Assembly (NCBI GenBank): GCA_037576195.1
Contig: CM075101.1
Location: forward strand, 49,476,001-49,540,000
Origin: Phytoseiulus persimilis
Lineage: Eukaryota; Arthropoda; Arachnida; Mesostigmata; Phytoseiidae
Reading direction: 5' to 3'
Length of the DNA: 64,000 bases
The position numbers and the translations under genes are program-made. Every line of letters starts with the position of its first letter. The stretch's first letter is position 1. Positions 1 through 64,000 of the stretch are shown piece after piece. The notes beneath the pieces were generated by a model. The model saw only the letters and a list, made by a program, of their open reading frames with translations, was not told the origin of the DNA and made no database searches.

Positions 1-3000
1 ATAAGAATGGGGTCAAGCATTAGCCAATCTTCGAAGCGTCTGGGATGCCATTACTCCGTCATACAGTGCATGTGGAAATCTCCAAAGGAAATTCACGACA
101 ATCGTCCCGCCCAAATAAGCTTCCCAAAGAAAGAATCGTGGCGCCGCCTCTGTGCCCCTGTAACACGGAGTGCACATCGTCGTATCAGTCGTTCATGCAC
201 CAGACTTTGTGGGGCAGAGCGATATCTTTTATCCTCATCATTGTGGCTAGACCAGAGGTATACCACATTTGATCGAAGAATCAGAAGGGGGGAGGGGGAG
301 GAGGGATACACACATATTTTTTTTCCGGTGCTCGATGGGAAAGTCCTCTCGGATGAGATGGGGCTCCCGGGCCGACACCGAGTGCTGTGTTGCTCGCGTC
401 CGATGCGCGGCCAGTGAGGTAATTCCTCGAAAAACCCACCGTTCTCCGCATAACGCTGCCCGGAACGGATGAGCCATTGCTTCAGGCGGTGGGGGCCGAT
501 TGAGTCCAAGAGGAAATCGAGAGGTGATATTATCACCATATCATTACCAATACTTGTGTCTTGGTGACTGAGAACGAGTCCGGGAACTCTTCGATCAGTT
601 TTCATGCTTCCTTCCCCACTCTCCAGCTATTGGGACGTCTGGAAATTATGGAGATCACAGGTTTATCGAGGCTTGATCCAAGTCGACTGAAAACTCAGGC
701 TCGTCGATATGAACGCAGTGCTAAAACCTGTCCCACAGAGCGCCTTGAGTTTTTTCCTTTCGACGCTGAAAGGAGAAGTTATGAGTGTGTAGTGAGCCAA
801 TATTGAGCATGCAGCTAGATACTTTGCCAACCGGATCGATCATTGGTTTCACTGCCGCTCGCTTAGCCGATCCGCAACCGTCGCTGGCTCCTGTTGGCTT
901 GAAGTTGTGAGGAAAGAGAAGGGAGTCTTCCCCTGAGGCGGCTCAGTCTGATAGAGCTCAGTCTAACAGACAGCATGATAGCTTCCGATTTCGAAATTGG
1001 CCCTCTCCACAGACGCTACTGCACGTTCTTGGGGATGATTCAACGTGGATAGTATCTTATGATTTGAAACACAGCCCGGTGATCGCGGATGACCCGAAAC
1101 TTGGCGCTGCATGGCCGACGGCGTTCGGCATACGCCCATTCTTTCACTGCTCTCCAAGAAGGGGCACACTCTGAGTCCTCAGTCGAAGAGCATCGGGAAT
1201 AAACGAATTTCCTCGATGAGCTCATAGGGCGGGGATTGCACGTTCAGATACAGAATCGCTCTACTGCTCTGATGCTCGGGGAGGATCCATTTCCACCTCG
1301 ATTTCCATTTCCAGGCGCCTCGGTGCTCTTTTCCCTTCAAATCCGTCCATCAATCATTTTCGACTGACGAAATGTATTTTCTACGAGGACAGCTGTGTCT
1401 TTCACGATCTCAACACTTCGGTATTCTCGAATCTCCGAAAGATTGATCCCGTTCGCTGAACATGGCCATTAAAGGATTAATTCCGCTCCAAGTATGCGTT
1501 CGTCATGTGAACCGACGAGTTATCCATTCGCACACAGACCAATAAATATGCAAACGGAGAGATCATCGAAGTGGCTGTGCAGCTATTGGGAAGCAAACAA
1601 CGATTTCTCCGTTGTCAGTCGCTCAGTCAAGCGGCATGCATGTTCATACCAAGATCTGAACAATAAATCAACGATTATCACGAGTGCCTGTCAGCGTACG
1701 CGTTCGTCAGCTTGTTTACTTGTTCCTTCGCCAGTTCATGCATTTAACCGTTGCTCGGCCTTGTCCTCCTTGGTCTTCTGCCGGTTTTAATCGTTAAAGA
1801 CGACGGCGCACAACAGGGAGCCATGGAAGCTCAATCAGCATCCTTGTGCCAATCACTGAAATTCAATCGAGTTGCATCCATCCGAGCTTGTTCGAGTTTT
1901 TTGACAGAACAACGCAAAAGTTTATTCGTACATTGATAGAAATGAACTGACTGAATCGAGGACTCGTCAGTTGAAGTTGGAGCTCGTATTTTCTGCGGGG
2001 CAGTGCCTCCTCTCAGGGCAGTGAAACTCTCACGAGAGCCGAAGACGGCGAAACGAACGGAGAGCTCCTTTGTGCGGAAATCGCGAAAACGTCATCCATA
2101 CAACTCAAGTCGGGAGAACTTGAATCAAAAAACGAATGTTGCCAGGAGCAGCAACGTCGTCGCCGTTCGTCGAGATTCAGGCTCCGGTCGTCTTAGCGAT
2201 GACTGATAGTCATTTTCTGCACGATTGCGCACCGAAACTCTTCGCAGAAATTGGTGTCTGTTACGGCTCGGAATCGAACTTGTTGGCTCGTCAAATGCAG
2301 CTCGGATGAGTTCTGCTTGACCAACATAGAATCCTGTAGAAGGTTATCCGATACATGCTCTCCGATTATGTCATGTATCGGCTCAACGCCCCACGAGATC
2401 ACAGAGAGTTTTGCCCTGGTTTTGTTCCGGGAAAACTCTGCCGGCAACTCCAACGGGTTTGAGCAACATTCGATCTCACGCATCGAGTTCCTGAAGACGA
2501 TATCCCTGATTGCGGCAGAAAAGTATGGAAAAGTTTTGAAGAATTTCATCATGCGGAAATGGGCGAGACTCGTTCGATTTCGTATTGACGCTGTCTCGGG
2601 CAAGAGGCCAAATCGAAGTTGGTTGAATCGTTCGATCCGCGTGCACTCATACTAAGAGAATGGCTCCAATCCTCGTTCGGCAGACTCAGGGGTAGCTCAC
2701 GAGAGCAATTGCCGACAATGATCCGCCTCGAAAAGGGGAGAAGCCCCTTCCAGTGCCAGACGGATTTCCAGAGGGAGGTGCCTAGAAGACGAATGATCAT
2801 CAGAGCTTGGAAGTTCAGGCGTTCATCATTTTATAACTCCCGTCTATTCACACAGGGAGATGTATAATTGAGTCTCTGATGGATGAGACTATCAGTTCTC
2901 ATGACAAGAAGGCATAATTCATCCATCTCCCCATTCATCTACCTATTAATCGATGAATGATGATTGATTAATGATGCTTCCTAACTTCCAAGCTCTTATG

Positions 3001-5653
3001 ATCATGATTATCAATTCACGCAGAGTTCGAGAGACCTCTGAGTTCAGAATTTCGTCGAAGAAACCGAGATCACCGATAACGAGTCGCGCAAAGCATTGTA
3101 TATTCAGGACCGGTTCGCCTAGCGTGTGCAAGTGCAAGTGCACTCTGGAGATGGCTGATGAGAGAAACCCTGCACGCATACTCGATGACGGGATTCTCGC
3201 GCGGCCAAACCGGTCAGCACATGTCGGTTGGTCCGGCATTTGCAAGGATGTCGTGACCTCTGTTCAAACGGTCGTTTCTGACATGTCGGAGCATTCGCGG
3301 ATGTCTAAGACGAGCAAAGCTGTATTCGCCAGCCCATCAGCCACCCCAATACGGCATGAGATGTGAAGACCATTAATCTTCTTGAGATGAACCGCTGAAG
3401 GCGGTCGAGGCATCCCAGAGTTGGGCCATCAAGTTGGTACCGGTGGATGAGTTGTAGAGTCCAAGTGAATTCAGGAGGGTTCTGGAGAGGATTTCGAACC
3501 AGACCGGGGTGGTTCCGAGATGACTCGGACACAAATCCGCGAATATACAGGGGATGATACTCCGTTTGTCAGAAAGCGACTGTAAGATAGGTTCCGTAGA
3601 TTTTTTTCTCTTGGAGATTTTCGATGAGTTCGCAGATGAGCTGAAAGTTGCTTAGGGGACGCTCAGGGCATTTTTTGAGGAGAGCTGGACAGTATCCCAG
3701 AGAAGGTCTGCCTGTCATTCTTCCTGAAGGCTCGATATACTGTAAACTATGAGAACGTTTTGAGAAATAATACTATTCAGTGGTTCCGGTAGAGCGTATT
3801 ATAGAACACCACTTTATGGGCCAACCTGTACCAAGCACCCGTGCTCCAACTTTTCGCATCCTTGCGACTCGATGACCATTAGACGACCGACCCCTCTAGC
3901 CCATTGTTCGGTGCTCTTTGGTCCTAACGATTGTTAATGCCATCTAGAATATCGTTCTGATGAAAAGAGTGAGAGTCAGCACAAGGCGCTACTCGGGTGG
4001 AGAGCGGACGACGCGGGCCGCGATGAAGTGGGCAATTCCTGGGAATGCCCTGAAACGGTCCAGAGCTGGAAATGGAGCGCATCAGCTCCGAAACACCGAA
4101 TATCACAGGAGCGTCGAACTCCATTTTTGGAGCCTTTGCGACGAGAAAGCCAATTCACATTGCGAGAACAAGCACGAAAGGGGCCTGCCAGCTTTGTCAT
4201 TGATTCAAACTGATAGACCTTCGCGCGGGAGCCGTGATACTCCGTGATTCTAGAGCGGAGTGGGAGCGGCTCCTTCGCATCGTGATGCGAGGCGGTTGCG
4301 AATCGATCGAGCTTGCGGAATCATCCACGATTGTTCATCCCCAATCTCATCTCAAATTCAGGTAGACCCGATTTCGGTGAAACGCTCGCTTGAACGAGTC
4401 ACCGAATCGTTGTGGTTCTGGCTCTGTGGTACTTCAAGCTTTCACCGCGGGCAGAACTCCCACCAGGAACGTGAAAAATGTGGGCTCTGAATCAGATAAG
4501 TCGTGACTATCGTGAATCAGGAATCTAAGCAAGGGGCACAGAGAGCACGCACGAGACCTATTTGGGAGACTTAGGGAATCGGGCACTGCCAATATCCCAA
4601 CAAATCAGGTTATTATCTGCGATCTCGGTGAGCCAAGGCCCATCTGGCTCATGTACGAACTGCATGCGTATTTCTCCAGATGGTGACGGAAATCGCTCGG
4701 CCTTGACCTGGAAACGCCAGATCTGCGGTGCAAAACTCAATGCACCAGATGGCATTCTGGCTTCTAGAATCGAGCCGATCAAGAATATCTCGATGAAACC
4801 TACTGCGAGTATTCACGAATGAAGCTTCCGCCTTAAGATGAACATATCTAGCTCCAGCATGATCGATTCTCTCCATTCATCGTTCAGAGGACCTCGAGGA
4901 TTCCGTGTAGTTTTCTGGGTCCGTTCGAAAGGACGCCCTCCATCGGGGGTTTCCAGGAGAACCTCCTCTTAATCATCCAACTCTCTCGCTCGTCTGGATT
5001 CCTCGATGCATCGGAAAGGTCTCGCCTACCCCTCATATTCTTCGCTACGTCCTCGCATCATGGACTCATCAGTGTCGGGTTACATATGAATGTGATCGAG
5101 AGAATCGATGTTCGGCACTCGATTGGGTACGTTCAGTGACGTGGCAAGGATTCCCCCTGGGGGCCGGCTGAAAATTTCCTTCGCCGGGGGTTAAACTTGC
5201 TCAGACCCCCTGGCTACGCCAATGGGTATGATAGCCATCGGTTCAGACGAGACTATTCGTCGGGTGGATCTTCTTCTTTTGTCCGAGCAGAGAAGAGTCG
5301 CGACTCCCTCTCAAACTAGGATTGAACTCATCACATCATACCCCGACCAAGAGAATATGAATGCATTCATCTCACGCCCGGATAAAGCGCCGACCCACAT
5401 GGTGGAAGAGTCAAACATCTCGAGAACTTATTTGAATTTGAGCGCGCCATGCAAAATGGCGGTACCCTTCCCAGTTTCTCTCTCAGGTGCTTCTTCTCAC
5501 CCTCAGATTTTGGTGTTTGCGAAGAAGTGACAGACGGGAGAAACCTGCTGATTTCGATGAGAGAACGGGCCTGTCGTACGGTCCTGATGGGGCGACGAAG
5601 TGCGCGGGAGTGTTCGTGTTTCTCAGTGTCGTCGGGCTAAGCTCACATCGAGT
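1..5653. other. 5' flank of DENND5, no gene recognised
   Basis: I see no protein family here on either strand. The open frames are short, or lie opposite one another (for example 134 and 136 codons on the two strands at 2.2-2.65 kb), which is what chance gives at this base composition. The only structure I can point to is the inverted repeat at 2,785-3,012. Part of the stretch next to 5,654 must hold the promoter and 5' UTR of the DENND5 gene, but no TATA box or initiator could be assigned. Confidence 0.5.
2785..3012. repeat. Short foldback (inverted) repeat
   Basis: The segment near 2,791-2,815 (ATGATC..AGAGCTTGGAAGTT) recurs in reverse complement near 2,979-3,008. The arms are about 26 bp with few mismatches, separated by about 170 bp rich in AT and in ATGAT/ATTAAT words. 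This is the shape of a small non-autonomous foldback or MITE insertion. No target-site duplication was identified, so the ends are approximate. Confidence 0.5.
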
Positions 5654-8600
5654 ATGGAGGCCAACGAGCCCCAACACACGGAGACTCGGGCGCTCAGTTC
5701 TGTCATCAACAACAAGCGCCTGGTTGACTATGTTGTAGTGTGCGGGCTCGATCTCAACAGCGGACTAGAACCAGACATCCATCAAGGTAGCACGATGTCT
5801 TGCAGCTTTATGAGCTGCTGCATGCTCGCAGGCTCGGCATCGGTCGAATGCATGCTCGTGTCGGGGGCTGCTTTAGTTTAGCGATGAGTCTCTTACTCGA
5901 GTTGAGGACTGATTGGCGGACTGAGAGGCGCACATTCACATCAGCGGGAGGATTTGATGCAGCCACCTTTCTGTTGCCTTCCATATCATTGCGCCATCCG
6001 GTTGATTCCTTTACTCTCTGAATATCGCTGACGTTCGCTGCTCTCTATCAGCCTGGACGCTCGAGCCGAGCTTCCTCTCTCGGGTCGACATTCAAACGGC
6101 TCAGCCCTAGTGTTCGGGTTTCTGATCGAAGCTCTGGATATGACTTCGTCAGTCAATGAGAGGTTCCACTCTCGACGCATTTATCCCCAGAGCATGCTCC
6201 CCCTGAGAAACTCAGAATCTTTGCGACCGAATTCGTGCATCGAGAATTATAAAAACTTGCTGGGGTTACCTATTCATCGGTGGATGGTCTCCGATGAGAA
6301 GCTATCGAGATGTTGGAAACATCGCTCTCGTCCATAGCTTTCCGAATGCGAGAACCCGTGCAAGATCATGAGGTAGGAACTTCTTTGGAGGGTTACGATG
6401 TGCTGTGTTCGTGTCCTCCTCCGATTTCAAACGCAGACTTTCTCTCTCTTCGGCAAAACAAGAACCCACGACCGGATTATCCCACTTTGTATTAGGCTTT
6501 CAGGGAGCTTATCGTTTTCGACGACCGATATCAGCCTCACGACGAAGTGGCGAGCGAGCCGCTTCTCTTGTTGCCCCATGTTCACAAATTTTTCAAAACA
6601 CTGGTCGGCTGTTTCCATCCGGAACAGGAGGGCTCAGAAAGAGAAGGCGCATGTGAGAACCCGATGATCCGGCCAGCTCAAGTCAGCGTGTTGGATAAGG
6701 TCCAATTTAGTTTCGAGTGAACATATTTTTTCCGCTGCCATAACCCATGAAAATCATGCCTGCGAGACGACATGCGCTGTTCTCCATGTTGGCAGCAGTT
6801 CTGCATGCGTTGCGCCTGAGAATCCGGGGACTTGGAACCGAAGCGATCCACGAGCTGCGTTGTGGTCGAGCATGGGGTAGAAGGCTTCGCAATCGCTAAT
6901 CTTTTGTTTCGTATCGCTCATTATCTGGGAAAACTTGGTGTTCCTATCGACTGTGTCGCGAGCTGCTCGATGGATCAATCATCGTCGACGGTGGATAAGC
7001 TGTCTGGAGCGTCTCTGAAAATGAGACCTGGACGGGAGCGAAGGAGATCGCAGGGATCGAACGTTCAAGTATAATCACTCTAGGGGTGCTTTGTCGATCC
7101 GCCGGGCTCAAACAAGTGGAGTTTCCGGTCGTTCTCCGAGTATCTTGTGGTTTCAGCGACTCCTCCTTCCTGGGGTTCCGTTCATCATACACCGGAAAAA
7201 TGTGCGGTTCTCGTTTGGAGAGAGATTACCTTCGTGTTGACGGTATTCACTTCAATGGTGAAAAGGCGGTGTGCGCCCATCACCGGGAAAACCCATTGCC
7301 GCAGAAACCCACTGCTGCGAAAACGCGGTACCGCGACAGGATCTGGAGCTCGCTCTCAGCTAGCAAAGCTTCTAGGCGAGAACGCGGTCTCCAGCCCCGA
7401 CTATCGCAAACATTTTCGAAGTCCTAGTGGAGAGCATGCGCGGGAAGAATCTGTGTTGTTGAGCCTGATTCTGGCATCAGATATTTATAGCGCCTGTTTA
7501 TCATTATGCGACGCAGAGAAGAAACTTTTTTCCTCGTCGCGCTAATCCGGAGCAATCGATACAGGAGATCAGCCACACGTAACACCGCTTGAGAGATGCT
7601 ACAAGTCGCAGGCCCTTGTTCACTTCCCCGAGAGCGTCGAAGGACACACGTTGGACCCCAGCGCTGTCAATATGGTGAGTCGAAACCTCCTTCTCGATCT
7701 CGTCCGGCACTCTCGGAGGAAACGTCGTGAGGGACGTTCCGAGCGCGTCGTTGGCGTCCGCCAGGGTTTCTCTCGAACATGCCCCCATCTCGACGCCGGT
7801 TCGTTCGAGTTCATGGCTTTACGCTACTCCTCTCGACAACATACGCTCACAGGATGATACTCTCCGCTGTAAACCGTTTTCCTTTGATCGCGCAGCTGTG
7901 CCTTCCTTCCGGCCTGACGTTCTGCACTCAGAAAAAGATGAAAACAATGGACTCAAACTCGTGGTTCCACACCTTTATTGTGACCCGCGAAGATGGTTCA
8001 CGGTCGTATGGTCACGCGCTGCTGTTCTACGAAGAGGTGGGCGATCGGGACATGTGCACGGCACTGCATACGTTACAACAAATGTACCTTGCCGAACTGA
8101 ATGAGAGCCGGGCGCAGAACTCCGGCATTATTTCGCGCAGTTTACCGCGCTCGTTCCGTTTGCTCAGCCCGAAACTTGCCACCAAGAAGGTTCGTACCAT
8201 CCAACCCAGGAGGTCAATCCAATAATTATTGCAGTCACTCCAGCAATGATTGAGAGGCGTTATTCGAATCTGCTCCGAGTCGCTGAGTGGACTATTTCGA
8301 GCCCGACCTCGTGTTGTGAGGTCTGAAGTTCAAATCACACTCTGCCGACTCGAGAAACGCCGGTCGGCGAGCTATATTTACCGATGCTTCCAACGCCGGC
8401 TGAACCTTCTTCAGGTGCACAACGAGCCAACCGGATCGCTCTACGACCTCAACAAGGACACCCTGTACGTGACTAAAGCCATCTGTCTCATTTCATCTGT
8501 GCCCATTGTATCCGTAGCGAAGGTGAGACACCCGCCGATAGCTCCGGTTGACGTCGATATCACGAGGGAAGATCATTGTTCGAGGGAGGTGGAGGACCAT

Positions 8601-11600
8601 AATTATTTCCCGCACCCCAATCATCGTAGAAATGACCCTCATCCAGCGGCAGCGGCTCAACGAACGGCTGCGGGGGACAGAGTTTCGAACCTGGTCTCAC
8701 TACATGCGCACCTTTATTTGCTCGCGCAGGTAATTCTCCAAACACTGTATCGGATGATCACAGCCATCGAATCTCCACCCTTGCCCTACGAATGCTATCT
8801 ATACAATGTCCTGTACGAGCTTCCAATGCCCGATCGAGGCAAAAGCGTTCAACTCTGTTATCTATACGACGAGATCATCTTCCAAATGCCAGGTTTGTGC
8901 TGACCCGATTGAGGGGAGTATTCCCTGAGGAACTCTTGAAGAATATGTAGTGACTCGATATTTCGGGTCGTCGAGATTGCACCGTCCGGAATTTCTTTTC
9001 ACAGGATCGATGGAGCTTCCTCATTTCGACTATCCGTTTCGAGAGTTGATCCTTCTTTTGGGTGTCGACAATCTCCTGCAGCTATTTACAAGCGTTCTCT
9101 TCGAGAATCAGGTTCTGCTCTGCGCGTCAGGTCAGTGGGGAACTGTCTTGCCCATCCGCGCGGAGCTGGTCTACCCAGTCATCCCTCACTCACTCTCGAG
9201 TTTCTTCCTGATTCCAGATTTCTATAAATTGATGTTGGTAGCCGAGTGCGTGACAACCCTGCTATTTCCGTTTCAATGGCAACATGTGTATGTGCCCGTT
9301 CTGCCGGATCAACTCTACGACTTTCTCGACGCTCCGGTCCCATACATCATGGGTCTCTGCACGGCAGGTCATTCGCCTGAAATGCTGGCGAACATCGTAC
9401 CTGGAGAGGTAAGGAAAGCTTTTTGACTCGGAGCTTGATGTGTGAGCCTTTCCGGAAACATAGTAAGCAATGAACTCACGGTACACGTCCGCATGACAGG
9501 CCAACCTCTGTTTGGTCGATCTTGACAACGGATGCGTCAAAGTCCCCGAAGACTTGCCAGCTTTCCCTCACCGACAAGAGCTCGCTCGAGAACTCACTGA
9601 CACTTTCATCAACGTATTCAGACTGCCTTTACCGGACAAAGGTTCAACTTTAGGGTTGGATCGTAAGTTCCTCTTGGAGTGCTCTCATTATGAATTTCTG
9701 CAAAGAATCAGCCGCGACGAGGGCAGAGAACGAAGGAGGACCAACGAACCATGCTGACCGTGTACGGCTCTTCACCCCCCAACAGATGTAGTACCTGTGG
9801 TGGTAGCTCCCACCGACGAGCCGCGGACGCCAGACCGAGACAAAAAACGGAGATCTTCAAAAAAGCATTCATTGCCGTTCCTGGACATTAGCGTTGATAC
9901 GGAGAAACCCAACATAAGAGAGCGCGCATCGTTCTCCGGCATCCTGCCCACTCCGCCGACGCTTTCTCAACACAGTGATGTCTTTCACAAGGTAATATTC
10001 GCGCGCGGTGACCTTCGGCGTCGGTTTCTCAGAACCGACATGCTCCCCCGGGCTTCCTTTTCGTACGTACTCGAACGCTCGAGGGAGTGAGCTGAACTCC
10101 TGTCCTGCTCGCCAGGTTCACGCAAAGGCCAAGAAGGTTGTGGACACGCAAGACAATTTGCGCAAATCACGCAAGAAATCCACTGGAAACACGGACGAGC
10201 ACCTGTTGCTGAAATCACCGGCGATCTGCGGAACGCCCATGAATCCGGCTCTGGAAGATCTTGCCATCAACAATGCCATCCGAGAAATATTCCTGAACAG
10301 GTGAGCTCGTCAAGTGCGCGAGGCTACGAATTCCCCACTCGCTGAACTGAGAAGTGTGATGCAGAGTCGACTTGATGTAATTCAACCGCGGCTTTCTGAC
10401 TCTGCAGATTTCTGTCCATGTTCTGTAACTATGAGCAGTTCGTGGTCCTTCCCACGAACGAGAAGAAGGCAGAAACGTCGCCAAATCTCTCGGATATCGA
10501 GAACTGGCTTGCCAACAGCCGGTAGGTGTCCACGGAACGTGGTTCCTGTAGATGCTCGCGAAGAGCTTCGACACGAATTCCCCTATCACCGAATTCCGCT
10601 TCCGTTGCAGAGAAACGCCGCTGCAGAATTTTGACAAGACATCATTTTTGTCCGACCAACCGCAACAACACTTGGCGTTCCTCTCGAAGTTCATCGAGAC
10701 GCAGATGTTCACCTCTTTCGTCGACGCCAAAATCCTCTACCAAGGTCAACTGGACAACGCGAACGAAGAACACGACGCTCGGAACTCTCGGGAATGTTCC
10801 AATGAGCGCCACGTCCTCATTTTCGACACGAGAATCAACGCGTTCAAAGAGCAGAACGGCGGTGAGATCGACCGCTACATCCGTTGTGGAAACTACTTGC
10901 AATCTTTCAAGCCGATAGAGCTGCGGATGTCGTGCCCCGACATGCTGCTGGGAGCTCCAAAGCGACCTCAGGAAGCGATGGTCTACTCGCAGCATAGACC
11001 CGGAACTTTTCAACACTGGACGTTGAACCGGGGCTACCTCAACGGCACCGGACCGACGGAATACCGTCGCCGCCGGAGCAGTTCAGAACGGGGGGATCGC
11101 GATAGCTTCGACGGCCACCTGACGGCTCACCAGCAGAGGCGGCGATCGTCGAAACAGCGAATCATACAGGACACGCCGTCCGCTGCAGTGATCGCCCAGT
11201 CTAATTGGAAGTTCGTCGAGCAGTTGCTGGCCGAGTGCAAACAGAAGACGAAACGAATGTGTGTTGAGAAGATGGGCCACGCCGAAGCCATCGAGATGGG
11301 TCATAAGAGAGCCAGCGATTCCTGTAAAACGTCCACCATCGAGGAAAACACTCTCATCGGTGCGTTCCGGCCAGTCGGGTCGTTGTCGTCGATAACCTTC
11401 TCGAAGCGAACCTTCCGCTCACTATGACATCCCGAACTTGCGCAGATTTCGCGAAGGGCATAATCACCCGTTTCCTGCTTTCCAGCCGGCCTGTGTGATC
11501 TCTTAGAGCGCATCTGGTCCCACGGTTTGCAGACGAAACAGGGGAAGTCTGCGCTATGGGCCCACCTGCAAAACTTTCTGGAGATCGAAGATGGCAAAAA

Positions 11601-14549
11601 ACTCGGAACGGGCGGGATGGAATCTAATTATCTCAGCCCAGGTTAGTGTGTACATAGGAGGACTAGTTCCAACTGAGAACGGGTGAACACGCGGGAACAA
11701 CCCGGTTTATCGTTAACATCAGTTGAATATATATTCTTCCCTGGAACACAATCTCTCCGAATCGGAGACTCTCGTTAATTTATTCAATTTACCCGGAGTT
11801 GCGCGGTGTATTCCGGAGGCCTCCGGGGGTCGAAACCTTATTTTGCGTTCTGAAGATATGGTTGCTGCTTAGAGATTCCGATACAGGAACTATACTCGTC
11901 GGATCTGATTCCGACCCCGATTTTGAAGGGTTCAGAGAGAGCTTTTCTGAACGAAATGAGGGAAAAACTTCTTTCTTCTTTTCTGGACGCAGCCATTGCG
12001 TGGTGCGCGCTTCACAGCAAAATGGATTGTACGTACGAGGCTCAAAAATTACGAATCTCCTCATGACTGGCATGTTTCGCTCCGTCGCATCTTTGTGGTT
12101 ATTGTACGGCATTGGTTCATTGGTTTGCAGAAAACTTGTACGCCTCTTCCAGGTTCCCCTGCTTCCCTACTGAATGCCTCTGATTTGTCCTTAGTTCTGC
12201 GAGAGAATCACGTCCTAAGGCTTGGGATAGAATTTGTTCGATTTTAACCCGAGTCCCACAATTTTAAGTTCACCCCACCGTGAAGAAATCCGCATTCGCT
12301 TCCGCCCCTGTCACCCCGCTTACTGAGAATAATCAGCACACCGCAGCCCCCAACGGCGCCGCTCGCGAGAACTCGAAATATGTGATAAATTACCACAGCA
12401 CGCCAAAAAAAAGTGTGGATACGTTCGAGAGTATTCTTTCACGAACGATCTGGGCCTTAGGTGAACGAATTTTCCCCGCTATCGGTAAGCAAGCTCGGGC
12501 TATTCCCAAGTGGCCTCCCGCCTCATGTTCTTCCCTCCGTTGTCGATTCTCCCCGTGCTTCTGATCCGGAGTTCCCGTGGCAAACGCACCTTGTCCTGCG
12601 CATGAGCAGTCCTTTTCCAGCGTCCCCGCGGACTCCGGTTCTCGAGAACGCCTATCGAGTGTTTTTAGGAGTTTCTCTGATCGGGACTAACGTCTCCCCT
12701 CTGAATTCGAAGATCTCTCATCGGCGACGGATTTGTCGTCCGAAGATGGAGGCAGGCGGTTCTCCACCATGGAACCTTCATCCAGTTCACTGTTTGGCTC
12801 ATCTGCCAGCAACCGAGACAGCCGTGAGAGATCACGGCGGAACTCCAATCGGACAACCTCGTCTTCAGCGCCACCGAGACGACACTCAGCCACGCCTTCA
12901 CTGGGCGATCCTCTGGCGCCGTTGGCCGCAGCTCTCTCGAGTGACATTCGCTTCATCCAAGCGATGGAGGAAGTCAAAACCGACATCGGGTTCGCGAGGG
13001 CCTGGGTCCGACTCAGTCTGGAGAAGAAGTGTCTGTCGCGCCACCTGAAGACTCTTCTAGCGAACCAGGAGCTTCTTAGGTGAGTGAATCCTTTTCTGAA
13101 TAGAAAGAAGCTTTTCCCGCAATCGTTTCCAAGCCCCCATCGCTCAAGACTGGCCACCCACAGGAACCTCTACAAGCGTCATGCATTCCTCCGATCGGAA
13201 GACGAGAAGGAATACTTCCTGCACTATCTCCTCACTCTGAACGCCATCGAGTATTCGTGTTTCTCGAATAGCTATACAAACACTGTGATGCCGTATCGTG
13301 TAACCATCTTCCCCGGACGGAGGTCACACGGGGGTTCCACGTCGGCTAACGTTTGGGTTACTGTCAATGGAACCCTGGCACACACCGACAAACCTCTCAC
13401 TCTACCGAAACCTGGCTTAGAGATGGTTTTTAAGGCTCGTAACCTGGGCATTCTAACGACTCTCCGTATCGGCCACGATGGCTTGGGTGCTACGCCGAAC
13501 ATCCTCGTCGAGCACGTCCTCGTCAGAAACGAGGTGACCGGTCAGTGCTACAGATATCCGTCAGGCCGATGGCTGGGGAAGGGTGTGGACGACGGATCGA
13601 GTGAACGGCTCTTGTTCGCCGGTGAGTCGCCGCGGAGGCCCAGGAGGCGAGGACTGCGAATATTCCATGAAATCACTCTTCGGACTCGATATCTGCTCCT
13701 GGATCTGAGTGAGTGTTATTTTCCCGCCCCGCAGAGTTCATCCCTCTCGGCACCACTGACGCAGAACTCTATGACGTGTGCAAGGCGAGTCCCCGGACGA
13801 GAATGCCGGCGGTCCCGAGGAGGACGGGCGAGCCCAAACCCACTGGACAGGAGGTGCAACAGTGGCTTGCCAACGCCGTCAATAAGATGGTGAAACATCA
13901 CAACGGACCTCAATCGGAACGGGCAAACCTGACCGTGTTGATGTGCGGCGAATACGGACTGCTCTTCGCCCTGGAACAAGTCTTCTATCATGGCTTTCGG
14001 GTGAGTTCGGGAGGATCGGGACGCTCTGCCGTGCCTCGGCGATCGCCCTGCGGTCACCGTTCGACAATACTCATCCAGTCTCCCTTCCAGGGGAAAATCA
14101 TCGGGACGCCCCAGGTGGCGGCTCCGTTCTCGCAGAGCTCGCGCCTCTTTGGACAACTGACTCTCTGGGACTTCATGCTGAGGGTCAAAGCTTTCTTCAA
14201 AACTTTCCTGGGAGAGAACGAAACGACGCTCGAACCGAAAAGGAGAGACGAGCACCTGACTGTAATGAGCGGATTCATCAAACTGGTCGACAAAATCGAG
14301 GGAGCCTGTTCCTACACCATTGGCAAGGACCAACGCTTCCACGCCTTCATGTGCATCACGATCCGTGATCACTTCCTCCACCGGATGCTGGTGCATGTGG
14401 CGTCCACTCCTGTTACTTCGCAACTCTATCAGGAATGCTCATTCTTCAGAGATTCCTCACTTTTGTCGGTTCTCGTCCAAACGTTAGAAAGTCTCAACCA
14501 GGTGGATTACTCGTCCCTTGAGAAGTGTCTCACCCTCAATATCCTGTGA
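5654..14549 (+). CDS. DENND5: DENN domain-containing protein 5 (DENND5A/B orthologue), 17 exons
   Basis: A Rab guanine-nucleotide exchange factor / Rab6-interacting protein that acts on Golgi-endosome membranes. Exons: 5654-5786, 7565-7674, 7896-8189, 8415-8522, 8730-8892, 9005-9130, 9218-9408, 9500-9662, 9786-9991, 10116-10300, 10408-10521, 10611-11359, 11486-11641, 12713-13079, 13164-13621, 13735-14000, 14136-14549. All junction phases agree and the total is 4,203 nt (1,400 aa; the human protein is about 1,290). The N terminus has [15 protein letters not shown] and exon 3 has [13 protein letters not shown] (uDENN). Exons 4-8 hold the cDENN core ([35 protein letters not shown]). Exon 12 has [12 protein letters not shown] (dDENN). 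RUN1 lies about residues 820-1030, PLAT about 1060-1165 ([19 protein letters not shown]) and RUN2 about 1200-1390, ending in a TGA. The start is the ATG 24 codons before the family DYVVVCGLD motif. The acceptor of exon 14 (12,712) is the least certain. Confidence 0.93.
9131..9217 (+). other. Stop-free, in-frame 87-bp intron of DENND5
   Basis: This sits between exon 6 (ending TCAG before GTCAGT) and exon 7 (beginning after ATTCCAG). Its length is a multiple of three and it has no stop, so reading straight through gives one continuous ORF. Removing it joins GAT-TTC-TAT ([10 protein letters not shown]) to the cDENN sequence where the human family has a continuous block, which supports its being an intron. 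Confidence 0.75.
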
Positions 14550-17500
14550 AGCGAGCGTCCGATGTCCGTCTGAGATGACGTACTCAATTTTCCAAAACTC
14601 AGTGCACAGCGTCAGAGCTGCGCGATGCGTGCATTTGGAACCGATTGTGGATATTTTTGTGGAAAAGCCCTACAGCTGCCTCGGTGTCTATCCGATCAGG
14701 CGCGAAGTGTCTCCGGTCCACGCAGAGTTCTCCAGGACGTGGACGGCTGTCGAAACCGAGAACGATCGAGGATCCACAGCTTCCCTAATACTCAGATTGT
14801 TTTTCTTTTTCGAGATCTCACTCTTCCGATAGCGCATGTTCCGCATTGTGTTTTTGATACAGACCGTTTTTACATTGCTGTGTACTTTCGACAATACCGC
14901 CACCATTTAGTTTCCTCGAGATCGGACCGAGAGCCGTCATTGAGAGATCGGTTGTGCGATCACTTCATGCTGAGTTGCTCGCGAATTCATGTCCTTCGAA
15001 TCCTGCTGATGTATTTCAGTTCTACAGACATGATTCCGATCGTGGAAGTCCGTGAAACTACGCGACCGCAGAGCCCATCTTGGAATGATGTGAAAAGGTG
15101 GATGGTGATGAAGGGTGAATCATTGTTGCAGCTAAGAGTTATTGGGGAGTCTGTTGCGAAGCAAATCAGTATTACTCAGAGTGTGTCCGTGCGTGCGTCG
15201 TCTTCGACAGCGGAGATCACGAACCCTGTTAATATTTTCTGCCAAATCACCATATTCTCGCAAAACGGCAAGAAGTGAACGTTCTTTTTCGGCTCGCTGT
15301 CTCTCTCACCTTCTCCAAGGGCAGTAAATCCGATCAGCCTTCGTCTCCATTGACGTGGTGGTTGTGTCTATAATCGTATAATCGACGGATGGAGAAACGT
15401 TCTTGCTCCCTCCCCTCGCGATGATGATTGTCGTCGTCATTATTATTATCAGCAGAATAATTATCATCATTGTCTTAGAGGGGCCCAGACCCCTGTCAGT
15501 ATTATTGTTTCGAGGATGATGAGTGCCAAAGATTTAACCGATTCTAGTTCATCCAGGGGGCGTTTTCCGACGTCATATCCCCTCACACAACACTCGATGT
15601 ATAACACCTTCGAAGAGGAAAATGTGTGACTGAGCGCGTTTCTTCAGGACTCAGTCCTGAAGATAGCGCGACTCGACGATGTTGTAAATAATCCTTTCAT
15701 GAACCCTCCCCAACCCTCGAATGACGTTGTTATGACCCGACGATAATCCGAACCTTCAGCCTGGCAGCGATTCGATATGCGTGCCCGGATATAGCGGCAC
15801 TCAGATGGTCTCGAGAGGGAGAAAAACGCGTTCTAGGCATCACGTCTCCTCGGGAATCTCCACGTGATCATCTCGAGCCGACTGTGCTGATAGAAGTACC
15901 GGGGGGATGTGTCCTCACAAGTTTTGCCAAAGATCTGAAGCACCCCATTGTTAATGTTCATTGTGACAATAAATTCTGAACTGAATGTATTCTGTGACCC
16001 GAACCACACGGAGCCTCATCATTCATCTGGCAACTGGGAGCTCCCAAAGAAAACGAATTTGGAGGTTTGGGAATGGATGGAAAATCACTGAGAAGCCTTC
16101 ATCAGAGGATCCTCGGATCATTCGTTGATCCGTGAGCTGATCTAGCTCAGCCAAAGGGAACGAAACGGAGATCAGCCGCATTTTTCCCCAACGCAAGAAA
16201 CCAAGGATGAAGCCTCATGGAATCAATTACGTTCGCGGTAGATACTGAGAGACAGAATACTCGTTTGCATGGACATAAATCAGTCTGATCGCTATGTCGG
16301 CGATTCGGCGAATCGTTCTGGCGGACACGTCGATTTTCGCGGACGTCGTTTTGTATTCTGTGGCTGCCTCGGGACTCAAGCTGGAGGCCCATCACAGGGA
16401 TGCCATTAGCGATATTTTTTCCGCAGAACTGGGCGGATTCCGCGGGAGTAGACTTGAGTTCGACGCTGCAGTACGTTCAATTCTCAGACTGTTCTCATGG
16501 AACCAAGCCATCGAACATCCGAATCCCCAACATTATGGAACGCGAGAAAAACTCAGGTGAGCGCTGTTCAAGCAAAATGAGTGAGCGAAGTCAAGCGTTC
16601 TTGGCTTTCGGGTCATCTCACCGGGACGGTTGCTCCACTGCGGCATTTCGCGCCACAAGACGGAACGATTCCGAGATCCTGGAATCGGGATCCCAAACCA
16701 TCCCGAAGCGGCAGAGCTACAGACACAAGATCATTCCAGATTTGCCCGGTGGTTTCGTGCGATCAGGTAGCTTTGCATCGTAGGAATATCAGCGAACAGT
16801 GAAATCTAGTTGGCGTGCTGCTATCATTGCGCCTGGCTTGCTCGAGCAAAGACCGCATCACTTTAGAAGCGCCATTAGAAGAGGCACAGAGCAGACACAG
16901 CAGTGAACGGAGATTAAGTCCTGGCTGCGGGTGCTAGCCAATTGTGTGCCGGTTTTCGGTGAGGATTTAGTTCCATTGCCTGGATAAAGCCAGTGAATAT
17001 TCTGCATGTGGCCGCGGAGTTGCGAGTGCCAACAGTACCGCCTTAATATGGAAGGCGTGCACCGACACTTGAACTGGAACGAACAATTGTGTTGGAGAAA
17101 TCCAGTCGTTGGAATAAAGAAACCCCGAACCTCTGCGCGGAGGTGTTGGTATCTCAACACACAATTTTGCCGTGTCACTCTGCCGGGTCATGTGCGAAAA
17201 CACCTCATTGCGAGGTCGGAACGAACGGCGGATAACCTCAGAATTCTAATTATTATCCTCGGTGCTGAAACACTCTTTTGTAGAAGGGACGGGCTCGAGA
17301 GATTCTGAACTCCAGCAAGCCCCCATCGAGCGGATGGTTAGCCCCGGGTTCGCGTTTCCCAATGCACTTCTCTCTATGAGTTCGCTGTATACAGTTCATG
17401 TCGAATTCATCGCCAGTACGGCGCTTCGAAGTCGCGCACACGGGCGCTTCGCTCAGCGATGGATACCGTTCACGTGCGACTGACTGCGTGAAAGCCGTGC

Positions 17501-17860
17501 GAGGGTTTGGCCCTGCGAGGATCTTCGCTTTTCGACGGTCGTTCCCTGTTTGTTCTCCTCGACCTGTGTGTGGATCGTTCGAGCGGGTCGTCTGCGCGCA
17601 TGTTCCTGAGAAATCATTCCATGGCCTCCTCCAACTTAAACTCGCTGTCCCGGCCCCACGGTTCTAACTTTGATGCGATCCAGTGAGCATAGCTGCTCGC
17701 TGTCACCGGCGCCGGGTCCTCTCGTGACCTGTAGTCACCTTCCATATGCTCCCCATCGTAGCGCGGTTGTTGCGATGGAACTCCAAGTTTCCCGAGTGCG
17801 GAAGCCGCTCCACAGAGTTCTTCCAGCACTGACCGGTATGCCGTCCCTCGCTCTTTCAGG
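14550..17860. other. DENND5 3' UTR and intergenic stretch
   Basis: This follows the DENND5 stop codon. A canonical AATAAA lies at 15,968-15,973, so a 3' UTR of about 1.4 kb is plausible. A trinucleotide-like tract (ATGATGATTGTCGTCGTCATTATTATT) lies at 15,421-15,475. No protein family was recognised in the scattered ORFs at 16.1-16.8 and 17.0-17.7 kb. The last part may contain a noncoding first exon of the next gene, since a good acceptor (CTCTTTCAG) ends at 17,860. Confidence 0.45.
15968..15973 (+). terminator. Polyadenylation signal AATAAA (probable DENND5)
   Basis: Canonical hexamer on the same strand, about 1.4 kb after the DENND5 stop. It is the first clear AATAAA I find downstream. Assignment to DENND5 is inference. 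Confidence 0.5.
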
Positions 17861-17874
17861 TAGACTTCTGGTTT

Positions 17875-19808
17875 ATGAGTTCTGATCCGATGTGTGCCAT
17901 GTCGTCCACTGATTCCGTATGGCACAATCTCAACGTGCTGGACGTAGCCAACTCGACGGTGGGCTCGACAGCGATCCTCGGGTCGGGAGGCCAGAACCAG
18001 AAGACGCCGATCAGTGTCCTACAAGAGGTGTGCAGTCGCAAAAGCCTCACTCCCGAATACAAACTCATTTCTGTCGAGGGAGCTGTACACGCGCCCACCT
18101 TCGTCTACAGGTAACCGTTTGGGTTGGTTCTCGATTCTGATAAATATTCCCTACAATCGCTGATCGAATCCAGGCTTCCTAGACCATCAACATTTTTCCA
18201 GGGTCGAGGTTGGCGATGTATCCGCGACGGCCGCTGGTCAAAGTAAGAAGAAAGCGAAACATTGCGCGGCGAAAGCCCTCATCGATAAGATCGTTGATGA
18301 GGACATTGGACCCTTGATGTTCCTTAAGTAGGTCACAGTTTGAGTATTGGCTTGTTCAGTTCGTGTGTGGGTCCGTGTGCGCCGCAAAGACTCTAACGGT
18401 ATTTCCCGGAAACCTGTTCCGATACAGTATACTTCAAGCTCCTCTACAGTCTTCTCGGGTATAGATGACAGTTCCGCAACTGCTCTCGAAAATTAAATTC
18501 TGTAGAGAATGTTGAACGCAGAGTCTCAGTCTCAGGCGTCCAGTAAGTTGGTCTTCGTTTTTCGATAACTCGGGTGACGAATCGAAAGACGCGACCGTCT
18601 AGGTGTCGGAACTCCATCGTAGAAGATGACTCCTTTTCCGGATCACGGAAATTCGATTCACCGCTGAGATGGATTCTGAGTAGAACGAGCTCGTCGGTGG
18701 ACTTCCTGTGTGTTTCTCACGGCCGTTGCCACTTCACTGATTCATGTATCCTTATCTCCAGACCTCTACTTCTCGAGGGCATGGTTGGCATGAGTGACGG
18801 ACTGGGTCCCGAAAAAGAACCGACTACACCCGTCGCGAAAACCGATCCGTTATCCACGGGATCCACCGGGCCTGCTTCCGATTCGGGCGAAGACGATGGG
18901 ATCCCCGGGAACCCTGTCGGCCAGCTCCAGGTTCGTTGGTAGCTCTTTGTCCGATTCGCCCGCAGGGACGCTGCTACTCCACCTTCAAGGCCAATGAAGC
19001 CTGAGTCTCCTTCGAGTCCTTCTCGAGTCTTTGTCGGAATTCGAGACCTAATGAAATGAGAAATTCACCAAAACAGGAACTTTGTATGAAAAAACGTTGG
19101 CGGCCTCCGTTCTACGATACCCAGATGGAGGAGGGTCTTCCGCACGAACGCACCTTCGGCATCATGTGCATCGTTAACAACTATTCCGAAATCGGCTTCG
19201 GGAAGAGCAAACGTCTCGCCAAACGTCAGGCTGCTCACAACATGATCCAATTGATTGAGAGGCTACAGCAAGCGGCTACGGAAGGTGATGGTGAGTCTGG
19301 TCGGAGTCCCGCTTCTAATTCTTTGCAAGCATTCGCGTCGCTCCAGACAGACTGTGTGGCGAATTTGCTCTAACTCGTCGCTCTCCTCCCCATGACAGAC
19401 AACATCGAGTCCAAGTACTCCGAGCTCGCCGAGGAAATGCGAGACCTACAGATTCTCAAAACCGAGCCCATACCAACGATCACAGCGAAACATTCACAAC
19501 AGGTTTCCACCATCCTGAAGCAACTCAAAGCTTCGAACGGTGCTCGTCTCCATGACTTACAGTCCAAGAACCTCGTCACGTCAGGCCTGAACTACGTGGG
19601 GCTGCTCCGCGAAATCGCCGAAGAACAGCGGTTCGAAGTAACATACATTCCGGCGGAGGCGGTTGACGGTTGCCACAGCTGCCTTTGCCACTTGACATCT
19701 CTTCCCTTGGCAGTGTGTTTCGGTATCGGAGAGACCGAGGAACTCGCCAAAATGAACGCATCACACAACGCCCTCCAGTATCTGAAAATCATGACCAGAA
19801 GGAAGTGA
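17875..19808 (+). CDS. loqs: Loquacious/TARBP2-like triple dsRNA-binding domain protein
   Basis: A partner of Dicer in microRNA and siRNA processing. Exons: 17875-18110, 18202-18327, 18762-18930, 19077-19290, 19399-19808. All phases agree and total 1,155 nt (384 aa; TARBP2 is about 366, Loquacious-PB about 465). dsRBD1 (about residues 43-112) has KTPISVLQE, EGAVHAPTFVYR and the RNA-binding GQSKKKAKHCAAKA. dsRBD2 (about 171-240) has NPVGQLQELCMKKRW and GFGKSKRLAKRQAAHNM. dsRBD3 (about 308-380) has LNYVGLLREIAEEQRFEV and GETEELAKMNASHNALQYL. dsRBD3 lacks the KKxAK lysines, as in the type-B Dicer-binding third domain of this family. Three domains exclude R2D2, which has two. The ATG at 17,875 lies just after a good acceptor (17,860), so a noncoding upstream exon is likely. 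Intron 2 uses a GTAGGT donor whose first bases form an in-frame TAG if retained. Confidence 0.92.
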
Positions 19809-21896
19809 TCACCACGAGCCTTAACCCCTGATCGAATCCCCTAATCGGGTCCAGGCTCAAAATCGGGAATTCCAGATCTCAGGTGTCTTCGTGTTCTTGG
19901 TTGCGGATGCACCAGGCAACGCGGCCGCCCTCTAACAGTTCAGTGTCTGGCATACACTTCAGAAGGGCTATCCTTCTGTTATTCCTCGAATTTCGTCGCG
20001 AATTGGTTTAGCTTCGAGCAGCTGGAGCCCACTCTAGTAGATGTCGTCCAGACTGTTCCCTCTCGACATGGATTCATTCGTTCCGTTCGCCCTTCAATGT
20101 TCAACCCTATCCGGGAGGCAAAATCACGAGTTTCCGTTGCCAAGAGATAATGTTTTACTTCCGCTCGAAATTCGTTCTTGGCCATCTGAAGTGACTGCGA
20201 CGACTCTGTCATCTTCCTAACTGGGTGGCTCGAAAAACTCCCAAAGGCAGAGGCCATTCACTCGAACAAGTTATGTTCAAGATATCGGTCGAGGCGAGTT
20301 AATGCGAATTCCAGATTCTCGATAGAAAACTCCGCAGCACTCGTCGAGAATGAACCAACGTTTACCTCACTCTATGATAATCTTCAATTCGTAGTAACTT
20401 ACCTATTCTCCAACATTTGAAAGTGACACCACGGTTGAAAGAATCCTCTAAACGAGGGTCTGAGGTTGTCGGTGCCGAAATGCAACTCATTCTTTCCTCA
20501 TCGCTCTCGTCGATCCGGGAGTTGGGCACGTTCGCTTGTGTTTTGAACGGTGAAACGTCTCTCATCGCGAACTCGTCATCGTTGTCGTGATCGAGCGTGC
20601 CCTGTTGCCCGATCGATCCAGGGTCGTACTATGTAGATAAACAATTCAGTGTGATAGTGGAGTCCCTTACGGACGCCTCAATTCCAAGGAACCCCGCTGA
20701 GAAACGTCGCTGCAGAGAGGTTTGTAACGAAGTCAGTTGGTCATTTAGTCACTTGGTCGCTCAGTCAAGCAGACTCGGTTTCAGCGTTGAGCCTTGCACT
20801 GTCAAGCTGCTTTGGAAGCACGAGGCTCCCTTGGAGTTGCGGCCGTCCGTTGGAACCCCTGAAATTGTGTTGCGTTTCGGTAAAGGCACTGCTTGCTCGT
20901 CTACGGGAGAGTTCGCCAGTCAGTAACTGCTCCGGATCCCCTCAGAACTTCACGCGACCTCGTTACGGAGCGCGCGAGTCCCGAGACGGATCGTGGCTGT
21001 CATTGGCTGGGGCACTGTTCACGAATCTCTGTAGTGTGATATGGACGCGACGCGCCCGCCGAACCAGGCCTGCCTTCGTCGTTGGCCCCAATTTGTCGAG
21101 GATGTTCGTGGATCGACTCTGAATGGAGCTCTCTAAGAGAAAAAAAAATCAGACTGATCATTGATGGGCGCCACTCTGAGCCCTGATCGATGATCTCCCA
21201 TGGTTATGACCCGATTAACCCTATGAAAAATGTGATTATACATTCGATCAAAAATAAAACAGCGATGAGTCGCATCGAGAACGGAGATCCCCCAACGAAG
21301 TTTACGGCGAGGGCATGCTTGTCTCGGTTGTGTAATTTCAAGTGTTATACCACTATATTATTGAAATTGATGAAACATATTCCACTATTACGGTGATAAC
21401 GAATTCTACCGCTACTTTAAGATACGATGGAGAAGGAAAACTGAATTTTTCCAATGATATCCGAACCGAGAAAATAAATGCTTTTCTTCAACCCAGATGA
21501 GACGATTCACTCGGAACAGAAATAACTTCTCAAACCTTGTCAGGTGGACTCTATTATAGGAAGGACTCATGGTACAGACTCTGACGGTGGAAGAAGCTGT
21601 TCGTCATGCTGATACGCGCAGTGGTGTACTTAGGTAAGGGGGGAGGGTCAGGGGGAAACCACCCCCAAAACTCTTTGATCATATTGGGGAGGGTGGATTG
21701 TATTCCACGTAGATAGAGTCTCGTCGAGAACATCCTCGCAGGTTTGCAAACCATGTTGATTGCGTCAAGGAACGACGATGATCATCATCATCACGCCCCT
21801 TGCACCCCTCCCCAAAAATAAGCCTCTGATTACACGGGGAATTCGAGAATGTTACGCTTAGTTTATTGTTGATTCCGGCCATGATTTCTCTAGACA
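19809..21896. other. Intergenic region, only weak ORFs
   Basis: No family was recognised. Minus-strand ORFs at 19,979-20,257 (91 codons, ATG directly after an in-frame TGA) and 20,406-20,565 (followed by a strong GTAAGT donor) look mildly protein-like, but their reading phases cannot be joined. The + strand ORFs at 20.6-21.1 kb are not distinctive. AATAAA hexamers on + at about 21,253 and 21,473 are far from the loqs stop. Confidence 0.35.
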
Positions 21897-22984
21897 TCAA
21901 TGAAAAGCTCTTCTGAAGTCTTTCTCGAAAGTTTTCTCCTTGATCGCTTTCCTCTGCAACCTCCTCCGTTTCTCCCCCCGATCTTCGCACTCAAGCTTTA
22001 TCGCCAGAGTATCTTCGGCGTCGAAGTGCGTCACCCTCGTTTTCGCAGCGGAGAGCCCGAGTCCTGGAACGGGAAGCAACAAAGTTGGAGGGGAAACTCA
22101 ATTGAATCATCAGGTCACGAGGATTGGATGAACACAGAATGAATGTAATTTATACTCGAAGCACTGAGGTACTCACCTTGACGATCTCGTTTTAGAGAAG
22201 TCTTCAGCGGGAACTTTCGCCCGCTCCCGTCGGGGCCGAGACCTTTCTCTTCCTCCCATCCCATCGACTCCAACATTCGGAAGCCGATGTTACCGCGAGG
22301 AATTCCATAGAGAGGTTCCTTGATAACGCTCTCCGACGCGCGGTGAACGATCGAGGATTGGTGTTGCTGATACTTGTTCGAGTCATACTCTGTGTTACAC
22401 GTTGTGCAAGTCACGATCACAGGCTCAGGCGTATCGATTTGGTTGTGGCGCTCCTCAGTTTCCCCGTAGTGTTTTATGAGGTGGTAGGCGGAATGATTCC
22501 TGTGTTTTCTCGCCAAGTCCAAGGGTGTACGACCTTTATTATCTTTCGTGTCTTTCGATGCTCCGAACTTGAGCAGGGTTTTGATGCAGCTTATGTGACC
22601 TTCAACGGCTGCGCAGTGTAAGGGACTCCAGCCGTGGGCATCTTGCATGTTGACATCAAGTTTTTTGAGTAGAAGCATCCGCTTCAGCGGCCGGTTTTCC
22701 CCGTTTTGTGCGTAAGAGAACAGAGTTTTCGTATAGGAGGCTCTCACCTCAGGCATCGTCGGCTCTTCATCATCGGACGAGTCTCGATGCTCGTGACGAG
22801 GAATCGGTGTTTCCAAGTCGGGTTTGGGGTAGGATGTAGATGGCAAGCCCAATAAATCATCATAGAAAGCTTTGGCCTCTTCACCAGTTAAATTGGGCTT
22901 GATTTCCAGGCCGGGTTCTTTCTTTACGTTGCATAGTTCGAGCTCCGAGGACTTTGGACGGACGAAGACAACGCGATCGGTCAT
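21897..22984 (-). CDS. GPANK1: G-patch and ankyrin repeat protein 1 (GPANK1-like)
   Basis: Two exons on the minus strand: 22984-22177 and 22063-21897 (975 nt, 324 aa; human GPANK1 is about 356). The donor is CAAG/GTGAGT and the acceptor TTCCAG. The N terminus carries an EEAKAFYDDLLG segment, matching the human AAARAFYEALIG position. Ankyrin repeats (about 88-175) include HGWSPLHCAAVEGH and KGRTPLDLARKH. A CxxC..H..H zinc-finger-like segment (about 191-213, CTTCNTEYD..HQSSIVH) follows, then a G-patch (about 230-275, GFRMLESMGWEEEKGLG). The second exon gives TRVTHFDAEDT, then a basic/acidic coil, matching the family C terminus. An open frame continues 24 codons upstream without an ATG, so the ATG at 22,984 is chosen. 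Its role is a nuclear, RNA-related G-patch protein, known only in outline. Confidence 0.9.
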
Positions 22985-23201
22985 CTTGGGAACAGGTCCG
23001 TCGATTTCACCTCGGGACGAACGGCAGACAGATGTTCCTCGAAAACTGACAGACACCAGCTGGATTCCGGTGGAGGTTTTGAGCAGTCAACTCGGTAACC
23101 TCGGCGACTGTTGTTCCCAACGCTTTCCAACAGAGTTGAATGACTCACGAGTTGAGCTGGGATGTCAACTGAAGCCAGTTTCGTGAACGCGTGAAAACAC
23201 G
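22985..23201. promoter_or_regulatory. Candidate bidirectional promoter between GPANK1 and the small + strand ORFs
   Basis: About 217 bp separate the GPANK1 start (minus strand) from the first small plus-strand ORF (ATG at 23,202). No TATA box is evident on either side. It is called from gene arrangement only. Confidence 0.3.
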
Positions 23202-23321
23202 ATGAAGTTAGAAACCATCACGGCTCAGGTGGCAGTTGAAAGATTAGTCGGAGACGATGTGGCTCTCAGACACGCTCTGAAAGTTGAGGAACGATTCTCA
23301 CCCTCTGAACTTGAAGCGTGA
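23202..23321 (+). CDS. Small ORF, 39 aa, unrecognised
   Basis: ATG at 23,202, stop TGA at 23,319-23,321. The product is acidic/amphipathic (AQVAVERLVGDD, LRHALKVEERFSPSELEA) and helical in character, but I know no family for it. It lies head-to-head with GPANK1 and just upstream of the ORF at 23,349. It could be a uORF, a separate micropeptide, or a first exon ending at a weak GTGAAG donor at its 3' end. Too short to trust alone. Confidence 0.25.
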   Translation: MKLETITAQVAVERLVGDDVALRHALKVEERFSPSELEA

Positions 23322-23348
23322 AGCGAGTCGCAAGGAAAACTCGCCACC

Positions 23349-23591
23349 ATGATAATCACCCAATCAAAAGTTTCTCCATCTGAAGACGCGCAGTGTTTAT
23401 TCATCGGAGCGCAAATGTTTTTCGAACATTTTGCACTTCAATGGCGGGCGGCTGATGAGATGATCGGCAGTGGAGATCGAAATGGCCTGAACGGAGAAAC
23501 GGTGGGAGCGACACATCTTTTCGAACAAGAGGACGCGATTGGTGAGATCCCGTCGAAGGAGAACGGAGGAATGTATGCAACTTTGAGATGA
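23349..23591 (+). CDS. Small ORF, 80 aa, strong Kozak and nearby polyA signal, unrecognised
   Basis: The start is in an exact GCCACCATG context. The stop is followed 9 nt later by AATAAA at 23,600-23,605, so start context, ORF and polyadenylation signal are all in order. The protein (begins MIITQSKVSPSED, contains FFEHFALQWRAADEMIG, ends MYATLR) has no signal peptide or membrane segment and matches no family I recognise. The support is signals rather than homology. An in-frame stop just upstream means it would be a single-exon CDS. Confidence 0.4.
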   Translation: MIITQSKVSPSEDAQCLFIGAQMFFEHFALQWRAADEMIGSGDRNGLNGETVGATHLFEQEDAIGEIPSKENGGMYATLR

Positions 23592-23599
23592 AACGGCGG

Positions 23600-23605
23600 A
23601 ATAAA
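23600..23605 (+). terminator. Polyadenylation signal AATAAA
   Basis: Canonical hexamer 9 nt after the stop of the 80-aa ORF on the same strand. Confidence 0.45.
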
Positions 23606-23607
23606 AG

Positions 23608-23835
23608 TTAGGGCTTTAATTCTGTGCTATACTTTACGACGTTGGTGATGGCGGTGATCTTTGCTGAGCGCCGGGACACGGTTGGGCCGACGGAACATGT
23701 CATTTGAGCGGGTGCCTGTGGAAGAAACTCTTTCATAAAGACGGGGTGTCCCTTATCGACCGGATTCGATGGACGGCTCCCTCCGAAATGTATCGGACCC
23801 TCGAAATTTAGATTTTGGACGGCCGTCACAGTCAT
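23608..23835 (-). CDS. Small ORF, 75 aa, unrecognised, convergent with the 80-aa ORF
   Basis: Minus strand, ATG at 23,835 (context AAACATGA), TAA at 23,608. The product (MTVTAVQNLNFEGPIHFGG.., ..KITAITNVVKYSTELKP) is soluble and mildly basic, with no motif I can name. It ends 3 nt from the AATAAA of the opposing ORF. Probably chance, but kept because it looks protein-like along its whole length. Confidence 0.2.
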   Translation of the reverse strand: MTVTAVQNLNFEGPIHFGGSRPSNPVDKGHPVFMKEFLPQAPAQMTCSVGPTVSRRSAKITAITNVVKYSTELKP

Positions 23836-24524
23836 GTTTCCCACAATCTAGCTTTCTTCGGGAACACAAAATCATTTCGGGAATCTAATGGACCCAGTTC
23901 CAGACCGGACCAGGTTTCCGAGCGAAATTGAAGAAAGGCGTAGCGAACCAGTAGCGAATCCCAGTTATAGAACCATGAGAGCTCATCATGACATTCGTTG
24001 CTTCACATTTCCGCGGTCCCCAAGGGGACTAGATCACCTGTTCAATCCATGTCAATCCAAATGGCCCGATACGCAGAGAAGATCACCTAAAAATTAACGA
24101 GGCCCAAAGTTTCGCTCTGTATCCCGTCTCACGTCAAACAGCACGAAAGTGCGATCGCCATCGAATGGGGCTCCCAGACATTCATCATGATAATGCCCTT
24201 GACCATCTTCGAAGAGAGTTACGCGGCACGAATGATGTTCGACTGGTGGTGGCGATCGGTATCGTGGATAAAAAGAGAAACAGACATGACCGTGTGAGGT
24301 GATGTTGCGAGACTGCTGTCACACTCTGAGGGTGCTACTGTGGTCATCAAGGGCTTGAGGCTCATTGTGCCGTGATCATCCAGCGTCTCGGCAAGATACG
24401 GATTTCAACGGTTCAACTCGGCTTCTCACGTCAGGGTGTCCGAGGTTGGCGCATTCCAGCCGGAACTTGTTGCCAATAATTCGTGGGATGTGTCAGCCCC
24501 AGGCATCATTTTCCGTAGTACGGA

Positions 24525-24598
24525 GTACGGCAATTCAATTTCCGTAACGGTCCAGTACGGGAATTCAATTTTTGTACTTTCTGGTACGCAAATTCGGT
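24525..24598. repeat. Degenerate direct repeat with AGTACGG.AATTCAATTT units
   Basis: Two clear copies and a third partial copy of a roughly 35-bp unit, each carrying a TACGG/CCGTA-type word and AATTCAATTT. It abuts the 16-bp hairpin that follows. Confidence 0.4.
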
Positions 24599-24605
24599 AA
24601 CAAAG

Positions 24606-24640
24606 ATCATATGGGGGGCTGTCTCAGCTCCCCATATGAT
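24606..24640. repeat. Perfect-type hairpin, 16-bp stem, 3-nt loop
   Basis: ATCATATGGGGGGCTG and CAGCTCCCCATATGAT pair at 15 of 16 positions around a TCT loop. It is followed on + by TTTTATTACA, which reads as AATAAA on the minus strand. It may be a recent small inverted insertion or a structured 3' end. Confidence 0.55.
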
Positions 24641-24904
24641 TTTTATTACACTCTTTGAGGTGTTTTCCTCGTCGACGGTCAGTTATTCGCGTTGTCCCCG
24701 CAATGCTGGCACGTGAACGGTGTATCCGAGATCGTCTTCCAGAAGCCTTTGTCCAACGTACGGCAGTCTCCACGCTTCGTAACTCCTCTCAGGTCAGCAG
24801 GGTCTTCACAAACGTGCTTCATTATGTGAGCGACATTGAGAGCAGTTGGAGAGGGGCCGAGTACATCAACGACATATATAGTCGCAGTGGACTCGGTGAA
24901 GCGC

Positions 24905-25340
24905 TTACACAGCGATGTCATCTTCTGACTGGGCTAGGGTTCTCTCGTGTATCAGTTTTAAGAGCTGTTTCCGTGCGGATATGGGCCATGTCGGATATCA
25001 GGGCTGGCTCACACTCACGTTTGATGTTCCTCCTCAACGAGGTCGCCCCTCGGTTTGTAGGCAACGTTCAACCGGTACAGGAGTATGTCCCCCTGGGGAG
25101 CCCTCACCTCAGATTCGAAGACATCGTCAACGTACTTCGTCATCATGTTCGAGTCCGAAGATGGCGGCAGCTCCAGCGTTCGAGTCCCCGGTTTCCATCT
25201 CTAATACGGAGATGCCGAGAGCCTTCGTTATACGATTCTGTCAGTACAGTGGGCACGTATCGACATACTTGTTCGTGGTCCTGTTGTTCTCTGTGCAGGT
25301 TTGAAACTTGTCTCGTTATATTCTCCGTGTCTCTCCACAT
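24905..25340 (-). CDS. Tentative three-exon small gene, 74 aa, unrecognised
   Basis: Exons on minus: 25340-25269, 25200-25108, 24964-24905. All three junctions are phase 0 with usable signals: donor CAA/GTATGT, pyrimidine-rich acceptor ending TATTAG, donor GAG/GTGAGG, acceptor GAAACAG. The joined product ends NMMTKYVDDVFESELLKLIH, then ERTLAQSEDDIAV, acidic and helical with a natural-looking C terminus. A minus-strand AATAAA lies about 250 nt downstream (about 24,646). I do not recognise the family, and upstream exons may be missing. It is a by-eye gene model without homology support. Confidence 0.3.
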
Positions 25341-28069
25341 TGACCAAGCTCAATGAAAGACCTTTCGCCACTCAGAGAACCTTAGCCGGAGGTTTTTGAA
25401 CATATTCGAACGACTCGATTCGATACAAGAATGGAAGAATCATTTTCAATGTTGAACCAGACGGCAATGCACGGGGGATGGCACCGATTGTAATCTCAAT
25501 TGGAATCCCTAGGGTTTCAACTCCACTCTTCTGGAAGGAATCAACGACTCGACGATTCATTGCGCAGACTTCATCGCGCGTTCGGATTGCAGGACCTGTG
25601 GTCCTGATTTCTGAAGTCGATTGTGGCTTCAGGATCAAGAGCTCGACGATGGAACCTGTTCTCGTTCATTCAGACGTGATCGCATATCACGTGTCAAATC
25701 AACCCTTCACTCCAGGCGCGAACAAGCTTTCGCCCGATGTTCTGCGTGGCTGGCACAAACGACCAAGAGACAGTCTCGATCTTCCAAGAAAAAAGCCCCG
25801 CAGTTTCTCTCGATTCCTCAAATATTCGCGGGAGTCACAGCATGACTAGGTCATCCTTCCTCACCGATCCTCTCGATCGTTAAGCAGTCCTGGACTGTGG
25901 ACATGAAGGGCCCAGAATCCTCGCTCGGAGCATCCTTCCGAAGGAGCTTGAATTGATGTGTTCATTCCGGGACGAGAACTCTGGAAACACGGAATCCCGC
26001 ATACAAAACAGCCGCAAACAGCGCCGGCTGATTGCGGCAGTGGGATCCTATCCGTCTGTTCTCGTTCAGCAGCCCTTCGCGGCAGACGAGCAGTTTTGCT
26101 CGAGGCGGCAAAGATTTCTGAGCTTGCCGAAATCACTAGCTCGATATTTCTGTGAGATCGGAATTATCAGAGGCTCATTCCTCAATCACGAACACACGTC
26201 CGAAGCGCGATTTGTAGACACTGAGCTCAAGAATGAATGAAACGGAGAAGCGCCCCGAAACAACCCGAAGTCAACTTCGAAGGAAACAGCGGATTAAAAA
26301 CGAGTTGATACGCTTTCCCAATCATGGTGAACACGCCGCGGCTGCCGGAGACGGAGTGAGACCAACATCATTCGGTCGCTCGTTCGAAACAGCGAGCCGC
26401 GTGCGATTTATTCACCGCAAGAGGAGCTCGACGAATGTGCTCGGATCAACGCGGGCTGGTTCCGTGAGAGGGGTGAATTGCCCTTCTGCATCCAGGGATC
26501 ACATTCATTTGTTCTCCCGTCGTCTCGGGATTCCCCCGTCCTTCCGAGGTCCTTCTGCGTTGAACCGAGGCGAAGTGCTAATAGGTACGCGAGTTCAATA
26601 CACGGCTGTTTTCTCATCTGGCTCGCACTCCGGAATGACCTGGACCAGAACGAGTGCACTTTATCTCGATGGGAGTGACGCGAGAGCTTTGTCCGCCCCC
26701 GGTGTTGAAAATTCCTGCTTGTGGTGCCGATAGACGGCTTCCACGCGGTCTGCCAAATCTCTCCGGGAGCTCTCGACTCTCTGAATCGTCCATAGACACT
26801 TAATGTGGATTCCATGTGAGTTCTGATGCACCCTCTTTCCGAATTCTTCGCGCAGCATATTCCGCATTGGCGGAGTTTCAGGCTCTTCGATATTCTGGAT
26901 CGGCAGGTGAACTCACTCGCGAGCCACCCCCTCTTCGTACGGGCTGACGTGATGAACGCTGCTCCGGAACTCAATGAAAAAGGGGCGCGTCACGATTGGG
27001 TACCTTCAAAGTTCCCGTCGGCCACTTGATGTATCAGTCATTTCGCTCCCGGTGTGAGGAGAGTGTGGTGTCTCCGAATCCGTTGAACAGAGGACAGAAC
27101 TAGATCGAATCGCTACCGACGGGGAGCGGAGTCTGTGTTCGACATGGCTAACGGTCTCGCATGGCACGCCATTTGTTGTGTCCGACACAATGGAATCTAA
27201 AGGGTAGCGGCACTCGAGCCCGATAAGCTACAGCAGGAACGACCACAGAAAACAAGACGGTGTTTACGAACCGTACGATCTCTCGAGTTGCATTTGGGAA
27301 GTTTCAAGGCAGTCCGTCACTATTCTTCGTGCACGTGGATAAACCGGATCGCACGTGGCTTCGGTATATTTCGGTATATACATTCGGTATATCACCTGTG
27401 CAACCGGGACTTCCCCATGATCCCGGAGAGGTATGCCATTTGATCAGTAATCGTGGATTAGCTCCCGCTAAGGGAGTCTGGCCCCGGTCAAGCTTGCCGG
27501 GTAAACTTTGGACTTCAACGATGAAATAATTCTCCAGAGAGGACACGAGTTTGGACGAACGTAACTCGGGATGTGGGGTTTTTCCCCATCCGTTTTTCGA
27601 ATGGCAGGCGCCCAGAAGAAATTGAGAATATTCGCTCCTTCAGGAATCTGTGCACTCTTTCGTTCCTTTGCAGGCTTAACACAATCGAGATTTTGGCGTT
27701 TTCCTCATCGCCGTCTGAATACCGTGTTCGTCGAATGGACACGTTCAGGAAAGGCTGCAGAACGGATCCATGAACAGGCATCCTAAATCAACTTGGGTCT
27801 TGCGAGGTCAGTATAAATCCATTGACTCTTCTATCGTTTCCTCTTTGTCATTTCTCGTTTCTTCTTCGCACTTACAGTTCTTCTTTTGAATCATGGGGTC
27901 CCATTTGTGAGTTGCTTCTTCCGGAAGAAAAAGCACCGTTGCTATCACCGCAAACTCTGGCGGTTGTGACTGGCGCATGTTTTCCGATTCTTCTCCATCG
28001 AGAGCCCAACTCTGAATTCTTGAGAAGTCGAAGGAACGAGCTCTGTAGCGTTCTCTCGATGTCGACGAT
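25341..28069. other. Unassigned stretch upstream of FUT8-like copy 1
   Basis: Several ORFs of 80-190 codons lie here on both strands (25.4-25.85, 26.2-27.0, 27.3-27.8 kb). None resembles a known family and most overlap one another in opposite orientation. A short direct repeat of TTCGGTATAT (three times) lies at 27,360-27,395. Promoter elements of FUT8-like copy 1 should lie at the right end. Confidence 0.35.
27360..27395. repeat. Three TTCGGTATAT direct repeats
   Basis: TTCGGTATATTTCGGTATAT followed by CATTCGGTATAT, three copies within 36 bp. A small microsatellite-like array. Confidence 0.5.
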
Positions 28070-31000
28070 ATGTCCTCAAGGAAGAAGAGTGGGAGGCCTC
28101 TGAGGGATTCGAGAGAAGCCGTTACAAGGTTGAGGACCCGAACGGACGGAGGGACCGAGTCAATCCCCGATGTTTCGCCGTCGGAGGCGTTCGTCTCCTG
28201 CTGTTGCTGCCTCTCTCACGAAAATCGCGCTTCCTACGCCCAGGGAGAGCTCGGTGTTACGACACGGTGCTCAGTTCGGATTTGCGCTCCGGTGCCCGCA
28301 CTTTGTTGAGAAGCCATCCCAGAGACACCATGCTTGCTCTGGCTGTTGTTGAGTTGATTGTTTCTCACAGGCCTGCTCGTGTTCATCGTCCTTCTCTTCG
28401 TTATCGAGCTCCTGCCTGGAGGATCTTCGCCTGGTTATGGTCCGTTGATGAGGTAAATCTCCACCTCATCGGCGCTGAGTGTGTGCCTAATATATTCTCC
28501 CTCTACATTGATCCGGATCTCCTCCCCAGTCTGAGGGCTGCAGCTGTGATATGATGATGCATTTTCATGATGGATCGATGAAGGAGTTCCTTTTTCTAGG
28601 CGACATAAAGGGGCAGTCGGAAATCAAGCAGGAGACGAATACCTTCAACGAAGGACTTTTCCTGGAGGAGCAAAGCAAGCACCGCTCCTGGGACCGATTG
28701 ATCATCTGCTGGAATCTGGGTGAGCCTTCTCTCAGGATCAGGATAATGATGTCAAAACTCGTGACTCTTGAACTCAGGAGTTTGAGGAGGCCATGGAGCG
28801 GGAAATACGCGTGAGCGTGGGAGTGCTTCTATGGTTGGACAAACCATGTGTTGGGATCAACCTGCATCATGATTGAGGAAATCTCTCCGAGGGACAAACG
28901 TCTTATTGCTGTCGTGGATAAATTGTCAACGATGCTCGTTGAATTCACGTTCTCTCGAGGCGACCCCATCCGAAGTGAACTGCTCGGTACTACGAAAGTT
29001 GACCCGAACGATTGGAGATTTTCCCACAGTCCGTCGCGGTCTGATCTCTTCCGACGGATTGAGATTCCGGCACGGTTCATTTCTCTCCAGAATTGCGTTT
29101 CCTCGTTTCCAAAAAGAGCGTGAGGCTCATCAGGACCTGGAGGCGATATACCCCTCCACGTTACCAGGTGCGGAACTGACCAGGGGAAGAAACTCCCTAT
29201 CGGAAGAAACAATATTTCCAGATGTTTCACAGATCGCCGTGAGGAGAGCAAACCCATACGATTCTTCCTTCGTTCCCTCGTCTTACAGAACAAGAATTCA
29301 TACAATATGCTCGAGTGGTCGAAGGCCTTCGGGACCTGAACGATTTCCTGACGTCGTCCGAGCTATCTGATCTTTCTAGTGCGGATGTAGTCGCGCACTC
29401 GTTGAGGTACACCAGGTCATTAGAATTGGCTGCAGAGAAACTTGCCGGTCAGAGCACTCAACGCGCTCGGAGCATCATCACACGGCTTCGCGACAGTCTC
29501 CGGGACGCTATCTATAAAAACCAGAACCCCAGCGATTGTTCCGATGTCGAAGCAATCGGATGCAAAGTCGGGGGTAGCAAGGGGTTCGCGGCGGCTTTCG
29601 GTGAAATGACTCATTGTCTGGCGTCTGGCCTCATGCTGAATAAGACGGTTGTTTTCTACTTCTCAAAGTGGGCCTACGCGGGGGAAACTCTCTGGAATGA
29701 ACTCTTCGAACCGATCAGCAGCTGCGAAGCACATCAACTACGGAGGAGCGTCGACTGGAGTTATCCCAAAGGATGGTGGCTTGGTGAGTCTGGAATCTTC
29801 TTCCGTGAAGGTCGAGCGTCTGCACGCAAAACGCGTGTCGGCTTTGAAGCAAGAATCCGTTGAACAGGGTTAATCGAGCGCTCCGTCCATCCCTCGAATT
29901 CCAGAGAGGAAAGACATGACACGTCTCCCTGACTTGATCGCTGGAGATCTGATCTCCTTCCACGGAGATCCTCTGGGTTGGTTTCACGGCCAGCTAGCAT
30001 CGTATATTCTTCGGCCATCGAGGAAGTTCCAGATTGAGCTGGATCGTCGGGTTCGAGCTGTGGATGAGAACCGTGATTACGTCGGGTTCGTGGCCATCCA
30101 TCGGCGAATGTCTTCAGTCTGTTGAACGAAATAGGTATCGGAATAGGTTCCTCGTCCAACCATGAGTCCTGCGACGCGCCATGTTTCCTCCGCACACAGG
30201 CTCCACATTCGGCGGACCGACAAAGGCAGCGAGGCTCTCTTGCGAGACACGAAATTCTATATGAGATACGTGGAAGAGTATTTCCGTAGGGAAACCCTGC
30301 GTAGGGAAATCCAGTCGAAAAAGGTTTATGTAGCAACAGACGATCCCGCAGCCGTGGAAGAGCTCAGGCTTAGGTGAGTACGCTCAGAGACTCCGCCTCT
30401 CCAGCCCGAGATTCACTGACTCAGGGAATAGACTTCGTCCGATGAACGACGAGAGGTCGTCCCGAGGTCTTCAAAGATTCAGTCAGGCGCTCTGATCAGC
30501 TCTCCGCGTCGTTGGTTGCAGCTATCCGAATTTCGAGTTCTCTTCCAATTCTGAAGCCATCGAGCAAGCGAACGACGTTAACTTCAGGACTTCCGATGGG
30601 GCTCTGAGGAACGTCATGATCGACTTCTTTGTGTTGTCTCGATCTCAATTCTTCGCCTGTGCACTGTCGTCAGGGGTGAGTGGTGGGCCGAGGTTTTTTC
30701 TGGCCGGGCCTGGCTAATTCCAGAGATAGAACTCGATCCCCATATGGGAGCAGCAGAGAAATGAGCGAAACGCCAGCACGGAATATAATGTCGATGTGAA
30801 TGTATGATCCGAACAGTTTGCGCGCGTGGCGTACAGTCTCATGCACTACGAGTACTTCGACGCGTGGAAAAGGATTGGATCCCTGGACGTCCCTTTCTAC
30901 TACGCCTACGCGTTCCTACCTGAAAGACTTCCTGTGGAGCCCGTCGAGGACCTCGTCTTGCCCAACGAAGTTGGTTTCAGCCAGTGAGTTGGAATGCATA

Positions 31001-31376
31001 CTTCAATATGGATTTGCATTTTGCCCTGTGGGTGCCTGTGCAATCCCCAACTCGATGTTGTGCGGGAACGCCGTGTCGTGAAATAACCAATGAGAATGGG
31101 GAAAGTCGTTGACCACGTTAGCGAATTCTTACCCGCAGGACACTAGGTGAACTCGATGAGGGGATGGCCTACAGTTTAGCCGTGGAGTACTACTTCGGTT
31201 GGGCCAAGACGAAACTGCTTCCCGACGGGACTGTTCCCACGTACATCGGATCCAAGGTTCAAGCGAAATTCAAGACCGAACAGCCTTTTCGCACAGGTGA
31301 ATATCTCGCATGCGTCGACTCTTTCAAAACGAAGGGGTTGAAGCAGGGAGGCAGTATCAAGGGGACGATGAGCTGA
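28070..31376 (+). CDS. FUT8: Alpha-1,6-fucosyltransferase (FUT8-like), copy 1
   Basis: A Golgi type II membrane enzyme that transfers fucose from GDP-fucose to the innermost GlcNAc of N-glycans. Exons: 28371-28452 (membrane anchor, LLVFIVLLFVIELL), 28544-28719 (stem), 29289-29783, 29905-30085, 30200-30373, 30522-30675, 30817-30983, 31139-31376. Phases agree throughout. A first exon 28070-28088 (MSSRKK, donor GTGGGA) is only a candidate and would give 561 aa (human 575). The catalytic domain shows DPLGWFHGQLASYILRP, the donor-binding LHIRRTDK, VYVATDDP, YPNFEF, NVMIDFFVLSRSQFFACALSSG and RVAYSLM. The last exon (FGWAKTKLLPDGTVPTY) occupies the place of the C-terminal SH3 domain, strongly diverged. 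AATAAA lies 34 nt after the stop. The paralogue at 50-58 kb shares four identical exon lengths. Confidence 0.88.
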
Positions 31377-31409
31377 GTGTTTTCCGCGTACACAGACATG
31401 TATACCCAA

Positions 31410-31415
31410 TAAATA
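31410..31415 (+). terminator. Polyadenylation signal AATAAA (FUT8-like copy 1)
   Basis: Canonical hexamer (CCCAATAAATAG), 34 nt after the copy 1 stop codon, same strand. Confidence 0.7.
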
Positions 31416-32177
31416 GCCTTATGATGAATTTCGAAGATATCTCACGGAGAACGCCAACGTATGAGAGCTCCCCTCGAGAGATAATCGCCTTGGTTCCCTG
31501 CCATACAGCATCTCTTGTTCCCAAAGTCAATTCCTCACGGAGCGCTGTTCAAAAGCATCAAGCCGACCTCAGTGTCCCCCAGAAGACGGTATGTTCAGGA
31601 TTCTTTAGAAGATACTTTCAATGTCGTCCCACGACAGAACTGGCTAGAATCTGTTACCAGAGGAAGAGGAAGAATCGGGGCATCAGTTGCAGATCGACTG
31701 CTATCATGCCTGACTAGATTTCCTATGTGTATCCCATGGGCAACAGCGTTCAGGATCGGGTTGTCTTCGAGATAGGAATGCAGCTTCGCAAAATGTCCAT
31801 TTCAATTTCCATGGCCACGGCAATCAAAATAAGGTTCTCACGGAGTAAGAGTGGCTCTGTGAGCGAGAAACCCTCGAACAATTGACAATCAAGACCCTCA
31901 ATTGGTAGGGGGCTATATCGTAATACTTGGAGCTTACTTCGGAGCTGGTCTGATCACCCAACCAGACGTGACGTCAAATTCAAGCCTCTCTACATGTCTC
32001 ACGGACGACTCCACAATAAACGACCAGGAGCTAGGGTTTGTCTCTGAACTCATCGAGGGACGGCACGTCAGAGTTGAGAAACCGAGTGCGCGACGACAGA
32101 AAATTAGTGAAGGCTAGAATCGCAGAGGATAGATCAGTTCAGATTGCGGTGCCGCGTCGGCATCGCAGAAATGAAAA
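31416..32177. other. Intergenic, no gene recognised
   Basis: Short ORFs only, none resembling a known protein. It separates FUT8-like copy 1 from the foldback element. Confidence 0.4.
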
Positions 32178-33384
32178 CCAGAAGATGTATTGGGTGCGTG
32201 CAAAAGTTCTGAGCGCTAAACTTTGACAGCTCATAACTCCGCTCCCAGAAGACGCAGAAAGATCACAAAAGACTCGAGAAACACGGAATTCGATCCCGGC
32301 GAAACGAAGATAATGACCCCCTGTTTTCTCTTCGGAATCATAGAGTTCGTCGAAATTTAAGCTGTTTCAAAAAAAAATTGAGCCATTCGGCCGCTGGCAA
32401 GCGGAGATATCGGCCTCGGAAGTTTCCATTTTCAGCCCTCTCGATCAATGTTGAGTGGATAGGGAAAATATGGGCCTTCTCAAAAAAGCATACATTAGCT
32501 CAACGCTAAGACTAAATTTCAGAAGCATGCCTTAGCCTGAGACTAAATTCCACAAGCATACATTAGCTCAAGGCTAAGACTAAATTCCAGAAGCATGCCT
32601 TAGCCTAAGACTAAATTCCACAAGCATACATTAGCTCAAGGCTGAGACTAAATTTAAAGAGAGTCAATTAGCTCGAGGATTTTATTCATCATGCTCCTTC
32701 TTCACCCAAAGACGAGCCAATTTGAGATGCCGCATAGCACATCTCATAACCGGGCTCAGAGCTTCGAAAACATGTCATCGGATCCAATTTTCGGCTCTCC
32801 ACCCATAGCTTCGAATTGCGGGCTGGAATCACAAACTTCAGTTCCACTGACACGATTTTCGCTGGGAACTCTTGGACAGCCTGAAACTGGATCATATGAC
32901 ACGTTTTTGAAACTTTGAGCCCGGCTATGAGATGTGCTATGCAATATCTCCAAACTGGCTCGTTTTTTATGGGAGATGGAGCATTTTAGGAAAATACCCA
33001 TATTTTTCCTATGCACTCAACATAGATCGAGAGGGCTAAAAATCGGAACTTCCGGGGACGATCTCTCCGCTCAAGCGGCCGAATCGCTCCATTTTCCTTT
33101 TCGAACAGCTTTATTTTCGACGACCTTCATGATTCCGAAAAAAAACAGGGGGTCATAACCTTAGTTCCGCCGGAATCGGAAAATCGCGATTTTTCGATTC
33201 TCGACCCTTTCAGAAAAAGGCGTTAGCAGACCCTTCGTTGGATCGGAATCGGAGAGCATCCGAAAGTTGACTAAACTTCGCGTATTTTGAGAATTTCATT
33301 ATCTTCCTGCGACTTCTGGGAGCGACGTTATGAGCTGTCAAAGTTCAGCGCTCAGAACTTTTGCACGCAACCAATATCTTCTGG
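32178..33384. mobile_element. Foldback / MITE-type element with long inverted arms
   Basis: The left end CCAGAAGATGTATTGGGTGCGTGCAAAAG is matched in reverse at the right end (CTTTTGCACGCAACCAATATCTTCTGG). Pairing continues through GAGCGCTnAACTTTGACAG and then, with indels, to about 32,480 against about 32,980. A second, inner pair of arms (about 32,715-32,797 and 32,880-32,963) contains CATAGCACATCTCATA/TATGAGATGTGCTATG. No transposase ORF is present, so it is non-autonomous. Inside the arms the boundary reads TA-TTGG..CCAA-TA (32,188 and 33,376), as for a Tc1/mariner-type TA target, but the palindrome extends about 8 bp further out, so the true ends are uncertain. Confidence 0.8.
32485..32655. 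repeat. 68-bp tandem repeat inside the foldback element
   Basis: AGCATACATTAGCTC recurs at 32,487, 32,555 and 32,623 (exact 68-bp period), alternating with a shorter AGCATGCCTTAGCC half-unit; each half ends in GACTAAATT. About 2.5 copies. It sits in the left arm at a point where the right arm has no counterpart, so it is an expansion after the palindrome formed. Confidence 0.85.
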
Positions 33385-33563
33385 CATCGACGTAGGACGA
33401 TACATGAATCATATACCTACTCTTCAAGATGATACTGATTGCCACAGCAGTTCATCTCTTACTTGTGAAGAGACCTGCTCAAGAACACGGGAGTCGTTGG
33501 ACTCATCCATCCAAGGATACGAGTTTCCGAGATACTTGAACGAGGGATTCACCAGATCCGTTG

Positions 33564-33700
33564 TTAGAAGAGAGCGCTAGAAGCGAAGGAACTTTTTGGA
33601 TCACTTCCAGGACTCCGAAGAAAGTATGCAAACGATAGCCTCCGAGCTTCGGTGACACAATTCGTCACACCCTGAACGAGCTCTCGAATCTGATTCTGAT
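33564..33700 (-). CDS. Short ORF downstream of the histone gene, unrecognised
   Basis: Minus-strand ORF read from an internal ATG near 33,698 (MNLDQNQIRELVQGVTNC..) to the stop at 33,564; the open frame extends upstream to about 33,764 without an ATG. The peptide is helical and polar with no family I know. It lies just past the polyadenylation signal assigned to the histone gene and may be chance or part of its 3' flank. Confidence 0.15.
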
Positions 33701-33768
33701 CCAAATTCATTCGCTCTTCAGAACTTCCTGCATGTGAAACGATGCTGAGAGCACGGCGGAGCACTTAT

Positions 33769-33774
33769 TTTATT
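33769..33774 (-). terminator. Polyadenylation signal AATAAA (H2A.X-like gene)
   Basis: TTTATT on + reads AATAAA on the minus strand, about 185 nt downstream of the histone stop. A polyadenylated rather than stem-loop 3' end is usual for replication-independent histone variants. Confidence 0.55.
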
Positions 33775-33958
33775 AAGAACTTATATATCTATGTGATGCC
33801 ACCTCGAAGACCATTTCGAGATTTTGATGACAAAACGCGCTTCGGGAAAATTTCAAAAACATAAAAACTTCCAAGTTAAAAGAATCTCTACGAAATCCTT
33901 GAGCTCCGTCAACAGAGACTCTTGCCCTCCTCTGCCGAAGCAGTCGCCTTGGTTTTTA

Positions 33959-34549
33959 TCAAAAGTCCTGGGAGGCCGCTTGTGGCCCTTCGCCAGCCTC
34001 GCTCGGTTCGTTGTCTCCAGATTCCGACGCTTCGATCTGCTTGACCTTCTTTTTAGACGACTTTGGCAGCAGCTGAGGCAGTATGTTTGGCCTGACACCC
34101 GCGTTGGGGAAAGTGACGTTCCCAAGCAGTTTGCTAAGCTCTTCGTCGTCTTTCACAGCCGTCATGATGTGTCTAGGCATCACTCGGAGCTTACTATTGG
34201 CCCTCGTGAAACCTACGGCGATGTCGAAGACTTCGATGATGATGTACTCGAGAACCGCGGCGAGGTACACGGCGGCACCCGATCCGATCCTATCGGCAAA
34301 CTTCCCTTTCTTAAGCAGCCGTGAGATACGACCCACGGGCATCACCAAACCGGCCCTTGAATGTGGAGAAGATTCCGTTCAGAGTTCGAGCGGCCCAGAT
34401 CGATGCCCAGCTGATGAATAATCGCTTGAGCAATGCAGCAGGGTCAGCTTTTAGCTCGATCGCCGAGATGACGAGTAGGAAATGCTGAGGATGCAGGAAA
34501 TAACTTACCTACTGGTTCGAGACCGTTTGGAGCTTCGTCCGTCCGCCAT
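33959..34549 (-). CDS. Divergent histone H2A variant with C-terminal SQDF (H2A.X type)
   Basis: Two exons on minus: 34549-34509 and 34355-33959 (438 nt, 145 aa). The 153-bp intron has a TAGGTAAG donor and CATTCAAG acceptor and joins AGT-AG/G to give SRAGL. Histone-fold landmarks are SRAGLVMPVGR, GSGAAVYLAAVLEY, MPRHIMTAVKDDEELSKLLG and GVRPNILPQLLPK. The acidic-patch residues are kept (LEY, IIIE, the VFD aspartate, DDEE). The core between LEY and MPRH (IIIEVFDIAVGFTRANSKLRV) is very unlike canonical H2A. The tail is long and acidic and ends exactly in S-Q-D-F, the SQ(E/D)-hydrophobic motif phosphorylated in DNA-damage signalling. The intron and polyA signal say replication-independent. It could also be a fast-evolving germline variant. 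Confidence 0.9.
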
Positions 34550-34903
34550 TATCAATAAATCGGAAGTTGACTGTTTGAAACGAGCGCAGCTCCGTGAACC
34601 GTTTCCGCTGCCGTTCTACGCGCGGGAGAGCACTGTGGACGGCTGGCGCGTATGAGCTTCAAGGACAGACGTGCATCGGGAGTGGATAGCGTGCAAACTT
34701 CGAGCCGATCTCTCCAAAAGAATCTCAGTTCGGTGGGAAGGAGTTTCCCTGATCTGCGGGAGCGCTCGTCGCGGGAGGATGAGAAGAACACACTGCAACA
34801 CTCCTATCACGATCGATGAAGGCATATTTAAATCCTTACTACGTATAATCGGCTCAGTCTATAAGTTTGTCAGTTTGTCCGCACTTTTTCTGGAAGATAT
34901 GGG

Positions 34904-35036
34904 GGTGGTTCCGGGACCAATCTCAACATACTCTTCCGAGTCTGGGGAGGTGATTCCTGGGCCGATCTGTTCATACTTTTCAAAACCTGGAGGGGTGATT
35001 ACAGGACCAATCAGACCATACTTCTTTAAACCATAA
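34904..35036. repeat. 45-bp tandem repeat, three units
   Basis: GGTGNTTCCGGG/GGTGATTCCTGG/GGTGATTACAGG begin at 34,904, 34,949 and 34,994, exactly 45 bp apart, each followed by GACCAATC..CATACT. Being a multiple of three, it reads through as a VxPGPIxxYF-type peptide repeat in one frame, but nothing else supports coding. Confidence 0.8.
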
Positions 35037-35707
35037 TGCTGACCCAGTGAAGAGAGAGAGAAGTGCCTCGATGCCAGGGAGCGCCGTATTTCTCATAATG
35101 GAACAGCATACCCCTCTGTTCCTCAAACTTCCAGGTGGAGCCCGTGTATGAGAACATGTCCGTAAAATAGAGAAAGCCCGTCTACATCTTTCGAGCCAGC
35201 GGAACATGTCCGTATAGTACAACATGACCCCCTTAAAGAGGCGTGTGGCGAACTTTAGGATTCAGACCCAACTGAATGGGAATTGAGGGCTCGGAATATT
35301 CACACTGTTCCGCACTCTGCCCTTCCTTGAGCTCAAGTAGTCTGTGAAATAGTGTTTCTCACTCACCATGTTCACATTTTTCAAACCTGCGGAACATGCC
35401 TCTTTATTAGGGCATGGCCCTATCATGGGGCAAGCTCTCTATTGAGATGAAATATGGTATCTCCGTGTTGGGGAAAATAGTTCAGTGTAACTGCTGGCTA
35501 TTTCCAATGAGTTCGTTCACGCTTCAGAATCGTTTCAAATCACTACTGGGATTTTGTTCCTCTTCGACAGTCGATCACGAGTTTTCGGTCCTTCGTTTTC
35601 AGGGATTGCTTAATGCGACTCTTTCCGATCGCATAAGACAAGCTCAAATCTTGCGGAGCGTCCACAGCGTCATCTGCCATTGAGCGCATTGATGGCAAGG
35701 AAGACTT

Positions 35708-35812
35708 GCAGCGGTTTTTGACCGCGGTTCGAAAACCGCGATGAATATTGGTGGATTAGCCGCGAAGAACCGTGAAATTTGCAATTATTAACCGCGGTTT
35801 TCAGGTACGCGG
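35708..35812. repeat. Clustered CCGCGG/AACCGCGG inverted words
   Basis: ACCGCGGTTCGAAAACCGCG (near 35,721) is a short palindrome and AACCGCGGTTTTC recurs near 35,794; a related TTAACCGCGGATCC lies near 36,484. Possibly remnants of a repeat family. Confidence 0.4.
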
Positions 35813-38800
35813 ACCTTCGATTTTTCTTTCGCATTCTGGAGTGAATCAGTCGACGGAGCATAGCGTTATCAGCCACCTCTTGATTCGAGCCCGACATGCC
35901 TTCAATCGGCTTGTCAATCGCGAAACTCCAGTTCAGCGAATCGGAGGCGAGTATTCGCTCCCTTAGTGACAGGAGGAGGATCGAGACCTCCCCCGAACGG
36001 TGGCGAAAAATTCTACGATCGATTCAAGCGGAGCGCAAAATCAGCTTGCTCCGATTTTTGCAGGCTTAGAAACGAGCTAGTCTGAAGGCAAGCACGCTTG
36101 ACGAAAATTCCATCTTGCCGAGATCATATCTCTGGATCGAAGAAAAAAGACAGGTAGATGTCATCGAATCGCCTCTTCACAGCAATATTTGTATTTGTGA
36201 TACCCGGAATGAAACAACTAACTGACGAGCGGTCGAGAAGGAGGTCCGTGATCGGAGTGAACTATCTTGAGCGGTCAACTAGCGCTTGTGAGCCAGGACC
36301 CGCATCAGCAATTCATGACCCACAAATACATGTAACGATGCAGTGAAAGATAATATGCATTGTGAACTATCTCACCTCGTATCACATCTAACAGAGCTCC
36401 GTGTTGTTCAGCTTTCCATTTGAAACCATTCATCTCAGCTTGAAACTCCGGAACTAATCAATTGCGGTTAATGTCGGCTTTTAACCGCGGATCCAGGATT
36501 TGGATTCGCGAACAACTGCAAACCGGAGTTTTCGCTGATTGCAGTTTTCTGCGAGGTCTAGAAGCAGGTCGGGAAGATCGGGTGGGCTCAGGTCAGGGCC
36601 TCTTCGACCTGATCGACGGGCACCCAAATCTTGAGCTGGCCAGCTGATTCCCGTTCCGCTTCTACTTTCGGGCGGATACGGAAAGGAGACTCAGATTGTC
36701 GATCGGAAAATTGCACTTCATCAGAGATTGAGGAGTTATTCATTTCAGCCGAATTGCACTCTCGAATTTCTCCGCGGGGAAACCAAGAGCATGATTTCGC
36801 TCATCCCAGTCGTGGTCTCAGATAGATCTTGCCCGAATATTCGGGCGACCCGACCATGTTTTCGAGAGCACCTAATTATGTGCCCTTCTACCGTTGCTTC
36901 TGAACACGGAAACACTCTCAGGAGATGCAATCGAATCGTCAATACTTCCAAAATATGGCATCACCAGCCGCCTGCGCGACCTTCGGTAGCTCCGGCGACT
37001 GGGTTCGTGGAACCAAAGCTTTATTTGGCGCCCTATCTGTGTTACTTCTCATTCATCGTTGATAGGACTCGGACGAATGCGAAGCGTGGTCTATCAACCT
37101 GAGAAAGTGGATACAGTTTCAGAGACCGACCCCGAGAGCTCGCGCCTCGCAGTGCGTTTGTTCCCTGCGTTCCGGTGAGAGTGTCTTCCCGATGTTTCGG
37201 CTCTATATGAGCGCCCACAGACGTATTGAAATAGATGCGGTTGGACCACAGCGTTTCCTCTTATGGCGTTGATCAGTCTTCGTACTGCGCTGCTCCTACT
37301 GCATCCATTCCAATATGTCTGTATGATCAACACTCACACTTCGTCAGTATTTTCCAGTAGAGAACGGATCTGAACTTCATTCCGGCAGACAGTGAAGCGC
37401 TCGGCGAACGTTGGTGTTCGATCTTTATTTCTTCTCTGAGAGCTGAAACCTGTGTTTCTCTTGTGCCAGATACTTCCGATGGATGCAAAAGTGTAACTCC
37501 CTCTCTTCCGATGCTCATTCCATCATAATGACGAGAACAAATGAATTCCCGAACATGAAGGGGCGGATGGGCGTTCAATTTGGTTCGTCGTCGGTCTCGA
37601 AACTCCTGAACATCACCGAGAGTATCCGTCGCAAATTATTCGCCTTCGATTTTTCATCTCTCCCGACAGTTTTTGCAGTGGCCGGTGGTTCGGAGCGAGG
37701 CCCGCCGGATTGTGCACACAACTCGCCCTCGCGCGGCTCGCAGTCTCAGGAATCAGTTTTTCAGGGATAGTGTGAATACGATCGGTCCACGAGCGATTCA
37801 CTCACCACAGAGTTTAGCCATTCATGGATTCGGAGGGGTATTTTTCCAGGAACGCTCAGTGAATGCACTGGTTACCCGTATGGATCTCTATCACGTCACG
37901 AGCTCTCCATTCTTGTGCATTTCGGAATTCTTCCCTCTGGTCGTATCGACCGTAGCTCTGTAAGTTTCGTTCGTCGGGAAAGGCTGACCCCATCTACTCA
38001 GGGCGATCCATGATGATGAGTACGCTGAATCGACCACTGAAATCGTCAACCAACATCGTTTAGTGCTAAGTTATGGTTTTCGCAGCGCCACCAACCGGCT
38101 TTATCGCTCGAGCCGCTTGGACTCGCTGTTGTTGATTTAGTGAAGCCCCCAACTTTGTTTTGAGGATCATTCAAGTATGCCACCCGACCTTGTGATTCGA
38201 GATTCAAACAATTCAGAAATCCGAGGATGGCGCTCAGATAGCTCTCAAATGATCCTACGTCAAGAGTCGTGAGGAATCTGATGTTTGAGAAATCGTTCGG
38301 GAATCCAATTAGAACATCGATTAGCTCCGTGGACCAAAGGTGGATGAATCCGGGATGGGTCTGACCATACTTTCGACAGACAAAATGCGCAGATTAGCCT
38401 AATAAGGAAATAGTTCACCAATGGTACTGACCCATTCAATTGTCGCCGCTCGACAATGACCGAGTCAGGCCTTAAGAGGTAGTATTCAAGCGTCAGATGT
38501 TCCAACGCAGACAGAGCGCTCTAACTTAGAATTCAGGCGTGAGGAGCCAAGCGTTAGCTAACAGTTGTAGTTCAGCTTGTGTTCAAACAAACCGACGTCG
38601 GCGATCACGAGCGCTCGTTATATCTGATACTGTACGACCGACGTTTGGGGAACTCCTCATTTCTGGATGAGCGGTCGTTCCTCTCGTCGGCCAATAACAG
38701 CGCTGATGGAGGAGCTTCTGTCAGGATGGGTGCTCCACATCCGGCTCGAGGTCTACATCGCTAGGGTACTGCGGGACGGAGATGTATCAAGAATCTGTAT

Positions 38801-39748
38801 TCACTCGACGGGGGGCGGGGGTTATTGGGATGAGTAGACGAGCCGTCATCCATTCAGCCTGGAATTGTAGAAAGTGATGCAGCTGGTAGCTGGGAATACG
38901 CGTTTCCTGCACCACGGTTGTACCACAGCGTATATTTCGAGCACGGATATACGGGATGCGGTCTGTGGAGCCGAATCACCTTCCTGCATCCTTCCTTCGA
39001 CAGGAAACAGAGGTATAATCGCTCCAGTTGGCTTCCCCGGTAAGAGCCACATTCAGTACAGGTACAGTCATTATTGTTTCGAGGTGCATCGTTGGGATGT
39101 GGTGAGCTGATGAGAGCTAACCGAGAACGAATGCCGCATCGTATGAGTCGGTAAAAGCTCAGGAGGTTGATTGCTTCGTATAAAAAAATCAATGATTCTC
39201 TTTACCCGACAGACTTCCGAGTCGATGATCGGATCAGGAAGAGAACTTGCGAACTGGAGAATGTTGCGAAGCGGGTGTCCGGAGAGGACGGAAACCGTGT
39301 GCCATGTCAAACTGAAGTCATAGCCTTACTCTATTAGCAGCTATCGCGATCCTTCTCCACCTCGAGAGCCTAGTCCATCTCGGCCCGACTTGGCCGAGTT
39401 ACCGGGTTCGGTCGTTCCGATAATCAAACTGAGAACCTGAGGCCGAAGTCATCCCAGAAGTCTGACTTTGAATTCGACACATAAGCGAGGTCGGCGGGCG
39501 TTCGACTAGTCTTTGATGAACTTTTATTCTAACTCCGAGTGTTTTATCCACAATAGTTTTGTGTTCAAATCTCAAAATCAGAAGCAGCCGTATCTACTTA
39601 TGAAGCCGGTTCACCGTCGAAGCGTGAGAGGGCAGGAAACTTGTTTGCCGCTACAACCGATTTGTGTCTGGGCAATGGTAACCGGGTAGCACTTGCGCAC
39701 TAGACCCCTCAATGTATCGAGGTCAGGCATTGCCCCTGATACCACTTC

Positions 39749-40254
39749 CTATATAATAACCGCTGTCCCCGAATCACGATAGAATCCATTCCAGTCGTCC
39801 TATCCGAGTAACCCGACTCCAAATCACCCTCTCTCACCGCTGAGCCCCTATTGAACCGACATGGAAAACACGAGATTCCGTCTATCACTCTTCAGCTATT
39901 CTTGGTAAGGGTTCAAGTCGTCCTTCTCGAGGGAGAGGCAGTATTAGCTGACTTGAACTTTTGGAATTTTATGTGCGCGCGAATCGCCAAGGTCATGGAG
40001 CTTCAGCGCGTGAGAAGTCAGCGAGGAGAGATGGTGCTTTGGAGTCGGGAAACTGGGATTCGGGTGATTGGCATCCGATCATTGCAGTTGGGCGACGTCA
40101 GAGCGCTCCTGGATGTGGTGTCGATACGGGGCAGGACTTCAGGGAGGGATCAGAACTCCCAGAACTGTCATGACTTGGGAGGTCTGGAACGACGCGCGGC
40201 CGAATAGGGCCGGGAGCACTTCTGAATCTATGAAGGAAGCGACGGGGAGCTAAC
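39749..40254 (+). other. Candidate TATA promoter with a short first exon, unrecognised
   Basis: CCTATATAATAA at about 39,749 resembles a TATA box. Downstream, an ATG at 39,861 (context GACATGG) opens a 44-nt stretch (MENTRFRLSLFSYS) ending at a strong GTAAGG donor (39,905). A phase-matched acceptor (CATTGCAG, about 40,087) would join it to an ORF stopping at about 40,253, giving about 70 aa. I do not recognise the product. The donor and TATA are reasonable but the whole is speculative. Confidence 0.2.
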
Positions 40255-41013
40255 CAACCCCTCAAGCTCTGACTGTTCGCTCGGGATGGCGGCGGAAGAG
40301 CAGGAACAAATCTGCACGTGAAGTTTAAGATGCTGCTCGCCGCCGATCTCGTTGGTTTTCGCCCTGATGAGATGTACCACGTCAAAAAGAGACAGGAGCC
40401 ACAAAACATATTTCGGCAGGCCGGGTGTGCAGAGCGGGATGGTGCGTCAGTCAGAACCCACTGGCAAAAATGTCCACTCTGCTATCAGAGAAGCGATTGG
40501 AAATCAAATCGAGCGCCGATTTCTTATGCATTACGTCCTAAGCTTCTGGCGGGAAGCGATTTTGAAGTTGCACCAGGTTATCCGTACCGTGTAATTCGGA
40601 GGAGTAAGCCGCGCTGTTGTCGAATCGCGTCCTCGCTCATTCGAGCAACTCTCTAAATATCTTTCCTCGAGAGTTTACGCTCTTTGGAGCCCAGTCTTTG
40701 AAGTCTCTGCTGAGTTTCAGATTGCGTGTACATAGAAGCCTGACATATCACACCCCTAATTGTTCGCAGTTCTCCTCACGGTTCCCGACACGCAGATCTC
40801 GGCACAGCTCGACGTCTCTGATCCTTGAGAGCTGAATTCAAGGCGAGTCCAAGAGGAACGTACCTCCATTGGCAGTCGATCGGAGTCGAGCTCCTCTTGG
40901 AGTCCACACTAGTTATCCAAGACGGTGAGAGAAACTTCGCCAGCTACTGCCATTTGTTCACTAGTCCATATTTGTCGCCATTCAGGAGGGGAGCGGAGCT
41001 TACCACTGATGAT

Positions 41014-41025
41014 GGGGGGGGGGGG
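41014..41025. repeat. Poly-G tract (12 G)
   Basis: GATGGGGGGGGGGGGTAATG. Simple homopolymer on the + strand. Confidence 0.8.
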
Positions 41026-44000
41026 TAATGAAGGGGGCAATGGACTTTATGCACTCACCGATTCGAGCCAATCCTATTGACATTCAAGGTCTGCTCAGGA
41101 ATTTGAAAACCGAGCACGGAAAAGGCACATTTTAAAAGAGAAAATCTTCATCTTCAATCTTCACCGTTTTTTGTCTCCCAAATCTTGCGTGGTCATGGGA
41201 GTTGCTCGAACCGGTCAGTGCATGAAGTCTATGGCCCTGGTGATTAAAAAGTTGAAGCCCTGTAGAATGGACGAAAATAGCAAAGTCAGCCCGATCTCTG
41301 AATCGAGGGTGTCCGTGCTCGGTTAAACACGCTTCGGCCGCCCAATTATCCTCCATTGCTCAGCTTCTCGAGGACCCTCCCAGCAGGACGCGGACGCCTC
41401 CCCGGCACGAGCAAGTCAGAGGGCGCGGCTTTCGTTGGCTGACGATTTCAAGGATGTCGAGCGGTGTGTTCTGTTCTGGACGCTCTAATCCTGATCATTC
41501 ATTCAGAAAGGTCAGGCGAAATCAAGGATTCGGATTCATAGATCTCACCGTAATCGGGTTACCGCAAGAATCCAGTCAGAGACGGCGCGGATCCGACGCT
41601 TAGAGGTCCATGGAGCTCTGCGTATTCAGTCTGTGGCGTTCCACAACCGTGGAGCTCCTTCGAGAAAGTTCAGATAGAATCGACCGCTCGCGTTACTCCC
41701 GGAAGACCGAGCAGGCTACGTTTCGGCTGCTAATGTCGCCGTTGAGAATTTCGATCCAGGTACGAATATCAGATCGCTGCAGCATTGAGTCGTGTTTTTC
41801 GTTACCAAGTTGCGATCGGATTTTTCGCTTCCCGGTTTTCAGCATTTACCCCGAACTCGTCAACTATGTGGCTGACTCCCTGGATAAGTGTTCACAGAGT
41901 CCCTCCACAGGCGATTCTAAGTCGGAAACGTTCTCGATTTCGTGGCCGCATGATGGTTCATCCGATCCGACGACTGACTTGTCATCTGCAACCTCGCACA
42001 TCTATCAGTTCTGTTAGTCGCCTAAAATAGCAATAAATTCATTCCCATAACGGCAGGTCCGCACGCAGGATTTTTCTTGGAGAGGGCTGACTTTTTCCCT
42101 TCTTCTCGGAGGCGTTTGTGGTGCACTCGAATGATTCTCATCTTCTCTGATACAGCCAACCATGTGCCTCGAAGACAAGGAGAGCCGTCTGATATGTATC
42201 TGAACGCCCTAGCGGCTTGAATAGCAAGTGAGAGATCGCAAACCAACTGTATCGCAACCAATTCGCCCCGAATTCCTGACTTGGAGGGGCTTGGGAGGGG
42301 AATAATGCCTCACCAGCCTCATACTGCGTACGCCACTGCATCACGGTCAGTGGAGTAGAATCTACTACCTGGGCTCTACTCGTCGAGGAGCTCACGTGAT
42401 GTGTTGCTCAAGCTGAGTCAACGGAATGAGTTCAGCTGTGTCATTCGACTCGTTCATCAACACAAACTGTTCGCTCGACCGTGATCCGAAATCTGTTTGC
42501 CTGTCGAACAAGAGGAAATCGTAATAAATTATACTCAGTACGTAACACACTTGAGGATCGATTAACCACCACAACCATAACATTCGAACTTCTTCTGAGT
42601 GATCGCAGAAAGAAGGCGTGGTTAGGTCTGATCCGACGGGGCATGCTCGTTCGATCCAAGGTCTGGTTGGCTCGCCGGCTGCTTGTTTGAGGTTGTATGG
42701 GGCTCAATGCGTCACGCTGTCGATACAACCAGGGACACGACTGAACAAAATATCGACTTCACGATGTTGGCTGCGGCGCCAGTGTCCAGCTCGGCAATGG
42801 TGGGAGAATACCATTGAAAGTCTCTGCCTCGGCCTTTTCGCATTTGAATTTCTAAGAAGATGCAGATGACTTGTTGTCCGCCATGAGGGACCCGAGATCA
42901 CTTGCAGCTGAGAAGACAGTTGGAGGTCCTCGGGTGTCCATGCGAGAACAGGTCAGCAGTAGAATCTGCGTGCTGGTTCCGAGGCACAGAAATACCGGAT
43001 GAGCCCAAGCGGGGATTGCTCCATCCTATTGAATCCGTGATTCGGTTCGGAGAGACAGACGTCTCAACGTAGGACTACCATTCGTTCCCGGAATGAGCCA
43101 CTTCAGATCGAGGAACTAGATGTCGTTCCTCTTCGTCACTCAGAGGATTCGACGATGACTCTCACTCGTTTGGTGGTATCCCTCTCCCTTCCGTGACGCC
43201 CACCTCACTGACGAGTCTCTCTGCTCACAAACTTTCACGAGCTCCGCTGTCACGAGAAGCTCCACGTTCATTGGAGTGGGATTCTTGGCTTCACGGGAAA
43301 CGTTGTTCTCGTGCTTATCCTTGTCGTCGAAGTGATCGCCGACGAGCCGCGCGATCGATCCGCTCTGCGCTCCCGGCGAAACTGTCTCGCGCCGCCGAAA
43401 CTAGGACTTGGTGACACTGCTAAGACCCCTTTGCTTCGCGATGAAATTCTGCTGGTGCTATTGCGGTTGCCGTCGCTGGAGGCGGAGGCGTTGCTAACAA
43501 CGGAACTGAAATGGTGCTGACGGTTGAAAACGCCCGCCGGCCCTCGACTCTCTCCGTTGTCAGGTTGGTATCGACGCTGGCTAGAACGAATCAAACTGCT
43601 TTATGATGGTGCAAAACGGTCTCCCCAGATCATGAGCGATGCGCGGTTCTGACGATCGCGTCCACACGTCGAGATTTCAAGTGGTTCATTTTCGCGCGCG
43701 CGGCGAGATTCTTGAAGCTGTTCGAGTGTGAGCCCAGAATGCGATTGGGAAACGAAGGAACAAAGCAGGCGGGAATCCGACGAAGAGTGCCACCCTTTCA
43801 CGACTGAGTGAAACTCCGATAGAGATTCGACGATGACTGCCATTGTGAGCTGTTGAACGAGTTGAAAGAGGTGAGCACCAGGCGCGATAAACTGCGATTA
43901 ATTCTCACCGTATTCGATTCCAGCGCCACTCGTCGCTGGCCAAGTAACCAGACCATGTATCCCGTCTCAGCGGTGTTTGGCAATAGCACGATGAGGTCCA

Positions 44001-44607
44001 CGAGAAAAGTTCTGCATCAACGATGCGCCTTCGCTCTAGCAGGCAAGTTCTCAGATAAATATTCAGTCAGATATGTAGATGACTTTGCGTTCTATGACTT
44101 GCCGGCAGAACGCGTAGAACCGACGGGAGTCAGTTGAATCGGTAACATCGACCGCTTGTGGACGTTTCCCCAGGATCTGAAAATTCACCAGCCACTCGGC
44201 TGAATGACGAATTCCTGGGGGACGGAAACGTTTTTATTTCTCTGATCCGGACGTACGTCCCTGCAGAAATTAGAATTTCGAGAGGATTTGAACCATGGCG
44301 TGATATCCGAACATTCGTAGCGTGAATGCCATGTGTTGCTCCGCGTGAGCAGCGTGCGTTCCAAGTCATGTGATTCGAGCCGCGCGAATTAAGTTCGGGT
44401 TGGTGATGGCAACAAGCCGTGGTGCTATTGGATGCTGTTCCATGCCGGCATTGTGTCTGGAGCTCCCATGACATTACGAGGCAGTTTCATGGAACGAGCC
44501 GTCTTTGCGTTAATTTACACAGGATGAGCCGGATGTTGAGTCGGAGATGTTTCCTCGACTTTCCCCGCAGCGGGTGCGGCCCAGAGGCACTTATTGACCA
44601 TCGGGGA

Positions 44608-44622
44608 GGGGGGGGGGGGGGG
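44608..44622. repeat. Poly-G tract (15 G)
   Basis: Preceded by TCGGGGA, then an uninterrupted G run to 44,622. Confidence 0.8.
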
Positions 44623-47099
44623 AATTGAGACGACGTCGAAAAAGTACTGAGCACAGGCTCTTGTTTCTTGGCAGACGCGAAAACTGTTCTCGGGAGCGAA
44701 ACAGTTTGTGGGTAATTCAGTGTAAGTCGCCCAGTGAATGGCACAAACTCCTGATTCCACAAAAATCATCGTCATCATTTACCGGAATTTCTGCTCACAG
44801 GAAAATCGAAGACAGATCCTCATATGGGGGTGTGCCTGAAGCATATGGATTGAGAAAGCTGAATTTATCGTCCGATTCGACCGGTCATCGATTCGATCGA
44901 ATCGGAACCGTCCAATAACCCATGTGATTGAATGATAATGTGATAAGACTTCAGTCGGAATTTCATCGAATTTTCTCTATATTCATCAAATTAGGGTCAA
45001 CCTCAAGTCGTGCTAGCTCTACCCGCTCTTGACAGCCAACGCGGAATGTTCCTGGAACAAAGTCATGGTCAAAATAATTTCAAACGAACCAAGCTCTGTA
45101 TCCGCCTCCAGCCCCTCATCCAGAAGTCGTTCTCCCTGTCATCTCGAGAGTGACGGGAGCGTTCAGGACAGCGTCATTCTGAGACCCCCGAACTCATTTC
45201 AAAGTCAGGGTCAACTTTCATGATTCGCAGGATCCTGGGCGAAAAACGGGTGATGCAGACTGTATCACAGCCCCAGCACATTACTGTGGAAGTCTTTAAC
45301 CCACTGAAAACCTGGTTGCTGCCCGAACCCCGCTTTCGACGGTACGGGGGGGGGCGAATTTCGAAAATTCGTGCACACTCGTATTGTTCGATATGCCTTT
45401 CGATTTGAATCGGGTCAGCCCAATATAATGAAATTATTTCTGATATATTTCACGCCACTCACTCGACTAGTTGGCTTGTGAAATTACATGATGTGGAGGG
45501 ATGTTTCAGATCCAATCATCACAAGTTGTGCGTTTAATCAATGCATGGGAATCGTGCAAGTGTCTTTGCCACCAGCTCGCTGTGCCAATTGGTCGGTAGG
45601 AGTCGATGAAGTATCCGAACTCAGGGGATTTTCGGAAGTTCCCGCATTTCTTCGATTGGGGCTCGAGAATTGTCAGACGAAGCGTCCTCGTCACACATTC
45701 ACATGTGTACGACTGCAATCGTGCATTTGAAGCAGAAAGCTCCGCGGTCCACTCAGCATCTCAACGAGAAATTTTCGCAGAGATCCTCCACAAGATTGGA
45801 AACGCTGGCGGCGAGCACATCAAACGTTTCGTGGTCAGGTTGTATAAACCCGGATTTGTCCCCTGAGAGTCCCATTTAGTCGAATCCCGGCACTTCCACC
45901 ACGGAACAGCCAGAGCTCCGCCCTCATCTCACATGCTTCTCTTTCGAATCTCACGTGAGATTATCTGCGCTCTCGAAACCTTCCAGAGAAAGTTGAAAAT
46001 TCCTCGCTGCGGAATTCGGGGAGCTCGGATGCGTGTGATCTCGCGGATAGCGATTATCCCTTGTGTTCAGAGCATGGAATCTCGATTGGGCGAAGTTGAC
46101 TCTTTGACGCCTTTCTGGAGCAATCGCGGGCTTGAGAGCGCTGCCTCGAGTTTACAACAACGTTGGTTTCTTTGCCATTGTTCGATAGCAATCGTTGTTT
46201 TGTTCCCTCATCCGCTTCATGCAGCTCCACCGTGGTCGCACAGCTCCCGCAGAGCGCCCATTCATGAATCATTCGTCATCCGAGATGAGTGCGGCTCGCT
46301 GTCTCACACGCAGCGTCACTCCCGAACACCGATGACGATAAAAAAACACTCGGAAAAGCTCGCTCTACTCGATTGTCATGTCACACTTTCGATTCACGGC
46401 TGCCCGCCAGAGTACTTCAATGCACAATCGTTAGCGTCAACGAATGTTTCCTCGTCATTGAGTCGCATTTTCCCGCGAATTTCCGCCGTAAACAAGCGGG
46501 CCGTTAAGCGTCGAGGATCGCCCCGGATGTATAAGGATCGATGTGACATTTCTCTCCTAATCCAAAAGTTATCGAGAGGAGGCTGAATTCAAGGCAGGGA
46601 GCTTGTGACAACGCGAGTAGACGGAGTGGCAAGCGATGCGGATCCGAATCGATTGGTACGGCATGCGTTCGAATAATGTAGTTGATTCCTGGCGATGGAA
46701 TCGGCCATCCTTACGGCATTGAGCGAGGTTTTTCACCTCCTCGTTTCGTCGCGACGCAGAAGTTTTTATTTTGTGGTATCCTCATCCGTCCGCCAGCCAA
46801 ATCGCGCTTCGGTCACGCAAGCCTCGGTCACGAGAAGCGTTCAGACAATCCGTCTGCATTCATTTTGATTTTCCTCCCTCACGGCTCCCTGGTTTCCACT
46901 CGCTTCGCTCTATTCGTCGATGAAGGGCGAAGAATCCACATCAAGCTGCATCGCATATGAAACGGCAAAAGTGGCCAGAGAATGAAACACCAAATCCCTA
47001 ATCATCAACCTCAGGATGGCTCCTTCGCTCCACGACTCCTTCTGCATTGGCTGCTACCTACCCACAGTATCGTGCTAAACAAAGCGCATATAAGAGCTC

Positions 47100-47400
47100 A
47101 GCATCTGAGATCTTCACCGTCGTGAATTGTGAGGAATCGTGGTTGGTTTGTTGACAAGTTCACATGCCCAAGCTGGTAACGATAGCAGGGCAACCGCTGC
47201 GGCGTTTCGGTCCCACTGGCCGAGATTCATCGGTGTCGACCCAGCGATTGCGCGCGATTTGAGAACATCGATCCAAGTTGACACATATCGACGAATGAGT
47301 TCAATAATGAGGAATCGTGAGCCTCCGCATCACGAGGCGGGTAACAATCGTTGAGAATGGCTTTCACAATGGCGAATTCATCTTTATTTTTGCCGAACTT
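47100..47400 (-). pseudogene. Frame-broken ankyrin-repeat relic
   Basis: On the minus strand, one frame from 47,400 gives LLKFGKNKDEFAIVKAILND. A second frame, entered near 47,320, gives RRYVSTWIDVLKSRAIAG, then STPMNLGQWDRNAAAVALL. Together they have the ankyrin pattern (STPMNLGQWDRN.AAVALL resembling TPLHLA..GN..VV.LLL) but cannot be read without a frame change, and each frame ends in a stop. I infer a degraded ankyrin-repeat copy; an unrecognised small intron is the alternative. It overlaps the AATAAA that may serve the neighbouring secreted-protein gene. Confidence 0.4.
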
Positions 47401-48197
47401 AAGCAGTCAAGTTTGCCGGATACGAATTCGGGAGGACATGAATGGTCGTTCCCGAATCCTCCGGAATATTATTCGTCGTGATTGAATATCCTGATCCATT
47501 AGCGGCCACAGAGGCGTAGGGTTGCCTCCCGTTGGGATCTTCTGCCTCGTTGATATACTTCGCTGCACCGCGAACTTCCGACGGCGCATGAATCGCTATT
47601 ACAATGTCTTCCGTGGAGTCTCCGTGCGCTCCATCTTCATCGGTAGCAGCTCCGGGCGCGGACACGTTCGAGCCGGTTGGCATCACCGATGCGGCAGACG
47701 CTTCTGCAGCGGGAGGAATCTCGGTGTCCGGAGCTTGTGATGCATATGGGATCTCCGCTGAGGAGTATTTCCCCGGTGTCTCTGAGAAAGACGTCTCGTT
47801 CAAAACTCCTTCTGCCGTGGGAATATGCGAATCATCGCGAATTTTCGTATGGGTGGGAACTCCTTCGTCCTTCGAGCCTCTTGCTGTGGCCTGCGTGTCC
47901 TGGGCTCCTTCCGCGGTGGGAAGAAGCGATGGGTCAGGGGCTTCTGGTTTCACATCATCGGTGCCTGGAATCACCACGAGGACGGATTTGACATTCTCAT
48001 TTTAAATTCTGACTCGCTCAATGATATATTTCGTGGCGATGATTCTAATAGTCGAAGCTACCTTGCGATACGGAGAATAATCCAGTCACGTTGTTCGGGT
48101 ATGCCTTGCTTCCTGCGTCAGTGATATTAGAATGAAGGAAAAACATTCCCGCACTGACCAACACCGCAGCCATGAAAATCCAGTTGAGAACCGGCAT
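47399..48197 (-). CDS. Secreted or membrane-anchored mucin-like protein, two exons
   Basis: Exon 1 is 48197-48062 (ATG context AAAGATGC) and exon 2 is 47964-47399. Donor CAAG/GTAGCT and acceptor GATTCCAG agree in phase with a 97-bp intron, giving 233 aa. The N terminus (MPVLNWIFMAAVLVSAGMFF) is a signal peptide or signal anchor. The rest is low-complexity, rich in Pro, Ala, Ser, Thr, Glu and Asp, with six N-x-S/T sites (NIT, NVT, NET, NVS, NGS, NLT), suggesting a glycosylated extracellular or surface protein. A minus-strand AATAAA lies within about 15 nt of the stop. No family recognised. The opposite strand is also open over much of exon 2, which lowers confidence, but only the minus strand offers a start, signal peptide and splice sites. 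Confidence 0.5.
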
Positions 48198-50172
48198 CTT
48201 TGCTCACTCTGAGTCAGGTCGAAAGCAAAGATCGTTCTCGAGTTGGTTGCGCTTCCGCTCTACCTCGGTGGATGGGTCAAGTGAATGATGTAACGAGAAA
48301 CTCCAGAAGCCAAGTCCGTGGAAACAACGCTTCGTTGTCACAGGGCTAAGGAGCTATAATGGTTACTCCTGAGCGGTTGAAAACGTGCATTCGTGGGATG
48401 ACGAGCTCGGATCTGATCGGATCTCGGTGCTCTGAACCCAGAATTTGATTGTGAAAGGATGGAGCGTGCAGCCGGATGGTAACTCAGTCGCCTGACCGGT
48501 CGGAAAGTGAAGAGGATTTCATTCCCAGAACGATTAGGACGCTGCGGCGTACGTCTTCGTGAAGCTTCGACATCCAGCATGACTCCAGCTCTACGATCCT
48601 CGAAGAGTTTTCAACGAATTCTGGATCTTCTCCAATTTAGTTGTATCGGGACATTCGCATCCAGCTGTTCGCTTTCATCTGGGTTGAGTCCGACCCCACA
48701 ATCAAATTTTCCTGGAACCTCATTTGTCCAAAATAACCTTCAAGAGTTCGAGGCCTCGATCGATGTCTAGACATATGTATGAATACTTCAGAGCTGAACA
48801 CAGGGTTCAAGCCGTATCGTGTTCTTGGAAATCGTTATCGCATTCCATTTGGAAAATGATCAACAACTCCGTGCCAAAGCTCATTCACCTCAAATCCAGA
48901 CTCCTGGAGGGATTCGACCAGAGAAACGATGCTCCTTGTCATGCAGGTTCGAAGGAGAATGAAAGGAGTTCAGCTAATCCCTGGAGTACTCGCGGCATGT
49001 GGTTCTCGGACTGCGACGGGATAACTCCTTCTCTGAGACGCAGGAACACTTCTCGCGCAGTCTGTTCTCTTCTCGGGAAGAAACACGTGAGAAGGAGAGG
49101 TGTCATGCACATAGGTTGCAGGTTTACAGCTGAAGAGCTCGGGAACGACTCCGTTTCCGGGATCATCCTAAATATCATGGATGGGCATGTAACTGTTTCA
49201 TTCCTGTCTGATTAGCCCCTAGGAGCTCCTCAGATCGTGGCATCATCGAATTCCAGAGGGAACAAGAAGTCTCCGGAAACCCATGGCGTCTCAGCCGGGG
49301 AATCATGGGGAGCACTTGAAGTCGAGGCACCGATCGAGTTTCATCGAGTCCTTTCCGAGCCAAAACGACGGGGGAATCATCACTCCCCGAGCGAGACCAC
49401 TGCCTACTCAGAAGTGACAATTTTTCCTATGAATGAACAGTGTATTGAGAATGTATCTCATGTCTATGACGTCTCTCAATCATGAGTCGATGCCCGAGAG
49501 GAGTCATCCATTCGGGGGGACCCATCAAAAGCAGCGGCTTCGCCCCTGTGGACTCCGCCTGAAGCCCCCGGGAGCAGTATATCCCTCTCATTCCCTGTTT
49601 CTTTTCTCATCTCTCTTTTTTTCCCGAAATGGATCTCGCAGAGAGTTCGAGTTCCGAACAAATCGTCGATTTCCGTGCAACTGGATAACTTCAACGGTTT
49701 GAAGAAAACCGGTCGATTACCCGGTTTGTGCGCCGGGGCTCCAAGAGTCTAGTGACCTCATCGATGTACCTGGATCCCTGCGTCGCGAAAAAGGGCAACC
49801 TTGGCATGAGAGCTGGCCGAGGAACGGAACGCCATGAGCTCGCCGCATCGACGATCGCTCAGCGGGGGGGGGGGGGGGGGGGGACTCCGCGAAATTGGAT
49901 GGAGTCCCGGCGGGAGAACTGAGCGGTGAATAGAACGACACTCTGGAAGAATACCGACTCCGATGAGGCAATCAAGCATGAGTTCCATAATCGTTGACTA
50001 GTCGATCCAGCAAGGTTTTTGAGACTCCCTCCAAACGAACTGGAGGGGCGATCGGCCAGATCAAAATCTCGTTCAACTCCAAGTGATACGCTTCTGCTTT
50101 GGCGAGGAGGCAGTTCTGGCTACACCTCCGCTAAGTGAGTGGCTCGGAGAATGTGTTCGACACAGACACGAT
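48198..50172. other. Intergenic stretch before FUT8-like copy 2
   Basis: No gene recognised. The largest ORF (48,724-49,215 +, 163 codons) has no domain I know and is within chance length. It contains the 20-G tract at 49,864-49,883. Confidence 0.35.
49864..49883. repeat. Poly-G tract (20 G)
   Basis: The longest homopolymer in the window, flanked by CTCAGC and ACTCCGCG. Confidence 0.85.
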
Positions 50173-53100
50173 ATGGGATCTGAATCGTGGAGCACGGGTG
50201 CGTGACAGTAACCATCACGCCGTGTTCTCGACTGGGACATGATCCAAGAATGACTCCCAGTGTTTACTCGAGTAATTCAACGGCGGTCGCGGAGGGAGAA
50301 TATTTCATTATCCATTCCACGAGGCGCGCGTTCTTGCAAGGCCTCACCACGACCTTGCGACGTCTTCTCGAGTACAAAAATACCCAAACACGTCATATTC
50401 AGATATTCCGTTGATACATGATCGGCCGCGGAGTCTCGGCTGTCTCGAGCTCTCCTGTCACGTCGCGAGCATATCGGAGAGCGCACGGAGAGGAATCTCA
50501 AAGCTGAATACCTGACAATAGCAGAAGCTGAGGAGCATCGACGGTCCAAAGCCGATGCTTAGTTGAGCTCCATTGAATCGAGATGCGTTCGAGGAGCCGA
50601 TCCAGCTCGCCAGGCAAGCTCTGGTATGTGCTGGAGCGAACCGAGATAATGAGAAGCATTGTCGGGGGGCTCAGACGCGATACAGCATGATTTACATCTG
50701 ATAGAGGGAGTCCGTCATGAGGACTCGCCGAGAAATCTTGAATTTGGAATATTTCCAACAATCGAGGCACAGATGCGATTTTTGAGCCGACGGCGAATCG
50801 GATCATGTCGCCCGGGTAATCATCGTTAAACGTCAGCGTGAGCTCAGAGTGCCGTTGATTCCCGAAAAACACCCAAACTTTTTTCCTGAACAGCTCAATC
50901 AACGAATTCTCCCGCCCTTCGTGGACTGGGAACTCATGACAATGATTAGCAAAACGAGCGACGATCATAACGCCTCATGTTTTTATGTTTCAGCGGTCTG
51001 CATGATCACTCTTGTGTCGGCAGTTTATGTGTTCATCACGTTACCGATGCAAGGCATGTACCGAATCCATTCGTTATCTTCAGCCGAAAGGGACGAACTG
51101 GACCCATACGCTCTCGTGGATGACGACAGAGTGCATCCCCACGGCGCACGGTATGATCCATTGTTCCTCCAAAGTGCACTCCTCTCGACTGCACAAGACA
51201 CTCGGGCGGACATCAGAGCTCAGACTATCATCAATCATAACTAAGCGTTCTCGAATGAAACACAGTTTCGCATGTTGTTCGCAGAATTCTCTCCCTGTAG
51301 ACGTGATGCAGTCGAGCGACGCATGCAGTCTTCGAGACGCATTCACGGCCACAGTCGGACTATGTTTCCTATCGGATTAGGCGAGTGGAGCGAATAGTTG
51401 TTCCCGAGCTCTGCTCGCTCCGCTGTTCCGATGTGTCTCCAGAACGTTCCGATCACAATACGGAAAGAGCTCTTCCTCGGGGTTTGGCATCGAACCAAGT
51501 AATTTGATCAATTTGGAAGAACCTTCACAAGCATGGCATGGCTCTTCGGCCGGAAAAGCGGTAGTCGGGCGGTTGGTCAACTTCTGTCGGATGCGAAGAC
51601 AGAAGAACTCGCCTTCATCCTGAGCGAATACGAGTTTGTAAGAACTTCTCGTTCCAGCTCCGGTTTGATGGATTCGCGCCATTCGAACCTTACAATCGCG
51701 AGCTCCATCTCGGCGAAACATGCAGCGCTTAGCTACAGCTAATTTTATGACCACTCAAGGTATATCCGACGCGGCCTACTCGATTCAGTATGCAGCCCTG
51801 TGTTTGGAAGCGGTGGTGCGTCGAGCGTCCACCGCTTCTTTTGCGATTGAATTTAAGTGAGTGAATCATCTGCCAGCTGCGAAGGGACCTCACGCAAATA
51901 GTGTGAAATTTGAGCCGGTGGATCATGCGCAGAATATTTGGAACGCCTCGAAGCAGACAGGAGACCAGCCCGTGCGCCCTCCCTCGGTGATCATGCGCGA
52001 AGGATTCAATACGCGAATTGAGATTATAAGGAAGAATCACGCGGCTCGCGGATTGCGAAAAATCGATTTCTGTGATGAAATCATCGCTATATAGTCTCTG
52101 CATCTCCTCCATTCACGCATAGGCGCTCATTTTCTGAGGACAGCCGTCTTGACACTCCAGGCAACTGATATTTGGGAAATCCGCGGCTTCGATCTGTGCG
52201 CTCTCAGCAGCTTTCCTCCAGAGCTCTTCTGTTTATTTGTCGATTCGAGTTGGGAGAACGTTTGGGAGCACTCAAGAGGGGGCTGTTTTCTGCATTTTCT
52301 CGCGCGGGAGTCGGAGGAAGAGCTCGACATTCCCCAATTCTGTGTTTCGAAGCAGCCTCTCAAGCCGCAAATAATTCACGGCCTATTCCGCCTAAATTTT
52401 TCCTGATCTCCGCACGCTGCGTTTTTCGAATTCCGACGCGAAGCGAACGAAAACCAGGCCTAGACGGTTGTGTTTTTTATGGTCTCCTTGCATCAAATTC
52501 GACACGTCTATCGCGATTTCAGGATTCGTGCTCCACGGTTACAAGCGCACTCGATTCCAAACGTCCACATTTGCGGTTTCGGCAACACACGGGCGACGAC
52601 GTCTGGTGGTCGCAGGAATCCTCGAGTTGAATGTGAACGCTCAAATTAGCGATATCCTGCTCTCACTGGGGACAAAGGACGCAATCGATCTCTTGAGCTC
52701 AAGCTGTCTCGCACGATTGAACACAAATTAGAATTCACCCTTCCAGGAACTCTTATGCTCTGGTCCAAGCTCAGCGATCGATTCTGAGGGAAAGGTTGAC
52801 CGCCACCGAAGACAGCGCAGACGGTGAAGAGATGGTGGACTCAACTACGATCAAAGGTAAATTCGATTCCATTTCAGCTGTTTTCGATCAAAGCAGGCTT
52901 TGAACAGATGTGACCGATCGCCTAGGACGTCATCAGGAGCCGGATCAGAGGACGAAAAGAGCTGGAGCAGAGCTGAACCCTAATGAAGGCTCTTGAAGTC
53001 CCCAGCCTTGGGAGGAACGACAGGAAGGAGATGCTATAGGTCTCAATCGTAGAAGTCTACCTGATTCGAACTAATTGCGCGGATGTCGTTTCCAGGCTAA

Positions 53101-56100
53101 TTTGGTCTGTTTTGTTCACAGAACAGGGCTTCTTTTCGTACGTCCGGCTGGTGCAGGGTCTGCGTGACCTCAATGACTTCTTGGCGGAGGCTTCTCGATC
53201 CAAGCAGCTTTCACAGGAAGCAATCATCGCTCACGCCTTACGCTATACACGATCCTTGGAGAAAGCAGCGGATCAGGTCGAAGAACAATGCACTCATCAC
53301 CGAGCGCGGGAATCTATAGCCCAGCTCAGCCAAAATGTGTGGGGAGCCCTAGAGCAGCTCCAGTTCCCGAAAAACTGCTCGGAAGCGCACGCTATTCTCT
53401 GTGATCTCACGAACCCCCACGGGTTCGCTTCCGGCATGGCTGACGTTCTTCACTGTCTCGTCAGGGGACTGCAACTCAATCGAACGGTCATTCTCCGAAC
53501 GACTGATTGGCATTACACCCGTGACCTCAAATGGAACCAGGTATTCGAGCCCTTGTCAGGATGCAAGGAGGACCAAGTGAAACAGCCGATAGAGAAAGGC
53601 TACCCCGAAACCTGGAATGTAGGTGAGTTACAAGTGCTGACCCCCAACGATTCCAATCAGGGTACTCTGAAGAAATTATTAACACAGATATCAGTTCTGC
53701 ATTCGGAACTCGAAAAGAGATCAAACCTCCGCTAACGTTGGGATTTTTGAAAGATGACTCGAGATGAAACGCATCTCTCACAATTCCGCGAGCCCTCACG
53801 GTGCCCGATTCTACTCTCCTATGTTCGAGCTATGGCACTGCCCGTATCTAGAACACCGGAACAAAGCTGTGCTTCAGCCGAATTTATTCTCCTTCCTCTG
53901 AAAAGCTTCACTCTTTCGCTTCGAGAGTTTTTGCCTCTCGCAGAATACTTGAGAGCTCGTAACGCTCACTTTTCATTCTGGGAGCTGAAGCAGAGTCGAC
54001 TCGTTAATAATTCCGTTGGCCGGTAAATCCGATCCAGGGATCTGGAGGAGCTTTCGTCAGTTGTGGAGCAGCTCCGTTAGATAATTCAACTAAACGACTC
54101 GAATGCAGGGTGAAATGAGATTTGAATCAAGGATTCACAGACAGCCTCATACGCTTTGACGTTCGTATGTCAACCCACTGCATCGACCATCCCAGCTCTC
54201 CCTCAGACAGCACGACCTGTCTGAAGGACGGTCCATGAGATGCGGGCCTTTGGGGCGTGAGATTTCGACTCGCGTAATTGAGAGCGATCGGGAGAGAGCC
54301 ACGTGTTGTGAGCTCGTCGCTGGAGTTGATGCACAGAAGAATACTTCGCGAACTCTCTGCTTGACCCGAGATTCCCCTCGAACGGAACTCCTGTGTGTTT
54401 CGACTCTCAAGGGCGACGCGGGTATTTCAGGCGACGAGGGCTTTGTTGGTTCAGAGCTGAGTTCACAGGTATGGGAAGATGTGGAAGGCGGATCGGAGCG
54501 TAGTTTCCAGTTGACGTCCGGACTCGTTGCGGTTTTTGTAGTCGACCTGCGATTTTGTCTTTGTACTACGACAACGGTTCCCTTCCCAAGACTGCGACTC
54601 GCCTCCACGAGACGGTTTGCGCCGGCACTCCGAAAAGCGGATGAGGAGCTTCTCAAATGTACGATTTTGCAGAACGAAGACATATGGCTCGACTGCCGAA
54701 CGTCATAGCGCAGGATTTGGTGGCTTTCCACGGCGATCCGTACGCGTGGTTCCACGGAGAATTGATGTCTTACGCACTCAGACCAACGAAGGGCTTCGAG
54801 AAAGAGGTCGAACGACATATCCGCTCGATGTTCCCCGACGACAACTACATTGCGTGAGTTCCCTTGAAGACTCTCAACCACGTTTCAAGAACACCGGAAT
54901 GTCGGTTGTTCAAATATATGACGCGGCAGAACGATTGGCACTTTTTGGACGTAACTTGACTCTTCCTCAGTATGCACATCCGGCGGAGCGACAAGAACTA
55001 TGAAGCAAACTTCCGTGATCTGGACCTATACATGCGTTATGCGGAGGAATATTTCAGAAGGGAGGCGTTGCGCACAAGTGTCAGCGTGAAACGCGTCTTC
55101 GTGGCAACCGACGACGTTGGCGTCGTTGAAACCTTGCGTAGGAGGTGAGACTCAACAGCTGCGAGGAATCAGTGTTTCAAGTTCGAGAGGTTAAAACTAC
55201 AGCCTTCAAGTTTGGGTGTTTCTCCGGAATTATACCCTCATAGCACTGAATCAATCTTCGGTGATGGATGGAATAATTTCGAAAAATCACCCAAACTACC
55301 AGGCCCTGGTTGTAACTGCGCTGACGACGTCGCTGAGCAGAGGACTATTTCGCCGCTGAATCATTCAAGCAGGGGAGCACGCTGACAGAATGTAGCTTGG
55401 ATACAGCAGGGGAGTCTGCCCGTTTCTACAATAAGATTTCTGTGTCCCTCGACAGCTACCCAACCTTCGAGTTTTTCTCAAACCCCAAAGCTGCCAGAGA
55501 AGCTTCTAAACTGGGGACGAGGGATTCGAAAGAGGCTTTCAAGAACGTCTTATTGGATCTCCACACGCTTTCTAGATCTCAGCACCTGATTTGCACGATG
55601 TCCTCCGGGGTAAGCTGACCTTGCGCTCAATTAGTGGGAATATTCCTTGGAAGCGTTCGTTCGTTGCTCCGCTGAACCGAGAACCCGGACGTCTGAATCA
55701 CTGATCGTCGCTGTTCTGGGATAATCGTAATAGCGGTCGTTGCGACCATTCGTTCGAGCACGATCGCTATCTGGATGATGAGGAGGAGATCGTTGACTTG
55801 GATTCGAACGTTCGGAGCCTTGATACCAAGATGACTCCTCTCCTTGTTAGGATTGAGAGAATGATCGCGCGATTTTGTTACAGTTCAGTCGTGTGGCTTA
55901 CGAGCTGATGCAGCACCGATACTTCGACGCCTGGCGGCGCATGTCCTCGTTAGACATCGACTACATCTACGCTTACGCTTTCTTCCCGGAGCGGTTGCCG
56001 TTTGAACCCGCCGATGGTTTGGTCTTGCCCAAGGAGGTGACGGCCTCTCGGTGAGTAGCGGAGATTAGAAGGATGTTATCCCAATAGTGACCCCAACCCA

Positions 56101-58097
56101 TAGGAAGAGGGGGTGCGAGAGTTTCGAAGGAACGGCTGGCCAGTTCTACCGCAGACCGGTCCGCGAGTTGAGATATCCTGGAAAAGACGTAAGCACTCAG
56201 GGCCCACGTGAGGAACATGATACGTGAACGCCATCTCAAGTCGGAGAAATGGAACATGGGAACGAATTCATGCTTCAGGCCCTACGTCAATTAATCCTGG
56301 TACACGAAGGAGTTTTCCGTGACCATTCTCTCAAGACACCGGTGAACAGCATCGCTGCGGCCGAACATGCTCGGATCGGCCATCTTGAAGGTCACAGAGG
56401 AGCGGTTTCGGGAATCGCACTGAACACTCGAATCGGAGGCAAACAGCTGACGACGGCCTAGACGGGCGGAGAAGATGAACGGATTGCTTGACCTTGCAAT
56501 CGTCCAAGGAACCCTCGGGTGATTCGACCGGTGTCCTCATTACTACGTTGGCGGCAATCGAACACTCGGTTGTTTCCATTGATTGCGAAGCTACGACTCC
56601 GCCGCGTGGGAGAGTCGGAGAGAGAATGTTCGATGTTCCTACTAATCAGGCCCTGAGGCGCAGAGAGACGGTAGGCTCAAGCGAGCGGCCCCGCCTGTGA
56701 AGGAACGCAATCGACTGCCGTTGACCTTCCTGACGAGAAAACGGTTCGGATCGGAGAATGTGAAGCCACCACGATTCGCAATCAGCCACAATAACCAGCA
56801 ACGGCGACCGAGAGACTCAAATCTCCTACCTGGACCTATCCTGGAAAAACTTCAGCCGACGACTCGCTAAACGATGCAGCGAAACAGCGAGTGCAGTCTG
56901 AGAGAGCTGCGGGGAGGAACTGGAGCAGCGACGTTCTCGCTCACAGCGGGAAAAAAATAGCATGGGGAAGGCACGGGAACACAAAAAAGCTTAAACAGAA
57001 CGACAGTTGGGACGCGACTTCCAAACTGAACTAGACATACTGCTGCCTGCTTCAAAACTTTATACAATCTCCCATTATGCCTTCTGGGGAAGATTGCGCA
57101 TCCAGTGCCTCCCGCCTGCGGCTCGTGGATGTTGCGACGCCGGAGCTGATCCGCAATTTCCCAAAGCAGTTCCAGAAAGTGTTTGAGGCATCGTCGGTGG
57201 ACGATCGGCCTTTTCCCGCGATTTTCGAGCAATCATCGCCCCCATAACATTTGATCATTGATGGAGGAGCGGACAGTCTCCCCGAACTTCTTCTGGTTGG
57301 GGTGAAGTTACGTTCGCGGTCCAACGCGTCTGCAGAAGGCGACTCCCGGATTCTCTTGGTCGGAACGCGATCTAGACTATATACGTTGCGAAATGGGACT
57401 TGTACCGCATCCGGTCAGCTCACTCAATCAAGTCAGCGAGGTTAGATGTTTGAAGTTCCGTCTTCTGGAGTTTCCGTGGAAATTGTTTGTCTCACGTTCG
57501 CCGAATACAAGTTCGGAGGAGACATCCATCGATATGTGCCGAGAAGCCACGTTCTCGTTCTCCCAGCCCGTGAAGGAATGGAACGGAGAGAAATAAAAGG
57601 GTTCCGGAATCGGAGAGCCCAGATGCAAAACGTCGCAATTCCAAATTCCTGAAAGTCAAGTTGTCAGTCGCGAGATGAAGTTATCGGGAATCGGTTCGAT
57701 GGATTTCTGAGCGACAACTCGACTTTTGAGAATTCGGAGTTACAACGTTTTGCGTCTGGGCTCTTCAACTCAGCTCAGGAATCGCTGACGAGGAGATCGA
57801 GTTGTCACCCTGATTCGGAGTTTTTGAAACGTTTCACATGTCGCCTCCTGAATTGATGGTTTTTCTTCACCTCATTACAGAGTACCTATCGAAGCGGGAA
57901 AGTCAGTCACCGACTCTTACAAACTGGCCGCGCAGTATGTAGTCAGCTGGTCCAAACGCGCATCGGGGCCCAACGGCTTGGCTCCGACCCATGACATGGC
58001 TAACGTGGTGGCTAAGTTCAAGACGGAGCAACCTGTACGATCTGCTAGATACGGTGCACACATCGATCCCCTCAAAGACGAATCGAGGACCCGGTGA
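50173..58097 (+). CDS. FUT8: Alpha-1,6-fucosyltransferase (FUT8-like), copy 2
   Basis: Same family and orientation as copy 1. Exons: 50994-51150 (membrane anchor, SAVCMITLVSAVYVFITL), 52747-52856 (stem coil, LVQAQRSILRERLTATED), 53122-53622, 54673-54853, 54971-55144, 55456-55609, 55884-56050, 57881-58097. Phases match copy 1 at every junction, and the exons of 181, 174, 154 and 167 nt are the same lengths. A first exon 50173-50197 (MGSESWST, donor GTGCGT) fits in phase but is a guess. Conserved segments: YVRLVQGLRDLNDFL, FHGDPYAWFHGELMSYALRP, HIRRSDK, VFVATDDV, NVLLDLHTLSRSQHLICTMSSG, RVAYELM. The donor-binding RRTDK of copy 1 is RRSDK here and TDDP is TDDV. Introns are much longer than in copy 1 (up to 1.83 kb). 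The stop overlaps a possible GTGAGC donor, so a further exon cannot be excluded. Confidence 0.85.
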
Positions 58098-61000
58098 GCG
58101 GCTAGCTCTATGAAAGCACGAAGAACACTCTTCGCTCCGTAGAGATGTCCGGCCAGCCTTCCCGGATGCTCAGAGGAATATTTCGCCCCTGAAGACCAAG
58201 CCCGATGATGACTTCGTTCTTCTGATCATGCGATACAACTCTCTTGAGCGGAGCACCGACTACTGACTGATGACTGCGTCGCCGACCGGATATAAACTGC
58301 ATATAAACTAGGAAGACATCATACGTCGGTTCGCTCATCCATATGGGGCTGACAAAAGAAACAGAGCCTCGAACGTTCTCAGTTTCCCTCAGAGGAGGAC
58401 CTACGAGATATCCCCATGATCTGATCGGAGCATACGGAGCATCCAGTTGTTGCGCGACAGGAGACAACTCTTAACCTCCCAGCAGAGCTATCGGCAATCG
58501 AGAGGAATATGAAACAAATAGGAGACGTTCTCGCCTGACCTCCGACCTCACACAAGAGAGCCGCGTGGACATCTGCCGAATAGTGTATCGTCTCCAATAA
58601 CTTCGAGAACTGTACATATGATCATCGAATCATGATTAATTCGGAAAGCCTTCAATATTACCACAAATCCGAGAGGAATTCGACAGCGAGCAAACGTTAG
58701 AACTCACGACGTAGGAGGATCCGTCTCTTCCACCTGCACGTTGTTTCTCAGTTCTGTACATACATTTGTAACATATGTAGAACAAACATCTGATTGAAGC
58801 TTTCAGCTCGCTCAAACGGAGGATCACGAAAAGAATGGCCCCTGAAATAAAAAGGAATGCTGGGTCAATCGATCATTGATGCGTCTTTTGTGCTCTGGAT
58901 GCGCTTCCCGTATCGACTCCGAGGTGTTTGGGCAATCTAACACAGCTTCCCGTGCCGGATTTTCCGGTCTTTCACGATCCGCTCGTGGAAAATCGTTCGT
59001 TGCACGATCATTCGATTCTTGGATTTCCAATGGAATACACGACATATTGGGCATATGTAGACCTCCAGCAGAGAAACGGGTTGAGGTTTCCGACTATGGG
59101 CTATAGGGAACTTAGCGGGGCGCATTCGAGTGCGCCGAGTGGGCATCGTAAGTTATTCCGATGTGGGTAACAGGATCACTATGTTCTCAAGTGAAATCGA
59201 GACCGACGATTGATTTGTTCCCGACTGTTCTTGTTTAACACGGATGGCTCGAAGGATAGTGTCCATCAATCCTTCGAGTTCGCTTGGATAACGAACAAGG
59301 AAAAATTTCGCTCATTCTCGATACAAAGAAGGAAAATTCTCGGTCCCCGGCTGATTCGTTGCGGAAATTTTCCACCGTAACGAGAGGAGTACCAGCGCTC
59401 ACTCGCGGACTTTTCTTGAGAGCACATCAATCAAACTTCCTCATCGAACATTCTCTCATCACAACTCGAGTTGACGGCGGAATCGTCCATCCCGGTGCGC
59501 TGCTTACGCAGGTATGACCAGCACACAGCTCTCAGTGTCTTATGGCGCAAACTTCATGCCGCATCTCATGCAAGATCGGAACGTCGACCGTTGACACAGT
59601 TCGAGTCGAACTCGGTCGTCAATCCCGAGTCGAAACCTCCAGAGAGCGCAACTTCTTCGTTGACTGTGATCTCGAGACGAATGAGGACGGCTGCCGTAAC
59701 GCTGTGTCATGAAACCCGTGCTGAGGAGTAACTCGGGTTACATGTGCCCCTATAGGAACTCGGCATCGAATTCCCCGAGAACAGAGCGGGGTAGAGCGCG
59801 GAGCGGCAGCTTTTCGCAAAGCTCGTAAAGCGGGACTTCTGCGTGAATACCCAGCGGCCGGTTAAGCCGGACTCAAAGGCTCCCGATCGACGGGTAAGTT
59901 TTTCTGTCGCTTTCATTTCATAGGAGAAAACTGCCCGCGCAATGTGCTCCGACATTCAGTTCACGAAAGTTGCGAGTTCCAAGTTGAAAACCAGAATGCG
60001 CTAACCAGCTGGGCGTGGAGTGTCCTGCCCGATTTTGTTGGTAGTCGTCGAAAATGCCGAGAACTGGTGGAATAATTGTCTGCCATGGAGTGGTGTGCTC
60101 CTCAAGATGGATGTTCGGCTCGTAAGAGGTTCGATGGGTATCCCGGTCAAACCGTCCTGGACTCAGAAGCTAGTTAGAGATATGTGTATTTCAGAGAGTG
60201 CTCCAAAATCTCAGTCCGCTTGGTGGTGAGCTGTGATGTCATCCGCAGTTCCAACGATTCTCCAGATTGCCCTTTGCTCACGCATATTTGGCGGACAGCT
60301 ATGGCACAGGCGATTTGTCCATGCCACGACAGCAACTTCTCGAACAACTTACCTCCCCGAGCCGACGCGGATGCGAGAATGGGTCGGCCACCAACAGTTC
60401 CACATAGGCCCCGATAATCAAGTGACGTGATGAACAACATCGTCGACACATGTTGATCCATTCCGCCTCCGAGAGGCACGGGAGAGTCTGTCGACCCGGG
60501 CGCCGACCGCAAGTATATTCGATATGACTATTAGAGTCACAGAGTCGGCGAGTTTGCGGAGTGCTCTGGTGCTCTGCTTGCACACTTATTGAGGAGTCCG
60601 ACGGTGGGAACCGGAGACGATGTGGGAACCGGAGGCAGCCTCAAAGAGCTGTGATGCCCCCGGAATAGAGGCAACTGACGCGCGTCATGGCGGCGCGCTC
60701 GATCGCATTCGCAAAGTCGTTTTCTCGTTGAATAGCCTGCAACGGAGAGGATTCGGAAATGTCACTCCTGGAAAAGCCGCTCCCAATCCAGGCCCGACGA
60801 TTCCAGTATGTGTTGCCACTGTATCCCAATGAAATCTTGTGCGCACCCTCGCTCCTGAACGGATGCCTAGTCGATGGATTCTTCTCGAGAGTCTCCCTGT
60901 GGAGAAAAAAATGGATGGGAAATATTAAATAGAGCGAGTGAGCTCTAAATAAAGTTTTCAGAGATGTTATTGGATAAGGCTGGTTGGAGCCCCGTGGCAC

Positions 61001-64000
61001 TCGATTGAGGTCGAAACACCACGATGCATCTGAGGAGGCGGCAACCGACCGAGCAGCGTCGACAATTTGAGCTGATGGGGTCCAAAAGAGCTCTGGATTC
61101 GGCGCGCACTCAATCGTCTCGGTCGTTAGGTCGAGCAAAGTTTACGAGACGCCACCGCAAGGCCAAGGAAAAAGCTCACAGTCCAAGCGAGAGACATTGG
61201 AAGTATAAAAGCTTCATTGATTGCGCTGAATTTTTATGTTTTGGCCCCATGGCCCCTCCAGCCATGATGTGGACTAACTCCGAGTTGAGGCAAAACTCTG
61301 AGCGCGAAACCTGTTCATCTTCGAGACGAGCTCCGGTCTGTCGAATGATGATTCCATGGAATCCAGGATAGAATACAATCGAAAACTTCCGGTTGTGAGG
61401 AACCGTCGTTTTTTTCCATCCACAGAAGCTGTTGAACGTTTCCATTTCCGGAAGTGGGTCTTCTCTGAGGGATACCGGGAGCGCTCACTCTTGGGACGGC
61501 TGTTATCTACAGTAGCGAAAAAGAGCACAGGCGGAGCGTGGGTACGATGAATAACCGGGAGAGGCACTCAAATCAACTGGAATAGTCTTCAAAGGCACGT
61601 TCCTACCCACGAATAACATTCGCCGAAGGGATCTCAATGCGTATCGAATGAAAGGATCTGGAGCTACCCACCTACTCCGCTCACAGCGGAAGTTCATAAC
61701 GAAACTCTCGTGCAGTGAAGCTCGCAGAAAAATGTTGCTCCAACGCCGATTGTAAATGCGGGCGAAGGAGTCCCCAATCTGCCTCACCCGAGTGATTCGA
61801 GGGAAGTTTATGGAATGGCGGTGCGGGGAACTTCACGTCACAATCATACTGTGAGCCAACAGTGCCTTTCTGTGGTCATGCAAACTCGGAAAATTCCTCG
61901 CTTGTCTGTAGAAATACATGAGACTATTCTGCAAGAATTATTCACGAACCCTATCCGGATTGCTTGACTCAGAGAAAACGAATGAATTCGTGGCTAGAAA
62001 CGACAGGAAGTTCAAAGAGCACGCGGGTAAGGAGAAACAGGACAAAATTACAAGAAGAACATGAAAACGCAGACGTGAAGCGGGAGGATTGAGAGATCAG
62101 GAAGAACGAGGACATGGAACGGGTGGGCGGGATGATATTGCCGAGTGGGTTGACAAGCAAGAATGCTAGGAGACTAGAACAGATTCCTAGCGACAGAGAA
62201 AGAACCACTGAGAATAGAAGAAAGCTTACCGGGACGGAGCAGACGGGGAGACAGGAGGCATGACGCGGATCAAGACAGTTCGCAAGCAGCTAGTCTCGAA
62301 GGACTCTGGTTTGGTGGAGTTCGGGAATGAACTGAACAAACCGCAGAAAGTTCAGGCACGGGGACGCTAACGGCATAGTCCCTCCACTAATAACTTACCC
62401 GCGTCCCGGTGGACCTGGCAACCGAAGTAGAGTAACATTCGCGGTTTCGGCGATTCTGGCGGAACACGGATGTGGGTCACAAACGATTACGAGACCGGCT
62501 GAGCACAAAAGCCTACTTTCCATCAGTCATTGGCTGTCAGAAGAGACATCTTTCGACAACAGCTGAGTTCAACGTGGGTAATGTGCTTCCATGAACCATT
62601 CCATTTCGCCCGGAATTTCATCACTTTTGTAAAATAAAGATGAAGATGTCGAGTCGGATGTTAAAAGCATCGGATCACGAAAGTGCTCCTTAGGAAGCTT
62701 TTCCGGCTTGCGTTCCGAATCAACGCTTCCCGCCACCATGATATCCGGGGGGTGATTCTGGAGAAGCATCGGAAGCTTTCCATCATTGCTCACGCCATGA
62801 GAGGTGGAGTACTATCAGACTCTTGGGATGACGTCATCCCATCAGTCCTGGGGGCCTTTTCCAAGTTGAAATAGATTCTCAAGTCCATTGAGGAAAGTCT
62901 CTCCAGATGCGAGGCTTCGAGAAAGTTGAAATGGAAAGCCACTCGACCCGAATATGTTTCATATCGCTTCTTTCAAACTTGGGCTGCCGTCCCGATTCGG
63001 GAAAATCGATATCCGACGCTTCCCACGCGGATTCTTCGAGCTCGGGAGTGCACCCATCCAAGGGTTCTCCATTTGCTCAATGTTCGTCAAGTCAAGAGAA
63101 TGGCTTTGTGAATGGAGAATGTGGGAAGAAAAGGAGCTCTTGATCCGAAGAGTTGACGCGCGAATGCACTGGACGCGTGCAAATAATGAACGCGCGCACA
63201 TTCACGCAGCTGGCATCGGCATATTCGGTATTCCTGCGCATTCAGGCCGAGATTCTCGAGCACCTTCTCGAGTCGAGCAGTACTTTGCTCTGTTATTCGG
63301 TGGCGTTTCAACCGTGACATGCCTGGACAAACCCGGGAGAGGTCCCTCGCGGCTCAGGACCCTGAGCCCATGATGAATCTTCCATGAGAATCGGACACGA
63401 CGAACGGATCCCGCCCAAGATCCAATGTCTGTTCCAATGCAGCTCTGCCACCCCGACGGGGAGCTCTTGAAGTGGTGAAACCCACAGGATTCCGGCCACG
63501 TCCGCTCGGGCTGGACCCCACAGGTGGTAAGAGAAACTCAGGGACAGGATATTGCGTCTTGTGTATTCCACGAGCGATTCCCCATTCTACGTGGCTCTGT
63601 TTGCCCCGACCACTCTTCGCTGCAGGGCACCCAGAAGTCAATCCTTTCCGAGTCTTCGCTCTCTGAGTGACTCAGAGACCAGACACCACAGACTGTGTGT
63701 CTCTTGGGGCTACAGACACGCGTGTGAAGACACAGGACCATAACACTCACGCACACAGGCTCGCTCACATATTGCGAATGATGAGGCATGATAATTGTAT
63801 GATTCAGGAATTCGTCCGCAGCCAACCAGAGGCAACTGCGTAATGTCTCAGCATGCGGTGAGATCATTTATATCCTCGAACATAATTCCCTCTGTATTAT
63901 TCAATTTAGGGAATGGATGGTGCAGCTGGCAGAACGGTGCGCGAAGAACGTTCCTCGAGCAGAACACCTCCAGCGACCGAGGGTAGTGTTGGAGGCGAAA
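58098..64000. other. 3' flank of FUT8-like copy 2, no gene recognised
   Basis: No family was identified on either strand. An AATAAA at about 58,845 on + could serve copy 2 but is 750 nt away. On the minus strand at 62.57-63.3 kb there are protein-like pieces in different frames (for example PEKLPKEHFRDPMLLTSD before a stop at 62,569, and RLEKVLENLGLNAQEYRI near 63.25 kb). They could be exons of an unrecognised minus-strand gene, but I could not join them in phase. A purine-rich stretch lies at about 61.97-62.25 kb. Confidence 0.35.

Follow-up and report, generated by a model that had tools for sequence, protein, structure and literature searches.

A strongly diverged H2A.X-type histone gene with a retained SQDF end in Phytoseiulus persimilis

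Structure and surroundings of the gene

The window, by which we mean the whole 64,000-nucleotide stretch of DNA that was analysed (C1:49476001-49540000, in an assembly of 181 Mb and 127 contigs), carries on its minus strand at 34549-33959 a two-exon gene of the H2A family with 145 codons and a stop, whose product ends in SQDF. The span 33959-34549, which a preliminary description had given to a very divergent H2A.X-type histone, runs exactly from stop to start. Exon 1 (34509..34549, 41 nt, minus strand) has the start context GATAATGG and codes for MADGRSSKRSRTS, ends two bases into the residue 20 codon and has the donor GTAAGT next to it. The intron that had been anticipated is there, a single GT-AG intron of 153 nt (34356..34508, minus strand; GTAAGT...TTCAAG), lying in phase 2 in the residue 20 codon by human H2A numbering. 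Exon 2 (33959..34355, minus strand) supplies the remaining histone fold, the docking region, a C-terminal tail of 33 residues and the stop. The terminal SQDF (33962..33973, minus strand) is a candidate PIKK phosphorylation motif, and when the ends of all 3,039 reading frames of at least 10 codons in the six frames of the window were inspected only one, that of the histone gene, read SQ[DE] followed by a hydrophobic residue.

Short tandem repeats flank the histone gene at 32486-32655 (68-base unit) and 34902-35023 (45-base unit). Further out, two frames on the plus strand with a FUT8 alpha-1,6-fucosyltransferase domain (29243-29860 and 53040-53732), about 23 kb apart, flank it on either side.

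Class of the encoded protein

The protein has both the histone fold and the H2A C-terminal domain of a core histone H2A, scoring 33.7 bits against Pfam Histone PF00125 (cut-off 26.4) and 45.6 bits against Histone_H2A_C PF16211 (cut-off 20); the related family CBFD_NFYB_HMF was also above its cut-off (23.2 vs 21.4). The best 60 of 210 PDB matches are H2A chains. Fold landmarks and an acidic patch had been named in the preliminary description and both are found, the patch keeping E56, E61, D90, E91 and E92 and having D in place of E64. AlphaFold2 run on the single sequence gave a mean pLDDT of 43.5 and is uninformative.

In PMC3380720, H2A.X is defined by SQ(E/D) and a hydrophobic residue at the extreme C-terminus of an H2A, and the window protein has SQDF followed directly by the stop. 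The Pfam scores, the exon map and the count of reading-frame ends thus agree with its description as a very divergent H2A.X-type histone. Its features do not fit other variant classes. The alignment shows neither the L1 insertion of H2A.Z nor its one-residue deletion before the docking region; the protein ends 33 residues past LLPK and a Pfam scan shows no macro domain, unlike macroH2A; and the docking region is complete with five of six acidic patch residues kept, unlike the short variant H2A.B.

H2A genes of the genome

A search of the genome with the exon 2 product returned 27 rows, made up of the window gene, 21 full-length canonical or near-canonical H2As, one conventional H2A.X, one H2A.Z whose frame ends in GPKAP, one other very divergent H2A-like frame and one broken copy giving two rows; these copy numbers are lower bounds because the search scores best candidates only. 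The conventional H2A.X (C2:31332373-31332678, loci L026/L036) codes for 133 aa ending in GKASQDF and its coding part is interrupted once, by a 321-nt intron. A second H2A.X of this kind was what the preliminary description had proposed to look for, and the description of the window gene as single-copy therefore holds for the diverged gene itself and fails for SQDF-ending H2A.X, of which the genome has a conventional copy as well.

Several neighbouring or related frames were seen in passing. About 2 kb from the conventional H2A.X and in the opposite orientation is a divergent H2B-like frame (L036 5679-6239, plus strand, C2 at about 31334.8 kb), which could be a partner of either H2A.X. The other very divergent H2A-like frame (L038 2126-2701, minus strand, C2 at about 41923.7 kb) has no SQ end and stays open for some way upstream of its first ATG. 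A near-canonical H2A on another contig (L031, C4:23667263-23667586) lacks the 3' stem-loop found in the other copies, and the broken canonical H2A (L034/L035/L041, C3 at about 17569.7 kb) is interrupted by a frame change and has pieces of H3 nearby in different frames. An H3-like frame of 348 aa (L043 1986-3032, minus strand, contig C91), whose long N-terminal part is rich in lysine and proline, is possibly a centromeric H3.

Anatomy of the 3' end

Canonical H2A copies end in a recognisable way: 19 of the 21 have a perfect 6-bp stem with a 4-nt loop 24-31 nt past the stop, one of the remaining two has a near match and the other has none. This rule, a perfect 6-bp stem with a 4-nt loop, was the one we applied; a consensus for the stem-loop matched 11 of the 21. 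Neither SQDF gene has such a structure within 250 nt of its stop. Both instead have AATAAA, 184 nt past the stop in the window gene (33769..33774, minus strand) and 194 nt past it in the conventional H2A.X, a signal that occurs within 400 nt of the stop in one of the 21 canonical copies. A scan with Rfam at the gathering threshold reported no stem-loop in five loci, but it missed the canonical-gene control L015 among them too and so could not show absence. The nearest histone-fold match on the same contig, among 80 matches listed, is more than 7 Mb from the window gene.

The gene therefore combines an intron, no 3' stem-loop by our rule, a polyadenylation-type signal and a place outside histone clusters, and to judge from these sequence features its anatomy is that of a replacement (replication-independent) histone gene. 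It had also been called polyadenylated, which agrees with the AATAAA at 184 nt and rests on that signal alone.

Divergence of the core and the tail

Over 98 ungapped core residues the window protein is identical to its own H2A.X at 57 and to its own canonical H2A at 56, while those two agree with each other at 89; the conventional H2A.X of this genome is thus near canonical H2A, unlike the window copy. For a reference we took ten H2As from the 15 aligned rows. The window protein and that of the L038 frame were set aside, as were H2A.B and two further sequences, and the ten are invariant at 49 positions from residue 16 to residue 118. The window protein is changed at 15 of these, the other divergent frame at 14 and human H2A.B at 21. 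Residues 58-74, the C-terminal part of alpha-2 and the start of L2 (34193..34243 on the minus strand, from the exon map), include 12 of the invariant sites, and ten of the 15 changes are at these 12, with a hypergeometric P of 1.9e-5 for a region picked post hoc; when all 17-residue stretches were scanned, such clustering was reached in 1 of 5,000 permutations. The alpha-2/L2 region had been singled out beforehand as unlike canonical H2A, and its divergence exceeds chance. The end of alpha-2 and the start of L2 contact H2B. Two further changes, K15 to R and K119 to S, lie at ubiquitin sites used by canonical H2A.

The tail had been described as 30 acidic residues. It is longer, 33 residues after LLPK, and its first nine are basic (SSKKKVKQI); the acidic character holds for the last 24. 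Against the 14 residues that follow LLPK in the conventional H2A.X it can be aligned only at the ASQDF end. Outside the tail the window protein shares S16, I83 and V87 with its own H2A.X against its own canonical H2A, and S12, R20 and I30 with the canonical protein against the H2A.X.

As the terminal flag was kept while the rest changed, the window gene is probably a working specialised variant, in so far as the sequence can tell. It could instead be a functional, broadly expressed second H2A.X with no special role that has merely evolved faster, a possibility that we rate as unlikely though the strongest of the alternatives; it contradicts only the specialised part of our reading, and confidence in the two overlaps. 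PMC12153100 reports that in some phyla it is not uncommon for an animal to have two H2A.X genes, and that arthropods have evolved divergent H2A.X-F proteins, which would suit such a gene, but the annelid pair described there is 88.1% identical, as against 57 of 98 core residues here, and the changes cluster in one structural region.

Kinship with the conventional H2A.X

In both SQDF genes the codon for residue 20 is split after its second base, and at that site the frames of H2A.Z and of the canonical H2As are uninterrupted. With intron position, intron phase and the ASQDF end common to both genes, common descent is the simplest account, and on this sequence evidence the best reading of the window gene is that of an ancient H2A.X paralogue that has diverged. 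When the window locus (7 kb) was compared at the DNA level with the H2A.X locus (9 kb), similarity was confined to one 215-bp stretch in exon 2 (66%), so there is no duplicated flank by which the duplication could be dated.

The phylogeny that had been proposed was run on 15 H2As and left the position of the window protein unresolved. Good support was confined to 2 of the 12 inner branches, which lie within H2A.Z, and the best tree placed the window protein, on a branch of 1.11 changes per column, beside an Arabidopsis H2A with support of 68/81; a tree dominated by long branches, four of them very long, is a weak tool for placement. Eight groupings were considered with the AU test and seven tested, that with Arabidopsis H2A.6 being already in the best tree. 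Constraining the window protein with its own H2A.X cost 4.84 lnL (p 0.066), and with its own canonical H2A likewise 4.84 lnL (p 0.059). Groupings with macroH2A1 (p 0.50), H2A.B (0.48), the other divergent H2A (0.18) and H2A.Z (0.30) were not rejected either, and with so many left standing the tree gives no information on where this long branch belongs. The one grouping of the seven to be rejected was that with its own and human H2A.X together (p 0.010), a result in keeping with PMC3380720, where H2A.X is regarded as para- or polyphyletic.

Were the gene a rapidly evolving H2A variant with a different origin, such as a gametic H2A, and its SQDF the product of convergence, this would explain a tree that shows no tie to H2A.X and accepts macroH2A1, H2A.B, the other divergent H2A and H2A.Z as relatives. 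We regard this as improbable, given that the tree is dominated by long branches and that the position and phase of the intron and the five terminal residues are shared with the SQDF H2A.X of the same genome. Searches of a viral and a prokaryotic collection, where animal histones are not expected, gave 17 and 113 pattern matches respectively and no confirmed relative in either, and so have no bearing on the lineage-specific origin that the preliminary description had suggested as possible.

Constraint on the coding sequence

Between the window gene and its own H2A.X there are 37, 22 and 55 differences at the three codon positions, with pN 0.294 and pS 0.663. When the same 114 base changes were applied without constraint in 2,000 simulations, 96% of the results contained a stop and all had at least 50 amino-acid changes, against 41 observed, a comparison that overstates constraint because some of the 114 changes belong to the branch of the conserved H2A.X. 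A three-branch codon model was fitted with each of two canonical copies in turn. Forcing neutrality on the window branch lowered the fit by 7.5 and 5.5 (2*delta lnL), and replacing two omegas by one shared by every branch lowered it by just 3.0 and 6.2. Synonymous sites in this model are saturated and branch lengths and some omegas are at their bounds, and with the small penalty for a single omega this means that the data do not firmly show the window branch to have a higher omega.

The clearest sign of constraint is local. In the final 18 bases, ASQDF and the stop, there are four differences from the conventional H2A.X and all are synonymous, those within the SQDF codons included, and the tail before them is rewritten; among random four-change versions 157 of 247,860 keep ASQDF and the stop. 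Together with the open frame and the codon model this makes a modest argument against a drifting pseudogene, and pseudogene-like evolution, which the preliminary description had named as grounds for abandoning its reading, is disfavoured by these modest tests (simulations, codon model and synonymous ASQDF-stop). That the gene is a pseudogene, or a fully relaxed gene still open by chance, is the least probable of the alternatives: the long branch of 1.11 changes per column, the 15 of 49 invariant sites changed and the synonymous saturation that weakens the constraint tests speak for it, but the frame has no stop, the splice sites and start context are intact, the ASQDF-stop changes are all synonymous, amino-acid changes are fewer than in any of the 2,000 drift simulations and a neutral branch is disfavoured, all of which leaves room for recent loss after long constraint.

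Proposed role

We consider it likely that the window gene is a functional, diverged H2A.X paralogue of the 'F' form that shares an SQDF-ending, intron-bearing ancestor with the conventional H2A.X. To go by the anatomy of its gene, such a protein would pair with H2B and enter nucleosomes outside S phase. The serine of SQDF would be phosphorylated by a kinase of the ATM/ATR class, giving a signal of the gamma-H2A.X type whose readers would recognise the phosphoserine and the free C-terminal F. Fifteen matches to PI3/PI4-kinase domains were found in the genome, among which ATM and ATR were not told apart; the 53BP1 Tudor family had no match in the genome, but had none in the control genomes either. 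The alpha-2/L2 changes may alter dimer stability or the choice of partner, and R at K15 and S at K119 would remove the ubiquitin sites of canonical H2A.

The result could be an H2A.X that marks chromatin in a restricted setting, most plausibly the germline or early embryo. This setting is tentative and is suggested by analogy with Xenopus H2A.X-F (PMC4191874) and the male variants of Oikopleura. A far more speculative version, which we think very improbable, is a germline or early-embryo H2A.X whose distinct nucleosomes would mark one chromosome set, for example chromosomes that one sex silences or eliminates; ubiquitination at K15 or K119 could not follow on its phospho-signal.

H2A.X, a marker of DNA breaks, must act within ordinary nucleosomes. 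A protein that keeps the terminal signal and has the H2B-facing end of alpha-2 rewritten would uncouple the signal from its carrier nucleosome, and the window gene would be a natural means of testing the part played by the H2A.X core in damage signalling.

Comparison with known systems

The closest comparison is within the genome. The conventional H2A.X resembles the window gene in intron position and phase, in ASQDF, in having no stem-loop that we found and in a similar distance to AATAAA, and differs from it in its 133 aa, its near-canonical core and its 14 rather than 33 residues after LLPK. Drosophila H2Av is another non-standard carrier of an SQ end, with an H2A.Z backbone; the window protein differs in having neither the insertion nor the deletion of H2A.Z.

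In arthropods, according to PMC12153100, divergent H2A.X-F proteins evolved from an H2A.X-Y, and the family of the window gene may already be among them. The H2A.X-F proteins as a whole (Xenopus H2A.X.3, annelid h2ax2 and arthropod H2A.X-F) share with it the SQ(E/D)F end and, in some species, a second H2A.X alongside (PMC4191874, PMC12153100). The annelid pair of the latter source, 88.1% identical, differs from the situation here, where an F form is present twice, once with a heavily altered core. A weak literature search found no paper on phytoseiid H2A.X, one on H2AX and histone variants in Acari had no mite histone among the matches listed, and the main text of PMC6902594, from the literature on predatory mite genomes and histones, does not contain 'H2A'. 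Species with two H2A.X genes and diverged, long-tailed H2As without SQ ends are already known (PMC12153100, PMC2642717); in the literature searched we found no description of an H2A.X end kept on a core altered to this extent.

The long-tailed proteins are the H2Abd of bdelloid rotifers, which resemble the window protein as diverged H2As with tails of 28-43 residues beyond LLPKK (PMC2642717) and differ in having no SQ(E/D)-hydrophobic end. For the changed core the nearest parallel is with Oikopleura, as described in PMC3156773. Its H2Asq has the SQ in the docking domain, not at the C-terminus, in a species without H2A.X, but its male-specific H2Asq and H2At have changes in L2 and in the H2B-contacting residues of alpha-2, as the window protein does, and are a precedent for a gametic role.
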